A stretch of DNA of 59,277 bases. It comes from Nitrospirota bacterium (GTDB lineage Bacteria; Nitrospirota; Nitrospiria; SBBL01; JAADHI01). The position numbers and the translations under genes are program-made. The notes beneath the pieces were generated by a model that was not told the DNA's origin, did not search any database, and was given only the letters and a program-made list of their open reading frames with translations. Numbering within the stretch: position 1 is the first letter of the stretch; each line of letters opens with the position of its first letter. Shown here one piece after another: positions 1-59,277 of this stretch. The stretch is from contig JAJDBU010000036.1 of assembly GCA_029261195.1 (NCBI GenBank), positions 70,087-129,363 on the forward strand. The letters run 5' to 3'.

Positions 1-869
1 ATGTCAGCAGGCAAGTCCTTGATCGCAACTTTCAAGTTCTCCGTCATTACGGCTCTGGGTCCCATCTCTTCAATCCTCTTGATCAGGGATTTCGCCTTTT
101 CCCCTTCCTTTTCTCGCCAGCACGCATCGTCAAGACAACGCCCCAGTCCGGAGGTCTCCCGGGCAAAGAGTTCAGGTTGACCCGCGCTGTTGTGTGAACA
201 GTTCAGACAGTCAGCGGTTTCAAAGAACGCGGTCTGGAGGTTTCTGTTGTTTTGCAAGGTCAGGAGGTTTGACAGCTGAATGCCGTTTAATTGCTGTTCT
301 TCCACCGTTGTGAGAATTGAGTTTTGTCGCTCCGGTGGAAGGCAAGCGAGCTGTTCAGCGACAGTCAGGCTGATAGTACCGCTTAACAACTTGTCGCGAA
401 CCAATGATTCCAGCCGTGACAGTTGAAGTCGGCGCCGGATATAAGCCGCGCTCCGATTCAGGTAGGCGGAGAGATCTTCAATGGATCGGCTTGCAAGAAG
501 CCGCTCAAAGGTTTCCGCCTCTTCGACCGGTGAAAGATCGACTCTCTGAAGGTTTTCGGATAGTAGAATCGCCGCAATCTGCTCAGAGTCCAAATCAGTC
601 CGTACACGGGCGGGGATGGTCTCGAAGCCTAAGGCTTTACTTGCGAGAAGCCGTCTGCTTCCCGCAAGACGGTAATACCCTCCTTCAGGCCTTTGCGTTA
701 CGGTGATCGGGTGGATTAAGCCGATCTTCCCGATATTGTTTTTCAATTCCAGAAGAGATTCGGGATTGATGTAAGTCCTCGGTTCCTTCGGATGGTCATA
801 GATTTGATTGACCGGGATATCTCTGATTTCCATCTTTTCTGTTTGTTTTATTTCGCTTGTCTGTTCCAT
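1..869 (-). CDS. ParB-like partition protein, C-terminal end outside window
   Basis: Partial gene: 289 codons from an ATG at 869 run off the left edge without a stop. The ParB/Spo0J nuclease domain covers about residues 12-110, with the GSRR box at 70-73 and the family sequence SENLQR..DLSPVEEA at 104-118. A helix-turn-helix region follows at about 125-165. A later stretch (about 215-255) has paired cysteines (CLNC, then CLDDACW), as in ParB-like proteins of plasmids and integrative elements. The family binds DNA and acts in segregation or regulation; a ParA partner, if present, would lie left of the window. It is the most distal visible gene of the leftward series. Confidence 0.85.
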   Translation of the reverse strand, partial: MEQTSEIKQTEKMEIRDIPVNQIYDHPKEPRTYINPESLLELKNNIGKIGLIHPITVTQRPEGGYYRLAGSRRLLASKALGFETIPARVRTDLDSEQIAAILLSENLQRVDLSPVEEAETFERLLASRSIEDLSAYLNRSAAYIRRRLQLSRLESLVRDKLLSGTISLTVAEQLACLPPERQNSILTTVEEQQLNGIQLSNLLTLQNNRNLQTAFFETADCLNCSHNSAGQPELFARETSGLGRCLDDACWREKEGEKAKSLIKRIEEMGPRAVMTENLKVAIKDLPAD

Positions 870-924
870 GTTGTCCTCAATATTGATTCGATTATTTTGT
901 CTGCCGTCATCTAATGAGGGCCGC

Positions 925-2094
925 TCATCGTTCTTCCGGATAGCAGATGGTCACCTTCCAGCCGTCGGGATGTCTTTCAGGGATGCCCCAGATTTCTCCT
1001 GTTGGATGTTGGACCTTGATAATGCCGGATGTTCCCTGCATGAAGGCCTTCTGTACGGCAGCGGCAATCTGATTGATTTCCGCCAGACCTGCCACGGTTC
1101 TTGTCGTGACATAGTCCGCGTACCTTGGTGCTTGTTTGTGGTTCCGGTAGGCATCCGGAATGGGGCAATTTTTCAGACGTAAAAACCGGAGCATGAATTC
1201 GGTTCCCCAGTCGCCGCATTGACCGCAGTAGGCCCTCCCCGCTACGTCATCGCAGGAGGCGAGAAAGGTGGAAGCCTCATCAAGTGTTGTCGGGTCTTTG
1301 CCGTAACAATTTGCACAATTCGGGCAGATGGGATGCGTGCATGAGGGGCAGATCAATAGCTCCGTTTTCGGGATCGGATTTGGATATTTCGGGCGACCTC
1401 CGCAGATTTCACATGCAAAGCCTTTAATCCGGATTAAGGAAAGTACCGCCTCCTTTTCTAGTCTCGAAGCCTCGTTATAGAGGCTGTTAATTTTTTCATC
1501 GGCGGCCCGCTCCAGGTCGTCTTTCGGGGGAGGTGAACCGACATACCGGTTCGTTGTTTTTGTCAGGCGGTTTGCTTCATCCATCAATTCGGAGATTTTA
1601 TTGGCAATCTCTGCCGGGATCTGCCGCTCGTTTTTGTGCTCCATGTATCGGCCGTTGTCATTTCTGCTTGGAAAGGTAATCAGCTTGAAAAAGAGGGCGA
1701 TTTCCGCATCATCATCCGGATCAATATGATCCAGATAGAGCGGGACAGAGACCCCGTTTTTCCCCTTGGTAAATGTCTCGAACTGGAATCTTGTCTCTTC
1801 TTCCGCGTACTTTTCTCTGAGTGCCTCTTCCCGGTCGGGGATGGGATTCTGTAATAACCATGTTGCAAGGTCGTCGCATTCGACGTGTTCTTTCATCTCA
1901 CGCCAGGTTAGGGCTGAGAGGTCTTTCTCAAGCCAGTCTATAAAAGAGCTTCGGGATGCCTTTCCGACCTCTGATTCCTCGAAGTAGTACTTGCTTTCTC
2001 GGGCGAATATTTCATTGAAGTGATGTTCTTCAAGCGCCCCGTATAGGTTGGCACCCGACTGCCCTGTCAGTTCATAAATAAATTTCACATCCAT
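925..2094 (-). CDS. cysteine-rich protein of unknown function
   Basis: 389 residues, ATG at 2094 with a good ribosome binding site (AAGGAG, 7 bases before). I do not recognise the family. The N-terminal third is acidic and charged. The middle holds a basic/acidic helical stretch (about 160-225). Residues about 228-300 contain a dense set of CxxC/CxxH pairs (CEICG, CPSC, CPNC, CGQCG) that should bind at least two zinc ions. The C-terminus (about 340-389) looks like a small separate domain. It follows the DNA methyltransferase gene and precedes ParB, so a DNA-related role is possible but is only inferred from position. Confidence 0.7.
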   Translation of the reverse strand: MDVKFIYELTGQSGANLYGALEEHHFNEIFARESKYYFEESEVGKASRSSFIDWLEKDLSALTWREMKEHVECDDLATWLLQNPIPDREEALREKYAEEETRFQFETFTKGKNGVSVPLYLDHIDPDDDAEIALFFKLITFPSRNDNGRYMEHKNERQIPAEIANKISELMDEANRLTKTTNRYVGSPPPKDDLERAADEKINSLYNEASRLEKEAVLSLIRIKGFACEICGGRPKYPNPIPKTELLICPSCTHPICPNCANCYGKDPTTLDEASTFLASCDDVAGRAYCGQCGDWGTEFMLRFLRLKNCPIPDAYRNHKQAPRYADYVTTRTVAGLAEINQIAAAVQKAFMQGTSGIIKVQHPTGEIWGIPERHPDGWKVTICYPEER

Positions 2095-2126
2095 GTCGTT
2101 CTCCTTAATCCTCGATTTGAAAACAG

Positions 2127-2162
2127 GAAGGCCCTCAACAGATGTGTCCGAAGAGGGCCTTC
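2127..2162 (-). terminator. terminator-like hairpin before the 2094 gene
   Basis: A perfect 10-bp stem (GAAGGCCCTC with GAGGGCCTTC) whose leftward transcript continues CCTGTTTTC. It lies about 90 bases after the methyltransferase stop but only about 32 bases before the next start codon, so it may act as a leader attenuator rather than a simple end of transcription. Confidence 0.7.
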
Positions 2163-2252
2163 TAAAGTTGTTTCTGTTTTTTATTTTTCTTTGCTTCTAT
2201 GTCTCCTAGCTTCTAGACACTCATGCGTCGTGAGAGCCTTCTATCCCGCCTT

Positions 2253-4832
2253 TTAGGAAACAAGTTGGAGACTCCGGATCTTCCTAACCGGTCTGGCAGG
2301 TCCTTTTAGAATCTCCATTCCCTTTCGGAAATCTTTTGAGAGTGCATCCGTCTTCTCCAAAAGATTCCGGGTCTTAAGCGGCGTGACAGTTGTCTCGTTA
2401 AAATGTTGCAGGTAATGCAGGTACTTCTTCTGCTTTTCCAGAAGATCAAGCCCTTCCATCCCTTGATTGATTTTTGTTATTTCGCCCGCATCCTGCTGAA
2501 GGATGGACAGCATAAGTTGTGCGATTGCGGTACAGATGGGATTTTCAGAAAGGAGCAATTGGGCTGCCTTCTCTTTTCCTGGAAGATCCCCTGCGAGCAG
2601 GGAACTAAACCATCCCTCTCCGATGTAAGACTTCATCAGGCCTTCGGCTTCCAGACTGATTTGGTTAAACATCGGGATATTCTTGTTGAGATCGGAGGAT
2701 CTACGCTGTAGTTGCTGACAAACCTGTTTCTGTTCGATCTCTGGAAAGGTTTCCAGAACACCGCAGATTTCTCTCTCATTGAGCATATAGAGTGAAAACG
2801 GATAGGGAATGTGGCCTAAGACCGGGTGATCCGTCGTAAAACAGACGCCGTTGTATGGACCGACGATTCGGGTCAAGGCCGCATTCGCCCGGATCGGGTG
2901 GATCGCCGAGAGGAGATAAAACCGGGAATGGAAACGATTGGAGGTCGCCAGGATTGACCGGAACACCTTTTTAAAAGTGTTCCCCGGTTCGGAAGTTTGA
3001 CTTCTCTTGAGTCGATGATTCATGAAGTATTTTATCAAGAGGTTTTTCCTCAGAGAGACCCCGACAGACGGCTGAAGGGGGATCTTCCATCGCTTCTCAA
3101 GTGCAGCGATCCAGCCGGAGAGCTTTTCAAAGGATGCAATCTGGTGAAAGCGCTTTGCCTGGATCTCCTTTAGAAGTTTTTGGTAGCGATCCGCGCCGGT
3201 CGCGTCGTATCGCCGCCTGGCCACCTGGATTTCTGATTCGATAACAGCTTTGATCGCCTCCTGGTGTTGTAGGAAGATTCGGAGCAGATTGGCGGATTGG
3301 AGCATCTGCATCGACGGCCCCAAGATCTGACGATCCAAGGTGTCCCATTGATCTGCATTGAGACAATGACTGACAAAAGCAGGAAGATCTGCGACTTTGA
3401 GATGAAGGATGTCGCAGTCTGAAAAGGGAGATTCCTTTCCATTTGCGACCCTGCCAGAAATCAGCACATTGATCGAGATGAAACATTCTGCTTTGACCTG
3501 GCTTTTCTCTGAGATTTTTTCCCCGTCAAAGACATAGGCCGGCATGGAGATCGGCATCAGCGCAGCGTCATTGAAAGAAAAGGGCTGTCCTGAGATCGCC
3601 AGGATCATCACCGGATGACTGACCAGACCTCCGGCATGTCTCACTCTCTTGAAATTCCTCGATCTTGAAGACGTAATGAGGAACGAAATCCCCCCTTCCC
3701 TCAGCTTCAAAGGCAGGATCTTTCGTGTAAAAGCGGTCAGAGAGATTCCTTGCGATGTACCTGTTAAACCGAGTCGCTTGAATTCTCTTTTTTGCGCCTT
3801 CTTCGCCTGGTCGAAAATATAGGGCGGATTGGCAATGAGCAGATCGAATTGATGATCCGGAAGTGCCTGATGCAAATCAAAGGCGTGATGTTTGAATACG
3901 GCGCAGTTACTTGCCGCAGTGATCACCCTGCCTTCTTCACAGGCAGTTGCTATCGCAGCAGGATCGACTTTTGTCGTCAGTTCCGTCACTTCTGCCGAGA
4001 TCGGATTGAGGTCATTTGTGAAGATCAGGAAGCCGGGCCGATGGATGAGGGGACGGATCAGACTCCCTTTTCCGACATTCGGTTCCAGGATGTTAATCTC
4101 CTGCCCGGAGATTGCGGTCATCGGGATGAGACGAAGCAGGTGTTGAAAGATCTCAGGAGAGTAATAGGCCCCGTTCCCCTCATCCGAGCTGAGTGATCGT
4201 TTTGCGGATGACTGGGGGTCTCTCTTTGTTTCTTCATCGATTTCGGAAAGCATCTGAAGAAACCTTTCCATGCGCGTCGCGCTGATTTCACCGGAGGACA
4301 GCTCCTTGAGCTGAGACATTAAAGATTCTGCGAGCGGCCTCACGGAGAAGGGGAAGTCGCCTTCAAGATAGGCGTGGAGTCCCGCGAAGAGGAGTTGCCT
4401 CTGCTCTGCGGGTGTTTGGTTATCCCGGATAAATGAGAGCTGGGCCTGTACCAGATTGCTGCTGACCGGAAGTCCGCCTTCCCCTGAATAGCGGCAGTAA
4501 AGGGATTGCTGTAGCGCAGCGATTTCCCGCCACTTTCCCGCCAAAGAAGGGCTTGGATGACCTCGTGTCTCTGCAATCAGCTTGTTTAGTCGGGATCGGA
4601 ATGCGAAGAGGTCACCGACGCTGTCGATATATTGTTCGGCCCGATCTTCCGTCCCTGAAAACGAAGTCAGCCATGATGAGGGATAGACCGGATAGGAGAG
4701 GAAATTGAATGTTGCTTCCGTTTCCTCTGGAGAATCCTTTTCATGAAGGAATAAGTCGAGAGGAGTATTGTTTATCGGTTGGTCTTCAAAAAACGAAAAC
4801 AAGTCGAGCTGATTTGGATTATTTTGTCCCAT
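2253..4832 (-). CDS. adenine-specific DNA methyltransferase-like protein
   Basis: 859 residues, ATG at 4832 preceded by AAAGGAGCTT. The core is a Rossmann-fold methyltransferase: an SAM-binding motif I-like segment (ILEPNVGKGSLI, about 248-259) and the catalytic NPPY tetrapeptide (about 335-338) of N6-adenine or N4-cytosine amino-methylases. The ~200 residues before the core and ~450 after it are helical and not assigned. No restriction endonuclease gene is adjacent. The neighbours are a GHKL ATPase upstream and a zinc-rich protein downstream, so it could be an orphan epigenetic enzyme or part of a larger DNA-processing module. The methylase call is firm; the target sequence is unknown. Confidence 0.8.
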   Translation of the reverse strand: MGQNNPNQLDLFSFFEDQPINNTPLDLFLHEKDSPEETEATFNFLSYPVYPSSWLTSFSGTEDRAEQYIDSVGDLFAFRSRLNKLIAETRGHPSPSLAGKWREIAALQQSLYCRYSGEGGLPVSSNLVQAQLSFIRDNQTPAEQRQLLFAGLHAYLEGDFPFSVRPLAESLMSQLKELSSGEISATRMERFLQMLSEIDEETKRDPQSSAKRSLSSDEGNGAYYSPEIFQHLLRLIPMTAISGQEINILEPNVGKGSLIRPLIHRPGFLIFTNDLNPISAEVTELTTKVDPAAIATACEEGRVITAASNCAVFKHHAFDLHQALPDHQFDLLIANPPYIFDQAKKAQKREFKRLGLTGTSQGISLTAFTRKILPLKLREGGISFLITSSRSRNFKRVRHAGGLVSHPVMILAISGQPFSFNDAALMPISMPAYVFDGEKISEKSQVKAECFISINVLISGRVANGKESPFSDCDILHLKVADLPAFVSHCLNADQWDTLDRQILGPSMQMLQSANLLRIFLQHQEAIKAVIESEIQVARRRYDATGADRYQKLLKEIQAKRFHQIASFEKLSGWIAALEKRWKIPLQPSVGVSLRKNLLIKYFMNHRLKRSQTSEPGNTFKKVFRSILATSNRFHSRFYLLSAIHPIRANAALTRIVGPYNGVCFTTDHPVLGHIPYPFSLYMLNEREICGVLETFPEIEQKQVCQQLQRRSSDLNKNIPMFNQISLEAEGLMKSYIGEGWFSSLLAGDLPGKEKAAQLLLSENPICTAIAQLMLSILQQDAGEITKINQGMEGLDLLEKQKKYLHYLQHFNETTVTPLKTRNLLEKTDALSKDFRKGMEILKGPARPVRKIRSLQLVS

Positions 4833-4868
4833 AAGCTCCTTTCATTTCATATGACTTGGATAAAAAGC

Positions 4869-4898
4869 GGCCCTCGACGGATTGCTCCGAAGAGGGCC
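4869..4898 (-). terminator. terminator-like hairpin before the methyltransferase gene
   Basis: Stem GGCCCTC/GAGGGCC with a further CGG/CCG inner pairing, followed leftwards by GCTTTTTATCC. The 3' arm ends about 36 bases before the ATG at 4832. The 5' arm and loop (GGCCCTCTTCGGA on the transcribed strand) are the same as in the hairpin at 2127-2162. Confidence 0.75.
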
Positions 4899-4930
4899 TT
4901 TTTGATTCAAGTGCGCTTAAGTTGATGAAC

Positions 4931-6586
4931 TCAGGAAACGCGCGAGACGTCGATCTTTCCATTCTCAGCGCTCACTGAGAAACGATGACCATTGAGTGCC
5001 TCAGTATAATTGAGGATCGCGCTTGCGATGAGTTCGCACAAATCTCCTTTTAGAAAGGCAAGAGAGGCCCGAAAGCTTTCCATTACATTTTCGTAATAGG
5101 ATTCATCAAAGTCTCCACCATCTGTCCGGAAATAAAAGACCTGATCAATCGGATAGTTGTGATAGAGCGGCTGATCAATGATCCAAAAGGTGTCATCTAA
5201 AAAGACATCCTCCATGACTTCTTTTGTGCCGTGTCCCTCCAGATCCAGGTAAAACCGTTTGCAAAGAATGACTTTTTTCCCCCACCAACTCCCCTCAGCA
5301 AGGTGGTCTTCTTTCTTGACGGAGACAGACACTCTTCTCCTGAAGAATACGTCGAACGATTCACCGGACGATGTTTTGGAAAACCAGTGCTCCGGGTCAT
5401 TCCAGCTTCTGAGCACCGGGATTTTAAAGAGATAGGCTGCAAAGAGATGATTGATCGTTTTCTCATCAAAATAGATTTCATCCCAGTCTCTGATAAATCG
5501 GATTCCGTTTTCAGGTGTCGGAGCTTCTTGTTCGTTCAGGTGGTTAAAACTGTCATCGATCTCTTCATCCTCGTAATGCAGCAGATAAGGCGGATCGTTT
5601 AGACAATGCCAACGGTCTCCCGGAATAGGGATTGACCGGATCGGCTCGTAACAGTGCCAGGCAAGGAGGGTATCGAAATGTTTTGCGCCCTCTCCTTGTG
5701 AGACAATATGGACCACGGCGGCATTTCTGAGATTTGATTGAAGTACCTCGATTTTTTTCGATGTCTCTTTAGAGTTGTACAATGTGTTCCGGTCCGGAAC
5801 TCGGACTCGCCATTGATCCGGATGGAGATGCATGTGTACCCGCATCCCTGTCCGGTCAAAGTTCGGCCAGGGATAGACCCGACTTGCTTGCTCTGAAATA
5901 TTGAAACCCTGGAGAAAAGTTTTCCCTTCTTTGTAGGCGATAGGAGGTTTGGGATCTAATTCGACAAGCGCCACCCCTCCGCTCAGATCGAAACGCAGTC
6001 CCTGCCAGACGTCCAATGCATAAGGCCGTTGCAGTTCAATACCGTTCAGGAAAACAGGCACTGGAAATCCGCAAATGATTTTTTCAATAAGGACGCGGAC
6101 ACCGTCCTTTTCCGAATCGTTTGAAGTGATGAGCGCTTCTTTGAGCCTGATGATAATCGTGGTTCCGGTTCGTGTTTGGTCCGGTTCCGACTGGACAGGC
6201 TCTCCTTTCAGCAGCTTTTCTGTCTCGATTGTAAGGTGTTGACGATTTGACCGGATCTCGACCTCTGTGGCTGCATAAAGTGTGGCATAGCATCCCAATC
6301 CAAAAGGGTTCTCTTTTTCAATTGTCTCTTGTTCCCACCCTGAATCGCCCAGGGTTAACAAGGTCTGGAAGTCCGGGATGCCGCAACCGTCATCTGAAAT
6401 TTGCAAATAATGCAGATCAGAAGGATCGGTCGTTAACTTGATCTTGGATGCCCCGGCTCTTCTGGCGTTTTGAAGCAGTTCCCGAATCCAGATCTTCTCG
6501 CCTGAAAAAACTTCTCCAAAATTCTTTAAAAGCCCGGAGAAATTGACATCAACGTGCAGATGTTTTTTTGTATGCTTATTGCTCAT
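4931..6586 (-). CDS. GHKL (Hsp90-like) ATPase of unknown role
   Basis: 551 residues, ATG at 6586 with TAGGAG nearby. The N-terminal ~200 residues are a Bergerat-fold ATPase: N box (ELLQNARRAG, about 37), G1 box (DDGCGIPD, about 67) and G2 box (NPFGLGCYATLYAA, about 99). The arrangement resembles Hsp90 and related plasmid-borne ATP-binding proteins; no histidine phospho-acceptor or Hsp90 middle domain is evident. The rest (about 200-551) is unassigned. It is not the housekeeping HtpG, which is separately encoded at 30,540-32,393. Paired with the downstream methyltransferase, it may work on DNA or protein complexes of the element; that is inference. Confidence 0.75.
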   Translation of the reverse strand: MSNKHTKKHLHVDVNFSGLLKNFGEVFSGEKIWIRELLQNARRAGASKIKLTTDPSDLHYLQISDDGCGIPDFQTLLTLGDSGWEQETIEKENPFGLGCYATLYAATEVEIRSNRQHLTIETEKLLKGEPVQSEPDQTRTGTTIIIRLKEALITSNDSEKDGVRVLIEKIICGFPVPVFLNGIELQRPYALDVWQGLRFDLSGGVALVELDPKPPIAYKEGKTFLQGFNISEQASRVYPWPNFDRTGMRVHMHLHPDQWRVRVPDRNTLYNSKETSKKIEVLQSNLRNAAVVHIVSQGEGAKHFDTLLAWHCYEPIRSIPIPGDRWHCLNDPPYLLHYEDEEIDDSFNHLNEQEAPTPENGIRFIRDWDEIYFDEKTINHLFAAYLFKIPVLRSWNDPEHWFSKTSSGESFDVFFRRRVSVSVKKEDHLAEGSWWGKKVILCKRFYLDLEGHGTKEVMEDVFLDDTFWIIDQPLYHNYPIDQVFYFRTDGGDFDESYYENVMESFRASLAFLKGDLCELIASAILNYTEALNGHRFSVSAENGKIDVSRVS

Positions 6587-6607
6587 ATGATGCTCCTATA
6601 ATAAAAA

Positions 6608-6638
6608 GGGGGAAATAGATTCAGATCTATCTCCCCCC
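6608..6638 (-). terminator. terminator-like hairpin directly before the GHKL ATPase RBS
   Basis: 13-bp stem with one wobble pair (GGGGGAAATAGAT against ATCTATCTCCCCC), then TTTTTATTA and at once the ribosome binding site. Only about 21 bases separate the stem from the ATG at 6586, leaving no room for a promoter between hairpin and gene. Confidence 0.75.
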
Positions 6639-6681
6639 TTCTTACTTTTTATGGTGTCTTCGTTTTTTTTGGTTTTCTAGC

Positions 6682-6948
6682 CTAAAATCGCTGGATCTGA
6701 TTCTTGACCCAGACCTCCATGAGATGCGCTTCCAGCCAGATTCTTTCTGCTGCAAGGGCTTCAGAGCGTTTCGTGTACGGGCCAAGGAGCGGTCCGCCTA
6801 CAGGGGAAAGGTCGGCCTGCCATACGCCTTTTTTAGTCGGTTCGACGTGTGAGGCCCGGCGGTGCGAAAGCGTTCCGAGATCACTCAGATCAAACACCTC
6901 CGTGTAGATCGTGAAGGCCTTGCCCTCAGGCAGAAAGGCGATCTTCAT
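6682..6948 (-). CDS. small protein of unknown function
   Basis: 88 residues. Its start at 6948 lies inside the end of the upstream gene (23-base overlap), which suggests translational coupling. The sequence is mixed alpha/beta with no signal peptide, membrane segment or cysteines, and I recognise no family. The second half (PYTKRSEALAAERIWLEAHL, about 58-77) reads as an amphipathic helix. Coupling to the DUF3150-like gene suggests a shared function. Confidence 0.6.
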   Translation of the reverse strand: MKIAFLPEGKAFTIYTEVFDLSDLGTLSHRRASHVEPTKKGVWQADLSPVGGPLLGPYTKRSEALAAERIWLEAHLMEVWVKNQIQRF

Positions 6949-7825
6949 GTGATTTCTCCAGGGAGGGAACTAATCGGATCTTTCTTTTAGGCCGGTCGAT
7001 CATCATGCCGTCGAGGGTATCTTGGACAGAAGCGATGTTTTTTGAGATCTCCTTGCGGATGCCAAGATCGGAGCGAAGGGCATTCGGATCAACGCCAGAG
7101 AGGATGGCCCGGCAACGTTCCACCTGCACTGCCAGTTCGGCATCGTCACTGATATTCAGCTTTTCGAAGTCGCTCAAGAAATTTCTAATGTTGTCGACCA
7201 TAGAGTCACGGAAGATCTTCTTCTCTCCTGAGAGCCGGTCGACCATGTGATCCACCAGTTCTGCGAAGCGGACCCGCAGAGTTGTGACCGCCATTTCCTG
7301 AAATTCTCTGATCGTTTGTTGAAAGTTCTCTTTTTCACGGTTGTAGATTTCGGGTGTTAAGACTCCATTTTTTCCTGGGGCATCAATCACCAGGAAACGC
7401 CAGGCAAAGGAAAACTTAGCTAGGATATCGCTCGGATAGTCATTTCGGTTGAAAAGCCCGTTTAAGCGGAGTTTAGCTTTGTTCATGAAGAGATCGTAAT
7501 TCCCGGCAAACTCTGTGACCTTATTTCCAAAGACCTTTTGATAGCCCTGAAAGGTTTCGTCCACCTCAGTCAGAAGTGACTTGGGAATAAACAGGACGCC
7601 CGGTATCGGAAAGGGAAGCGTCTTGTTGTAAAGAAAGGTTCGGGCCTGATGCCGGACTTCTTCGACCGGCTTGAGACAGCTCCGGTCGACCAGATATTTC
7701 GTTGCCCGGATGAGCGAGGGATCGGCATCAACCTGAAGTAGGGTGGAGGGAAGTTTAATCTTTCCACCCCAGATGCTGACACTCAACTGCACAAGGCAGC
7801 CATTTTCAAATAGTTTCATGTTCAT
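6926..7825 (-). CDS. DUF3150-like plasmid/ICE protein
   Basis: 299 residues, ATG at 7825 with GGAG six bases before. The opening (SVSIWGGKIKL) and long helical body match my recollection of the DUF3150 family, found on plasmids and integrative elements, often near AAA ATPases. Residues about 150-290 are strongly helical and charged and may form coiled coils. No catalytic motif is visible. It sits in a tight leftward run with the Ycf46-like ATPase, Ycf35-like and DUF2997 proteins, so it may be a structural partner of that ATPase. Family name moderately sure, function unknown. Confidence 0.6.
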   Translation of the reverse strand: MNMKLFENGCLVQLSVSIWGGKIKLPSTLLQVDADPSLIRATKYLVDRSCLKPVEEVRHQARTFLYNKTLPFPIPGVLFIPKSLLTEVDETFQGYQKVFGNKVTEFAGNYDLFMNKAKLRLNGLFNRNDYPSDILAKFSFAWRFLVIDAPGKNGVLTPEIYNREKENFQQTIREFQEMAVTTLRVRFAELVDHMVDRLSGEKKIFRDSMVDNIRNFLSDFEKLNISDDAELAVQVERCRAILSGVDPNALRSDLGIRKEISKNIASVQDTLDGMMIDRPKRKIRLVPSLEKSHEDRLSA

Positions 7826-7889
7826 TTCTCCATGTTTTGGATCGAATTTTTTGTTTTTGAATTGGATCGATTTGTAATGATTCGGTTCA

Positions 7890-8081
7890 TCAATCCTGTT
7901 TTTGTTGAAGCTGGTTCTCGGTCTTGTTTTGATAGTAGGCGCTGGTCAATGTTCGGCCTGCTATTGATCCGAGTGCTTTTTCGATAAAAGCAGTGGCCGT
8001 TTTGCAGGTCTTTCCGGAAAAGCCTTCCGCCTTGATCTCTACATCTCCATCGGCATCAATCGTGATCTGGATCTGCTTCAT
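7890..8081 (-). CDS. DUF2997 protein
   Basis: 63 residues. The start at 8081 overlaps the stop of the DUF1257 gene by four bases (ATGA type), so the two are translationally coupled. The opening (MKQIQITIDADGDVEIKAEG) followed by FSGKTC is typical of DUF2997, which in cyanobacteria and phages lies next to DUF1257/Ycf35. No enzymatic residues are evident; the family has no known activity. The C-terminus is Gln-rich and probably disordered. Confidence 0.75.
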   Translation of the reverse strand: MKQIQITIDADGDVEIKAEGFSGKTCKTATAFIEKALGSIAGRTLTSAYYQNKTENQLQQKQD

Positions 8082-8515
8082 ACGACACCTCCTCCGAGTG
8101 AGACCTTCAGGGTGATTGCCCCACTTTTATGGCTTGTTTCGTAGAGGGAGTAGCCCTTGCGACGGGCTTCCGACTTGGTCTTTTCAATGCCGTAGGCCTG
8201 CTTCAGCAGACCGGCTCCTTTCCCGATGACCTGCTCTAAACCACCCGACTTCCAACTGTCCCAGAGAAGGCGGTAGCGATTATTCTCCTTGAGAATCCCG
8301 ATCTCGTAAGACGCTCGCGGTACCTTGATCGCGTGATCGCACTTTCCAAGATTCTCCAAGATGATCCCTTCAGGAAGCGGCTCATTCCCGATACGTTTCC
8401 CATACCATTGATATGTAAGTTGGTTTTCAATAAATTGAAGGTTTAGGCGTTTGCAGGCCGCTTTGAGGGCCGTAAGATCTGTAACCTCAATCTCAATCTT
8501 TGTGATATGTGACAT
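8078..8515 (-). CDS. Ycf35-like (DUF1257) protein
   Basis: 145 residues from the ATG at 8515, chosen over an upstream start at 8578 because AGGAGAAACAGC precedes it and MSHITKIEIEV is the usual family beginning. DUF1257 is the Ycf35 family of chloroplasts and cyanobacteria, of unknown activity. Here it lies between a Ycf46-like ATPase gene and a DUF2997 gene. The C-terminus (GYSLYETSHKSGAITLKVSL, about 120-139) is the conserved family tail. It is probably a partner of the ATPase, by gene order. Confidence 0.8.
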   Translation of the reverse strand: MSHITKIEIEVTDLTALKAACKRLNLQFIENQLTYQWYGKRIGNEPLPEGIILENLGKCDHAIKVPRASYEIGILKENNRYRLLWDSWKSGGLEQVIGKGAGLLKQAYGIEKTKSEARRKGYSLYETSHKSGAITLKVSLGGGVV

Positions 8516-8552
8516 GCTGTTTCTCCTGTTTTCTCTTTTGAAAAAGATCCGA

Positions 8553-9977
8553 TTAATTCTCCCTAATCCTTGCGGCAATCTTGCGCATCCGCTCCGGCAT
8601 TACCGATATGGATGCCGGAATCGTCCGACTTTTCGCCCAGTCCCGTAAGGTCTTTAACTTTTCTCCCATGCTCCTCGACAGGGGCACGACATATTTCGCG
8701 GCCTCTTTCAGGGTTGTGCTGGTCATCGCTGTGATCCGGCAGAGTGACTTGATCTCCGCCCCGGACCATGCCGACATATCCGGAAGATCGGAAAGCGTGA
8801 GGTCATACGTTTTCGCGTGAATCTTTAAGATCGCCTCTCTTTCTTCTTTCGTCGGGAGATCGACAAAGAAGATGCCGTCCCATCTTTCTGCCCGCAAGAA
8901 TTCAGCCGGAAGTTGGGAGATATTATTCGTGGTGGCCACGACGAAGACCTGGCTTGTGTGATCGTTCAGCCAACTTAGAAATGTGCCGAAGATCCTTGAG
9001 CCGACACCGCCATCGGATTGGTGAGATGAACCTGCTCCCGATAAACCTTTGTCTATCTCGTCAATCATCAAGACACAGGGTGCCATCGCATCGGCAACGG
9101 CGAGGGCTTGGCGAATACGCGCTTCCGATTGCCCGACAAGTGATCCGAAGAGCCGCCCGAAATCGAGCGAGAGTGTTGGCACATTCATCTCTCCCCCAAG
9201 GGCCTTTGCGAAGTGGCTCTTGCCGCATCCCGGCACACCGAGTAGAAGCAGTCCTCTTGCAAGGGGTGACGGAGCGATTTGTAATGAAAAGGACTTGAGT
9301 TGCTCCAGTCCACCGAGATCCTTAAAACGGTCGTTGGACTCAAGGATATCGATGGAGGCGTTTTTCTTTACCATCTGTGCTTTTTGTGATGCAATGGTGT
9401 TGATGGCAAAGGGTTTGGCATCGAGTGCCGAAAGTGCGAAGGCGTTTTCGGCTTCAAAGGTGGTGAGTCCTTTCGCGGCATTGAGGATATGCTCGATCTC
9501 TTCAGGCATCGGGAGTGAAGCCGAGGCCGCGATGTCTTTAAGGATCGTCTTCAAGGCTTCTCGTCCTGGAAGCTCAAATTCAATCAAGGTAAAGACCCGT
9601 TCCAACTCGACAGGAAGTTTGAGTTCCGATGCCAGGACAACTAGACATTGTCCTCTTGATTTCCAGGCATCGAGACCGTTCTGGATCGCCTGGATGATCT
9701 CAATGGAGTCCAGGAAGTGCTGAAAGTTCCAGGCAAAGAGAACGGCATTTTCTGGAAAATCGGACAAGCTTTGTAAGGCCGCGTTCGGATCGGCCTGATT
9801 CGGTATTTTTTCTCCGTTTGATTGATCCACAACGCCGTTCTGAAGGTCCCAGACGAAGGGAATGCCTTGCGCTTCAATGACCTGCGGCGAAAGGGTTTCG
9901 ATTGCGCGGGAGGGTTCTAAGGTCTGTACATACAGCGCAGGATAACCCGCTTGTAGATAAGTTTTAAATTCCGGCAT
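8553..9977 (-). CDS. Ycf46-like AAA+ ATPase
   Basis: 474 residues. The N-terminal part (about 1-150) has the Ycf46-type opening (LQAGYPALYVQTLEPSRAI) that looks like a degenerate ATPase domain. The C-terminal AAA+ module has Walker A GVPGCGKS (247-254), Walker B VLMIDEID (about 302-309), sensor 1 (VVATTNN) and an arginine-finger region (RAERWDGIFFVDLP). Ycf46 proteins are known from chloroplasts, cyanobacteria and some phages and plasmids; their substrate is not established. The gene is followed by Ycf35-like and DUF2997 genes, so the cyanobacterial trio is kept together on this element. Confidence 0.85.
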   Translation of the reverse strand: MPEFKTYLQAGYPALYVQTLEPSRAIETLSPQVIEAQGIPFVWDLQNGVVDQSNGEKIPNQADPNAALQSLSDFPENAVLFAWNFQHFLDSIEIIQAIQNGLDAWKSRGQCLVVLASELKLPVELERVFTLIEFELPGREALKTILKDIAASASLPMPEEIEHILNAAKGLTTFEAENAFALSALDAKPFAINTIASQKAQMVKKNASIDILESNDRFKDLGGLEQLKSFSLQIAPSPLARGLLLLGVPGCGKSHFAKALGGEMNVPTLSLDFGRLFGSLVGQSEARIRQALAVADAMAPCVLMIDEIDKGLSGAGSSHQSDGGVGSRIFGTFLSWLNDHTSQVFVVATTNNISQLPAEFLRAERWDGIFFVDLPTKEEREAILKIHAKTYDLTLSDLPDMSAWSGAEIKSLCRITAMTSTTLKEAAKYVVPLSRSMGEKLKTLRDWAKSRTIPASISVMPERMRKIAARIREN

Positions 9978-10026
9978 AGTTTAACTCCTTATTGCTGAGG
10001 GAAGGATGATCGGGAAGGTGTGGGAT

Positions 10027-10191
10027 CTAAAGCATCCCATGATGAATTTCCTGTAAGCGTTTGTAGTAATCATCGGGTGAAAGGCGTTCCGCTTCTTTGA
10101 AAGCTTTTTCAATCCTGTGATGCTCTCGCTGGCACTCTTCCCGGTCGTGATCAAGGCCGCCATCAAATTTTGGAAATCTTGAGTCTTCCAT
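10027..10191 (-). CDS. small charged protein
   Basis: 54 residues starting at the ATG at 10191, which has an excellent AAAGGAG eight bases upstream. A longer frame in the same place (9981-10166) lacks such a site and is judged a shadow. The peptide is very hydrophilic, rich in His, Asp and Glu (DHDREECQREHHRIEKAFKE), and helical. No family recognised. It lies 49 bases before the Ycf46-like ATPase start and downstream of a hairpin. Confidence 0.6.
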   Translation of the reverse strand: MEDSRFPKFDGGLDHDREECQREHHRIEKAFKEAERLSPDDYYKRLQEIHHGML

Positions 10192-10251
10192 TTGCACGCT
10201 CCTTTATTGGAAATATGTTGTTTGGGGGAAATCTGTTCAGGGAAATAAAAA

Positions 10252-10276
10252 AGGCCCCGGGGAATCCCAGGGCCTT
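10252..10276 (-). terminator. terminator-like hairpin
   Basis: Stem AAGGCCC/GGGCCTT extended by CGGG/CCC pairing, followed leftwards by a T-rich run (TTTTTTATTTCC). It lies 56 bases after the stop of the 10,332 gene and about 60 bases before the small gene starting at 10191. Confidence 0.75.
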
Positions 10277-10331
10277 AGAGCAAATTGATCTCTTGCATTT
10301 TTTTTGTTTTGTTATGGACTGAACTTGCTTT

Positions 10332-10775
10332 TTATCCGGCCAGCTTCCTCTCGATATCGAGGATGGTGCCGCCGAATATTTTTTTGATCCGATGGATCTT
10401 TCGCAAGGCCTCATCGCTCCAGTTCGCCTTTTTGATCCGGAACACTTCCTGCGGTAAATAAGCAACTTCTTGGGGAGGAATCTCGGATAAGCGTTTTTTA
10501 CTGCCGACAATCCAGACCTGGCAGTCCAGGATTTTACTGTCAATTTTGACGACAATCTCATCAAGCGACTTGAGATAGTCAGTAACATCGGCTTCTCTTG
10601 ATCGCATCCTTTCTTCCAGATCCAGTCTTGATTTTTCTCTCTCGAAGGGATCCTCATCCGATGTCGGCAGTGCATCCTTCACGATTACGCGGTGATCCTG
10701 TATCACCGGTTCAAAGCCATTAAACCAGGCCTCTTCAATGAGAGGATGGATTGAATTGAGTAACTTTAAATTCAT
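10332..10775 (-). CDS. protein of unknown function
   Basis: 147 residues from the ATG at 10775 (GAGGAAAAAT before it); longer starts at 10,799 and 10,835 are possible but lack a better site. The protein is soluble and charged, with a helical centre (EKSRLDLEERMRSREADVTD) and a C-terminal half that could be a small alpha/beta fold. No motif recognised. It follows the UvrD-like helicase gene and may be cotranscribed with it. Confidence 0.6.
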   Translation of the reverse strand: MNLKLLNSIHPLIEEAWFNGFEPVIQDHRVIVKDALPTSDEDPFEREKSRLDLEERMRSREADVTDYLKSLDEIVVKIDSKILDCQVWIVGSKKRLSEIPPQEVAYLPQEVFRIKKANWSDEALRKIHRIKKIFGGTILDIERKLAG

Positions 10776-10810
10776 ATTTTTCCTCACGATGATCTTCATG
10801 ATGCTGAAGA

Positions 10811-12670
10811 TCACTGTTTTATCGAGGCGACGCATCTCCCCATTTCGTCCAGGAAGAGCGATCTCGGTCGGACTTCGTTACCGACATATCGTGCATGGGT
10901 AATCGTGAGCTGTTCTTTTGCGCGGGTAATTCCAACATAGAACAGCCTGCGTTCCTCTTCGATATCGCCTTTCAGGTGGGGGATGTTGCCCTGGCTGGCT
11001 CCCATCAGGAAAACAATGCGAAACTCCAAGCCCTTGGCCCCATGCAGGGTGACTAAGCGGATCTCTTTATTCTCTTTGGGAAGACCACCCTGGATTGCGG
11101 CAATCGCCATTTCATTGATGAAGTTGACCAGACCGGGGCCAGATTCCAGTTCGAAGCGGTCAGCCATCTGCGCCAGGTCTTTCAGATGTTGAATGCGTTT
11201 CTCAAGGCGGTTCTTGCCACGGGAGATGTTTTGAAGGTGTTGCAGGTAGTCGAATGTTTTGGCCGTTGCCCGCATAAGATCGGAGATACAATAGTCGGAG
11301 ACCTTTGTACGAAGAGACTCAAAGTGGTCAAAGATCTGTTTAAGTTTTTCCTGCATCTCGTCAGTGACATAGTGATTCTCTACGGCGATTTCAGCGGCAT
11401 GGTACAGACTGACATCGTTTCGTTCAGCGATGTCTTCAAGCAGATCGACCACCCGGTTGTTGATACCTTTCTCAATCTTGAGGACTCTTTCAAAGGCCGC
11501 TGAATTCTCCGGCAGCGCGATGACGGTGATATAGGCAATCATGTCCCGCACTTCTCTGAACTCGAAGAAGGATCTTTCCCCTGTTTTTCGTGTCGGGATC
11601 TTCAAGCGCTTCAAGGCCGTCTCTGCCATTGCAAGCTCCGAATGTCGTCTAGCCAGGACGCCGATTTCTTCAGGGGGAATTCCCTCGGCAAGTAGGCGCT
11701 GAATCTGTTCGGCGACAAAATCAGCCTCTTCCGCCTCGGAACCAAAACCAGAGATTGAAAGCTGCCCCCTTGTTTCTTTTGCGCAGAGCAGTTCTTTTTC
11801 AAATCGAGTCTGATTATTCTGAATCAGGGCCGATGCCGCCTCCTGGATGGCTCTGGGAAGACGGTAGCTTGTTGTGAGGGTGATGACCTTCGGACTGAAA
11901 TCGGCAACAAACATCCGGAGGACTTCCGGGGTAGACGATCTGAAGGAATAGATCGATTGATCATCATCTCCAACGGCGACCATGCCCTTCTCCCGACCCA
12001 AGAGTGAGATGAGGGCATACTGGGAAAGATCACAATCCTGAAATTCATCAATAATCAAATGTCGCCATGGATCTCTGATTTCAGCCAGGGTTGTTGTATC
12101 GTCAGCACACAATTTCAGTGTAAGACTTACCAGGTCGTCGAAATCGATGCAGCCCTGGGTCTTCATCTTGTCCTGATATGCAGTGAAGATCTCGGCGAGT
12201 GTTGGGTCTTCTATTTTTTCAAGCGCCGGATTAGGAGCTCCCGCTGATTTAATCCCTGCGATTTGTCGAGCAACCTTTGATGCATCCCATGAGAGCTCTG
12301 ACAAGCCCTTTTCACGGATGACGGATTTGAGTGTCTTGATCGCATAATCGGTTGATGCGATTTGGAAGGCGTTTGTATATCCCAGTTTATTGATATGGGA
12401 ACGCAGGATCTGGGCACAGGCCCCGTGGATCGTTCTGATCCATGAAGGCTTTTTACCTGTCAGGTTTAAAACCCGCGACTTCATTTCGTGGGCGGCTTTA
12501 TTCGTAAAAGTGATCGCCAGGATAGCATCCGGGTCTTCGCCTTCCTGGATCAACGATGAGATCCGCTGAACGATGGTCTCTGTTTTTCCCGTGCCGGGTC
12601 CGGCCAAAACAAGGATCGGGAGATCACGGGTTAAGACCACTTCATTTTGATCCACATTTAATCTGTCCAA
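10811..12670 (-). CDS. UvrD/Rep-type superfamily 1 DNA helicase
   Basis: 619 residues, usual range for a compact UvrD/PcrA-like 3'-5' helicase. Motif I/Walker A is LAGPGTGKTETI (about 22-33), motif Ia AITFTNKAA, motif II/Walker B LIIDEFQDC, motif III VGDDDQSIYSFR, motif V LVTLHGAKGLEF and motif VI YVGITRAKEQL. All ATPase and strand-separation motifs are present, so it should be active. The start overlaps the primase-like gene by 29 bases. On a replicating element it could support replication or recombination-dependent steps. Confidence 0.9.
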   Translation of the reverse strand: MDRLNVDQNEVVLTRDLPILVLAGPGTGKTETIVQRISSLIQEGEDPDAILAITFTNKAAHEMKSRVLNLTGKKPSWIRTIHGACAQILRSHINKLGYTNAFQIASTDYAIKTLKSVIREKGLSELSWDASKVARQIAGIKSAGAPNPALEKIEDPTLAEIFTAYQDKMKTQGCIDFDDLVSLTLKLCADDTTTLAEIRDPWRHLIIDEFQDCDLSQYALISLLGREKGMVAVGDDDQSIYSFRSSTPEVLRMFVADFSPKVITLTTSYRLPRAIQEAASALIQNNQTRFEKELLCAKETRGQLSISGFGSEAEEADFVAEQIQRLLAEGIPPEEIGVLARRHSELAMAETALKRLKIPTRKTGERSFFEFREVRDMIAYITVIALPENSAAFERVLKIEKGINNRVVDLLEDIAERNDVSLYHAAEIAVENHYVTDEMQEKLKQIFDHFESLRTKVSDYCISDLMRATAKTFDYLQHLQNISRGKNRLEKRIQHLKDLAQMADRFELESGPGLVNFINEMAIAAIQGGLPKENKEIRLVTLHGAKGLEFRIVFLMGASQGNIPHLKGDIEEERRLFYVGITRAKEQLTITHARYVGNEVRPRSLFLDEMGRCVASIKQ

Positions 12671-13670
12671 TTAATTTCTCCTTTTCTGAAAAGTACTGGT
12701 TGATATCCATTCCATACGGCAAGGCAAAGCGGGAATGCGTAATGCCATGCTGGGAAAACCGGTCATAGAACCATGCCGACGCTTTTTCCCATGCGGCGTC
12801 ATTATCCAGGCAGAGAATCAGGTGTTTTCCGCTAAAGAGTTGAAACCATTCTTCTCTGAAACTGCTGACTCCGGGGATGCCGATGGCGGGATATCCTCTT
12901 TGCATCATGGTCAAGGTGTCGATCTCTCCTTCGCATAGATAGAGATGGGACGACGACTTGATGACATCCTGGTTGTAGAGGGTTTTCGCCGGTTCGCTTG
13001 CCACGAATCGTCGGATCTTTCTCGTATCCGCTTCTTCTTTTGTCAGAAGGCAACGTGCCTTGATCAGATGTATTTGATTTTCCAGGCGGTAGGGGAAGAG
13101 CAGGAACGAAAGGCCTTCTTTCGCCAAGAGGAAGAAATGGCCTAAGCCCGAGCTGCGAAGCGCGGATCGGCCGTGTAGTGAGACCAAGACTTTATAGAGG
13201 CTTTCATAGGTTTCTGGTCGAAGAAATCCGATGCCCAAAGCCATCGCAGTCTCTGGCGTGATCCCTCTTTCAATCAGGTAGTGGCGTCCTTCTTGTTCCA
13301 AGGGCGCGACCTGAAGGAGGGATTTCAGGATCATGTTCTTATACTCGGGCGAGAGCCTTGTCTTTTGTGCTTTCGGTTTTGAGGGAAGGGCATACGATCT
13401 CCAGGGAATGGGTTTTCCTTTGCCGGAATAGAGTTGCTCGACCGCCTCTTTAAAATCGCATTCCCTGACCTGCATGATCAGATCAATGACCGATCCATGG
13501 ATCATGGGACAGACAAAACATTTGAAGGTGTTTCTCTGTATGTTGAATACAAGGGATGGATGTCGATCAGGCTGATGCGCAAAGCAGTGTGCTGATCTGC
13601 CTTTGATGTTGAGGCCCAGCGAATGGGCTACGTCAAGAATCGGAATGGCCTTGATTTCTTCAAGGGTCAC
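12642..13670 (-). CDS. CHC2/Toprim DNA primase-like protein
   Basis: 342 residues with a GTG start at 13670 preceded by AAAGGAGGAAGG. A CHC2 zinc finger is visible (C29, H32, C51, C54), as in bacterial DnaG. A Toprim domain follows: LYLCEGEIDTLTMMQRGYPA holds the catalytic glutamate and LCLDNDAAWEKA the aspartates. There is no DnaB-like helicase domain, so this is a stand-alone primase of plasmid or phage type. It is coupled to the UvrD-like helicase, which suggests the element brings its own replication enzymes. Confidence 0.85.
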   Translation of the reverse strand: MTLEEIKAIPILDVAHSLGLNIKGRSAHCFAHQPDRHPSLVFNIQRNTFKCFVCPMIHGSVIDLIMQVRECDFKEAVEQLYSGKGKPIPWRSYALPSKPKAQKTRLSPEYKNMILKSLLQVAPLEQEGRHYLIERGITPETAMALGIGFLRPETYESLYKVLVSLHGRSALRSSGLGHFFLLAKEGLSFLLFPYRLENQIHLIKARCLLTKEEADTRKIRRFVASEPAKTLYNQDVIKSSSHLYLCEGEIDTLTMMQRGYPAIGIPGVSSFREEWFQLFSGKHLILCLDNDAAWEKASAWFYDRFSQHGITHSRFALPYGMDINQYFSEKEKLIGQIKCGSK

Positions 13671-13696
13671 TTCCTTCCTCCTTTCATGAAAAAAAA

Positions 13697-13726
13697 GGGG
13701 ACTTGGAGATTAAACCCCAAGCCCCC
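13697..13726 (-). terminator. terminator-like hairpin directly before the primase RBS
   Basis: GGGG and CTTGG pair with CCAAG and CCCC around a single bulged A, then a run of eight Ts. The stem ends 26 bases before the GTG at 13670; the ribosome binding site lies directly after the T run. Confidence 0.75.
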
Positions 13727-13745
13727 TTCAATCGTTTCAACAGAC

Positions 13746-15290
13746 TTAAAAGATTGAGTCTTCAAACTGCTTCTTTGGTTTTTTCTTGGCCTGAGTTTGA
13801 GGTGGGAGATGATCGCTTCTTTTTTTCTGGCAATTCATACAGAACGGGATGCCATAGTGCCGCATCGAAAACTGTTCAACCGTGGCGCTCAGTTGGGCCT
13901 CGCAATTTGAACACGATATTGCCTTGGATGCGGTTTTTGCCGATAGGACCTCCTGGTAAAGTTGATTGGCTTCTTCTATCGAAAGCTCCTCGAATCGGTT
14001 CTTGTGGACAGAGCTGAGGAAGGTCTCAACGACAGTCATTGAAACATCTCCGGCTGGCTCTAACTCGGAAAAAATTGATGTGCGGAGTTCTGTCATCGGA
14101 TCGGTTTTATCGCCCTCCATGACTTCGTTTTTCTCAGTCACACCAACTTTTGTTTTTTGATTCCCATGACCATTTCCACTTCGGTCATGGCTTGTCTCGA
14201 CTTTCTCCTCTCCACTGCCTCTAGGATCATGGCTGGGACTGCTTTGATTCTGTATAGGCCTATCGTATACCGATGCCTTCTCTACTCTTAGATCCTTTCT
14301 TAATGAGGAACTTCCATTGTCGTAATTCTCTAACAGTCTCTTGTCTGCACCAGGTTCCTCTAAGTGGAAACCTCCCATTTGAACGATTAGATCGGCAAGC
14401 GGCAGTTCGGGACAGTCGATTCGGATGATCCATTGTTTCGTGCGAATTCTCCCTCGCTCTGGATCCCATCGGGAGATCTCTTCTTCGGCCTTGTAAAGCT
14501 CGAAGGGCATACCGATGATGCTCTTCCCTTTTTTCGCAAAGGCCTGATTAAAATCATTGAGCTTTTTGTATATCGCCGCAACTGAATACATCGAGGTGGT
14601 CGGAAGCCGCCAGAGATCGGTTCCCGGAATACCCAGGATCAGGAAATGTAGGATGCCCGAGAATTGACATGACCTCGACTGATAGATGGGGCATTGGTCG
14701 GGAATACAGGGGAGTGTGACTTTTTCTCTTTTGAAGCGCCGTGCTGCATCACTCTTTTTCCCCTTGCCATTTTCAAACTCCGGGTCTCGTGAGGCAATGA
14801 GTTCCCCTCCGATCCGTTCGGACGAGCAGTAAAGTCCAGACCGGCGGAAGGCCATCAGGTTGTGAGGCAGGACTTCCCACCACTTATCGGAGAGAAAGGT
14901 GATTGAAAGCCGGTGGATCTCGCCGCGTTCGTTGCCATAGAGGGAGCGAATCAGGTCGGCATGTTCCGGTCTGTTTTTGCATTCGGATCGATAGACCGAA
15001 AAATAGGGAACGTTCTTGGGCCGAAGGATTTTTCCGATTTCTGCTTCAATCTCACGCGGTGATTTCCCTTCAAGAATTCGTTTTTTGTAGAGGGCCTTCT
15101 CTTTTGGCGAAAGACTGTCCTTCCCCTTTTCGAAGGGTACCTTTATCCCGGGCCGTAAAGTTCCGGCGTAAGCCTGCACTCGGCGGTTTGTCAGGATCGA
15201 TTCCGGTTCGGGAATGAGGTTGGCCGGGTTATCGGCAACTGCGTCTGACAAATATGTGATCTTTTGGTTTTCATTGAGACTATTGTTCAC
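13746..15290 (-). CDS. phage RDF / 'hydrolase or metal-binding' family-like protein
   Basis: 514 residues. A central block has CIPDQCPIYQSRSCQFSG (about 190-215) followed by a hydrophobic strand region and LWRLPTTSMYSVAAI. This pattern recalls phage proteins annotated as recombination directionality factors of the phiC31 gp3 type or as 'hydrolase or metal-binding protein', though I cannot test the match. The C-terminal ~200 residues are low-complexity and polar, then a second cysteine set (CSNC...CMNC, about 465-490) that may bind zinc. The integrase of this element is a tyrosine recombinase, so a serine-integrase RDF role would not fit directly. Confidence 0.45.
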   Translation of the reverse strand: MNNSLNENQKITYLSDAVADNPANLIPEPESILTNRRVQAYAGTLRPGIKVPFEKGKDSLSPKEKALYKKRILEGKSPREIEAEIGKILRPKNVPYFSVYRSECKNRPEHADLIRSLYGNERGEIHRLSITFLSDKWWEVLPHNLMAFRRSGLYCSSERIGGELIASRDPEFENGKGKKSDAARRFKREKVTLPCIPDQCPIYQSRSCQFSGILHFLILGIPGTDLWRLPTTSMYSVAAIYKKLNDFNQAFAKKGKSIIGMPFELYKAEEEISRWDPERGRIRTKQWIIRIDCPELPLADLIVQMGGFHLEEPGADKRLLENYDNGSSSLRKDLRVEKASVYDRPIQNQSSPSHDPRGSGEEKVETSHDRSGNGHGNQKTKVGVTEKNEVMEGDKTDPMTELRTSIFSELEPAGDVSMTVVETFLSSVHKNRFEELSIEEANQLYQEVLSAKTASKAISCSNCEAQLSATVEQFSMRHYGIPFCMNCQKKRSDHLPPQTQAKKKPKKQFEDSIF

Positions 15291-15302
15291 ATTGCCTCCT
15301 AC

Positions 15303-15533
15303 TCATTTTTGATCTTTCCGGTAGTACTGGATGACTTCTTTTTTTATGGATTCCAATCTGCCTTGCAGACGATCGGAGAACTTCGGGCGTCTTTGTTTCA
15401 AGCGATCCGGGAATGTCATTCGGATGATCGCGTCTAGGAAAAGCCGATCTTCAAAAGTCAGCCGGTTCCAATTAAAGGCTTCTTTGGTTGGTCGATCTTG
15501 TCCGTATTCAGATAAGAGTTGTTTTTCTTCCAT
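15303..15533 (-). CDS. small protein of unknown function
   Basis: 76 residues, ATG at 15533 with GGGGAGG 6-7 bases before. Twelve bases separate its stop from the next gene, so the two are cotranscribed. The protein is basic and helical, rich in Arg and Lys in the second half (RLKQRRPKFSDRLQGRLESI). A nucleic-acid-binding role is possible but unsupported by any recognised domain. Confidence 0.6.
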   Translation of the reverse strand: MEEKQLLSEYGQDRPTKEAFNWNRLTFEDRLFLDAIIRMTFPDRLKQRRPKFSDRLQGRLESIKKEVIQYYRKDQK

Positions 15534-15545
15534 AGATCCTCCCCT

Positions 15546-15695
15546 TTAGGAAATATTTCGGGATAGGGTGTGTGGCCGATATCTCAGCTCAGTCCATCTA
15601 ATTGCACTCACTGCTTCATGCAAATAGGGACGGACTTTCTTCATGTGGTCGTACAGGATGGCTTCCTTCTTCGGGTCTCCAATGACTGTCTCCAT
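15546..15695 (-). CDS. very small protein of unknown function
   Basis: 49 residues, ATG at 15695 with AAGGAG six bases before. Its stop lies 12 bases before the next gene's start. The sequence is a hydrophilic helix (KKEAILYDHMKKVRPYLHEA) with a basic tail; no family recognised. The ribosome binding site, tight spacing and length support a real gene, but there is no homology evidence. Confidence 0.5.
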   Translation of the reverse strand: METVIGDPKKEAILYDHMKKVRPYLHEAVSAIRWTELRYRPHTLSRNIS

Positions 15696-15718
15696 TTTTT
15701 CTCCTTGATTAAATAAAA

Positions 15719-15748
15719 AGGCCTGGAAGAGTTGTCTCCTCCGGGCCT
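15719..15748 (-). terminator. terminator-like hairpin directly before the 15695 gene
   Basis: Stem AGGCC/GGCCT extended through wobble pairs, followed by TTTTTATTT and the ribosome binding site. It ends about 24 bases before the start codon and about 80 bases after the RES toxin stop. Confidence 0.7.
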
Positions 15749-15828
15749 AAAAAAGGTTGTCGTTCTACGAAAGTGCTGTGTTGTGATTGAATGATTTAGA
15801 TGTTGAAGCGGCGTTTCAGAGTGTGCGG

Positions 15829-16344
15829 TTATTTTTTTCTCGGAGGGCGACGCTTCACAATGCTCAGCTTGGACTGGGAATCCAAGCGATCTGAAAAGAT
15901 GGCAAGTATCGTTCCCGGACCTGCCGAAGAAGGGGCGATGATGCCTTCAAAACCGGCTTCTCTTGCAGATAGGGCGATTTGCCGTGTGAGGGTATACTCG
16001 TTTGGGAGTGTTAGATCCTGAAGGGTGATTTTAAGCTTGGAAAGCACCTTGGGATCCGTAAGGTCTAAGACCTTGTTGAGATGAACACGAATTGGAATGA
16101 CATTGAATCGACTTTGTTTTACCGGCCCTTCGAACTTCTTTTCGATCTCCGCCCAACAGGTCTCTTCTTTTTGGGCACAATAAACCGCACCGAATTGATA
16201 CGGCGTGTTGTACCTTCCGCCAAACTTCAGGCTTCCTTCTAAAGACAGAGGCGCAAGTTGAGAGACAATGACGCGATAGACTTTGATTTGCAGGGTTCTG
16301 GAGGGTGTCTTTTTGAGGAGAGCAGGCCGGATCTGTTTCGACAA
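15829..16344 (-). CDS. RES-domain toxin
   Basis: 171 residues. The RES family is named for conserved Arg, Glu and Ser, here plausibly the Arg of FGGRYN (about 43), a Glu of KEETCWAEI (about 60-66) and the Ser of APSSAGPGT (about 145). Characterised members (ParT, MbcT) attack NAD+ or ADP-ribosylate host enzymes. The gene begins three bases after its antitoxin gene ends, the usual order for this toxin-antitoxin type. A basic N-terminal tail (about 1-20) precedes the domain. It is likely a stabilisation module for the element. Confidence 0.8.
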   Translation of the reverse strand: MSKQIRPALLKKTPSRTLQIKVYRVIVSQLAPLSLEGSLKFGGRYNTPYQFGAVYCAQKEETCWAEIEKKFEGPVKQSRFNVIPIRVHLNKVLDLTDPKVLSKLKITLQDLTLPNEYTLTRQIALSAREAGFEGIIAPSSAGPGTILAIFSDRLDSQSKLSIVKRRPPRKK

Positions 16345-16347
16345 GAT

Positions 16348-16704
16348 TTAAAACACTCCCCAACGGGTCTGTTCGAGCAGTTCCCGAACCTGTTGAATGC
16401 CCCGGAAGGTGGAGAGAAGATCAAGCGGCTTATTGCCGGAGAAAGCAGTTTTTGGCCTGGAAAACCATGCAGGGATGTCATTTTTCTCCATGATCTCTTC
16501 TGAGATGAGCGATAATTCATGGATCAATTCCAGCCGCTCTCTTTCCAAGGCAGGCGGTTCATCCCCTTCCTTCTCCCATCGCACGATTGTCCGCACCGAG
16601 ACTTGGAGTACTCTGGCGAAGGCTTCTTGTGAGAGTTGTAGAGTGGCCCGAATCGATTCGATGGTGGTAGAACATGCAATCTCTTGAAGAGCTGCCGGTT
16701 TCAT
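16348..16704 (-). CDS. Xre-family antitoxin of the RES toxin
   Basis: 118 residues from the ATG at 16704 (AAGGGA upstream); an upstream start at 16752 is less likely. An Xre helix-turn-helix lies at about 15-60 (LQLSQEAFARVLQVSVRTIV). The C-terminal half should neutralise the RES toxin encoded just downstream; its PAWFSRPKTAFSGNKPLDLL segment resembles the DUF2384 antitoxin tail. Such antitoxins repress their own promoter. A candidate promoter upstream is TTGGGT, 18 bases, GATAAT, but it is weak. Confidence 0.75.
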   Translation of the reverse strand: MKPAALQEIACSTTIESIRATLQLSQEAFARVLQVSVRTIVRWEKEGDEPPALERERLELIHELSLISEEIMEKNDIPAWFSRPKTAFSGNKPLDLLSTFRGIQQVRELLEQTRWGVF

Positions 16705-16879
16705 ATTATGTCCCTTGAAATGATTATCTGCTTGATAAAAAGGATAACCCAATGACGCATGAATAGCAAGACTTGATATCCTGCTAATATGGCGTATATT
16801 TCTCGTTGTCGTTTTTTAGGATTTCTTATCCCTTTCCTTTAAGCGACCGTCATATCTAATTTTTCTCCCATCAATTCTT

Positions 16880-19099
16880 TTAACATCGGCTCCAGGCGCA
16901 TCGGGTACAGGCAAAGCAACCTTCCTGCATACGAAGGGGTGTACTTCCGCATTCCGGGCAGGGCAGCTTCATGCTTGTACCCTCTGTGATTTGGGAGCTT
17001 ACGGTTGTGAGACCTTTGACCAGGGCATAGGCATCTGATGTCATATCTCCGAATTGATCATTCGATTTGATTAGTTGCTCTAGGACCTCTTCGATTGGTG
17101 CGCCGCTACGAAGCAGTTTGCTTCCGAGTCGGCAGACCATGTCGAGTAGTTCCCGGTTTTTCACATGGGGTGAGGGGGAAAGAAAGAGTTCCCTGATCTG
17201 CCCTTGTTCCCGGAGTGTCTTGAGGATTTGGAAAAGTCCTTCTTTTTTTGTGAGGAATCCAACATGAACATAGGAATTACCGCGTTTTGTTTTGACCTTG
17301 ATCCGCAACTCCGGAATCAGATCGGGAAGGGTTTGAATGTCATAGTTTTTTTCGGTTTCATGCTTCTGAGTGGTTCCAGCATTTAAGACCTGATCTGCTC
17401 TAGCACCGTCCCGGTAGACCGTGATCCCTTTACAACCAAGATCATAAGCCAGGAGGTAGGCTTCTTTGACCTCTTGGACACTTGCAGTTGAAGGAAGGTT
17501 GATTGTTTTAGAAACGGCGGAGTCGGAATACTCTTGAAAGGCCGCCTGCATTCTGACGTGCCAGGTGTAATCGATGTCGTGGGCCGTCACAAACACCTTC
17601 TGCCAATGTTCTGGAACTTGATCAATACCCTGAACCGATCCCTTGTTGTTTGTGATCTGTTCCAAGAGATCGCTGCTCCAGAATCCTTCCCGTTTGGCAA
17701 GCTCAATGAAGTAATCGAGTACATAGGGTAAGTGTTCACCGTCCATGACATTCTTGTGCCAGATGAGCGAGTATTCCGGTTCACATCCTCCGGAGGTGTC
17801 GGCGATCATGGAGATCGTTCCGGTCGGCGCAATCGTTGTGAGTGAGGCATTGCGAACCCTTTGGTTTCGCACTTCATGCTGAGAGCCGATCCAGTTTGGA
17901 TAAACACCTCTCTGATCTGCCAATCGGGCTGAGGCATCATAGGCGGTCTGGTGGATAAAACCCATTACCTCTTTTGCTGTCTCAATCCCTTTTTCGGAGT
18001 TATAGGGGATCTCCAGTTTAAAAAGCATTCGGGCAAATCCCATGATTCCGAGGCCAATCTTCCGGTTTCCTTTTGTGATCTCTGCGATCTTCTTGATCGG
18101 GTAATCATTCATGTCGATGACATTGTCGAGAAAATGCGCGGCGGTCCGGATGCTTTTTTCAAGAGACTGCCAATCGATCTGATACAAGCCATCCTTGCTG
18201 GCCAGATGTTTCTCCAGATTGATGCTTCCGAGGTTACAGCTCTCATAAGGGAGAAGCGGTTGTTCTCCGCAGGGGTTGGTCGCTTCGATCATGTTGATGT
18301 GTGGTGTCGCATTACCTTCATTCGCCCGGTCGATAAAGAAGAGACCCGGTTCGCCGGTTTGATGTGCCTGTTTTGCGATTTCATTCATGACCGCTCTGGC
18401 AGAGAGACTTTGTACGACTTTTCCTGTCTTGGGATTGATCAGATCGTAATCCTGATTTTCCTTGCAGGCGATCATGAATGCATCAGTGATCGCCACGGAG
18501 AGATTGAAGTTTGTGAGCTCGGCTGTGTCTTCTTTACAGCGGATAAACTCCAGGATATCCGGGTGATCGACGGACAAGATCCCCATGTTGGCGCCACGTC
18601 GGGTTCCGCCTTGCTTGATGGCTTCTGTTGTGTGGTTGAAGACTTTCATAAAAGAAACCGGTCCTGAAGCGATGCCTCCAGTGGAACGGACTCGGTCTCC
18701 TTTTGGACGGATTCTTGAGAATGAGAAGCCTGTTCCGCCACCCGTTTTGTGGATCATGGCTGTCTGGGCAACCGTTTCGAAGATGCCACTGATTGAATCC
18801 TCAATTGGGAGGACAAAGCAGGCGGAGAGTTGTTGAAGATCTCTGCCGGCATTCATTAGCGTCGGTGAATTGGGGAGGAATTTCAGCTCAGATATGACTT
18901 GATAAAAGTCAGCAGCCATCGCAGTTAGATCCGCATTGGCATCATAGATCTGATCGGCCTTTGCGATATTTTCCGCCACTCGTTGGAATAGCTGATCCGG
19001 ACTTTCAATGACCTGGCCTGCAGGGTCTTTTTTCAAATAACGTTTTTCCAGTACACGGAGGGCATTTCCTGAAACGAGGGTCTCTAGTATTTTATTCAT
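16880..19099 (-). CDS. nrdJ: adenosylcobalamin-dependent (class II) ribonucleotide reductase
   Basis: 739 residues. It reduces ribonucleotides to deoxyribonucleotides using a B12-generated thiyl radical, independent of oxygen. Active-site spacing matches the family: C94 and C288 as the redox pair, and N275, C277 (thiyl) and E279 in the NPCGEQ motif. The C-terminus ends in a four-cysteine zinc-binding tail (CPECG...CTRC). All key residues are intact, and no intein is seen. It is on the mobile element, overlapping the upstream gene by eight bases, so it may supply nucleotides for element replication or be the host's only such enzyme. Confidence 0.93.
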   Translation of the reverse strand: MNKILETLVSGNALRVLEKRYLKKDPAGQVIESPDQLFQRVAENIAKADQIYDANADLTAMAADFYQVISELKFLPNSPTLMNAGRDLQQLSACFVLPIEDSISGIFETVAQTAMIHKTGGGTGFSFSRIRPKGDRVRSTGGIASGPVSFMKVFNHTTEAIKQGGTRRGANMGILSVDHPDILEFIRCKEDTAELTNFNLSVAITDAFMIACKENQDYDLINPKTGKVVQSLSARAVMNEIAKQAHQTGEPGLFFIDRANEGNATPHINMIEATNPCGEQPLLPYESCNLGSINLEKHLASKDGLYQIDWQSLEKSIRTAAHFLDNVIDMNDYPIKKIAEITKGNRKIGLGIMGFARMLFKLEIPYNSEKGIETAKEVMGFIHQTAYDASARLADQRGVYPNWIGSQHEVRNQRVRNASLTTIAPTGTISMIADTSGGCEPEYSLIWHKNVMDGEHLPYVLDYFIELAKREGFWSSDLLEQITNNKGSVQGIDQVPEHWQKVFVTAHDIDYTWHVRMQAAFQEYSDSAVSKTINLPSTASVQEVKEAYLLAYDLGCKGITVYRDGARADQVLNAGTTQKHETEKNYDIQTLPDLIPELRIKVKTKRGNSYVHVGFLTKKEGLFQILKTLREQGQIRELFLSPSPHVKNRELLDMVCRLGSKLLRSGAPIEEVLEQLIKSNDQFGDMTSDAYALVKGLTTVSSQITEGTSMKLPCPECGSTPLRMQEGCFACTRCAWSRC

Positions 19100-19532
19100 C
19101 TCTATGCTCCTTTGGGGATTCGGTGTTTCTTTTCGCTTTTCCTATCCATCGATTTTCGTCTTCCGGAGGATTCTCATTGACCACATCAAGCAGGAGAAGC
19201 GTGATTTGCCATGCTGTTTTCATGTCGAAGACCATCTGGTTTACGATGGTTCCTGTCTTTTCACAAACATTGATTGCGCAGTGTTTTTTTTCATCGCATC
19301 CTTTGAATGAAATGATGTGATAGCTCAGGTCACCCGAATCGATTGATCCGATCTTTCGTTCCTTCTTAAATACCAGCTTTTTCGCTAGAATAATTGACTC
19401 GTCAACGTGGCATTTTTTCTTATCTTTGGTTTTTCTGTCCCCAGAAAATCTCCTTGGAAAAAGTGAGGACAGAGATTTCAATAAAGTGTTTATCAAACTA
19501 TTTATTGACGACATTTCATTGATCTCCTTCAA
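19092..19532 (-). CDS. hypothetical protein coupled to nrdJ
   Basis: 146 residues, start at 19532, with a possible internal start at 19514 (MSSINS). The last eight bases overlap the nrdJ start, suggesting coupling. The N-terminal ~40 residues are Lys/Ser-rich and basic. The middle (CDEKKHCAINVCEKTGTIVN, about 79-98) has three cysteines. No family recognised. Position suggests a link to nucleotide metabolism or simply element maintenance. Confidence 0.5.
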   Translation of the reverse strand: MKEINEMSSINSLINTLLKSLSSLFPRRFSGDRKTKDKKKCHVDESIILAKKLVFKKERKIGSIDSGDLSYHIISFKGCDEKKHCAINVCEKTGTIVNQMVFDMKTAWQITLLLLDVVNENPPEDENRWIGKAKRNTESPKEHRDE

Positions 19533-19621
19533 TTGCTGAAGTTGTACGATTGTTTTATAGGGCGGTTTCGTTGACCGTGATTCTGAAAATCCAAGATTTT
19601 TGGTCCTGAGGGGATGAAGAA

Positions 19622-19660
19622 ATAAGAGAGGAGATCGGATGATCTGACCTCCTCTCTTAT
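19622..19660 (-). terminator. intrinsic terminator after the 19,672 gene
   Basis: Perfect 12-bp stem (ATAAGAGAGGAG with CTCCTCTCTTAT) and a T-rich 3' side (TTATTTCTTC). It lies about 12 bases after the stop of the 19,672 gene and about 90 bases before the next start, a more ordinary position than the other hairpins in this element. Confidence 0.75.
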
Positions 19661-19671
19661 CTTATGTAGAC

Positions 19672-20133
19672 TTACTGAACGGCGAGCTCTGTAACGCTTG
19701 TCTTTTCGATGAGACGAGCAGCTTCTGAATCTTTGTATCTGTCCCTGACGTAGCGGATGATCTCCCTTCTGACTGTCCTACATGTCCGGATCTTTTCATG
19801 ATCGATTCGACAGACAGTGAGAATGGCAATGGCATCAATCACTTCTCGTGCTGTACCATTTGGGAGCGCCACTTCCTGTACCCATGTTTCCATCATTCTG
19901 AGAAAGCTCCGGTCTTCTTCTCCATTCACCAGGTAAATGAAGTACGAGATCCGATCAGCTTCCCTGAATTTCAGCCCAAACCTTTTGACGTAGGACTTGG
20001 CCGAGATTCTCCAATTAAGGAAATGGTTTCCCCTTGAGTTTTTCGGTACAAGTGAGCCAAGGATCTCAAAGGCCTTGTTTCTGAGTGGATGCTTTGCTTG
20101 GTGTTTATTTTGATGATGAGTTTTCACCCTCAT
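19672..20133 (-). CDS. hypothetical protein
   Basis: 153 residues, ATG at 20133 with AAAGGAG before it. Soluble, very basic N-terminus (HHQNKHQAKH), then a helical body with a conserved-looking centre (SFLRMMETWVQEVALPNGTA). No motif recognised. It precedes a strong terminator, so it ends a transcript unit that begins upstream at the small genes around 20,400-21,000. Confidence 0.55.
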   Translation of the reverse strand: MRVKTHHQNKHQAKHPLRNKAFEILGSLVPKNSRGNHFLNWRISAKSYVKRFGLKFREADRISYFIYLVNGEEDRSFLRMMETWVQEVALPNGTAREVIDAIAILTVCRIDHEKIRTCRTVRREIIRYVRDRYKDSEAARLIEKTSVTELAVQ

Positions 20134-20201
20134 GACATTCTCCTTTTCAAATGGTTTTGATTTTTACTTGGGTTGGATTGATTTGTTTCGGAGGTCTTTT
20201 T

Positions 20202-20366
20202 CTAAAAGAACCAGACTCTGGCGCCATCTGATGCAAACGCATAGACGAAACGACGGTCTTGGAGTGCTTGTCCTTTTTGAAAATACAAGGGTGAGGAATC
20301 TCTTCCACGGGGGCCTTCACCCTGCCATTGATTCAGATACTTTCCGCCACAGCTTTGATTTTTCAT
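20202..20366 (-). CDS. small hypothetical protein
   Basis: 54 residues from the ATG at 20366, chosen because AAGGAG lies nine bases before it; a longer version to 20420 would run through the upstream hairpin. It is Gly, Arg and aromatic-rich, ending ASDGARVWFF. No family recognised. Small size and lack of homology evidence limit confidence. Confidence 0.45.
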   Translation of the reverse strand: MKNQSCGGKYLNQWQGEGPRGRDSSPLYFQKGQALQDRRFVYAFASDGARVWFF

Positions 20367-20411
20367 CTTTTCATTCTCCTTCTTTGTCTGATGCTCTGTT
20401 ATTGACAAGAA

Positions 20412-20463
20412 GGCCCCCATTCAATAGACTGATGTTGGTGATTTCGGTCTTTGAATGAAGGCC
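20412..20463 (-). terminator. long hairpin upstream of the 20,366 gene
   Basis: Inverted repeat of about 13 bases with two G-U pairs (GGCCTTCATTCAA with TTGAATGGGGGCC on the transcribed strand) around a 26-base loop, then TTCTTGTC. It ends about 45 bases before the small gene's start. The weak T run makes terminator function uncertain. Confidence 0.45.
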
Positions 20464-20477
20464 TACACACAAGGGGG

Positions 20478-20792
20478 TCAATCAGTTGCTGCTGATTGAT
20501 CCCTTTTTATTTGAACGACTTTCCTGCTGCTTGTTCTGGGTTCCCTTTTTTCTAGAAACGCCTCTTCATCTTGATCAATGAGAGATCGCGAAAAACGGTA
20601 AGTCCCTGTTAAAAGCAGACTCGTTATGCCGATCATGAAAAGCGCGACCAGCATGTTGTTGATTGTTCCTTTGGGATGTTCAATGACATGTGCCACCCCC
20701 ACAAGTAGGAACAATGCAATGGCAAATAAAAACGCCAGGGCAGAGCTGACAAAGATGCTTGAAAGGGTCAGTTCATAGGTTTTTCTGAACAT
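20478..20792 (-). CDS. small membrane protein with two membrane segments
   Basis: 104 residues, ATG at 20792 with AAAGGAGG seven bases before. Two hydrophobic segments (about 11-35 and 46-66) are joined by a short polar loop, and the C-terminus is charged and probably cytoplasmic. No family recognised. Mobile elements often carry such small inner-membrane proteins for exclusion or transfer, but nothing here supports a particular role. Confidence 0.6.
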   Translation of the reverse strand: MFRKTYELTLSSIFVSSALAFLFAIALFLLVGVAHVIEHPKGTINNMLVALFMIGITSLLLTGTYRFSRSLIDQDEEAFLEKREPRTSSRKVVQIKRDQSAATD

Positions 20793-20876
20793 GTGTATCC
20801 TCCTTTTTCTGATGAGTTTTTTTTGTTGGACTCGATAGGGTCGAGTCGGGCGGGTCTGAATTGATCTGGTTTGGTT

Positions 20877-21011
20877 TTATCTTTGTCTTGCCAGGAGACG
20901 GTCCAGTCGAACTTGCCTCATGTGATATTTGAGGTCATGACCGACATCGCTTAAATCCAGACCTTCATTTCTCTGTGAATTTCTATCTTGGAATCTCTTG
21001 ATTATTTTCAT
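20877..21011 (-). CDS. very small basic protein
   Basis: 44 residues, ATG at 21011 with AAGGAG seven bases before (AACAAGGAGCAAACC). The peptide is basic and helical (HMRQVRLDRLLARQR at the end). No family recognised. A longer overlapping frame at 20,983-21,264 runs through the hairpin at 21,231 and has no ribosome binding site, so this short gene is preferred. Confidence 0.5.
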   Translation of the reverse strand: MKIIKRFQDRNSQRNEGLDLSDVGHDLKYHMRQVRLDRLLARQR

Positions 21012-21230
21012 GGTTTGCTCCTTGTTTGGGTTGGATTGTTTTTTTATTCGGGCTCTTTACCCTTTGCTTCTTTTCTGTTTGCTTTCTGGATATTGAAGGA
21101 GGCAAAGCGATTTCTTGATGACTAGATTCCGCCCGTACCTCCTGATTGAAAGGACAACTTGCGTGCCCTTGTGGTGACATCACAATAGGTTTTCCAGTGA
21201 TGCCGGTAGAATTTCTTTGGAAATAAAAAA

Positions 21231-21261
21231 GCCCTTCGAAGAGATGGATTCTTCCGAGGGC
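21231..21261 (-). terminator. terminator-like hairpin in a long leader
   Basis: Stem GCCCTTCGAAGA against TCTTCCGAGGGC with wobble pairs, followed leftwards by TTTTTTATTTCC. No gene ends nearby: the closest upstream stop on this strand is about 1 kb away, so it looks like a leader attenuator for the small genes from 21,011 leftwards. Confidence 0.6.
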
Positions 21262-21264
21262 CAT

Positions 21265-22316
21265 AGTTTTATGAAGTTCATTTTGAGATGACTAAGATGT
21301 CATCTGTTGGAGGTGTATTTGGTGAGCGGTTTGTTTAGAGATGATTCATTTCTGTTCGAGATTTTTGTGTCACGGCTTCTGATCAAATTGGCTCAGTAAT
21401 AAAATCAAGGCACCTAATAAATCTATGAGAAAGATCGTTGCCTTTCAGGTTTTCTAAGAGGTCTCACTGACTTGAATATGGACAGATGGATTTTGACGGA
21501 TCCGATTCAAAATGGATGGATAAAAAGAAATGGATTCGGTCTTCAGGTACTCAAAAAGACAGGGGTAAAGAGCTGCGGGATAAATACAGATCCTGCCCGA
21601 TTTTGATAAGGATTCTTCAGGAACTACTGAGTTTTCTCTGAAAATGCAGAGAAAAGGGAACGGACGGCAATGATAAGTACACTACTGAGCTTTCTTAGTA
21701 GGATCGGGGCAAAAACAATTAGATTATTCTTATAAAACAATTAGATAGGAGGTATTCAGGAGATTTAGAATTCCAGGCATAAAAAATCCCTTCCGCTGGA
21801 TGAAGTATTTCTAAAAAAGCAGAAAGGTCTAAGTTGTTGATATTTCGGGATTTAAGTCCCCAGGCACTCAAAAAATGAGTTTTGCAATTTATATAATGAT
21901 CTAGAATTACGCCTTCGGACCCGAGCTGTCAAGCAAAAAACAGCAAAAAACTGTGAGTCCTCACGAGCCAAATTCTAAAACCCCTCAATCAGAACTCATA
22001 GTGGAAATCCACCGACTTTTTTTATATGTGATATTAGGGGTAGTCCCTCCGAAATCGTTAATAAAAACATAATGTTATGAGAAGGTGCATCACCAGGTTG
22101 GAACGAGGGTTATCGCCAGGGTCAGCACCAGGGTTGTCACCAGAGTGAGCACCACTTTTGGATTGATTTTCAATGGATTCAAAAAAAATTGAGGATTGTG
22201 CATTTTTTTTGGGGGGAATTGATCGATCGGTTTGATTTGTTCGGCCGGAAGACAATATTTGACGATTTGGCAATAAACCGCTGTCAGCGATCTATTTTAA
22301 AAATATGGAAGTGCTC
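21265..22316. other. about 1 kb without a convincing gene
   Basis: AT-rich stretch with no well-supported coding frame. It holds short near-repeats (ACTACTGAG at about 21,624 and 21,685; AAACAATTAGAT at about 21,715 and 21,736; CACTCAAAAA-type at about 21,550 and 21,865) and a 12-base tandem array at 22,087-22,158. A 42-codon frame begins at 21,478 on the plus strand but has no ribosome binding site. It could hold promoters for the leftward genes or a second replication or transfer site. Confidence 0.5.
22087..22158. repeat. six degenerate 12-base tandem repeats
   Basis: Six consecutive 12-base units, several matching NNNCACCAGGGT: for example TATCGCCAGGGT, CAGCACCAGGGT and TGTCACCAGAGT. In one minus-strand frame they would encode a four-residue repeat like PGDN, but that frame has only a TTG start and no ribosome binding site. 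They may be protein-binding iterons. Confidence 0.6.
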
Positions 22317-22778
22317 TCAGGAAAAATCAGTGTATATTTTTCTCAAGAAAAGTGCCCTGTCTTTCTGATTTTTTTTCGCGCGTTGACAGGACGGCATACG
22401 GCAAATTTTTTTCTTTCCGAAGGCCACGAATAAATCTTGACAGACGGTGCATTTTTTTAACTTCCATGTGCAATTGAGGCCTTCTTTCTCGATAAACCGA
22501 AGCACTGTTTTCGGGTCGTAATTGAAGGTTCTGCTAACCGAAAAAATATCGATGTTCATTAAGAGAAGTTCTACGATTGTGCCTTTGTGGCGGAGGTGGA
22601 CGCAGAGCTTTCTTGACACACGTTTGACTGGAATTTTCTTCCATTTGTGACATAGGCTCTCTGTTGAAAGTGTGACCTCCGGCTCGATCTGTTTGGTGGT
22701 CAATCCCGCTTTCTTCGCCAGTGTAACAAGACGCAGTTCTTCTTTTTCTGTCAGAGCTTCTGCTTTATTCATTTCCAT
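22317..22778 (-). CDS. zinc-finger regulatory-type protein
   Basis: 153 residues from the ATG at 22778, which overlaps the upstream gene's stop. Helix-turn-helix-like segments appear at about 15-45 and 80-110 (FSVSRTFNYDPKTVLRFIEK). Near the C-terminus a CxxC...C...C set (CTVCQDLFVAFGKKKICRMP) should bind zinc. The arrangement is loosely like FlhC-type regulators, but I do not claim that family. It is the last of four small coupled genes following the helicase loader. Confidence 0.55.
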   Translation of the reverse strand: MEMNKAEALTEKEELRLVTLAKKAGLTTKQIEPEVTLSTESLCHKWKKIPVKRVSRKLCVHLRHKGTIVELLLMNIDIFSVSRTFNYDPKTVLRFIEKEGLNCTWKLKKCTVCQDLFVAFGKKKICRMPSCQRAKKNQKDRALFLRKIYTDFS

Positions 22779-23322
22779 TTTTTTCTTTGAATTTTGTATA
22801 GGCTTGGGACTCCTGGCCTTGGTACATCCCAAGTGCTGTCCCCTTGGCAACCTGGCTTCTGAGAATACGAATGATTTGTTCCTGTTCCGAAATGATTGTG
22901 TATAAGCGGCTGATTTCTCCTTCTTTCTTTGGATGGAAATGCTTGCTTTCTTCGAGTAGATGTCTTTGCGATGTCTCAGTGAGGTGCCTGCATGGACAGA
23001 GCTGATATTTTATATTTCGGTCTAGTGATACGATTCCCTCCGGGGTGATCGGAGCGATATCGCTTCGCTGATAAAACCTGTCTAGGTCGTCCATTGTGAG
23101 TCCGGTGTAGGGTTCGATTTCTTTGGCAAATTCTGGAAAAAGGCTGAGGCGCTCATAGAACGTGATTAACTGGATGTTTTTCTCGATGCACTGGGATATG
23201 GTCACCATCAATTCGGCAAACATGACCTCATCTTTTGTTTTTGCCAATGCGGCAATCCCTTTCATGATCTGGTTTTGAATGTTCTTTTCCATGTCAATGT
23301 TTTGATTAAAAATAGCTATCAT
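22765..23322 (-). CDS. hypothetical protein
   Basis: 185 residues from 23322; an internal start at about 23,292 (MEKNIQ) is possible, and neither has a clear ribosome binding site. It overlaps the genes on both sides, which argues for coupling. It is mainly helical; a short CPCRH element is at about 108-112, and the end (EISRLYTIISEQEQIIRILR) reads as a coiled coil. No family recognised. Confidence 0.55.
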   Translation of the reverse strand: MIAIFNQNIDMEKNIQNQIMKGIAALAKTKDEVMFAELMVTISQCIEKNIQLITFYERLSLFPEFAKEIEPYTGLTMDDLDRFYQRSDIAPITPEGIVSLDRNIKYQLCPCRHLTETSQRHLLEESKHFHPKKEGEISRLYTIISEQEQIIRILRSQVAKGTALGMYQGQESQAYTKFKEKNGNE

Positions 23323-23719
23323 AAAGGCTTGACCCTGCCTCTGCCTGGCGGCGTTTACATTTTTTGCAGATCCAGCCAGGCGTCATGGCTTCGCAATGTA
23401 AACAGGGCCGCCTTGTCACTTTTTTTTCAGAGATGGCCCCCAGTATCGTCGGGAGGTCAATCTCCATTACCTGGGCAATATCGATCGCTGAGATGCCGGC
23501 TTCTGCAAGGTTCCTCACCTCCTGTTTCCTTGTTTCGGAAACATCTTGCTTTTTCGGTCGTCCTGCCTTCCCGAGCAGGGGAAGATCAATCAGAATCTGG
23601 AGCTGCCGGTTAACCCGGGCCCGGCTACAATTCATGGTCTGAGCGATCCAGGAAATATTACAGCCCAGTTTGTAGAATTCGGCCATCATGAGTGGCGCCA
23701 GGGGGTCGGCATTCGGCAT
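23306..23719 (-). CDS. helix-turn-helix protein with C-terminal zinc ribbon
   Basis: 137 residues, starting directly next to the stop of the upstream gene. Two helix-turn-helix-like stretches are visible (CNISWIAQTMNCSRARVNRQ at about 19-38, and AGISAIDIAQVMEIDLPTIL at about 73-92). The end has CLHC...CKKC (about 106-121), a zinc ribbon. It probably binds DNA as a regulator or replication accessory protein. Family unknown. Confidence 0.6.
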   Translation of the reverse strand: MPNADPLAPLMMAEFYKLGCNISWIAQTMNCSRARVNRQLQILIDLPLLGKAGRPKKQDVSETRKQEVRNLAEAGISAIDIAQVMEIDLPTILGAISEKKVTRRPCLHCEAMTPGWICKKCKRRQAEAGSSLYDSYF

Positions 23720-24163
23720 TTATTTCTGTTCCTTTAACAAACGGATCTGCTCCAGGAGCACTGCAATGATTCGGTCTTTCTCCGGGACCTGGTTGATCTG
23801 AAGTAAGCCAGTGTCCGTTTTGGTGAAAGGCAGCTCGCTCGGATTAGGCAGTTTGTGGAGGCATATCAAGGGAAGCACGGCAGCGCCCTGAAGAAGTTCG
23901 CCCTTTGAGTGTTTGAGTAGTTCCCGTCCGAGGGTGATGATCTTTTTATCATCATTCGATTCAATTTTGAGCAATGCGGCAAGGATCTCCGCTGTGAGAT
24001 ATCCGCCGGAGGAGAGCTTCCCTAACTCCCTTAGCAGACAAAAAAGGAGAAAGTTCAAGTCCTCAATAAGCGAGAAAAGATCGGAGAGGATGGGACCCTT
24101 CATCTGAAGTGCCAGATCCTTTAATATCTTCGCCCGCAGCTCTTTGAGTAAGGCTTCGTTCAT
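23720..24163 (-). CDS. hypothetical helical protein
   Basis: 147 residues. Its start overlaps the helicase-loader stop by four bases (ATGA). It is Leu-rich and almost wholly helical, without membrane-length hydrophobic runs apart from a moderately apolar stretch at about 30-50. No motif recognised. Coupling to a DnaC-like ATPase suggests a replication accessory role, by position only. Confidence 0.55.
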   Translation of the reverse strand: MNEALLKELRAKILKDLALQMKGPILSDLFSLIEDLNFLLFCLLRELGKLSSGGYLTAEILAALLKIESNDDKKIITLGRELLKHSKGELLQGAAVLPLICLHKLPNPSELPFTKTDTGLLQINQVPEKDRIIAVLLEQIRLLKEQK

Positions 24164-24930
24164 TGATTTAGGTCCTGTGGCGGCTGTTTCAGTCGGTAGT
24201 CAGGGCCGGTGATTTTCAGTGTTTTGCACATGCCGATAATGCGTGATGAAATCTGTGGGGAATAGAGTCCTTCGATCTCTTGCAGGTTCAGGTTGCTCGT
24301 GATAATCAGACGCCTTTGATTAGACTCATAGCGGTCGTTCATGATCATCAAGAGCATCTTTTTAGACCAGGCAGAGACCTGCTCACTGCCGAGGTCATCC
24401 AGGATCAAAATCGAAACTTCTTTGTATCGATCCAGAAGGTTTTTTTCTGTTTGATCGTGATCGCAGTTCGGGTCGAAACTGCTCCGGATTTCTAGAAAAA
24501 GCCGGTGGAGATTTCTGAAGAGTACGTCCTCTCCCTGGAGGAGAAATTCTCTGGCCAGTGATACTGCGAGGTGGGTCTTTCCGACACCGGTTGGGCCAAA
24601 GATCAAGAGTCCCTTGGAGTCCTCTTTCGTGAGAAATCGGTCGATCTGTTCGAGAATGAATTGGGTCTCTGGATTGCTCTGGTAGTTCCCGAGTGTGCAG
24701 TTTAGAAAGCGTTTGGGAACACCGGCCTTGATCAAAAGAGGGATGATGCGACAGCGGATGGCCGTGAGAACATTTTCTTTTCTGGCCATTTCTTCTTTTT
24801 TATCAATTTCTTGTAGACAGTCAAAACAAGGCGGAGATGGAAGTATCCAGCCTTCAGTAATCGGGTTATAGAGCGCTTCGATTTTCTTGCCGCATCGGCA
24901 ATAGGTGTTTTCAGGTTTTGTATTATCCAT
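24160..24930 (-). CDS. DnaC/IstB-like helicase loader ATPase
   Basis: 256 residues. An N-terminal zinc motif (CRCGKK...CFDC, about 11-38) precedes an AAA+ domain with Walker A FGPTGVGKTHLAVSLA (about 109) and Walker B VSILILDDLGSE (about 167), and sensor 1 LIITSNLN. This is the DnaC/DnaI/IstB helicase-loader type. With the origin-like region just upstream and a primase-like gene in the element, loading of a replicative helicase is a better guess than transposition; no IstA transposase gene is adjacent. Confidence 0.8.
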   Translation of the reverse strand: MDNTKPENTYCRCGKKIEALYNPITEGWILPSPPCFDCLQEIDKKEEMARKENVLTAIRCRIIPLLIKAGVPKRFLNCTLGNYQSNPETQFILEQIDRFLTKEDSKGLLIFGPTGVGKTHLAVSLAREFLLQGEDVLFRNLHRLFLEIRSSFDPNCDHDQTEKNLLDRYKEVSILILDDLGSEQVSAWSKKMLLMIMNDRYESNQRRLIITSNLNLQEIEGLYSPQISSRIIGMCKTLKITGPDYRLKQPPQDLNQ

Positions 24931-25211
24931 GGCAGACTCTCATCGTTGTGTTAACCCGAAGGGAATAGGTGTGTTGTTCGACGAGAATCCTTCTGGGTAG
25001 AAAAGTTTTCCCCGAACCCGTTAATACACAAGATCGGGGCCTGATTTGATAAAAATTGAGGTTTTCTGGATTATGCTTGCATCTAATTGAATTTATTTGG
25101 TTTTTTGATTTTTTACAAAAATTATAAGATGTTGAAATGATGAGGTTTTTAAGATTCATGTTTATTTCTCTCCTTCCCGATGATCAAGGTCTGAAATTAG
25201 AAGATGAGGAG

Positions 25212-25408
25212 TTATCCACAGCCTGCTTAAGATATGTATTACTCTTTACTAGGAAACCTTTCTCTTATTTACTTATTCTTTATTCACTGATTCTTATTAT
25301 GGGTAAACCTGGTTTACCAGGGGGGTTAATGAGGTTTACTAGGGGGGTTAACCTCATTAACCAGGGGGTGTCAGATTTTGATCACCCTGGTTAACCTGGT
25401 TTACCAGG
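25212..25408. other. origin-like region: DnaA box, AT-rich tract, GGTTWACC palindromes
   Basis: A consensus DnaA box TTATCCACA lies at 25,212-25,220. An AT-rich tract follows (about 25,225-25,300). Then come a 17-base palindrome (25,302-25,318), an 11-bp inverted repeat (25,324-25,334 with 25,352-25,362), GGTTAACC at 25,346 and 25,389, and a second copy of CCTGGTTTACCAGG at 25,395-25,408 (first at 25,308). The gap 24,931-25,390 has no good gene. The combination fits a replication origin with iteron-like binding sites, next to a replication-type gene whose 3' end overlaps the last repeats. Confidence 0.65.
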
Positions 25409-25759
25409 TCTAGTCCCCGAGGGATCGAAGGGATCAATCAGCTCGTAAAGATTGCTGTGACACCCTCGCTGATCGCTCCGGGTCGTTTTTTTTAATAGGC
25501 TTTTTTGAATCAGGATGCCAACAGCCCGAACAGCCCTTGGACGGCTGCAACCCAGGATCGAACTCAATCGTCTGTATGAGGGGAAGCAGACCCTTTTCTC
25601 TCCGCTACCATCAGCGTGCCGGGCCAGGACGCAATAGACGGCAATCTCATAAACCGACAATCCCATCTCCAGGATCACACTATGGCACCAGAACCATGAA
25701 CGGGATCTGGCGTCCTCCAACACATCCGATGCCCCTACGGCGACAAAATCTTTTTCCAT
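25391..25759 (-). CDS. small winged-helix replication-type protein
   Basis: 122 residues, ATG at 25759 with AGAGGAAACAAG before it. The body is a winged helix-turn-helix (LSVYEIAVYCVLARHADGSG, then PSYRRLSSILGCSRPRAVRA), as in plasmid and phage replication proteins that recruit helicase loaders. Its last codons lie in the palindromic repeats of the origin-like region. The downstream gene on the same strand is a DnaC-like loader, supporting an initiation role. It is too short for a classical Rep initiator, so it may be a helper protein. Confidence 0.65.
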   Translation of the reverse strand: MEKDFVAVGASDVLEDARSRSWFWCHSVILEMGLSVYEIAVYCVLARHADGSGEKRVCFPSYRRLSSILGCSRPRAVRAVGILIQKSLLKKTTRSDQRGCHSNLYELIDPFDPSGTRPGKPG

Positions 25760-25851
25760 TCTTGTTTCCTCTCTGACGAGTAGAATGTTTTCTTGATTTG
25801 TAACGATATTATCCCGAATAAGAATTTTATTGTTTTAAGTTTTATTTACCC

Positions 25852-25917
25852 TACCACCAAAACCGTAAAATTAATTGCCACGTTAATGTGGCATTTTTTT
25901 TTACGGTTTTGGTGGTA
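25852..25917. repeat. 19-bp perfect inverted repeat with an inner hairpin
   Basis: Arms 25,852-25,870 and 25,899-25,917 (TACCACCAAAACCGTAAAA and its complement) are perfect over 19 bp. The 28-base interior holds a second hairpin (GCCAC...GTGGC, 25,877-25,892) and a T-rich run. It lies between the divergent winged-helix gene and parM-like gene, where a centromere, operator, bidirectional terminator or single-strand origin could sit. Confidence 0.85.
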
Positions 25918-26045
25918 TAACCGATATTGAGCCACAGGACTGGCATAAAAGGGTGCCGATGAATTTAGAAGAATGGCGCTCCTGTGGTGTCACAAGTGGC
26001 GTTTTGAGAGATTAAATAAACCCTGTTGTAGGCAAGGAGTGAACA

Positions 26046-27014
26046 ATGATGGTTCCTGTTGGACTCGATGTCGGCTACGGCTTCACAAAAGTAGCGACTT
26101 CAAAAAAAGTAATCCGATTTTCCTCGACTGTGGGTCGGGCGGAACGCCTGGCCTATCAACCTGAAAATTTTGGATTGGATCAACCTGGAAATGCGGTCAT
26201 CCTGAACAAGCGTTCTTATTTTGTCGGTGAGCTGGCTGAAAAACAGAGTGCGATTAAATACAAATTCTGCGACAGAGAGTGGGTCAACTCAGATCTCTAT
26301 CGCGTTCTTATTCTGGCTGCTTTCAGTCAGGCAAAACTTCTGAAGAAACCCTGTGCCTTGGTGACTGGCCTACCCGTTGATTATTTCGGAGACAGGCAGA
26401 AGGTGATTGATCTGCTCAAGGGTGAATCGTTGTTTGAGATTCAACTTGATCAGATTCGGGTGATCCCTCAGCCCTTCGGCACGCTCTTCGATCTACTGCT
26501 TTCTCCTGATGGGGGAATCCAAGAAGAATTGCTAGGGGCACAATCCGTCGGCTTAATTGACATCGGCCATTACACGACCGACTGCATCTTTGTCGATGCC
26601 CTTTCCTATGTGGAGCACGCCAGTGGAACAAGCGCCGGGATGAGTCTGGCCTTCGAGACCATCGCTCGTGAAATGAAATCGAAAATGGCACTTTCATTTG
26701 CACCGGAGCATTTTGTTGAAAGGCTTGCCTTCCAATGGGCCGATCAAAGTCCATATCGGCCTCCCAAGGAACTGGTTCGTCTCATCAAGTCGGCCTACAC
26801 CGATTTGGCCGATCAGATCAGCGGATATGTCCGGACGCTTTGGAGTCGAAAGGGATTTCCTGATCGGGTCATCCTGACGGGAGGAGGGGCTTATCTTCTT
26901 GGAGGTCTTCTCAAAGAACGGATGCCAAAAATAGTTGTGGCGAAGGATCCTGATCTTGCCAACGTCAGAGGCTATCTCAAGTATGGGCAACGTTTGTTTG
27001 GAGAAAAGGTATGA
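26046..27014 (+). CDS. ParM/StbA-like actin-type segregation ATPase
   Basis: 322 residues, ATG with AAGGAG six bases before. Actin-fold signatures are visible: phosphate-1 loop DVGYGFTKVA (about 9), phosphate-2 loop GLIDIGHYTTDC (about 166) and adenosine motif VILTGGGAYLLGG (about 279). Such proteins form filaments that push plasmid copies apart. The next gene overlaps by four bases and is likely the adaptor, and the inverted repeats upstream could be the centromere. A segregation motor suggests the element has, or recently had, an autonomous plasmid stage. Confidence 0.85.
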   Translation: MMVPVGLDVGYGFTKVATSKKVIRFSSTVGRAERLAYQPENFGLDQPGNAVILNKRSYFVGELAEKQSAIKYKFCDREWVNSDLYRVLILAAFSQAKLLKKPCALVTGLPVDYFGDRQKVIDLLKGESLFEIQLDQIRVIPQPFGTLFDLLLSPDGGIQEELLGAQSVGLIDIGHYTTDCIFVDALSYVEHASGTSAGMSLAFETIAREMKSKMALSFAPEHFVERLAFQWADQSPYRPPKELVRLIKSAYTDLADQISGYVRTLWSRKGFPDRVILTGGGAYLLGGLLKERMPKIVVAKDPDLANVRGYLKYGQRLFGEKV

Positions 27015-27250
27015 GTGATAAAAAGATTCAAACTCTCAGGATTAGAATGAATCCGGAACGAAATATTTGGGACAAGCAGATCTTGGATTGGTTGGAGACG
27101 CTCCCTTTAGGCTACCGGACGAAGTCGATTAAGGAAGCTCTAGTGGGAGTAATTAACAGTAAAAAATCGGGAGATATCAGTTCAAGGTCTGGCACCCAAG
27201 TATACTCCGAACTTGATCAGCAGATAGACACACTCTTTGAGCGTTCTTAG
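27011..27250 (+). CDS. ParR-like small partner of the ParM-like protein
   Basis: 79 residues, start overlapping the parM-like stop (ATGAG). The N-terminus (KIQTLRIRMNPERNIWDKQI) could form the strand of a ribbon-helix-helix, and the acidic C-terminus resembles the filament-binding tail of ParR/StbB. Size and position support the adaptor role; there is no diagnostic motif. Confidence 0.6.
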   Translation: MSDKKIQTLRIRMNPERNIWDKQILDWLETLPLGYRTKSIKEALVGVINSKKSGDISSRSGTQVYSELDQQIDTLFERS

Positions 27251-27279
27251 CTATTAGGGAAATAACTAAAGATCTTCCG

Positions 27280-27510
27280 ATGAAAAATGATACCTCAAAA
27301 AAGCTTAAAACCTTAAGCCCTGGCCGACTGCTTTCTTTAAGAGAAGCCGCCGCCTATATGGGATGGACTATCTGGGAAATCCGACGATTTGTTTGGTCCG
27401 GCGAAGTCCCATTTATTCGAAGAGGGAAACGGAAGATTTTTATTGACCGTAAGGATCTAGACACATGGGTTGATAGTAATAAAGAGCGCTGGAATGATGA
27501 TCTACTCTAA
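27280..27510 (+). CDS. excisionase-like helix-turn-helix protein
   Basis: 76 residues. A MerR/Xis-type winged helix (LSLREAAAYMGWTIWEIRRF, then VPFIRRGKRKIFIDRKDLDT) typical of excisionases and AlpA-like regulators. It starts 29 bases after the parR-like gene and lies about 450 bases before the integrase, the expected place for an excision factor. A regulatory DNA-binding role alone is also possible. Confidence 0.75.
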   Translation: MKNDTSKKLKTLSPGRLLSLREAAAYMGWTIWEIRRFVWSGEVPFIRRGKRKIFIDRKDLDTWVDSNKERWNDDLL

Positions 27511-27623
27511 GAATTGCCAATCAGTAATGTTCTCATATCTATCCAATATCAGTACGTCTTACAACCCCTCTTCCCCATAAACCTTCTCTTGACATAATGT
27601 ATTCTATCGATTACGTTGTTCGC

Positions 27624-27821
27624 ATGTCAGAGGTCGGGAAAAAGATCAGGCAGTTAAGGAAAGAGCGCGGATGGACACAAGAGCAACTTGCCAATCAATC
27701 AGGTTTGCATCGTGTTAGTATTGCGCAGATTGAGGTCGGCATTCGGAAAGATCCAGACCTTTCTTCGCGCAGGAAGTTAGCGAAAGCATTCGGGATGGAT
27801 ATTGTCGATTTACTTGATTAG
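27624..27821 (+). CDS. Xre-family transcriptional regulator
   Basis: 65 residues from the ATG at 27624; an in-frame ATG at 27597 would add nine residues. A single helix-turn-helix of the Cro/CI type fills it (IRQLRKERGWTQEQLANQSG). A TTGACA at 27,589-27,594 with TACGTT 17 bases on would place transcription start at or near the ATG, giving a leaderless or very short-leader message; the -10 match is weak. It probably controls the integrase or excision genes. Confidence 0.8.
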   Translation: MSEVGKKIRQLRKERGWTQEQLANQSGLHRVSIAQIEVGIRKDPDLSSRRKLAKAFGMDIVDLLD

Positions 27822-27965
27822 TCCTTTTCCTGCTATACAACATGGCAGACATTCGCCAGAAGTAAATAAAACAATCGAAAAATATATTTTCTAGGATTTC
27901 GTCTAAAATATTTCGATTTAGAATACTGACTATTATCGATCCTAAACACAATTGGAGAGACCAAA

Positions 27966-29099
27966 ATGGGAAGTATCTACAAACCAAAGTACAGAGATAA
28001 GGATGGTAAGGTCAAAGTCTCGTCAATCTACTGGATAAAATACTACACGAATGGGAGGCCTATACGGGAAAGCTCCCATTCACCTAAACATGAAATAGCA
28101 AAGCGAGCTTTGAAAATTAGGGAGGGAAGGTCCGCTCAGGGTCTTCCTCTTGGAATTAACCTTGAAAAAGTGACCTTTGACGAACTTGCCAATGATTATA
28201 TCAATGACTACCAACTGAATAAGAGGCGATCTATAGAAACAGCGAGACACCTTGTTAAACATCTTAGCGATTTTTTCTATGGGATGCGAGCCGTAGAAAT
28301 CGGAACCGATAAAGTACGAGCATATTTGGCCTTCCGGAATAAACAAGTCGAGAGTGTAGGACGAACAGTGGCAAACGCTAGCCTCAATCGTGAACTTGAG
28401 GCTTTAAAGAGAATGTTAAATCTTGGAAGACAGGCTTGCAAAGTGGCTCACCTTCCCTATATTAAAATGCTCGAGGAGGATAATATCCGTACAGGGTATT
28501 TTGAGCATGATGAATTTCTTGCACTAAGAGAAGCCCTTCCAGATTACGTCAAAGTCCCAGTTACCATTGCTTATTATACGGGAATGCGATCAAATGAAAT
28601 TCTGAATCTTTGCTGGGATCAGGTCAACCTAGAAGATGGAAAGATTCTTCTCTCTTCTGAACAGACGAAGAACAAGTCTCCTCGGATGATATTTCTTACT
28701 GGAGAGCTTTTGCAGGTACTCATGATTGCTAGAGAGACACGAGAACAAGCTTATTCCCATTGTCCATGGGTATGCCAAAAGGACGGAGAGCGCTTGCAGA
28801 GCTTCAAGAAATCATGGAAGACAGCGCTTAAACTTGTTGGTCTTGAGGGAAGGCTTTTCCATGACTTCAGGCGAACAGCCGTTCGCAATATGGTTCGGGC
28901 TGGAATCCCCGAAAAAGTAGCCATGAGCATTTCAGGACATAAAACCCGTTCAATTTTTGATCGATATAATATCGTTTCTGAGTCAGACCTGAAAACCGCA
29001 GCGGAAAAAATCAATGCCCTAAATTCAGTTACGGGCAAAGTTACGGGCAAAGTGGAGAGATTTGAAGGTGAAATGAGAACATCAAACTACTACAACTGA
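27966..29099 (+). CDS. tyrosine recombinase (integrase)
   Basis: 377 residues, ATG with GGAGAGACC before it. The catalytic domain shows the first Arg in YTGMRSNEILNLCW, the HxxR box in FHDFRRTAVRNM and the final Tyr in GHKTRSIFDRY. The N-terminal third is an arm-binding plus SAM-like core-binding region. The gene ends 15 bases before the 3' end of tRNA-Arg, the usual arrangement for tRNA-targeting integrases. It marks the right end of the mobile element. Confidence 0.92.
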   Translation: MGSIYKPKYRDKDGKVKVSSIYWIKYYTNGRPIRESSHSPKHEIAKRALKIREGRSAQGLPLGINLEKVTFDELANDYINDYQLNKRRSIETARHLVKHLSDFFYGMRAVEIGTDKVRAYLAFRNKQVESVGRTVANASLNRELEALKRMLNLGRQACKVAHLPYIKMLEEDNIRTGYFEHDEFLALREALPDYVKVPVTIAYYTGMRSNEILNLCWDQVNLEDGKILLSSEQTKNKSPRMIFLTGELLQVLMIARETREQAYSHCPWVCQKDGERLQSFKKSWKTALKLVGLEGRLFHDFRRTAVRNMVRAGIPEKVAMSISGHKTRSIFDRYNIVSESDLKTAAEKINALNSVTGKVTGKVERFEGEMRTSNYYN

Positions 29100-29113
29100 T
29101 TGATTTTAAAGGG

Positions 29114-29187
29114 TGCGCCCAGAGGGATTCGAACCCCCGACCCCTTGGTTCGAAGCCAAGTACTCTATCCAGCTGAGCTATGGGCGC
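29114..29187 (-). tRNA. tRNA-Arg (anticodon TCG), integration site
   Basis: A full cloverleaf can be drawn: acceptor GCGCCCA/TGGGCGC, anticodon stem CTTGG/CCAAG with loop CTTCGAA (anticodon TCG), and T-arm with GGTTCGAATCC. CCA is not encoded. The 3' end faces the integrase gene, so the right attachment site of the element most likely lies in the 3' half (about 29,111-29,160). Confidence 0.93.
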
Positions 29188-29300
29188 ATGATTTCTTAAT
29201 CGGGTTTATTTCCTTGTGGGGAACCCAAACTAAATCAGGTCGGTTTGTTTGAATCCATGTTCCAGTAGACGGATAGCTTTGGAAGGACATGGGTAAAAAG

Positions 29301-29373
29301 GGTGAGTGAAGGGAATCGAACCCTCAACCACTGGAACCACAGACCAGTGCTCTACCATTGAGCTACACTCACC
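29301..29373 (-). tRNA. tRNA-His (anticodon GTG)
   Basis: Cloverleaf with acceptor GTGAGTG/CACTCAC plus the extra 5' G paired to discriminator C that marks tRNA-His. The anticodon loop is CTGTGGT; the stem CTGG/CCAG closes with one T-T mismatch beside the loop, which I take as tolerated. CCA is not encoded. It is the first chromosomal gene beyond the tRNA-Arg. Confidence 0.9.
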
Positions 29374-29417
29374 ATACGAGATCCAAATATCGAAGATACT
29401 ACCATTTCAGAAGATTT

Positions 29418-29921
29418 TCAATCAATAGAAATAACTTCGATGTCAAAAATCAGTTCTTTCCCTGCCAGAGGATGATTGAAATCGATAACGACTGTTTTTT
29501 CCCGAACCTCTTTAATCACAACGGGGAAATTTTCTCCTCCAGGACCTTGGCCTCTAATACGGAGGCCCTCTTTGAGTTCAAGGTCTTTTGGCAGTCGTGA
29601 TTTGTCAACCTCATCAAAGGCCTCGGGATTGATTGTTCCGTATCCTCCTTCAGGGGCAACCTTTATCATTTTTTTCTCACCCGTTTTCAGTCCGTACATC
29701 TGATTTTCAAGTCCAAGGAAAATTTTTCCCTCTCCTTGAACAAATTCCAAGGGTCCTTTGTCCTTCGTACTCTCAATTTGATGTCCTTCGACGGTCAAGA
29801 CATAATCAAATTTCACCTTGCTTCCTTTGGTAATCACTTTTTCATTAGTGGCGGCGTGAGAAATCTGAGATATTGCCAAAAAAAACAAAATACCACTCAA
29901 AATAACTTTAAAATATTTCAT
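29418..29921 (-). CDS. periplasmic SlyD-like FKBP-type peptidyl-prolyl isomerase
   Basis: 167 residues from the ATG at 29921; an upstream TTG is less likely. A Sec signal peptide (KYFKVILSGILFFLAI...SHA) covers about the first 24 residues. The FKBP fold of the SlyD type follows: SKVKFDYVLTVEGHQIEST, LGLENQMYGLKTGEKK and DFNHPLAGKELIFDIEV, with an inserted flap domain. It should catalyse prolyl isomerisation or act as a chaperone in the periplasm. The His-rich SlyD tail is absent. Confidence 0.85.
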   Translation of the reverse strand: MKYFKVILSGILFFLAISQISHAATNEKVITKGSKVKFDYVLTVEGHQIESTKDKGPLEFVQGEGKIFLGLENQMYGLKTGEKKMIKVAPEGGYGTINPEAFDEVDKSRLPKDLELKEGLRIRGQGPGGENFPVVIKEVREKTVVIDFNHPLAGKELIFDIEVISID

Positions 29922-30085
29922 ACAATACAACCTTTCCTGGATCTCCCTAATGCGGGGTGTTAATTAATTTTAATTTAATCGGCCTTCGCCATACCCACAC
30001 CGGCGACAAAATAAATCCGGAGTGTCTGACCCGCATGTTATTTCGGAACAGATTCTAAGTCAAGCAGGTTTTTTGTATTTTTTAT

Positions 30086-30405
30086 GTGCCTCATGAAACG
30101 GTAGACCGCTCAGGCTTGAAGGTTACAGCAGAAATGCCCGATGTAAGCGAAGGCTCATATACGTTGCCCTTAATTGTTTCCCTGAATCAGGGGGATAATG
30201 CGATTGTGATTGAAACAGGAGACGCTTTGAGAATTGTCAATGCGAATGCAAAAATGATCAATATACAACGAACGGTGGTACTGGTCTCTCCAGTGGCCTG
30301 GCACTTGTCTTGCCAACAACCGGGCCTTCGTCACTATTCTGAGGGCACTATTTATCGTTGACCTGGAGAGTGGCGACCGGGTGATTATGTCGAAATAAGA
30401 TGCAG
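30086..30405 (+). pseudogene. probable remnant of a larger secreted protein gene
   Basis: The first frame (30,086-30,361) reads EGSYTLPLIVSLNQGDNAIV, a beta-rich stretch as in extracellular domains, but has no ribosome binding site. A second frame continues from about 30,300 to 30,402 and ends NRAFVTILRALFIVDLESGD followed by RVIMSK and a stop, a phrase like beta-propeller/NHL ends. The join between frames looks like decay by frameshift and deletion. Identification is tentative. Confidence 0.35.
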
Positions 30406-30539
30406 AGCCTGGTTTCCATTTTGGAATGTCGGATTAGAAAAGAACAGATGAATCTGTTCTTGATTTGGGGAAGGAATGATTACCTTTTGAATCTTGCCCC
30501 CCCCTCCCGACTAGGCCGCCGGGAGGGAAGGGCAAATCT

Positions 30540-32393
30540 TTACTGCGTCGCTTCTTCCATGATTTCCATCATTCTTTTGACGTAGTCATTTTTAGAACTC
30601 AGCTCGTCATCAATGAGCTGAGCACTTTCAAAAAGCTGAACAATACACTTCGTGAGCATCGGATCTTTGTCATTCGCGATATATCGCTTTGACAGGTTGC
30701 GAATAACCGCGTGATCCGTATTCACTTCCAAAATTCGCTTCGACGAAGGCATCTCCTGCCCCATCATTTTCATTAAGTGTTCCGTGTGTTTATCGGCACC
30801 GTCTGCTTTTGCAACCAAGGTTACGGCCGAATCAACGAGGCGTTTTGAAACCTTCACATCTTCGGTGCGATCTTTCAAGGTTTCTTTGAAGAGGTCGATC
30901 AGGGCTTCGGACAGCTTGTTATCTTTTTCCTCTTCTTTTTCCGGATCTTTTAAATCGATATCGCCTTTGTCGATGGCCTTGACTTTTTTTCCGTCATATT
31001 CCTGAATAGAGGGGATGATGAAGGCATCAGAGGGATCGATCAAAAACAAGACCTCGGTTTCGTGCTTCTTGAAATACTCCATGTTCGGATTATTTTCAAC
31101 TTGAGCACGATTTTCCCCCGTTAAATAGTAGATCTCTTGTTGGTCCTCTTTCATGCGAGAGACATATTCCTTAAAAGACGAAAGTTCGCCCTCTTTTTGA
31201 AGCGAGGTTTCAAAACGCACGAGATCGATCACCTTGTCTTTGTTGACGAAATCGTTATTGACGCCATACTTAAACAGACGGCCGAAGACCTTGTAGAAAT
31301 CGTTGTATTTTTCAGTCTCTTTGCTCGCCATTTTCTCAAGCCACTGGAGTACTTTACTGGTGAGGGTGGTTTTGAGTTTTTGCATAACGGGTGAGGACTG
31401 CACCATTTCCCGTGACACGTTTAAGGACAGATCCGCCGTATCCACAACACCTCTCAGGAAATGAAGATATTCCGGTAGCAGATCCTTACAATCTTCCATA
31501 ATCATGACTTTGTTGGAGTAGAGCTGCAAAGTTTTGTGGTCTTGCGTTCTCATGAGATCAAAAGAATCCTTTTGAGGAATGAAGAGAAGTGCCTTAAATG
31601 TCGAGCCAACTCCTTCCAAAGACAGGTGTAAATGGGCCAGAGGATCTTCCCAGTCGTTAGAGACGAATTTATAAAAAGCATTCAGGTCTTCTTCTTTGAT
31701 ATCCTTTTTATTTTTGATCCAGAGGGCTTCGACAGTATTGACTTTTTCCTTGCCGATGAAAATGGAAAAATCGGCGAAGTTCGAATATTTTTTGATGGTT
31801 TCTTTTATTTTGTACTCTTGTGAAAATTCCTTAAAGTCATCTTTCAACTTAAACGAAATCTTTGTACCCCGTTCGCTTTTGTCAATCTCTTCAATGCTGT
31901 AGCTTCCATCGCCGGAAGAGGTCCAGCGCAGACCAACAGAGTCTTTGTCTGCGTGGCGGGTTTCGATTGTAATTTCATCCGTGACCATGAAGGCCGAATA
32001 AAACCCGACCCCAAATTGTCCGATCAAATCACCGGCATCTTTTTTCTCTTCTTTTACCTGCTTTAAAAACGCTAATGTTCCGGAAGACGCGATCATGCCG
32101 ATATTTTTGATCAAGTCATCGCGTGACATGCCAATGCCGGAATCTTCGATGGAGAAAGTTTGTGCCTTGTCGTCGGCTTCAATTTTAATGGAGAGTTCTT
32201 TGTTACGATCAAGGATGGTGTCATCAGACATCTGTAAATAACGGACTTTATTAGATGCGTCTGAAGCGTTGGAGATCAACTCTCGCAGGAAAATTTCAGG
32301 GTGGGTGTAGAGGGAATGAATGATTAAATGGAGAAGTTGTTTCATTTCCGCTTTATATTCAAATGTTTCTTTATTGCTCTCTAGCGTACTCAT
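30540..32393 (-). CDS. htpG: molecular chaperone HtpG (Hsp90)
   Basis: 617 residues, normal length for bacterial Hsp90. The N-terminal ATPase has ELISNASDA (N box), SIEDSGIGMSRDD (G1) and GQFGVGFYSAFMV (G2). The catalytic Arg lies in the middle-domain region FLRGVVDTADLSLNVSREM, and the dimerisation domain follows. It assists folding of client proteins in the cytoplasm and is usually heat-inducible. Single gene with its own promoter region; distinct from the GHKL ATPase on the mobile element. Confidence 0.96.
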   Translation of the reverse strand: MSTLESNKETFEYKAEMKQLLHLIIHSLYTHPEIFLRELISNASDASNKVRYLQMSDDTILDRNKELSIKIEADDKAQTFSIEDSGIGMSRDDLIKNIGMIASSGTLAFLKQVKEEKKDAGDLIGQFGVGFYSAFMVTDEITIETRHADKDSVGLRWTSSGDGSYSIEEIDKSERGTKISFKLKDDFKEFSQEYKIKETIKKYSNFADFSIFIGKEKVNTVEALWIKNKKDIKEEDLNAFYKFVSNDWEDPLAHLHLSLEGVGSTFKALLFIPQKDSFDLMRTQDHKTLQLYSNKVMIMEDCKDLLPEYLHFLRGVVDTADLSLNVSREMVQSSPVMQKLKTTLTSKVLQWLEKMASKETEKYNDFYKVFGRLFKYGVNNDFVNKDKVIDLVRFETSLQKEGELSSFKEYVSRMKEDQQEIYYLTGENRAQVENNPNMEYFKKHETEVLFLIDPSDAFIIPSIQEYDGKKVKAIDKGDIDLKDPEKEEEKDNKLSEALIDLFKETLKDRTEDVKVSKRLVDSAVTLVAKADGADKHTEHLMKMMGQEMPSSKRILEVNTDHAVIRNLSKRYIANDKDPMLTKCIVQLFESAQLIDDELSSKNDYVKRMMEIMEEATQ

Positions 32394-32590
32394 CTTTATT
32401 GCTCCTTTTTTCGTTTGTTTTAATGTTTGCTGAAAATAAACTTATATCGCTGGCTAAAATGTAGCCATTATTTTAGAAAATTCAAGGCCCGGCGTAAGCA
32501 AAAGTCCTCCTGCATAGCTCACTCAGGCCCTTGGGAGTCTTCTGGAGGGACGAGGTTCTTCGTCTTGACACGGCCTGAAAACCCCGTAAA

Positions 32591-33715
32591 ATGAGCAACA
32601 TGTCGAATACATGGGTTTTATTACTGTTTTTCCTGATGTTGCTACCCCTCGGATGTTTCAAGCAGGACCCGCCTCCGAAAAACCCCTTTCGCAAGCCAAT
32701 TCACTACGCAGTCGGCGAAAGTCCCTCACACATTATTTCTGCCGATCTGAACCAGGATGGTTGGCTCGACCTGATTGTTGCTAATACCCAGAGCAATACG
32801 ATTTCTATTCTCACCGGAAAAAATGACGGCAGCTTTCCCGACACAAAGACAATGAAGGTCGGTAGCAGACCCCGGTGGGTGGTGAGTGGCGATTTTAATG
32901 GAGACAAACAAACAGATCTTGGCGTATTGCTCAACGACGGGGATAGCCTGCAAATCCTCCTGAATCTGGGCGGAGGCCTCATGAAAAAGGGGGCGCTCTA
33001 CAAGGTCGACCGTTCCCCCTACTCAGCCGCTGTGGAGGATTTCAACCTGGATGGTCATCTTGATATCGCCATTGTTTCGCGCTTTGATCACTTGCTCGTC
33101 CTGATGGGCGACGGGACGGGCCAGTTTAAGACGGGTTTAAGGGGCGATCCCGGTGCGATTCCGACGACGGTCATCACCGGTCATTTTAATAAAGATCCCT
33201 TCATTGACCTTGCGATTGCGAATAACGGCTTGTCCAGTAGCGATGTTGCGCTCTACTTAGGGAAGGGGGATGGCGACTTTGAGAAAGGGTCCCGACTCCG
33301 TAGCGGGAAAAATCCACTTTTCCTGGTTGCTGAAGATTTCAACAAGGATGGGCACCCGGACATCCTGTCGATCAATGGTCTGGGGGATTCCATGACCCTC
33401 TTCTTTTCCGAAAAAGAGGGTACTTACTCAAAGGGTCGTGACATCGGAGCAGAAGGGGGACCCGTTTCAGCAATCGTACATGACTTGAATGGAGACAGCA
33501 TTTTAGATATCGCTGTGGTGAATACCCGAAGTAACGACCTTTCAATCATCATTGGGAAGCCGGATGGAGGATTTGGATACCCGCACCTGAATCTCTACAC
33601 GGGCAAAGCGCCCTTTTTTGTTTTGAAGGCAGACTTTAATTTGGATGGAAGAATCGATTTAGTTGTGGTGAATAATGACAATGAATCGATTTCGGTTCTT
33701 CTCGGAAAAAGATAA
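32591..33715 (+). CDS. FG-GAP/VCBS-repeat lipoprotein
   Basis: 374 residues. The signal peptide ends in a lipobox (LPLGC, Cys about 18-19 from the second Met), so it should be lipid-anchored. Seven or so repeats follow, each with a DxNxDGxxD-type calcium loop (DLNQDGWLDLIVAN, DFNLDGHLDIAIVS, DFNKDGHPDILSIN), which fold into a beta-propeller. The role is probably binding or surface structure; no enzymatic site is visible. It stands alone between the htpG promoter region and the tusA gene. Confidence 0.85.
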   Translation: MSNMSNTWVLLLFFLMLLPLGCFKQDPPPKNPFRKPIHYAVGESPSHIISADLNQDGWLDLIVANTQSNTISILTGKNDGSFPDTKTMKVGSRPRWVVSGDFNGDKQTDLGVLLNDGDSLQILLNLGGGLMKKGALYKVDRSPYSAAVEDFNLDGHLDIAIVSRFDHLLVLMGDGTGQFKTGLRGDPGAIPTTVITGHFNKDPFIDLAIANNGLSSSDVALYLGKGDGDFEKGSRLRSGKNPLFLVAEDFNKDGHPDILSINGLGDSMTLFFSEKEGTYSKGRDIGAEGGPVSAIVHDLNGDSILDIAVVNTRSNDLSIIIGKPDGGFGYPHLNLYTGKAPFFVLKADFNLDGRIDLVVVNNDNESISVLLGKR

Positions 33716-33767
33716 GTGCTGAATGCTCTCACCAGCCTGCTCTCCTCGCCGCTTCAGCCTTCCGAAC

Positions 33768-34001
33768 CTAGGCTTTCCGAACATAGATCTTGATCAGCCC
33801 TTCTTCTACCTCGACAAGGTCAAGCAGCTCATTACCGCTGCTTTTACACCAAACCGGCATGTCTTTCTTAATCCCGGCATCATCTGAAAGAACCTCTAGT
33901 ATCTGTTCAGGAGACATCTCTTTTATTTTTTTTGATGTGAGAATCACTGGAATCGGACAGTAGAGTCCAAGGGTGTCTAAAGTTAAATCGGCTGAGATCA
34001 T
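33768..34001 (-). CDS. tusA: TusA/SirA-type sulfur carrier protein
   Basis: 77 residues with the family motif LGLYCPIPVI, whose Cys accepts persulfide sulfur. TusA-type proteins relay sulfur from a cysteine desulfurase to thiolation or sulfur-oxidation pathways. The start overlaps the cysteine desulfurase-like gene by four bases, so the two are coupled. A second Cys at about 51 (VWCKSS) is unusual and may matter for relay. Confidence 0.85.
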   Translation of the reverse strand: MISADLTLDTLGLYCPIPVILTSKKIKEMSPEQILEVLSDDAGIKKDMPVWCKSSGNELLDLVEVEEGLIKIYVRKA

Positions 34002-35179
34002 CCGCTCTGCCCTCCTATCCGCATTTTATAAAGGGGGGAAACCTGGCGCAATGTCTCAACGCACTCTGGAAAGATTTCAAGCAGACTTGAAATCTGGGCG
34101 TCAGTGGTCCCGATACCCAGGCTGAAGACAATCCCGCCCTGTGCCACGTTGCCGGGGAGGCCGATCGCGCTTAGAACGGGGGAAATCTTCAATGCGTCGG
34201 AACTACACGATGACCCGCTCGCTGCCATGATGCCGTGCTTTTCCAGGGCCTGAACGAGAGCCTGTCCATCTAAATATTCCACGGCAAAGCTGGCGATATG
34301 AGGGAGGCGATGTTCACGGCTTCCGGTCAGGTGAAGCAATGGAACAGATTTGAGTAGGCCATCGATCAGGTGGTCACGCAGCAGGGTCAGACGATTCACT
34401 TCGCGGGTCATTCGTTTTTTCGCCTCAAAGGCGGCAAAGCCCATTCCCACAATACCCGGCACATTTTCCGTGCCTGCCCGTCTTCCTGCCTCCTGTATGC
34501 CCCCTTCTATCAGAGGAGAGATTCTTGTGCCTCTTCGGACATAGAGGCAGCCGATTCCCTTCGGGCCGTAAAAAGGCTGCGCTGCAAAGGCGGCAAGGTC
34601 GATGCCCGATAATTCGCAATCAAAGGGAATCACTCCGATTGTCGCAACGGCATCGGTGTGAAAAAAGACATCGGCCTCTTGTGTGATTTGTCCGATCTCT
34701 TCAATGGCTTGAACCGTCCCGATTTCATTGTTGGCATGAAGGATAGACACCAGGACCGTGTTGTCTCGAATGGCTTCTGCGACCTGGGTTGCTGTCACCC
34801 GACCCCTACTATCGACTGCTAGGCAAGTGACAGAATAACCTTCTTTTTCGAGGTGTTTGAAGGGGTGGGCAACGGAATAATGTTCAATGTTTGTTGTGAT
34901 GATGTGCCGCCCTTTTTTCTGCCGCGCAGCAAGAACGCCCTTGATCGCCAGGTTGTTGGCTTCACTCCCGGAGGCGGTAAAGATCAGTTCGCGTGGTTCA
35001 CAGTTGATGAGTTGCGCAATCTGCCTGCGTGCGTTTTCCAGGGCTTTACGCGGGGCGGCAGCATATTGATGACGACTCTGAGGGTTTCCAAAATGTTCCG
35101 ATAAAAAGGGGGTCATCGCAGAATAAGCCTCCGGTGAGAGGGGCGTCGCTGCGATGTAATCCAGGTAGATTGTTTCCAT
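33998..35179 (-). CDS. cysteine desulfurase-like protein lacking the PLP lysine
   Basis: 393 residues of IscS/NifS fold. It keeps the stacking His100 (IEHYSVAHP), N151 (ANNEIGTVQ), D176 (HTDAV) and the sulfur-accepting Cys325 in ASGSSC. Where IscS has S-A-H-K-F/I-Y-G-P-K-G, this protein reads AAQPFYGPKG: the Schiff-base lysine is Pro202 and the neighbouring His is Gln201. The Gln that contacts PLP (E. coli Q183) is Ala179. Classic desulfurase chemistry should be impaired, so it may be a persulfide carrier or scaffold, or use another lysine. It is coupled to tusA. Confidence 0.85.
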   Translation of the reverse strand: METIYLDYIAATPLSPEAYSAMTPFLSEHFGNPQSRHQYAAAPRKALENARRQIAQLINCEPRELIFTASGSEANNLAIKGVLAARQKKGRHIITTNIEHYSVAHPFKHLEKEGYSVTCLAVDSRGRVTATQVAEAIRDNTVLVSILHANNEIGTVQAIEEIGQITQEADVFFHTDAVATIGVIPFDCELSGIDLAAFAAQPFYGPKGIGCLYVRRGTRISPLIEGGIQEAGRRAGTENVPGIVGMGFAAFEAKKRMTREVNRLTLLRDHLIDGLLKSVPLLHLTGSREHRLPHIASFAVEYLDGQALVQALEKHGIMAASGSSCSSDALKISPVLSAIGLPGNVAQGGIVFSLGIGTTDAQISSLLEIFPECVETLRQVSPLYKMRIGGQSG

Positions 35180-35211
35180 GTTACCTACCTGTACACAGGC
35201 AAAGAAGGTGC

Positions 35212-36090
35212 TTAGCTCGCCTTCTTTGCCTGCTTAAAAACAAACAGGCTGAAGATGAGCCATTTTGAAGGATCGAAATTGTACCACAAGGGACCATTGC
35301 GATAGTCGCGAGGAAAGTTATGGTGATAGTTGTGGTAGCCTTCGCCAAAGGTGATGAGAGAGATCCACCAGTTGTCCCGGCTGCTATTCGCATCACCGTA
35401 GGGCTGAGAACCCCAGATGTGGCAGATTGAGTTGATAAAAAAAGTTGAGTTTAATACGAGGAAGAGCCTTAAGCCTCCGGCCAGCAGGAGGCATGCGACG
35501 CCCCCGATCCATCCCCGGTTCAGGAAGCCGAGTACAAAGGGGAAAACAAGGCCCGAAATCACGAGCAGTGCATAATTGTTGTGCTGCCACATAATCCTCG
35601 GATTTTTACGAAGCGCCGTTTTATACTTCTCTCTGGCCTGAAGATTCGGGGAGGGGTCTTTGTGGAAAATCCATAGGACGTGGCTCCACCAGAATCCACG
35701 CAGGGCATTGTAAGGGTCTTCATCTGTATCGGTTTTTGCGTGGTGACGGATGTGGTCGGAGCACCATTTGAGCGCCGAGTTCTCCATCGCCCATCCTCCC
35801 GAAATCAGAAAATAAATCTCAACCCAGGGTTTGCATGTAAAACTACGGTGAGAAAAAAGCCGATGATAACCGACTGTAATGCCCAGGCCGGTCATAATGT
35901 ACAAGACAGTAAAAAGGATCCAGTCAAAGGCTGTATAGCCATATAGATAGCCAAAAAGTGGAACAGCGATCATTGCCCCGAGGCTAACCGCAGAAAAGAC
36001 AATAACGGTTGGATAATCAATAATCTGTTTGATCTCTTTCGGATTGCTTTCCGAAGTCGCCAATGGAGAAGACTTGCTTTGTGCCATCAC
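35212..36090 (-). CDS. membrane fatty acid desaturase (acyl-CoA delta-9 type)
   Basis: 292 residues, four or so membrane segments. The three histidine boxes that hold the di-iron centre are HRLFSHR (about 76), HIRHHAKTD (about 114) and HNYHHNFP (about 246). It should introduce a cis double bond into saturated acyl chains in the inner membrane, using oxygen, for membrane fluidity. Start ATG at 36090; the next Met (MAQSKS) is an equal alternative. The ~160 bases upstream, shared with the divergent peptidase gene, hold the promoters. Confidence 0.9.
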   Translation of the reverse strand: MMAQSKSSPLATSESNPKEIKQIIDYPTVIVFSAVSLGAMIAVPLFGYLYGYTAFDWILFTVLYIMTGLGITVGYHRLFSHRSFTCKPWVEIYFLISGGWAMENSALKWCSDHIRHHAKTDTDEDPYNALRGFWWSHVLWIFHKDPSPNLQAREKYKTALRKNPRIMWQHNNYALLVISGLVFPFVLGFLNRGWIGGVACLLLAGGLRLFLVLNSTFFINSICHIWGSQPYGDANSSRDNWWISLITFGEGYHNYHHNFPRDYRNGPLWYNFDPSKWLIFSLFVFKQAKKAS

Positions 36091-36254
36091 ATTTTCCTCA
36101 ATCTATCCTTAATACGGTTTAAGCCATTTTTTTAGAACGTTAAAATTGCGAATATTATACAGAACTCGCTTTCCTCAATACAATCACTTTATATTTTCCC
36201 TCACTATCTCGCTACTCTTCCTTGCTAGATTGTAAAATATAAAAACCAGGGGAG

Positions 36255-37340
36255 ATGGATAATGTTGTTTGGCGGAGAGAACAGTCATTGCCGAAAATTG
36301 CGACCTTGACTCTAAGTCCTAGCCCTGATAAAAGTTTCAGGATGCCCCCCTCTGCGGATCATATTCGTGACATGGTTCAGATTGCATTGGGCCATACTCC
36401 ACAACATAATGCGATGATCGTTTACGATCAGAACTCAGAGCTGGCTTGTCTGCTTTCAGAGGCTTATCGTAGCCTCTTGCCAGGTGCAATTTCCGTCGAT
36501 TTTGATCAGAATGATGCGGAAACCATTATGTCCATTTGGAACACCCTGTCCCCGGGAGACCTGGTCATTCTCATACAATCGACCAGTTTTCGCCTGAGTC
36601 GTTTCCGTATTCGCCTGGAACTGTTCAACCGGAAACTGAAGGTCATTGAGCATCCCCATCTTTCCCGTATCCACAAAGATGAAATTCCGGTTTATCTGGA
36701 TTCACTCGCTTATGATCCGAACTATTACCGTAGCGTCGGTCCCTGGCTCAAACGAAAAATCGATCACGCGTCAAAAATCGAACTCGTTTGTGAAGGCGCG
36801 ACACTGGTTTACAATTCCATTTTTTGCGGAGCTAAAATGAATATCGGCTGTTACGATGACATGAAAAATATCGGAGGGCAATTCCCGATCGGGGAGGTTT
36901 TTACTGAACCGGAACAACTTGAGCAGGTCAACGGTGCGATAAAGATATTCGCCTTTGGTGATATGGATTTCACGGTCAATGTGCCTGAGAAACCCGTCAC
37001 TGCCTTGATTGAAAAAGGTGTACTTGTTGACGCTCCGGGCGCACCGGAATCTTTTCAGATTGTTCTGGATGAAATCAGGAAACAGGAGGAAGTTGTCTGG
37101 GTGCGGGAACTCGGTTTTGGTTTAAACCGGGCCTTCACACGGACACAGCGTGTCCACGACATCGGGACCTATGAACGTCTCTGCGGCATCCATCTCTCGC
37201 TCGGCATCAAACATCTACAATATAAAAAGAAGATGTTTCCCAAAAAGGGCGGTTTTCATGTGGACGTTTTTGTCGATGTCCAGCAGGTTACAATCGACGA
37301 GCAAGTCGTTTTTAAAGAAGCGGAATACCAGATGCATTAG
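36255..37340 (+). CDS. M29-like aminopeptidase
   Basis: 361 residues. The C-terminal two thirds carry blocks of the M29 (aminopeptidase T/AmpS) family: GGQFPIGEVFTEPE with an expected metal-ligand Glu, RELGFGLNRAFT, and IHLSLGIKH...GGFHVDVFVD with His and Asp ligands. The first ~100 residues are less typical. It should be a cytoplasmic metal-dependent peptidase or an inactive relative; some expected ligands are hard to confirm by eye. A second possible start is at about 36,342 (MPPSAD). Confidence 0.7.
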   Translation: MDNVVWRREQSLPKIATLTLSPSPDKSFRMPPSADHIRDMVQIALGHTPQHNAMIVYDQNSELACLLSEAYRSLLPGAISVDFDQNDAETIMSIWNTLSPGDLVILIQSTSFRLSRFRIRLELFNRKLKVIEHPHLSRIHKDEIPVYLDSLAYDPNYYRSVGPWLKRKIDHASKIELVCEGATLVYNSIFCGAKMNIGCYDDMKNIGGQFPIGEVFTEPEQLEQVNGAIKIFAFGDMDFTVNVPEKPVTALIEKGVLVDAPGAPESFQIVLDEIRKQEEVVWVRELGFGLNRAFTRTQRVHDIGTYERLCGIHLSLGIKHLQYKKKMFPKKGGFHVDVFVDVQQVTIDEQVVFKEAEYQMH

Positions 37341-37373
37341 GGTTTGTATCCCCTTCCTTGACCGGGAGAGATC

Positions 37374-37652
37374 TTAGGGCTTCGCCACCTCCTGTGCTGT
37401 CTTCGCTTTAATGACCAAGGCATGAATTTCTCCCCCTATTTCTTCTCTCAATACATCAAAAACCATCCGGTTCCGATTGAGCAGGGAAACCCCTTCAAAC
37501 TGCTCAGAAACGACGTATAGCGTGTAATGCCCCCCCCCTCCTGCAGCAGCGTGTCCCGCATGTTTCCAGCTATCGTCAATGACTTCAACGATGTTTGCAG
37601 AAAGTTCATTTTCCATTTTGGAAATAATTTTTTCTTTGGTCGCTTGTGCCAT
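37374..37652 (-). CDS. BolA-family protein
   Basis: 92 residues, family size. The BolA core is clear: DDSWKHAGHAAAGGGGHYTL, then FEGVSLLNRNRMVFDVLREE and IHALVIKAKT. The conserved His of the HAGH region is where an iron-sulfur cluster is shared with a monothiol glutaredoxin in known members. It acts in the cytoplasm in iron-sulfur or redox regulation. The glutaredoxin partner is not in this window. Confidence 0.9.
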   Translation of the reverse strand: MAQATKEKIISKMENELSANIVEVIDDSWKHAGHAAAGGGGHYTLYVVSEQFEGVSLLNRNRMVFDVLREEIGGEIHALVIKAKTAQEVAKP

Positions 37653-37846
37653 TTTTCCTCTTCTATATTAAGAAGTCACTTTCCATTGATTAAGCTCTTT
37701 AGGTGACTACTCACTACCTCAGGGTTTCTGTAAGATGCTGTATATCGAGGAAATTTATCTCGTGCCGTGACCAGTGATGAAGACGTGCAAAAACAAAAAA
37801 AGGTAAAGAGCCTTAAGGCATTGAAAGTATTCAAGAAAAATTTTGG

Positions 37847-37917
37847 TTGGGGGACAAGGGGTCGAACCTTGATTAACAGAGTCAGAGTCTGCCGTCCTGC
37901 CATTAGACGATCCCCCA
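37847..37917 (-). tRNA. tRNA-Gln (anticodon CTG)
   Basis: Cloverleaf with acceptor TGGGGGA/TCCCCCA, anticodon stem GCAGA/TCTGT with loop CTCTGAC (anticodon CTG) and T-arm with GGTTCGACCCC. CCA is not fully encoded. The 5' region of the transcript lies to the right, and no other tRNA is adjacent. Confidence 0.9.
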
Positions 37918-38172
37918 ATAAAGTAATGCTCAGGACCATAATCAAAAGAAGAGGTACTGTCAAGAATCTTGTGTAACACACTTGTTCCATATACTGCGAT
38001 GTGCTAAAATTCCCTTCTGTTTTTAACCCTTGAGTACAATCATTGATCTTAACCCTACTCTATACAGACCCGCATATGCAGTCCGGAGATATCTTCTTTC
38101 TTACCCTTAGATTGATCAAGTCATCTTAATCATTTTATCTTTAAAAAAATTTAAAAAAACGTAGAGGTTTTA

Positions 38173-38943
38173 TTGTTTCTTGATCGAAATACGCTATCTC
38201 TCAGGGAGCATTTCAATCGTAGCTTTGAAATCGTTCAGGTTGATTCAGACCTGTTATTGGAGGAAGTCCTCCGATTAAGGTATCAGGTCTTTTGTATTGA
38301 AAATAGACTGGCTGACAATAAAAAATTTACAAATTCCATGGAACAGGATCTTTATGATCATCGCTCCGTCCACCGACTCGTTCGGCACAAAGAAACAGGG
38401 ACATTTATTGCCCACGTCAGATTGATTCTACCGGACCTAGACAATCCAGAAGATCGGTTTCCTATGGAGAACTACTGTAAGATAACCGACCAAGAAAACC
38501 TGATCTTCCACAAGAAGGTTTCCAGAACTTCGTTGGCTGAAGTCTCCCGTTTCCTCATTTCAAAAGAACGTGAACGGCAGGTGATCCTGGCAACAGCGAC
38601 ATCGGGCGCAGGTTCGATTTATCGAAAAGAAGATGGGCCTCACAGCTTCCTTCTGCTCCATGGACTCATCACGGCGGGTCTCCGCATGGCGATGGAGATA
38701 AAAAGTACTTATTTATATGCATGTATACAAACCCCTTTATTTAGATTGCTCCGGAAATTTGGAATCCATTTTATTAAGATCGGTCCACCGGTTGAGTACC
38801 ATGGACTTAGATTCCCCTGTCTTGGGACGACAGAGTCCTTCTTGTCCGGAATTTACAAGCATCGGCCGGATCTATGGGAACTTATAACGGAAGACGGCGA
38901 GTTGGCGCCGCAAATACAAGACCCATCCCTTTGTCAGAACTGA
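38173..38943 (+). CDS. PEP-CTERM/exosortase-associated acyltransferase
   Basis: 256 residues with a TTG start (GTAGAGG upstream); no internal ATG precedes the conserved block. The GNAT-like fold of the LuxI/N-acyl amino acid synthase kind shows RYQVFCIENRLADNKKF, VHRLVRHKETGTFIAHVRLI and AEVSRFLISKER. This family is usually annotated as acyltransferase associated with PEP-CTERM/exosortase systems. It probably makes an N-acyl amino acid or related lipid, perhaps a signal. It leads an operon-like set ending in a c-di-GMP protein. Confidence 0.8.
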   Translation: MFLDRNTLSLREHFNRSFEIVQVDSDLLLEEVLRLRYQVFCIENRLADNKKFTNSMEQDLYDHRSVHRLVRHKETGTFIAHVRLILPDLDNPEDRFPMENYCKITDQENLIFHKKVSRTSLAEVSRFLISKERERQVILATATSGAGSIYRKEDGPHSFLLLHGLITAGLRMAMEIKSTYLYACIQTPLFRLLRKFGIHFIKIGPPVEYHGLRFPCLGTTESFLSGIYKHRPDLWELITEDGELAPQIQDPSLCQN

Positions 38944-38958
38944 AAGTTTCAATCTGAA

Positions 38959-39402
38959 ATGAAAACGGCCATCATCGTACTCATCCTCATCCTTCATGCT
39001 GCTGTTGTTCCGGGTGTTTATGCACAAGACAAGTCTCCGCTTGACACGCTGGATGTCGTGGCACATCCGGAAGTCCGGCAACAAAATATTTCAAGGAATG
39101 TGCTTCGTGCGATCTTTGGTATGCGTCTCCGGAAATGGCCTGACGGCATGCCGATAAAGGTCTTTGTTTTAAGGGACGATGCGCCATTTCATGTCGCATT
39201 TTCTAAAGAGATCCTGCATGTTTTTCCTCATCAACTACGGCGTGCCTGGGATAGGTTGGTCTATTCCGGGACGGGACAATCGCCCTTCGAGGTCACTTCA
39301 GTAGAGGAGATGAGGGAAAAAATAAGAAATGTCCCTGGAGCAATTGGTTATTTACCATCAATAAAAAGAGACAAACATGTCAATATTCTGCAAGTGCGCT
39401 AA
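38959..39402 (+). CDS. phosphate-binding-like (PBP superfamily) periplasmic protein
   Basis: 147 residues with a cleavable signal peptide (about 1-22, VPGVYA|QD). The mature part (LDVVAHPEVRQQNISRNVLR, then FGMRLRKWPDGMPIKVFVLR, and GAIGYLPS) matches the small PBP-like family often next to porins and c-di-GMP proteins. It is half the size of a transport-type binding protein, so it may be a sensor partner. It starts 15 bases after the acyltransferase and overlaps the porin gene by 26 bases, so it is coupled. Confidence 0.75.
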   Translation: MKTAIIVLILILHAAVVPGVYAQDKSPLDTLDVVAHPEVRQQNISRNVLRAIFGMRLRKWPDGMPIKVFVLRDDAPFHVAFSKEILHVFPHQLRRAWDRLVYSGTGQSPFEVTSVEEMREKIRNVPGAIGYLPSIKRDKHVNILQVR

Positions 39403-40594
39403 AGATTTTTATCTTAAAATAACAGTGAGTTTCTGTTTCATTTTTTTATTTCAGATTTCGAGTGCCCATGCGCTTCGTCCAGGTTTGTTCGATACCCTTC
39501 AGATTCATGGTTTTGCCAGCCAGGGTTTTATTCAAACCTCAGAGAATTTCTTTTTCGGAAAAAGTGAAGACGGCAGTTTTGATTTTAGAGAACTGGGCCT
39601 GAATGCATCGTTTCGGCCCGATCCGGACCTCCAATTTTCCGTTCAGGCCCTATCAAGACGTTCGGGAGAAGGGAGCGACGGAGAGGTCCGTTTAGATTAC
39701 GGCTTCATTGACTACAACGTAATATCAAACGGATCAACCAGTGTAGGGTTTCGCTTAGGAAGAATCAAAAACCCGCTGGGTCTTTACAACGACACACGGG
39801 ATGTCGCCTTTACAAGACCGTCTATCCTTCTGCCCCAATCGATCTATTTTGATCGCACCCGCAACCTGGCTCTTTCCTCCGACGGCATCTCTTATTATTC
39901 CGAACACCGGAACGACTCAGGCAATCTGTTTTATCAGCTTGAAGTCGGTTTTCCTGATGTCGGCGATGAAGAAACAAAACTCGCCTTTCTCAGAGGACAA
40001 CTAAAGTCTGGCAGCCTCAAGGAAAAAACCTCGTATATCAGCCGCCTCATCTTTGAGCGGGGCGGGGGGAGGATACGCCTGGGTGTCAGCGGGGCAATCG
40101 TCAATATTCAGTTCCAACCGACGGTACCAAACACTGCATCTGGGACTATTCGCTTCAGTCCGCTCATTTTTTCCGCCCAATACAATGTCGAACGATGGAG
40201 CATTACATCCGAATATGCGCTTCGCAACACAAAATTCAAAAATGTTGGAGTGATTAAAAGCCTGAATCTGACTGGCGAGAGTTATTACCTCCAGGGGTCT
40301 TATCGAGTCATTGATAACCTGGAAGGTTTCGTCCGTTATGATGTCCTCTTTCAGGACAGGGATGATCACGGAGGAGATGCGTTTTTCGCCGCAACAGGTA
40401 GCCCCAAACACACCCAATTTGCAAAAGACTGGACGGTTGGCCTGCGATGGGATATGACTGACTCACTGATGTCTCGCATTGAATACCACAATATCGACGG
40501 AACCGGCTGGCTTGCGCCTTTGGACAACCCGGATTCTTTTAAAATAAAACGGCGATGGGATATGTTTGCGCTGTTATTCTCATATCGCTTCTAA
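39377..40594 (+). CDS. outer-membrane porin-like beta-barrel protein
   Basis: 405 residues with a signal peptide ending near SSAHA (about 30). The mature part has alternating hydrophobic strands with aromatic belts and ends in an aromatic residue (LLFSYRF), the outer-membrane insertion signal. The opening IHGFASQGFIQTSENFFFGK is typical of the TonB-independent porin-like proteins found beside PBP-like proteins and GGDEF proteins. It probably forms a channel for a small molecule sensed by the neighbouring system. Confidence 0.8.
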   Translation: MSIFCKCAKDFYLKITVSFCFIFLFQISSAHALRPGLFDTLQIHGFASQGFIQTSENFFFGKSEDGSFDFRELGLNASFRPDPDLQFSVQALSRRSGEGSDGEVRLDYGFIDYNVISNGSTSVGFRLGRIKNPLGLYNDTRDVAFTRPSILLPQSIYFDRTRNLALSSDGISYYSEHRNDSGNLFYQLEVGFPDVGDEETKLAFLRGQLKSGSLKEKTSYISRLIFERGGGRIRLGVSGAIVNIQFQPTVPNTASGTIRFSPLIFSAQYNVERWSITSEYALRNTKFKNVGVIKSLNLTGESYYLQGSYRVIDNLEGFVRYDVLFQDRDDHGGDAFFAATGSPKHTQFAKDWTVGLRWDMTDSLMSRIEYHNIDGTGWLAPLDNPDSFKIKRRWDMFALLFSYRF

Positions 40595-40617
40595 ACTGCT
40601 CGTAGAGTAATTCACTT

Positions 40618-43500
40618 ATGGAAGACCCGCACAAAAAACCCTCCGGCTTCGCAAAAAATCGCCGCTTCTTCAGCCTGAAGTGGAAAGCCCTGTTCTTACT
40701 CAGTCTTGTCCTGATTTTGATTAACACCTCATTTCCCTTTCTGAGTTACATGAATTTTCTCAGCCAATTTGACGACCGCCGTGAGACAGTACACAAACGT
40801 TTTGCACAGGAATTTGAGGGAATCTTGAAGCAGACGGCCCAGGATCTACAGCTGTTCGGGGCAATCATCCCCTCTCTCAAAGGGATGGAGGAGGCCCTCC
40901 TTCTCGGAAAAGGGGAAGAACTCATCTCAGCCTTTGAACATCACTGGCCCTTGATTCAACTCGACACCGGCATTGATGCCGCCTATTTTTATTCCGCTTC
41001 CGGCCGCGAATTGGCCGGATGGCGGGCAAACGGCTTTACCCAGGAGAGGGATCCACTCATTATCCAATGGGCAGAAGCGATGAAGACAAAAGAGCAACCG
41101 GTGACCGCGCTTTCCTGTCACAAGCTCTGTGCACAATACGCCATGGTCCCCATCCTGCTAAACGGCAAGAATATGGGCGCAATTTTATTGCAACGTTCTC
41201 TTGCCGATGTCATTGTCAACTTTCAAGGGATCTCCGGAGTCGATATCGGGGTGATTGTCCATAAAACCCGAGGCGACAACAGACTCCCCGATACCTCGGA
41301 TGCCACCGCCTTATGGAACACCGAGGTGGTGGCCCTGACACATCGCAGTCAAACATTTCCCCTACTCAAAAAACTTGTCTTGCAAACATCGTCCATCGAC
41401 GAGGCGCTTAAGGGGCGGAAACTGCGCGATGGAGGGATAGACTATGAAATAAGATTGATTCCCCTCAAAGGTCTCGTCAATCCTGATTCAGGACATCTGG
41501 TCATTATTGATGATATTTCAGATACCCTGTCCGAAATACGCGGGGCGACACAGCAAAGCGTATTCGCAGGACTCTTAGGTCTTCTGCTGTCGGGGGGCTT
41601 TCTGCTGGCCATCCTGTCGAAACCCATGACCCGCTTGGAAGAGATCGCCAATACCCTTCCCTTGCTTGCGAAAGGGGCCTTCAAAGAAGCCCGATCCGCC
41701 GCAAACAAAGGGAGAAAGGGGTGGTTTAATGACGAAATCGATGTGCTGGACAACACAGCAATTTCACTTTCCTATCAACTGGAAAAGCTGGAAAAACAGG
41801 TTAAAAAACGAACACAGGCCCTTGCCGACCAGATGGAAGAGTTGAAACATGAAAAGGCCTTCATTTCAAACCTGCTTGATACTGCCCGAATCATCATCCT
41901 GACACAAAGCGAGACCGGTAAAATCATGATGCTGAATCAGCATGGCTCCGATTTATCCGGCTATTCACTGCAAGCGCTTTCCCGGACAATTTTTTTGGAT
42001 CTACTCTCAACAGATAAACAAAGTCCCATCCTGAAAGGTAATTTGCTTGCCATTGGCAACTCGAAACAGGCTCATTTTTCACACGAATCTGTCATGAGCT
42101 GCAAGGACGGATCAACGCTTCATATCGCCTGGTTCCACTCAGCGCTGGAAAAGAAAAATGCGCATGAACCGGCCATCCTTTCCATTGGACTCGATATCAC
42201 GGATAGAAAGGAGGCGGAACTCCGGCTGTCCTGGCTCGCTGATCATGACCCGCTGACCGACCTTTTTAATCGCCGCCGTTTCCAGAGTGAGCTTGAGCGC
42301 ATTCTTGCCGAATCGAAACGCTATCAGCGAATGGGAGCCCTGCTTTTTGTTGATCTCGACCACTTTAAGTATATCAATGATACTCAGGGACACCGTGCGG
42401 GAGATGTCGTGCTGAAGGGGGTGGCGGAACAGCTCTCCCGTCTCATTCGATCGACCGATTTTATCAGCCGAATTGGAGGAGATGAATTCGCCCTGGTGAT
42501 TTCTGAGACAGATCAGATCGGGGCAATCCGGGTAGCGAAAAAAGTAACTGAATATCTAAACGATATGAAGATTCCGAAACTCGGACAGCCCTACAAGGTA
42601 TCCGCCAGCATTGGTATTGCCCTTTTCCCGAAACATGGGGAAACGGTACAGGAAGTTCTTACAAATGCCGACCTCGCCATGTACCAGGCAAAAGAAAAAA
42701 AGCGTGGCAACTGGCACCTCTTTTCAGGGCATGAACAACTTAAAGAACGGATGCAGAAACGGATTTATTGGAAGGATAAGATCAGAGAGGCGTTTGACCG
42801 GGACGGTTTTGTGATCCACTTTCAGCCTGTAAATAATATTGCGACAGGGGAGGTCTATTTCCATGAAGCCCTACTGAGGATGCGCGGCGACAATGGTAAG
42901 CTTGTTCCGCCCGGCACCTTTATTCCTGTGGCCGAGGCCAGTGGCCTGATCCTTCCGATCGACCATCTTGTCATGGAACGGGTCATCACCTGTCAGGCCT
43001 TGCTTGAAAAAAAGGGATACCGGAACACCTTTTCCATTAACCTGTCCGGCCATGCTTTAGGCGATCGGGAACTACTGCCCCACTTGAAGAAAACCCTTGA
43101 TCGAACCGGCGCTGACCCGAAAACACTTATTTTTGAAATCACCGAAACAGCGGCCGTTTCAGATCTCGTCTCGGCTTGTAGTTTAATGTACGAAATTAAA
43201 GCCTTAGGTTGTCGTTTTGCGCTCGACGACTTCGGATCCGGTTTTTCCTCATTCAGCTATATGAAGCAACTTCCTGTCGACTTCGTTAAGATTGGCGATA
43301 CCTTTATCACGGAACTTGCCTCCCGCCCCGAAGATCAAATCTTTGTAAAATCCTTAAGTGAGGTGACAAGGGGTATGGGGAAAAAGACAGTCGCCGAGGG
43401 AGTGGAAGATGCCAAAACCCTCGCCCTACTTCGGGAGTACAACGTCGATTTTGCTCAGGGTTACCATGTCGGGCGGCCCGCCGAAAAAATTAAAACCTAA
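40618..43500 (+). CDS. membrane GGDEF-EAL protein with PAS domain
   Basis: 960 residues. TM1 at about 21-42, a periplasmic double-Cache-like sensor to about 300, TM2 at about 305-328, a HAMP-like/coiled-coil linker, a PAS domain (about 415-530), a GGDEF domain with intact RIGGDEFA (about 620) and an EAL domain with HEALLR and DDFGSGFSSF. Both catalytic motifs are intact, so it may make or break c-di-GMP depending on the periplasmic signal. The gene follows the porin by 23 bases and overlaps the 3' end of the ammonia-lyase gene by 11 bases. Confidence 0.9.
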   Translation: MEDPHKKPSGFAKNRRFFSLKWKALFLLSLVLILINTSFPFLSYMNFLSQFDDRRETVHKRFAQEFEGILKQTAQDLQLFGAIIPSLKGMEEALLLGKGEELISAFEHHWPLIQLDTGIDAAYFYSASGRELAGWRANGFTQERDPLIIQWAEAMKTKEQPVTALSCHKLCAQYAMVPILLNGKNMGAILLQRSLADVIVNFQGISGVDIGVIVHKTRGDNRLPDTSDATALWNTEVVALTHRSQTFPLLKKLVLQTSSIDEALKGRKLRDGGIDYEIRLIPLKGLVNPDSGHLVIIDDISDTLSEIRGATQQSVFAGLLGLLLSGGFLLAILSKPMTRLEEIANTLPLLAKGAFKEARSAANKGRKGWFNDEIDVLDNTAISLSYQLEKLEKQVKKRTQALADQMEELKHEKAFISNLLDTARIIILTQSETGKIMMLNQHGSDLSGYSLQALSRTIFLDLLSTDKQSPILKGNLLAIGNSKQAHFSHESVMSCKDGSTLHIAWFHSALEKKNAHEPAILSIGLDITDRKEAELRLSWLADHDPLTDLFNRRRFQSELERILAESKRYQRMGALLFVDLDHFKYINDTQGHRAGDVVLKGVAEQLSRLIRSTDFISRIGGDEFALVISETDQIGAIRVAKKVTEYLNDMKIPKLGQPYKVSASIGIALFPKHGETVQEVLTNADLAMYQAKEKKRGNWHLFSGHEQLKERMQKRIYWKDKIREAFDRDGFVIHFQPVNNIATGEVYFHEALLRMRGDNGKLVPPGTFIPVAEASGLILPIDHLVMERVITCQALLEKKGYRNTFSINLSGHALGDRELLPHLKKTLDRTGADPKTLIFEITETAAVSDLVSACSLMYEIKALGCRFALDDFGSGFSSFSYMKQLPVDFVKIGDTFITELASRPEDQIFVKSLSEVTRGMGKKTVAEGVEDAKTLALLREYNVDFAQGYHVGRPAEKIKT

Positions 43501-45013
43501 ATTCTGCACCCTTCCCGTCTGTAAACCTCCCCGCGCGAATCATCTGAGAGATTTTTTCAAAATCCTTGTGGAGAGAGCGGTCTTCGTCCAGCGGCGCAAT
43601 TTCCGATCGCAATACTTTCACAGCGGCAGCCACGCCCCGTCCCGGTTTTAAGGGGGCGTGAAAGGCGATGCCTTCCGCCGCCGCAAAGAGCTCAATCGCG
43701 AGTATCTGCCCGACTCGCTGAGTCATCTCCCGAAGTTTCAGAGCCGAGCCCATTGCCATGCTCACATAGTCTTCCTGATTCACCGAGGTCGGAATCGAGT
43801 CCACCGATGCCGGTTGGGCTAAGCGTTTGCACTCCGACGCGAGCGCTGCGGCTGCGACCTGGGGCATCATCAGCCCGGAATGCAGTCCGGGGCGACGGGT
43901 CAAAAAGGGAGGAAGATCAATGCAGTCCGGATCGATCAACTGGGCAATGCGACGTTCTGAAATCACAGCGAGGTGGCAGAGGGCAATGGCTAAGTGGTCG
44001 AGCGCCAGCGCAATCGGGTGTCCGTGAAAGTTCCCTCCCGAGAGCATCTCTCCCGACTCGGGAAAAACAATCGGATTATCGGTGACACTGTTCATTTCAA
44101 TCGATAAGACGGCACACACAGCATCAATCGTTTCACGGACCGCCCCGTGTACCTGCGGAATACAGCGTATGGAATAGGGATCCTGCACTCGGCTGCACTG
44201 AATATGAGAATCCCGGATCTGGCTGTTTTCCAGGTGTCTCAGCATCGTCAGCGCAACGGCGATTTGGCCCGGATGGGGTCTTAAGCGCTGAAGTTTTTCT
44301 TCAAATGCGATGGGCGTGCCCATCAAAGCCTCTAGTGACATTGCTCCCGCCAGGTTGGCCGTCTCCAGCAGTGTTTCTGCCTCATGAAGTGCCAGAAGAC
44401 CTACACTTAGAGCCGCCTGAGTCCCGTTGACGAGCGACAGTCCCTCTTTGGCCTCAAGGGTGATGGGCGTAATGCCTGCCCGTGTCAGGGCTTCTTGCCC
44501 CGAAAGCCGCTTTCCCTGCCACATGACTTCCCCTTCACCAATCAATAAGAGTGCGAGGTGGGCGAGTGGGATCAAGTCCCCGCAGGCCCCGACCGATCCA
44601 CGACTTGGAATCAGGGGATAAAAGGGTTGATTGAGGATCTCGACAAGTCGCTCGACAATCACCGGTCGCACGCCTGAATGGCCCTTGGCCAGTACCTGCG
44701 CTCTTAAGAGTGTCATGCCACGCACTTCCGATTCAGAAAGGGGCGGGCCTGCACCGCAGGCGTGGCTTCTGATCAGGTTAAGCTGAAGGGCTTTGATATC
44801 ACTTGTCGGGATCCGCTGATTTTTGAGCTTTCCGAATCCAGTTGTTACCCCGTAGACAACTTTCCCCTCAGCAAGTTGTTGTTCGACCAGTTGGCGGGCG
44901 GGGGCCATTTTTTTGAGCGCAAGGGGAGAGAAACGTAAGGGCCTGTGTCGCAGGACGACATCATAAAAATCGGCGCGTTTGATCTTGCGGCCCGTCAGAC
45001 TCATGGCTTTCAT
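43490..45013 (-). CDS. hutH: histidine ammonia-lyase homologue with Ala-Cys-Gly in the MIO site
   Basis: 507 residues, the length of bacterial HAL. Conserved parts include VYGVTTGFG (active-site Tyr54), LIRSHACG (His84) and NQEDYVSMA. In the prosthetic-group loop, the expected G-A-S-G-D-L reads GACGDL (A143, C144, G145). The MIO group is normally made from Ala-Ser-Gly; laboratory Ser-to-Cys variants of HAL are reported to keep activity, so this natural form may work. It should release ammonia from histidine to give urocanate. No other hut genes are near, so another aromatic amino acid substrate is possible. Confidence 0.85.
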   Translation of the reverse strand: MKAMSLTGRKIKRADFYDVVLRHRPLRFSPLALKKMAPARQLVEQQLAEGKVVYGVTTGFGKLKNQRIPTSDIKALQLNLIRSHACGAGPPLSESEVRGMTLLRAQVLAKGHSGVRPVIVERLVEILNQPFYPLIPSRGSVGACGDLIPLAHLALLLIGEGEVMWQGKRLSGQEALTRAGITPITLEAKEGLSLVNGTQAALSVGLLALHEAETLLETANLAGAMSLEALMGTPIAFEEKLQRLRPHPGQIAVALTMLRHLENSQIRDSHIQCSRVQDPYSIRCIPQVHGAVRETIDAVCAVLSIEMNSVTDNPIVFPESGEMLSGGNFHGHPIALALDHLAIALCHLAVISERRIAQLIDPDCIDLPPFLTRRPGLHSGLMMPQVAAAALASECKRLAQPASVDSIPTSVNQEDYVSMAMGSALKLREMTQRVGQILAIELFAAAEGIAFHAPLKPGRGVAAAVKVLRSEIAPLDEDRSLHKDFEKISQMIRAGRFTDGKGAEFRF

Positions 45014-45123
45014 CGTTGACCTCGCTCAAATAAGAACGGAAAAACCCGTGCATTGATCCACTTAAATCTTCATGATAAGATCCGGCTCCTAAATTCTAAG
45101 GTGCTAAATTGGGAAATAGAGCC

Positions 45124-45213
45124 ATGCAGGAAAACATCATCTCTGATTTTATAGCAAAAACGATCTTATTATGGAAATGTTCTTCTAAGGCCTTTTCAAG
45201 GAAAATACCATGA
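45124..45213 (+). CDS. possible leader peptide overlapping glgX
   Basis: A 29-codon frame whose TGA stop overlaps the glgX ATG by four bases. There is only a weak ribosome binding site (GGGAAATAGAGCC) before its ATG. The overlap suggests translational coupling, but the frame is short enough to arise by chance. Confidence 0.25.
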   Translation: MQENIISDFIAKTILLWKCSSKAFSRKIP

Positions 45214-47336
45214 GAACCCTGGCAGGCAATCCCTACCCACTCGGGGCAACCTGGGATGGCAAAGGCGTCAACTTTGCGATTTTTTCTTTAAACGCGACCG
45301 CCGTCCACCTCTGCCTCTTCGACAACATCCATTCAAAAAAAGAATCCGCACGTATCCAGCTCACGGAACAGACCGACATGGTCTGGCATATCTACCTGCC
45401 CGATGTACGGCCCGGTTGTCTTTACGGTTATCGCGTCTCCGGGCCGTATGACCCCGAGGCGGGACATCGTTTTAACGACGCGAAGGTCTTAGCCGATCCC
45501 TATGCCAAGGAAATCGCACGAAGGATCAAGTGGGATGACGCCATGTTTGCCTATACGGTGGACGGCCCACAGGAAGATTTGATTTCAGACCCGCGAGACA
45601 ATGCCCCCTATGCAGCCCTCTGCAAGGTAATTGATCCCGCCTACACCTGGGGAAATGATACCCCGCCCTTACATCCCTGGCACAAAACAATCATTTATGA
45701 AGCCCATGTCAAGGGCATGACCGCCAGACATCCGGAGATTCCAAAGAAGCTCCGCGGCACTTACGCTGGCATGGCTTCGGAACCGATCATCCGACATCTC
45801 CGCGAACTGGGCATTACGGCGCTTGAACTCATGCCGGTTCATCAGCACATGGACGACCGCTATCTTGTTGAAAATAAACTCACCAATTACTGGGGCTACA
45901 ATACCCTGTCTTTTTTTGCGCCCGACCTTCGCTACTGCTCCGGGACAATGGACCCGGTCCAGGAATTTAAGATGATGGTTCGCACCCTCCATGACGCAGG
46001 CATCGAAGTGATTCTGGATGTGGTGTACAACCATACGGCGGAGGGTAACCACTTAGGCCCGAACTTATCCCTTCGCGGCATTGATAACCTCTCTTATTAT
46101 CGTCTTGGACCTGAATCGCTCCGCCACTACCGCGATTATACGGGATGCGGCAACACCCTCAACATGCGCCAACCTCATGTCCTGCAATTAATTATGGACA
46201 GCCTCCGCTACTGGATTCTCGAAATGCATGTCGATGGCTTCCGCTTCGACCTCGCCAGCACCCTTGCCAGAGAGTTACATGACGTCGATCGACTCGGGGC
46301 CTTTTTCGACATCATCCATCAAGATCCCGTTATTTCCCAGGTAAAATTGATCGCAGAACCCTGGGATCTCGGCGAAGGCGGTTACCAGGTCGGAAATTTT
46401 CCCGTACTTTGGACGGAATGGAACGGGAAATATCGCGATACGATCCGACGGTTCTGGAAGGGGGACGGACGCCAGGTCGCAGAATTGGCTACTCGCCTCT
46501 CCGGCAGCAGCGATCTTTATGAAGCGGGAGGGCGACGGCCCCATGCCAGCATCAACTTTATTACCTGTCACGACGGCTTCACCCTGCATGACCTGGTGAG
46601 TTACAACGAAAAGCACAACATGGACAACGCAGAGGAAAACCGGGACGGGGCCAACGAAAATTACAGTTGGAACTGCGGAGCGGAAGGACCGACCCGAGAG
46701 AAGGCGATCATTACTCTGCGTGAACGGCAGCGACGAAACTTCATGGCCACCCTGCTTTTGTCGCAGGGTGTTCCGATGATCAGCGGCGGCGATGAAATCG
46801 GACGGACGCAAAACGGCAATAACAACAGCTATTGCCAGGACAACGCACTGTCTTGGCACAACTGGTACCTTGATTCAAAGCATACGGCTTTTTTGGCCTT
46901 TTGCCGCCGACTCATCGAGATTCGAAAAAACCCCGTGCTACGCCGTCGCCGTTTTTTTCACGGCAGAAAAATCCGTGGATCCGAGATCAAGGACATGTCC
47001 TGGTTTTCTCCGAAGGGAGAGGAGATGAGCGATGAAGAGTGGCAAGATGAAGCGGTCCGCTGTATGGGGCTTCGTCTTGCGGGAAAATCGGCCACGGAAC
47101 TGACACCCTCAGGGCAGACGATTGAAGGAAAGACCCTCCTGATTCTGATGAATGCCCACACGATGCAACTTCCCTTCGTCCTCCCCAACCACCGGAAGAA
47201 CCTCAGATGGACTTTGATCCTGGACACGGTACAGGAGGAGCCGGGCAAAGAGAATCTAACGATGAAAGGGGGAGATGTTTTTCTCCTGGAAAGCTACTCT
47301 TTAGCCGTTTTTCAGGTCGGGCAGAATGGAATCTAA
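45210..47336 (+). CDS. glgX: glycogen debranching enzyme GlgX
   Basis: 708 residues, normal for GlgX/isoamylase (GH13). An N-terminal CBM48 domain (GNPYPLGATWDGKGVNFAIF) precedes the catalytic barrel. The catalytic residues lie in DGFRFDLAS (nucleophile Asp), IAEPWDLG (acid/base Glu) and FITCHDGFTLHDLVSYNEKH (third Asp). It cleaves alpha-1,6 branches of glycogen limit dextrin in the cytoplasm. AAGGAAAATACC precedes the ATG. Other glg genes are not in the window. Confidence 0.95.
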   Translation: MRTLAGNPYPLGATWDGKGVNFAIFSLNATAVHLCLFDNIHSKKESARIQLTEQTDMVWHIYLPDVRPGCLYGYRVSGPYDPEAGHRFNDAKVLADPYAKEIARRIKWDDAMFAYTVDGPQEDLISDPRDNAPYAALCKVIDPAYTWGNDTPPLHPWHKTIIYEAHVKGMTARHPEIPKKLRGTYAGMASEPIIRHLRELGITALELMPVHQHMDDRYLVENKLTNYWGYNTLSFFAPDLRYCSGTMDPVQEFKMMVRTLHDAGIEVILDVVYNHTAEGNHLGPNLSLRGIDNLSYYRLGPESLRHYRDYTGCGNTLNMRQPHVLQLIMDSLRYWILEMHVDGFRFDLASTLARELHDVDRLGAFFDIIHQDPVISQVKLIAEPWDLGEGGYQVGNFPVLWTEWNGKYRDTIRRFWKGDGRQVAELATRLSGSSDLYEAGGRRPHASINFITCHDGFTLHDLVSYNEKHNMDNAEENRDGANENYSWNCGAEGPTREKAIITLRERQRRNFMATLLLSQGVPMISGGDEIGRTQNGNNNSYCQDNALSWHNWYLDSKHTAFLAFCRRLIEIRKNPVLRRRRFFHGRKIRGSEIKDMSWFSPKGEEMSDEEWQDEAVRCMGLRLAGKSATELTPSGQTIEGKTLLILMNAHTMQLPFVLPNHRKNLRWTLILDTVQEEPGKENLTMKGGDVFLLESYSLAVFQVGQNGI

Positions 47337-47357
47337 AGATGAGGAAAGCGGCAATAT

Positions 47358-47735
47358 TCAACTGAGGCTCGATCGTTTATTCTTATGATATTTTTCCAGC
47401 ATGTCCTTACATTGTGTTTGGCTCATTTTGGCCATTTCTACCAAGATTGCTCCAATACGAGGGCGACTTTCTCTCTGAATCGACAATAATTTTTCAACAT
47501 CTCCCTCAGTGAGACACCCTAAATCCATCGCAATTTCGCCAAACATTTTTATTGTATCTGTCTGATAATTTAAAATAGTGAAAACTTGTTTCATCGTCAG
47601 CATGCCTTCGTATAAGGCGACCTTAGCGATAGGCGTGGTTTTTTTTCTCTGAATATTCAAAGCCTCAAAGAGGGCTATCTCATCAACAATGCCAGAGTTG
47701 ATGAGATATTGACCGAACCTCTCGATTTTCATCAT
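47358..47735 (-). CDS. MshEN/GspE N-terminal-like domain protein
   Basis: 125 residues, containing about two copies of the helical pattern found in the N-terminal domain of type II secretion and pilus ATPases (FGQYLINSGIVDEIALFEAL and FGEIAMDLGCLTEGDVEKLL). Some such domains bind c-di-GMP; the classic RLG..L motif is not complete here. It has no ATPase part. It ends 22 bases after glgX on the opposite strand and 21 bases after hemC starts the next run. Role unknown. Confidence 0.65.
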   Translation of the reverse strand: MMKIERFGQYLINSGIVDEIALFEALNIQRKKTTPIAKVALYEGMLTMKQVFTILNYQTDTIKMFGEIAMDLGCLTEGDVEKLLSIQRESRPRIGAILVEMAKMSQTQCKDMLEKYHKNKRSSLS

Positions 47736-47755
47736 ATCCTCTCTTATCTCAAATT

Positions 47756-48682
47756 TTATTCAGACGAATAAACCGCCTCAAGGATCCGACCTGCACCTTT
47801 GGACAAGAGGGCATCAGCAACTGCCACGCCAATGTGACCCGCTTCTGATAGTGCCACACTTTGAGTTTCCCGGATGATCTCTTTTCCATCCAGGCTTGCA
47901 ACAAGTCCTTCCAGGGTGAGTCGGCCATTTGCAAGGATGCCAAAGCCTCCAATCGGTACCTGGCATCCGCCTTCGAGCCGGAATAAAAGATCCCTTTCGG
48001 CACTCACAACCAAAGCGGTCTCTGGATGATTGAGGAAGGACAGGATCTCATTCATCTCCGTATCGTCCCGCCGACATTCTATGCCGAGCGCACCTTGCCC
48101 AATAGCGGGCAGAAGGATATCCGGGGAGAGATCTTCTGTGATGCGATCTTGCCAACCCAGACGGCGGAGACCGGCTGAGGCAAGAATAATCGCATCAAAT
48201 TGCCCCTCTTCCAGTTTGCGCAAACGCGTATCGAGGTTTCCACGGAGTGAGACAAATTGTAGATCGGGTCGAATCGCTGAGAGCTGGGCTTGCCTGCGAA
48301 GAGAACTTGTTCCGATGGTTGCACCCTCAGGAAGTTCAGATAACTTTTTTCCTCCACGGCTGATCAGGGCATCCAGCGGGTGAGCCCGTTTGGGGATGGC
48401 CGCCATGTGAAGTGCTTCCGGAAGTATGCTGGGCACATCTTTCATGCTGTGTACGGCGAGATCAATTTCATTTTTCAGCAAGGCTTCTTCGATTTCTTTA
48501 ACAAAAAGGCCTTTTCCTCCGACTTTGGCAAGAGGCACATCCAGGATTTTGTCTCCCGTTGTTTTGATCTTTTGAATACTGACCTCAAAGCCCTTTTCCT
48601 GAAGCCGAGCCTGGACCCACTCCGCCTGCCAAAGGGCGAGCTTGCTGCCCCGACTGCCTATGCTAATTTTTTTTATTGACAC
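47756..48682 (-). CDS. hemC: hydroxymethylbilane synthase (porphobilinogen deaminase)
   Basis: 308 residues, family length. The opening ISIGSRGSKLALWQAEWV and GTSSLRRQAQL are diagnostic. The Cys that carries the dipyrromethane cofactor lies in EGGCQVPIGGF (about 241). It joins four porphobilinogen units into hydroxymethylbilane for heme and B12, the latter also the cofactor of the NrdJ on the mobile element. It is the last gene of the ccsA-hemA-propeller-hemC run. Confidence 0.95.
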   Translation of the reverse strand: MSIKKISIGSRGSKLALWQAEWVQARLQEKGFEVSIQKIKTTGDKILDVPLAKVGGKGLFVKEIEEALLKNEIDLAVHSMKDVPSILPEALHMAAIPKRAHPLDALISRGGKKLSELPEGATIGTSSLRRQAQLSAIRPDLQFVSLRGNLDTRLRKLEEGQFDAIILASAGLRRLGWQDRITEDLSPDILLPAIGQGALGIECRRDDTEMNEILSFLNHPETALVVSAERDLLFRLEGGCQVPIGGFGILANGRLTLEGLVASLDGKEIIRETQSVALSEAGHIGVAVADALLSKGAGRILEAVYSSE

Positions 48683-48719
48683 TAAAGTCCTCTACCTTCC
48701 TTAAAAAGTACCCGTTCAT

Positions 48720-49970
48720 TCAGGGATGTGTCCTCATTGGGGGGCGACCTTCCCATAGGACCAGGACATCAACGCCTCCTTTTTGTCCCAACCAGACTCG
48801 CCGATCCGGATCAATTGCGATGGCATAAACATTGTCATCGGCAAGACCCTCTTGTGTCGTCAGCGTCATCCAGTCTTCGCCATCAAAGCGGGACACACCA
48901 TGGTTTGTGCCGAACCAAAGGGCGCCATCGTGAGGATCGACCATCACCGCGTAGACAATGTTTCCCGCCAAACCTTCGTCAGTGGTAAAATTCCGCCACT
49001 GCTCGCCGTCAAATCGGCTCGCTCCACCGCCCCATGTTCCGAACCACTTATTTCCAGAGCGGTCAATGGCCATCGAAAAAACATAGTTTTCGTTATAGGT
49101 CTCGTTTCCCCCCGTATCCAGCACAGAGAGATTATGTCCATGTTTGTAATCCCCCGCCTCCTTCTTTCCAAGCCGGGTGCCGAAACCGGTATTACTACTC
49201 TTTTGCAGGTCATATTTGTTTGCTGCCCCCAGCCCATCACGATGCCCCCAGCTTGTCCATTGACCACTGCCCTCAAGTCGGCTGACGCCACCCTCAGTCC
49301 CGAACCACAGCGCCCCTTTTGCATCGATGGAGAGGGCATAGACCCAGCGATCCGCCAAGCCGTCGCCGGTATTGTAGTTGTGGAAATTTTCACCATCGAA
49401 ATGGCTCACTCCGTTCCAGGTGGCAATCCACATCGTCCCGTCTTCGGCAAAATCCATCCCGTAAACCCAAAAATCGGCCAAGCCATCGGAAGGCAGATAG
49501 GTCTTCCAAGTCATGCCGTCATAGCGACTTAATCCGCCGTTATTTGTGCCAAACCAATAAGTCCCTTTTTTGTCCTTGTTGATCGTAAAGATATAGGGGC
49601 TGAGCAGGCCGTCTTTAGTGGTAAAGGCCTGCATCATTTCTCCGGACCCGTTTGCAACCTGGATAATGCCTTCGGTTGTACCCACCCATACTGCGTGATC
49701 ATCCGCAAATAATGATCTCACATAACTCTGCTCTCCCGTGCCGAAGCTGCCAACCACCCGGTAATTCGGGCGTTTTCGCTTTGATACAGTCCGGTCAAGA
49801 CTTTCTGCTTTTTTTAGAAAGTCGGAAACAGGGGACTCTTCGGGGTTTTGGAAGGACAGGCTTGGCTCAATCGGTTGGATGATGCTTTGGCTGCATGCAA
49901 CAAGTTGAAAAAACAGGAGAGTTAAGACAGTCAATGAGGGGCTTCTGCCTGTCTGTAAAAAACGATTCAA
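48720..49970 (-). CDS. beta-propeller (Reg_prop-type) lipoprotein
   Basis: 416 residues with a signal peptide and lipobox (LVACS, Cys about 26). The body is eight or so propeller repeats with WFGTNNGGLSRYDG, LWFGTEGGVSRLEG and WFGTWGGGASRFDG, like the ligand-sensing propellers of hybrid two-component proteins, but no kinase or membrane segment follows. The ATG overlaps the hemA stop by four bases, so it is translated together with a heme enzyme. The ligand is unknown. Confidence 0.85.
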   Translation of the reverse strand: MNRFLQTGRSPSLTVLTLLFFQLVACSQSIIQPIEPSLSFQNPEESPVSDFLKKAESLDRTVSKRKRPNYRVVGSFGTGEQSYVRSLFADDHAVWVGTTEGIIQVANGSGEMMQAFTTKDGLLSPYIFTINKDKKGTYWFGTNNGGLSRYDGMTWKTYLPSDGLADFWVYGMDFAEDGTMWIATWNGVSHFDGENFHNYNTGDGLADRWVYALSIDAKGALWFGTEGGVSRLEGSGQWTSWGHRDGLGAANKYDLQKSSNTGFGTRLGKKEAGDYKHGHNLSVLDTGGNETYNENYVFSMAIDRSGNKWFGTWGGGASRFDGEQWRNFTTDEGLAGNIVYAVMVDPHDGALWFGTNHGVSRFDGEDWMTLTTQEGLADDNVYAIAIDPDRRVWLGQKGGVDVLVLWEGRPPMRTHP

Positions 49971-51286
49971 GAAGCTTTTTTCTCCTCTGCCTTTTTTGGG
50001 CCTTCGGAACGCGCGAGTAGGCCTTCAAGATCGAATAGTTTTCGAGTCGCCTCCAACATCATATTGCCATTCCTGGAGTTCACCTCTTCTTTTAAAACAG
50101 TGAGCGGTTTATGCAGAAGCTTATTCACGATGGATGCGGTGAGATGCTCCAGCACCTCTTTCTGAGTTGTATTCAGATTGCCCATTTTCCCGGATACCTT
50201 GTCCAGTTCGGTTTGGCGGATGCTTTCGGCCCGATCTCTCAGGGCGATAATCATCGGAACGGCTTCAAGTGACTTAAACCAGCGGGTAAAACGGTCGATC
50301 TCCTCTGTGATAATTTCTTCCGCCTTGAGCGCTTCTCGTTCTCGCGAGCGGAGATTACTGCTCACTGCCATTTGAAGGTCGTCGATATCATAGAGAAAAA
50401 TATTGTCCAGTTCGTTAATCTTAGGATCAATGTTCCTCGGCACTGAGATGTCGATAAAAAAGATGGGTCTGTTTTGCCGGAGTCCGATGGCCTTCGTGAC
50501 CTCTTCCGAGCCGATGAGGTAGTGTGAGGCCCCTGTAGAGCAGAGAACAATATCTGCCTTCACCAACTCGGCGGGGTAATCCTCAAATTGAACCGGCACA
50601 CCATTAAAAGTTTTGGCCAGTTCGAGCGCTCTGTCATAACTTCGATTCGCGATCGTGATCGATTCGACCCCGCTGCTGATAAAGTGTTGCGCTGCCAGCT
50701 CAGACATTTCTCCCGCACCAATCAGAAGGACTGACTTGCTGTCGAGTCTGCCGAAGATTTTTTTTGCCAGTTCAACGGCTGCATAGCTGATCGACACCGC
50801 GCTTTCAGAAATTCGGGTCTCTGTGCGAACGCGCTTTGCCACCGAAATCGCTTTTTTAAAGGCCTTTGTCAAAATGAGGCCTGTTGTTTTATGCAGGATG
50901 GCGTACTCAAAGGCATCTTTAATCTGTCCCAGAATTTGAGGCTCACCAATAATCATCGAATCAAGGCTGGAGGCAACCCGATAAAGGTGTCGAAGGGCAT
51001 CGACGGAGGCGTACAGATACAAGGCGGATTCGAGGGTTTCAGGTAAGATTTCCGGGTGAGACTCGATAACAAACTGTTTGACCGCGTCGAGACCCTTTTC
51101 GGTTTCCTTCACAACAGCAAAGATTTCGACCCGATTACAGGTTGATAAGATCAGCCCCTCTTCAATCATCGGCCCTGAAGTCAATTGGTGAAGGGTTTCC
51201 CCCATCTTGTTCTCGGGAACGGAAAGACGCTCCCGGATTTCTACAGAGGCAGTACGATGATTGAGTCCAACAATAACAATGTTCAT
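49967..51286 (-). CDS. hemA: glutamyl-tRNA reductase
   Basis: 439 residues. The catalytic Cys is in STCNRVEIFA (about 50), with GLNHRTASVEIRE at the start, the NADPH domain (LLIGAGEMSELAAQHF, about 192) and a C-terminal dimerisation region. It makes glutamate-1-semialdehyde from glutamyl-tRNA, the first committed step of heme and B12 synthesis. It starts 19 bases after the ccsA/hemX-like gene and overlaps the propeller gene at its end. Confidence 0.96.
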   Translation of the reverse strand: MNIVIVGLNHRTASVEIRERLSVPENKMGETLHQLTSGPMIEEGLILSTCNRVEIFAVVKETEKGLDAVKQFVIESHPEILPETLESALYLYASVDALRHLYRVASSLDSMIIGEPQILGQIKDAFEYAILHKTTGLILTKAFKKAISVAKRVRTETRISESAVSISYAAVELAKKIFGRLDSKSVLLIGAGEMSELAAQHFISSGVESITIANRSYDRALELAKTFNGVPVQFEDYPAELVKADIVLCSTGASHYLIGSEEVTKAIGLRQNRPIFFIDISVPRNIDPKINELDNIFLYDIDDLQMAVSSNLRSREREALKAEEIITEEIDRFTRWFKSLEAVPMIIALRDRAESIRQTELDKVSGKMGNLNTTQKEVLEHLTASIVNKLLHKPLTVLKEEVNSRNGNMMLEATRKLFDLEGLLARSEGPKKAEEKKAS

Positions 51287-51305
51287 GGTCTGATGCTGAT
51301 CGGTC

Positions 51306-52127
51306 CTAAGCTAAGGTAATAAAGATAAAAATCACACCGATAAAGCCGATAATCGCCAGATGAGCGGCCTTCTTCGCGCGCCATCCGATATTGATTCGCC
51401 CGTGCAAGACCAGAAGATAAAAAAACCAGATGCCGAGCGCCAAGGCCTGCTTGGAATTGTTGCCTCCCCAGAAAGAACCTTTAGCGTACTGTGCCCACAA
51501 GGCACCTGAAATAATACCGAGGGTTAGCAGGGGAAAACCGAATAGAATCGCTTTTTTGTTCCACTGATCCAGGAGATCAAGTGCGGGAAGTCGTGCATAA
51601 AGGGTGTTGAGCTGTTTTGATTTAAGGAACTTGTCCTGGAGCAGGTACATGATGCCGACAACAAAGGCGAGGGTGAAGGCCACGATCCCTAAAATTGACA
51701 GAATGGTGTGAATCCCCAACCAGGTATTGATGAGTGTCGGATTGATCTGGGGAATGTCACTCGGCAGTGCGGAAGCCGATATCAGAGAAAGAAAGGCCAG
51801 GGGGAGAATGAAGGATCCGAGAATATAAAGATGGTACTTAAATTCGACCCAAAAGAAGAACAGGACAATGACCCAGGAAAAGAAGGAAATGGCCTCATGC
51901 GGATTTGACAGGGGAATGTAGCCCCCTTCTTTCAGACGAATCCCTAATGCAATGGTGTGGCAGATGAATCCGGCGATGGTGACAAAAACGGCGATTTTTT
52001 GAGTGAGGGACAGACGCGTCGAAGCGGCCTGATCTCTTCGGTGATCCCGACAAAGATTGACTAGAAAAAAAGCCGTCCCTAAAAAATAAAAAAACAGCGT
52101 TGCTTTAAAAAAGAGAACGTTCGACAT
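51306..52127 (-). CDS. CcsA/HemX-like membrane protein without the WWD motif
   Basis: 273 residues with eight or so membrane segments, of the CcsA/CcmC/HemX superfamily. In cytochrome c assembly members, the heme-binding loop reads about W-G-x-Y-W-x-W-D-P-K-E; here the same place reads GSFWGGNNSKQALALGIW, so the tryptophan-rich WD core is lost. HemX-type proteins next to hemA regulate HemA level rather than ligate heme. That fits this position, though a diverged cytochrome c synthase is not excluded. SD and start at 52127 are acceptable. Confidence 0.8.
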   Translation of the reverse strand: MSNVLFFKATLFFYFLGTAFFLVNLCRDHRRDQAASTRLSLTQKIAVFVTIAGFICHTIALGIRLKEGGYIPLSNPHEAISFFSWVIVLFFFWVEFKYHLYILGSFILPLAFLSLISASALPSDIPQINPTLINTWLGIHTILSILGIVAFTLAFVVGIMYLLQDKFLKSKQLNTLYARLPALDLLDQWNKKAILFGFPLLTLGIISGALWAQYAKGSFWGGNNSKQALALGIWFFYLLVLHGRINIGWRAKKAAHLAIIGFIGVIFIFITLA

Positions 52128-52260
52128 CTTCTGTTATTTGGACATAAATGCTCTGAAAAAGCAATAGATTATAGTTCCAGCACTCACAAGAGTCAAGTAC
52201 GGCCTGCCACACAAATAAACCCTATATGGTATTTTAATGTTCTAATCAAACGCTTCATTT

Positions 52261-52983
52261 CTATAAGGTGAACGCTCGTTTTTTCTGGATAAAAACGAGC
52301 GCACGTCCAGCTTCGCTGAAAGGGAGATGCACGGGTTCGATTTTTTCCAGGCGGAGTCCGGCATACTTGGCAATTCGTTGTTCCCACAGAGCATGGCTTG
52401 CGTGCCCCTGAAAAAACAGTATTTCTCCTCCCTCACGAACCAGGGATCGTCCTTTTTCAAGAATAAGTTCCGTCGAAAGGGCTCTTGTCATTACCAGGTC
52501 ATGGCTCCCCTCCCATTCCGGCCCGACAAGGTTTTCAATACGTCCATGAATAACAGAAACATCGCGTATTCCTAGCAGACCGGTCAAGTGATGAAGAAAG
52601 GTGACTTTTTTCCCGGAGGGTTCAACCAGGGTCATTGAAATTTCGGGCGCTGCGATTTTAAGGACAAGGCCCGGAAAACCGCCACCCGTCCCGACATCCA
52701 TCCACTTAGAGTCTGAACCTGGTTTCAAAAAAGGAAGAGCTGTGAGGGAGTCCATGAAATGTTTGACAACAATATCTTCCGCTGTACGCAGAGACGTGAG
52801 GTTGATTTTTTTATTCCATCGGAGCAACTCTACGAGGTAGCGCATCAAGTGATCAATGCCGCCCTCCGGCAATCTAATCCCAAGCTGAGAAACGCCGGTT
52901 TCGAGGAGCTTCCTGGAGCCTAGGGTTTCAAAAGCGAGGTCTGGTTTCGGTTCTCTGCCCTGGGTTTGCTTTTTTTCTGTCAT
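52261..52983 (-). CDS. rsmG: 16S rRNA (guanine527-N7)-methyltransferase RsmG (GidB)
   Basis: 240 residues. The SAM-binding motif is WMDVGTGGGFPGLVLKIA, preceded by the LRTAEDIVVKHFMDSLT region of RsmG. It methylates G527 of 16S rRNA. It lies just downstream of mnmG, the standard origin-proximal order; parA and parB, often next, are absent here and the ccsA/hemA run follows. Confidence 0.95.
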   Translation of the reverse strand: MTEKKQTQGREPKPDLAFETLGSRKLLETGVSQLGIRLPEGGIDHLMRYLVELLRWNKKINLTSLRTAEDIVVKHFMDSLTALPFLKPGSDSKWMDVGTGGGFPGLVLKIAAPEISMTLVEPSGKKVTFLHHLTGLLGIRDVSVIHGRIENLVGPEWEGSHDLVMTRALSTELILEKGRSLVREGGEILFFQGHASHALWEQRIAKYAGLRLEKIEPVHLPFSEAGRALVFIQKKRAFTL

Positions 52984-53073
52984 CCGATATAATTTTTCAT
53001 CTCTGTAGGGGCGAATCTATGTATTCTCCCGCTTTTGTCCAATCCAGATCAGGGCAGATACATGGATCTGCCC

Positions 53074-54969
53074 CTACCCAGCCCCTTCTTTTTGTCGTCT
53101 GCATTTTTCTAAGGCAACCATGAGGATTGATATCGCAGCGGGGGTAATTCCGGAAATACGAGAGGCCTGCCCCAAAGAGCGGGGTTTGATTTTAAGCAGT
53201 TTCTCCTGAACCTCTTTGGAAAGACCGCGCACTTCCGAAAAGTTAAATTGCTCCGGGATCTTTTTCCCTTCCATGCTTTTAAAGCGTGTAACGTGAGAGT
53301 GTTCTCTTTTGATGTAGCCTTCATATTTGATCTGTGTCTCGATCTCTTCGATAATGGAAGGATCTCCCGGTGGATCAATGTCGGCCCAGTCGATGAGTTT
53401 TTCATAGGTCATTTCCGGGCGTTTCAATAATTTCCCCAGAGTGAATGCGGATAAATCCCCGACAATCCCTTCTGCTTTTGCCCGCTTTAGACCTTCCTTA
53501 GAGTCACTCAATCGAGTCCGACCCAAGTATTCATGACCCGCTTTTATTTTTTTCTGCTTATCCAGACATCGCAGGTAGGACGCTTCCGGCAAGAGTCCGA
53601 CTTCATAACCTTTTTCCATCAACCGTAAATCAGCGTTCCCATGCCTTAGGAGCAATCGGTATTCTGCCCGTGAGGTAAACATCCGATAAGGCTCTTCAGT
53701 GCCTAAAGTCACTAAATCGTCAATTAAGACGCCGATATAGGCCGCCGATCGATCCAGAATGAAAGGGGCTTGTTCTCGTAGCTTCAATACAGCGTTGATA
53801 CCCGCCATGAGTCCTTGAGCTGCGGCTTCTTCGTAACCTGAAGTCCCGTTGATTTGTCCCGCATTAAACAGGCCTGAGACCCGCTTTGTTTCGAGTGTCG
53901 GCATGAGTTGGGTCGGCGGCACGTAGTCATATTCAATGGCATAACCCGGCTGTAATATCTTGGCATGCTCCAAGCCGGGGATGGTCTGTATAAAGGCCGT
54001 TTGGACTTCCTCTGGAAGCGATGTGGAGATGCCGTTCGGATAAACGACCGTACTTTGTCTTCCTTCAGGTTCTAAAAAGACCTGATGTCGAGGATGAGTA
54101 CTGAACTTCACCACCTTGTCTTCGATTGAGGGGCAATAGCGCGGACCGATGCCTTTAATCACGCCGGAATAGAGTGGAGATTCTCCTAAGTGGGCCCGGA
54201 TGATCTCATGTGTTTTTTCATTGGTGTAGCTGAGGTAACAGGGAAGCTGCTCCACTTGAAGCTGTTCTGTCGAATAAGAAAAGGGTCTAGGTGGATCGTC
54301 TCCCTGCTGTGCTGCAAGCCGTGAATTGTTTATTGTTCGACCGTCAAGCCTCGGCGGTGTTCCAGTTTTAAGGCGACCCAGTTCAAAACCCAAGGCCTTC
54401 AGGTCATCCGAGGCTTTTTCCGCCCGCGCCTCCCCCATTCGACCCGCAGGATAGGACTTCGTGCCGATGTGAATCAGCCCTTTTAAGAAAGTGCCCGTTG
54501 TCAGAATAACGGCCCTTGAAGAAAACTTAAGCCCGTTTGATAGAACAACACCTCCAACGCGCACTTTTCCCTCAGCGTTTTTTGTAATGATCAGTTCATC
54601 AACCATGCCTTCGCTTACGGTTAGATTTTTTGTGCCAAAGAGCGTCTCCGTCATCACTGCGTGATAAATAAGTCTGTCAGCTTGAGCGCGCAAGGCACGC
54701 ACGGCCGGTCCCTTTGTCATATTCAGCATGCGAAACTGAATGCCGGCTCGGTCAATGACCCGGGCCATCTCTCCACCTAAGGCATCAATTTCGCGAACGA
54801 GATGCCCTTTTGCAATCCCTCCAATTGCGGGGTTGCATGACAATTGCCCGATGTTTTCTTTTTTCAAGGTGAAGAGGAGGGTTTTAACGCCCATGCGTGC
54901 CGCAGCAAGAGCCGCCTCACAACCGGCATGACCGGCACCTACAACTATGATTTCAAAGTTTGTATCCAT
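53074..54969 (-). CDS. mnmG: tRNA uridine 5-carboxymethylaminomethyl modification enzyme MnmG (GidA)
   Basis: 631 residues, family length. N-terminal FAD site [19 protein letters not shown], then [20 protein letters not shown], and the [20 protein letters not shown] signature. With MnmE it modifies U34 of certain tRNAs. Start ATG at 54969. The gene follows mnmE with 55 bases between, which contain the parS site. Confidence 0.97.
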
Positions 54970-54996
54970 CGTGATTCAGCTTAGTGGGTTTTCAGA

Positions 54997-55012
54997 TGTT
55001 CCACGTGGAACA
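54997..55012. promoter_or_regulatory. parS-like ParB binding site
   Basis: TGTTCCACGTGGAACA is a perfect 16-bp palindrome matching the chromosomal parS consensus TGTTNCACGTGNAACA; the symmetry extends to 20 bp (54,995-55,014). It lies between mnmG and mnmE, close to where the chromosomal origin is expected. The ParA/ParB genes that use it are outside the window; the ParB at 1-869 belongs to the element and is not assumed to bind it. Confidence 0.85.
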
Positions 55013-55024
55013 TCAAGTCCGTCA

Positions 55025-56413
55025 TTATTTGCCAATACAAAATTCTCCAAAAATTTGATCCAGAATTTCATCAAGGGTCGTCTCGCCGGTGATCTCCCCA
55101 AGGGCGTCTAGGGCCTCCCGGAGATCAATCGCTGTGAACTCTGGAGATAGCTCCTCTCGAATCGCATTGGACGCACGCCGCAAAGCACTCTTTGCAGCCT
55201 GCAGGGCATTTTTATGTCGCAACAGAGCGATCAAGGGCGGCTCCTTTTCCGGGGTCCTTATGAGAAAAGTCGCCATTTCTTCACGAAGCCGGTACAGGCC
55301 TAAACCTGTTAAAGTCGACAGCTCCAGGGAACACTTCCCTGAAAATTGTTCTGTGATTGAAGAAGGGTTCAGTTTTTGTGGGAGGTCGGCCTTGTTTAAG
55401 ACAACAATTTTATTCGTCTCTCGAAATCGCTTGGCTAAACGAAGATCTTCTTCGGAGAGTGCTTCGCTACCATCCAGAACCAGTAGGCTTAAGTCTGCTT
55501 CATTCTGCGCCTTCAGGCCGCGCAGAATGCCTTCTTGTTCTACCGGATTTTCAGTGCTCCGGTAACCCGCCGTATCCACAAAACGTACTAACATCCCTTC
55601 CAAATGAATCGTTTCCTCTAGGACATCACGGGTGGTTCCTGGGAAGGGACTGACAATCGCCCGATCTTCCTGAAGGAGCAGATTTAAGAGAGATGATTTT
55701 CCAACATTCGGTCTACCGACAATGGCAACGCTCAGGCCGTCCCGGACCTGTCGGCCTTTTTCGTAATCAGCCAGCATGTCATCAAGTTCGGAAGACAGGC
55801 CCTCAACCCGAACGAATAGTGCTTGTGGTCCACACAGAGGAACCTCGTCCTCCGAAAAATCGATGGAGGCCTCGACTTGAGCAATAATAGAGATCAGAGC
55901 ATCTCTGAGGGTCGTGATTTTACTAGAAAGCCGTCCCTTTAACTGACCCAAGGCCCACTGACTGTGTGAGCTGTTTTGCGAAGAAATCACTTCCATGACG
56001 GCTTCGGCCTGGGTAAGGTCCATCCGCCCGGACAGAAAGGCTCTTCGTGTAAACTCTCCCGGCTCTGCAAGCCTGGCTCCCTGGGCAATGAGCAAGGCTA
56101 ATATTTTTTGAAGTAGCGTGGGGTTGCCGTGGCTTTGGATCTCGACGACATCTTCACCTGTGTAGGAATGTGGGGCTTTCATCAAGATAACAAGGACTTC
56201 ATCAAGTACTTGCTGACCAGCCGGATCGACGATCTCCCCTAAATGGACGGTATGGCTTTTAACTACGGCCAAAGGCTTTCTTCCCCGAAAAACTGCATCT
56301 GCAATGGGCAGCGCCCTTTTTCCACTTAAGCGAAGCACTGCAATGGCAGAGCGTCCCGGCGCCGTTGCGATTGCACAGATCGTCTCTTCTTCAAGCAAGC
56401 TTTTTTGCTTCAT
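55025..56413 (-). CDS. mnmE: tRNA modification GTPase MnmE (TrmE)
   Basis: 462 residues. An N-terminal formyl-THF binding domain, a helical domain and a GTPase domain with G1 GRPNVGKSSLLN, the switch region PGTTRDVLEE, DTAGY (G3) and NKADL (G4), ending in the invariant FGEFCIGK. Partner of MnmG in wobble-uridine modification. It lies 37 bases after yidC. Confidence 0.97.
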   Translation of the reverse strand: MKQKSLLEEETICAIATAPGRSAIAVLRLSGKRALPIADAVFRGRKPLAVVKSHTVHLGEIVDPAGQQVLDEVLVILMKAPHSYTGEDVVEIQSHGNPTLLQKILALLIAQGARLAEPGEFTRRAFLSGRMDLTQAEAVMEVISSQNSSHSQWALGQLKGRLSSKITTLRDALISIIAQVEASIDFSEDEVPLCGPQALFVRVEGLSSELDDMLADYEKGRQVRDGLSVAIVGRPNVGKSSLLNLLLQEDRAIVSPFPGTTRDVLEETIHLEGMLVRFVDTAGYRSTENPVEQEGILRGLKAQNEADLSLLVLDGSEALSEEDLRLAKRFRETNKIVVLNKADLPQKLNPSSITEQFSGKCSLELSTLTGLGLYRLREEMATFLIRTPEKEPPLIALLRHKNALQAAKSALRRASNAIREELSPEFTAIDLREALDALGEITGETTLDEILDQIFGEFCIGK

Positions 56414-56450
56414 ATGATGATGGCTCGGCGCACTCTTCTTGGCGAAAGAC

Positions 56451-58142
56451 CTATGCCGTTTGTTTTTTGATGATCTGCTGCTGGGCGATGGTGAGGCAGT
56501 TATTCACAAGCCAGTAGAGCACCAGACCGGAGGGAAAGTTTAAAAAGAAGAAGGTGTAAACAATCGGCAAAAATTGCATGATTTTTTGCTGGGAAGCTTC
56601 CATGGTGGAAGGCTGGGTGTACTGCTGAAGAAACATCGTCGCACCCATGATCACCGGTAGTACGTAATAAGGATCCTTGTCCGAGAGATCCTGAACCCAG
56701 AAGAAAAAGGGTGCCTGCCGCAAATCAATCGTCGTGTAGAGGATATTAAAGAGCGAAATAAAGACGGGAATTTGAACCAGCATGGGCAAACAGCCTCCCA
56801 TCGGATTCACTTTTTCTGTCTTGTAGAGCTGGATCAGCTCCTTGTTCATGCGCTCTTTGTCTTTCCCCCACTTTTTCTTCAGGGCGGCAACCTTTGGCTG
56901 TACCGCCGCCATTGCTTTGGTTGCGTGAAGGCTTTTCTTCGTGATCGGATAAAAGGCGACTTTGATCAATACCGTCACAAAGATAATCGCCAAGCCGTAA
57001 TTATGTGTAAAGGAGTAGAAAAACCGTAAGAGGTAGAAGATCAACTTTGAAATCATTCGAACGGGAAGCCAACTCCCGAAGATAAACCAACCGAAATCGA
57101 TGCTCTCATCAAGATGAATATTTAAGTTGTTTAATAAATCATATTCTTTTGGCCCGACATAGAGTGAAAAATGATCAATTCGATCCCCGGAATGCCCTTC
57201 AAGACGGATTTGTGTCGATATGACTTCATCGCCGCCTTTCGCGACTGAGACAGTCGTATTGACCGCTTCTCCCTTTGGAATCAAAGCGCTCATAAAATAC
57301 TTTGACTGCAAAGCAATCCATTTCGGTTTACCCTGGCGATCGATTCGTTCTGTTTCCATGTCTTTCGGTGATTCTCGAAAGACCTCGGCATCAATCAAAC
57401 TGATCGCACCAACCCCTTTGCCTCGTCCGGCCTCTATGCTCCAGTCACTGATACCGAAGTTGGTGCCGAGCGTCAGGTCATAACTTTGAGGATAGCCGCT
57501 GGTCTCAATCTTAAAATCAGCGAGATATCGATCATAGTAAAAACGGATTTCCTTGCTGATCTTTCTGCCGGTTTCGTCTAGTGATACCATGCGAACCACT
57601 GCTTCCGGATTTGATTTGCTCAGACGAAGTGCTGATTCATCCAGCTGAAAAGCCCGTTTCGTGCCCTTTGCTTCTCCCGGAATGACCAAAGTCAGTGGTA
57701 AAAGCCCCTCGACATCGTGCCTCAGTTCGATCGGCTCCCTGACTTCTCCATTCTTATCTGTATATTTCTTTAAGGTCCAACTCTTAATTGTTCCACCGAT
57801 ATTAGAAATCACAACACGATAGAGGTCGCTTTCGACTATTTTTTCGACCGCCACAACATTGAGCTCGTCCACTCCGGGTTCAAGTCCGGGTTCAAGTATT
57901 TTTGGCCCATCCGAGAGAATTTCGGTCGTTTCGGATTTGCCTGTAGGTTTTGCAGCGTGGATGGACTCCTCAAGGTGCTGACTCTGCGGACTGCTTGCTT
58001 CCCCGACCGTCTCAACCGTTTTACCCGTTTCAACCGAGATTGCTGCCTTTTGCTGAGGCGGAGCAACCCAGTTGATGAAAGTCGGGTACAAAAAAATGAT
58101 TACGAGCGCTAAGATCACAAATATAATGAGCCGTTTTTCCAT
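56451..58142 (-). CDS. yidC: membrane protein insertase YidC
   Basis: 563 residues, Gram-negative type. An N-terminal membrane segment (about 5-22), a large periplasmic beta domain (about 90-340), then five membrane segments (from about 345 on), with VNPMGGCLPMLVQIPVFISL in the conserved core and a Lys-rich C-terminus. It inserts and folds inner-membrane proteins with or without Sec. The upstream yidD gene is 31 bases away. Confidence 0.97.
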   Translation of the reverse strand: MEKRLIIFVILALVIIFLYPTFINWVAPPQQKAAISVETGKTVETVGEASSPQSQHLEESIHAAKPTGKSETTEILSDGPKILEPGLEPGVDELNVVAVEKIVESDLYRVVISNIGGTIKSWTLKKYTDKNGEVREPIELRHDVEGLLPLTLVIPGEAKGTKRAFQLDESALRLSKSNPEAVVRMVSLDETGRKISKEIRFYYDRYLADFKIETSGYPQSYDLTLGTNFGISDWSIEAGRGKGVGAISLIDAEVFRESPKDMETERIDRQGKPKWIALQSKYFMSALIPKGEAVNTTVSVAKGGDEVISTQIRLEGHSGDRIDHFSLYVGPKEYDLLNNLNIHLDESIDFGWFIFGSWLPVRMISKLIFYLLRFFYSFTHNYGLAIIFVTVLIKVAFYPITKKSLHATKAMAAVQPKVAALKKKWGKDKERMNKELIQLYKTEKVNPMGGCLPMLVQIPVFISLFNILYTTIDLRQAPFFFWVQDLSDKDPYYVLPVIMGATMFLQQYTQPSTMEASQQKIMQFLPIVYTFFFLNFPSGLVLYWLVNNCLTIAQQQIIKKQTA

Positions 58143-58173
58143 TAAGTAATAATAACCTTATGAATGTGAGAGT

Positions 58174-58386
58174 CTATTTGACAGGATCGTACCCACCCTC
58201 GCAAAAAGGGTGGCATCGAAAAACCCGCTTAAAGCTCAGCAACAAGCCTGAACTGAGGCCGTGCTTTTTTAAGGCTTCAAGTGCATAACCTGAACACGTT
58301 GGATGAAAACGGCAAACAGGCGGAAGGATGGGAGAAATAAAACGTTGATAAAAACGGATTGCCGCCGTGAAAATAGAGACAATCAT
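58174..58386 (-). CDS. yidD: membrane protein insertion efficiency factor YidD
   Basis: 70 residues. The cysteine signatures [19 protein letters not shown] and [12 protein letters not shown] are complete, after an amphipathic N-terminal helix ([18 protein letters not shown]). It assists YidC-dependent insertion. Its ATG overlaps the rnpA stop (ATGA). Confidence 0.95.
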
Positions 58387-58733
58387 CTTTTTATTGGAAG
58401 GTTAGTTGTTATGCCGGTCGAGGAGAACATCTGTTCCAATACTTCAACAAGCTGCCAAAATCGGAGGTTTTTCATTTGTCCTCTGGGAACAATGATGACC
58501 TGGGTTCCGTTCATCTTATCCACGAGGTGCCGAAGCGCCTCACGTAAAATCCTTTTCGCGTGATTTCGCTCAACAGCCGTGCCATACTTTTTCCGTGCGT
58601 GAATAGCGTAACTTGGAATACCGCTGGAATGGATTAAGAAGAAAAGGACAAAAAACCTGTTGACACGCTTTTGCCCATCTCGAAAGACAGCACGAACCGC
58701 CTCTTTTTTGACCAGTCGATTTAAAGAGAGCTT
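58383..58733 (-). CDS. rnpA: ribonuclease P protein component, start codon unclear
   Basis: About 116 codons shown, family size, ending in TGA that overlaps the yidD ATG. The RNase P protein core is clear: [16 protein letters not shown], a strand region, then the RNA-binding box [14 protein letters not shown] (the family's R-N-x-x-K-R). It supports RNase P RNA in tRNA 5' maturation. No ATG, GTG or TTG lies in frame before this core. The frame stays open upstream through all of rpmH, to a TAA just before its start. The true start may be CTG, ATC or ATA, or the gene may be reached by a +1 shift at the rpmH stop. The right limit given here is arbitrary. Confidence 0.85.
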
Positions 58734-58866
58734 AGACCGAGAGACGTTTTCTTCCTTTGGCTCTTCTCCGATTAAGTACTCTTCTGCCGTTAGCAGTCGA
58801 CATTCTTTTTCGGAAACCGTGTGTTCGCTTTCTTTTGATATTACTGGGTTGAAAGGTTGTTGACAT
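58732..58866 (-). CDS. rpmH: 50S ribosomal protein L34
   Basis: 44 residues, ATG at 58866 with GAGGAG 6-7 bases before. The sequence is the L34 pattern: [20 protein letters not shown], then [19 protein letters not shown]. Structural protein of the large ribosomal subunit. It heads the run rpmH-rnpA-yidD-yidC-mnmE-mnmG-rsmG. dnaA is not upstream as usual. Confidence 0.95.
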
Positions 58867-58898
58867 TGAAATCTCCTCTGTTAAAAAAATGACCTGTG

Positions 58899-58927
58899 AT
58901 CATCTTAAATTTATTCTCTCTTGTCAA
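58899..58927 (-). promoter_or_regulatory. promoter of the rpmH operon
   Basis: A perfect -35 box TTGACA (58,922-58,927) and a -10 box GATGAT (58,899-58,904) are 17 bases apart on the minus strand, followed about 30 bases later by the rpmH start. It lies within a few dozen bases of the IS remnant, yet is intact. Confidence 0.7.
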
Positions 58928-59112
58928 GCCTCACGCAGGCTATTTGTTAAAAGCAAATAGCAATGTCCGCATATTATTGCAGGGTAAGCGTCTACGAATG
59001 GAGATCGACCTCTTTGCCTAGGACGCTGCCTTTTCCAGCCTTTACGCTTCAGCTCCCGGATGATCGTACTTGTGGGTTTATCCAGGTTTCTGGCTATGTA
59101 GGGCTTGCTGAA
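58924..59112 (-). pseudogene. remnant of a transposase with an N-terminal helix-turn-helix
   Basis: A minus-strand frame without start reads KPYIARNLDKPTSTIIRELK followed by a basic stretch (about 59,010-59,110), which resembles the N-terminal DNA-binding part of IS30-type transposases. The rest, to the stop at 58,924, is not recognisably transposase, so the gene is cut on both sides. Its 5' side is interrupted by the next IS element's end. Confidence 0.5.
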
Positions 59113-59277
59113 AAAACAATAAGTTTTTGATTTTAAAAGGTTTTAATCTGTAGTATCCTGCTCCAAGTGCAAGGAAAAAGACCTTTAGCCCCTAAAAAGC
59201 GTGCACCAGGAGCCTCCATGTATCGAAAAAGTAACCCGAATCAGCTGTCCTTTGAGAATTTTCATCTGCCCTTCGGG
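59098..59277 (+). mobile_element. left end of an insertion sequence, cut by window edge
   Basis: Starts near 59,098-59,104 with a terminal-repeat-like GGGCTTGCTGAAAAAAC, followed by a leader and a transposase start at 59,218. The right end is outside the window, so the boundary and target duplication cannot be verified. It appears to have inserted into the transposase remnant on its left. Confidence 0.5.
59218..59277 (+). CDS. transposase N-terminus (IS1182/IS5-like), partial
   Basis: Only the first 20 codons are in the window. They read MYRKSNPNQLSFENFHLPFG, very like the opening of IS1182/IS5-type transposases (M-Y-R-x-x-x-x-Q-x-x-F-E-x-F-x-L-P-F-G). The ATG has AGGAGCCTCC just before it. 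Completeness and activity cannot be judged. Confidence 0.65.
   Translation, partial: MYRKSNPNQLSFENFHLPFG

Follow-up and report, generated by a model that had tools for sequence, protein, structure and literature searches.

The protein studied here, an IscS/NifS-like protein of a Nitrospirota bacterium (hereafter IscS*), has lost the Schiff-base Lys and the substrate-binding Arg of cysteine desulfurases, keeps the persulfide Cys, and is encoded by a gene that overlaps that of the sulfur carrier TusA. At the level of sequence, comparison across the phylum demonstrates that the losses of the substrate Arg and of a PLP-contacting Gln have a single origin and that catalytic residues were lost while the sulfur Cys and the partner proteins were retained under selection. 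Considering that the same catalytically crippled version is conserved across the whole phylum, IscS* probably passes sulfur along instead of extracting it, and we see an even chance that it acts without PLP as a relay and docking platform that links the sulfur carried by TusA to an acceptor. The first-pass annotation of this DNA had presented one protein with one missing residue; the loss of Lys stands, but it is actually part of a phylum-wide loss of Lys, Gln, and Arg.

The IscS* locus

By the window we mean the whole stretch of 59,277 nucleotides that was analysed. The genes that concern us are as follows:

33768..34001, minus strand, TusA, 77 aa (PF01206, E = 3.4e-22), CPIP motif kept
33998..35179, minus strand, Lys-less IscS/NifS-like protein (IscS*), ATG start, 393 aa
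35212..36090, minus strand, fatty acid desaturase (PF00487), 32 bases upstream of IscS*

The stop codon of IscS* and the start codon of TusA share the four bases ATGA (33998-34001), exactly the overlap that had been described, and the sulfur-carrier CPIP motif of TusA was confirmed by alignment with E. coli TusA. The desaturase is probably the first gene of the IscS*/TusA transcript. IscS* belongs to Pfam Aminotran_5 (PF00266, E = 1.8e-71), its closest solved relatives in the PDB are cysteine desulfurases with full-length alignment, and it also matches E. coli IscS over the full length (E = 1e-89). It falls below both NCBIfam equivalog cut-offs (454 bits vs 531 for NifS and 360 vs 643 for IscS); the IscS found elsewhere in the same genome (L001) passes NF010611 with 668 bits vs 548.

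Several other features of the window were recorded. A phage-type integrase gene (PF00589) stops 11 bases short of a tRNA-Arg gene (29111-29188), and the region 27966-29188 resembles the usual edge of an integrated element. A GNAT protein encoded at 38173-38943 weakly resembles autoinducer synthases (PF13444 and PF00765), and the 361-aa ORF at 36255-37340 had no match in Pfam or NCBIfam.

Active-site residues of IscS*

Residue equivalences were obtained by aligning IscS* of the window with E. coli IscS from the public record. The codons at the key positions are:

34880..34882, minus strand, codon 100, His, at the PLP-stacking/acid-base His (E. coli H104); invariant
34643..34645, minus strand, codon 179, Ala, at the PLP O3' Gln (E. 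coli Q183)
34577..34579, minus strand, codon 201 (CAG), Gln, at the phosphate-binding His (E. coli H205)
34574..34576, minus strand, codon 202 (CCT), Pro, at the Schiff-base Lys (E. coli K206); the plus strand reads agg
34205..34207, minus strand, codon 325 (TGT), Cys, the persulfide Cys (E. coli C328); invariant in 52/52 family members
34127..34129, minus strand, codon 351, Val, at the substrate-carboxylate Arg (E. coli R354)

The alignment bears out the earlier description of an IscS-like protein that keeps the stacking His and the Cys and has Pro202 and Ala179 in place of Lys and Gln, and D180 (Asp176 in IscS*), N155, E77, and T243 are likewise retained. Three further losses had been overlooked, namely H205 to Gln201, S203 to Ala199, and R354 to Val351. 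PMC11408855 describes three residues, the Lys, the Cys, and an Arg that orients the substrate carboxylate, as conserved in all desulfurases; R354, which aligns with the conserved Arg of the IRFSLG motif, is taken to be this Arg. Judged from these positions, both PLP anchoring and cysteine binding are predicted to be gone from IscS*, which goes beyond the Lys alone, and with neither the Schiff-base Lys nor the substrate Arg in place, the protein should be unable to take sulfur from cysteine. No compensating Lys was found in the family alignment, in which none of the positions marking the Lys-less group is a Lys. The AlphaFold model of IscS* is weak (pLDDT 66.5, with active-site loops below 50), and neither the pocket nor a complex can be read from it. 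Two PDB entries (9wfe and 9wfy), deposited as variants in a desulfurase series, have Val at the substrate-Arg position, as in the IscS* family.

Conservation and selection within the order

All relatives of the order with a contig spanning this position carry an IscS* orthologue (60-72% identity), and none of these orthologues has the Lys, which answers the earlier call for an alignment of close homologues. Their motif reads FSAQ[QPS]F..GPKG. Pro at the Lys position recurs in four genomes of one genus (L016, L018, L019, and L021), and Gln or Ser occupies it in the other order relatives; with the same Pro recurring in independent genomes, the substitution at codon 202, whose nucleotides had been called unambiguous, is not a sequencing error. 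Pairwise dN/dS values (Nei-Gojobori method, our own script) for six closely related IscS* pairs are 0.037, 0.107, 0.081, 0.088, 0.064, and 0.042, whereas pairs that include the window protein are saturated at synonymous sites. IscS* is under strong purifying selection. We also looked for what would have spoken against a genuine loss, i.e., homologues in related genomes with a normal HK pair together with a local error in the window, or pseudogene decay, and found Lys-less orthologues with open frames instead.

Distribution and phylogeny of the family in the phylum

More distant relatives in the class (L025-L029 and L032) are 44-51% identical to IscS* and show the same residue losses, and a profile search of 396 genomes found the lineage in many other families of the phylum. 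In this wider phylum group the motif is mostly AAHQFYGPKG, i.e., the His is kept and the Lys is replaced by Gln, sometimes by L, E, I, M, or R. Among the 52 family members analysed, Arg and Gln are absent from all (52/52), Lys is absent from 45, and the Cys is kept in all 52; the residues found at the Lys position of the 45 Lys-less members are Q, P, S, T, L, E, M, I, and R. H104, D180, E77, and C328 (E. coli numbering) are invariant in the family, and K, Q, and R are present in 24/24 canonical sequences of the same alignment. H205 is replaced by Gln in the class of the window and T76 by Ala in the wider phylum group, and the dimer-contributed Thr (T243) is kept in both the order and the wider phylum group.

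In a maximum likelihood tree, all 52 members form a single clade against the canonical sequences (SH-aLRT 100), and the clade persists when the diagnostic columns are removed (SH-aLRT 99). This is a quick version of the tree, its sequences do not include the archaeal Lys-less IscS, and a misaligned SufS-like sequence (L160) was taken out after the first tree. Mapped on the tree, a single change suffices for the loss of R354, another for that of Q183, and three to four are required for the Lys. Seven members (L112, L113, L115, L137, L138, L141, and L142) keep the HK pair and have lost Q183 and R354, and therefore the defining loss appears to be that of the substrate site and not of the Lys alone. 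From this distribution, the ancestral event was probably the loss of the substrate site, with the Lys lost afterwards or repeatedly, and the HK-keeping members could represent natural intermediates that bind PLP without cysteine. Three of the seven (L137, L138, and L141) have no adjacent TusA.

In the two largest class families sampled (f6 and f13), the profile search gave no match better than about 1e-139, which is in line with the presence of canonical copies only, the residues of these matches being mostly uninspected. A scan of contigs beyond the phylum, a weak test that started from short peptides of IscS*, yielded eight canonical proteins with the HK pair and one N-terminal fragment that ends short of the site.

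Coexistence with canonical desulfurases

A search for a canonical IscS elsewhere in the genome had been proposed, and one was found on contig C77 (L001, SAHK motif) together with IscR, IscU, and an IscA-type protein. The genome contains one IscU in total, located beside this canonical IscS, and two TusA. Further class V copies were detected in 16/16 phylum genomes searched with PF00266, and those inspected are canonical in HK, Q, and R, including one each in the complete genomes G070, G128, G183, and G294; the exception is the distant, poorly aligned SufS-like L160. Because canonical copies coexist with IscS* in the genomes checked, IscS* appears to be an addition to, and not a replacement of, a desulfurase. 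Identity between IscS* and the canonical copies of the same genomes is approximately 38-45% (about 43-44% in the genome of the window).

In one genome (G020, 85% complete), the genes are arranged as hybrid cluster protein-IscS*-IscU-TusA-FUR (L062), and a homologue search of this incomplete genome found no second desulfurase match; G020 may depend on IscS* alone. The second TusA gene of the window's own genome (L079, 5943-6188 on contig C64) lies 50 bases from a long ORF resembling an assimilatory sulfite/nitrite reductase, and the two TusA of this organism may serve different sulfur routes.

Gene neighborhoods

TusA adjoins IscS* in 13/14 loci of the order other than the window, and the desaturase is next to IscS* in most order members. 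By comparison, TusA was beside a canonical desulfurase in 0/30 loci when flanks of 1.5-6 kb were examined. A wider set of 44 IscS* neighborhoods, which includes a few loci of the order, has IscU next to IscS* in 35 cases, TusA in 34, and an Rrf2 regulator of the IscR type in 30; the gene order seen most often is Rrf2/IscR-TusA-IscS*-IscU. The first-pass annotation had thus foreseen the link to TusA but not the Fe-S assembly context, with IscU and Rrf2/IscR usually encoded alongside. IscU is absent from the IscS* locus in the window and in its order, and class members L064-L067 have no TusA adjacent to IscS*. In L063, L064, and L066, IscS* adjoins an ISC operon and a DsrE/DsrE/TusB-like triplet, and a homologous DsrEFH-type triplet, of a kind that also lies next to IscS* in related classes, is present on contig C18 of the window's genome.

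In the IscU proteins adjacent to IscS*, the three cluster-binding Cys and the Asp are intact; their HscA motif LPPVK is mostly LPPQK (seen in the L109-L143 operons). The partner TusA proteins keep the sulfur Cys, and in the wider phylum group (L109-L143) they have CPMH instead of CPxP. In the f5 genomes, a set comprising FUR, rubrerythrin, an Fe/S cysteine-rich (CCG) protein, and DUF3501 adjoins IscS*, and one class member has rubrerythrin-CCG-DUF3501 (loci L054-L057, L059, and L063 in all); these neighbors suggest a link to oxidative or peroxide stress.

Proposed role of IscS* and alternatives

In the role that we favor, a relay of persulfide sulfur, IscS* would lack desulfurase chemistry and obtain no sulfur from cysteine. 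Cys325 in its presumably mobile loop would take sulfane sulfur from, or give it to, the TusA Cys, and would exchange sulfur with an acceptor docked at the same IscS surface. For the greater part of the phylum, this acceptor would be the neighboring IscU, and Fe-S cluster assembly would be fed by TusA-borne sulfur; in the organism of the window it could be the IscU shared with canonical IscS, or another TusA client. The natural direction in an IscU-containing operon would run from TusA to IscS* to IscU, the reverse of that in E. coli, and the upstream source may be a DsrEFH/TusBCD-type relay or one derived from canonical IscS. On E. coli IscS, the docking sites of TusA and IscU are separate but both lie around Cys328 (PMC2854127), and therefore a non-catalytic scaffold could hand sulfur between TusA and IscU. 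The earlier suggestion that the pair handles persulfide sulfur taken from another source fits all of the findings, and the coupling to TusA is strongly conserved; persulfide carriage and its direction, however, belong to what we infer, together with the kept fold, the persulfide on Cys325, TusA binding, and the upstream sulfur source. In its full form, the module Rrf2/IscR-TusA-IscS*-IscU (IscS*-TusA in the order of the window) would be one in which a dead desulfurase receives TusA sulfane sulfur, the usual direction is reversed, and cluster sulfur becomes cysteine-independent, a tentative proposal that we place on the doubtful side.

Some observations count against the relay. Trp45, Glu49, and Arg237 of the E. 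coli TusA interface (PMC2854127) correspond to Ala41, Lys45, and Ala231 in IscS* of the window; Asp52 of the same interface is Glu48, Arg55, Arg220, and Arg225 are retained, and canonical sequences also vary at Trp45 and Glu49. The lack of adjacent TusA in L064-L067 and of IscU beside the gene in the window is also counter to it.

It is possible, though unlikely, that IscS* works in the manner of the Archaeoglobus-type protein, docking IscU and lending Cys325 as a cluster ligand, with sulfide as the sulfur source and TusA serving regulation or repair. A. fulgidus IscS shows the same combination of a lost Lys and a kept Cys, and its Cys serves as a ligand of the IscU cluster (PMC7585200); PDB 4EB5 is among the structural-database matches of IscS*, and IscU adjoins IscS* in 35/44 neighborhoods. 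However, the locus carries no IscU in the window or its order, the sole IscU of the genome lies beside canonical IscS, and the neighbor that persists in the order is TusA.

A regulatory pseudoenzyme that carries no sulfur, and acts by forming mixed dimers with canonical IscS or by titrating TusA or IscU, seems rather improbable. A canonical IscS is indeed present in the genomes checked and the dimer Thr is retained, but the persulfide Cys, which a pure decoy would not need, is invariant, and the two proteins of the window's genome share only about 43-44% identity.

There is a slim chance that IscS* is a new enzyme, whose vacated pocket binds PLP non-covalently or accommodates another sulfur donor (persulfide or thiosulfate) for an alternative catalysis. 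His100 and Asp176 are invariant although a Schiff base is impossible, and the seven members with HK and without Arg and Gln indicate an ancestral change in the substrate site. On the other hand, the group is not set apart by a newly conserved Lys or any other residue of evident catalytic function, and the phosphate site is weakened by the replacement of His by Gln (class of the window) and of T76 by Ala (wider phylum group).

Finally, a sequencing or assembly error or a decaying pseudogene, which one genome by itself could not exclude, has a negligible probability and is refuted by Pro, Gln, or Ser in all covering order relatives and by dN/dS of 0.04-0.11, and countered further by the open frames and the phylum-wide clade.

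Comparison with known systems

Sulfur for Fe-S clusters and thio-modifications is usually considered to enter through cysteine desulfurase. In this phylum a working desulfurase is accompanied by a PLP-stripped second copy with links to TusA and IscU, which points to another route of sulfur entry, and isolated archaeal cases of Lys-less IscS are here extended to bacteria, where the operon itself identifies the partners and makes the question directly testable. Caution is needed in annotation, as IscS* genes score as NifS/IscS despite the missing catalytic residues. In the literature searched, with partial coverage, we found no description of a bacterial Lys-less family, of the Arg loss, or of the TusA linkage.

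By analogy, the closest precedent for IscS* appears to be the Lys-less IscS of A. fulgidus (PDB 4EB5/4EB7/4HVK and 4R5F). As had been noted, an archaeal IscS with Asp at this position exists: in PMC7585200, A. fulgidus IscS is described as having Asp in place of Lys, lacking desulfurase activity, and contributing one of its Cys to the ligation of the IscU cluster, and IscS1 of Methanosarcina acetivorans as lacking the Schiff-base Lys. Like IscS*, both are group I proteins in which the Lys is gone and the persulfide Cys kept. They are paired with IscU, which adjoins IscS* in 35/44 neighborhoods but is not at the locus in the order of the window; they are archaeal, and no coupling to TusA is reported for them in the literature consulted. 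E. coli IscS shares with IscS* the fold family, the Cys loop, and the partners TusA and IscU, but it generates persulfide from cysteine and carries K206, Q183, H205, and R354, all four of which are lost from IscS* of the window. The canonical NifS/IscS proteins of the same genomes are homologous to IscS*, but have K, Q, and R in every sequence aligned and TusA beside none of the loci examined.
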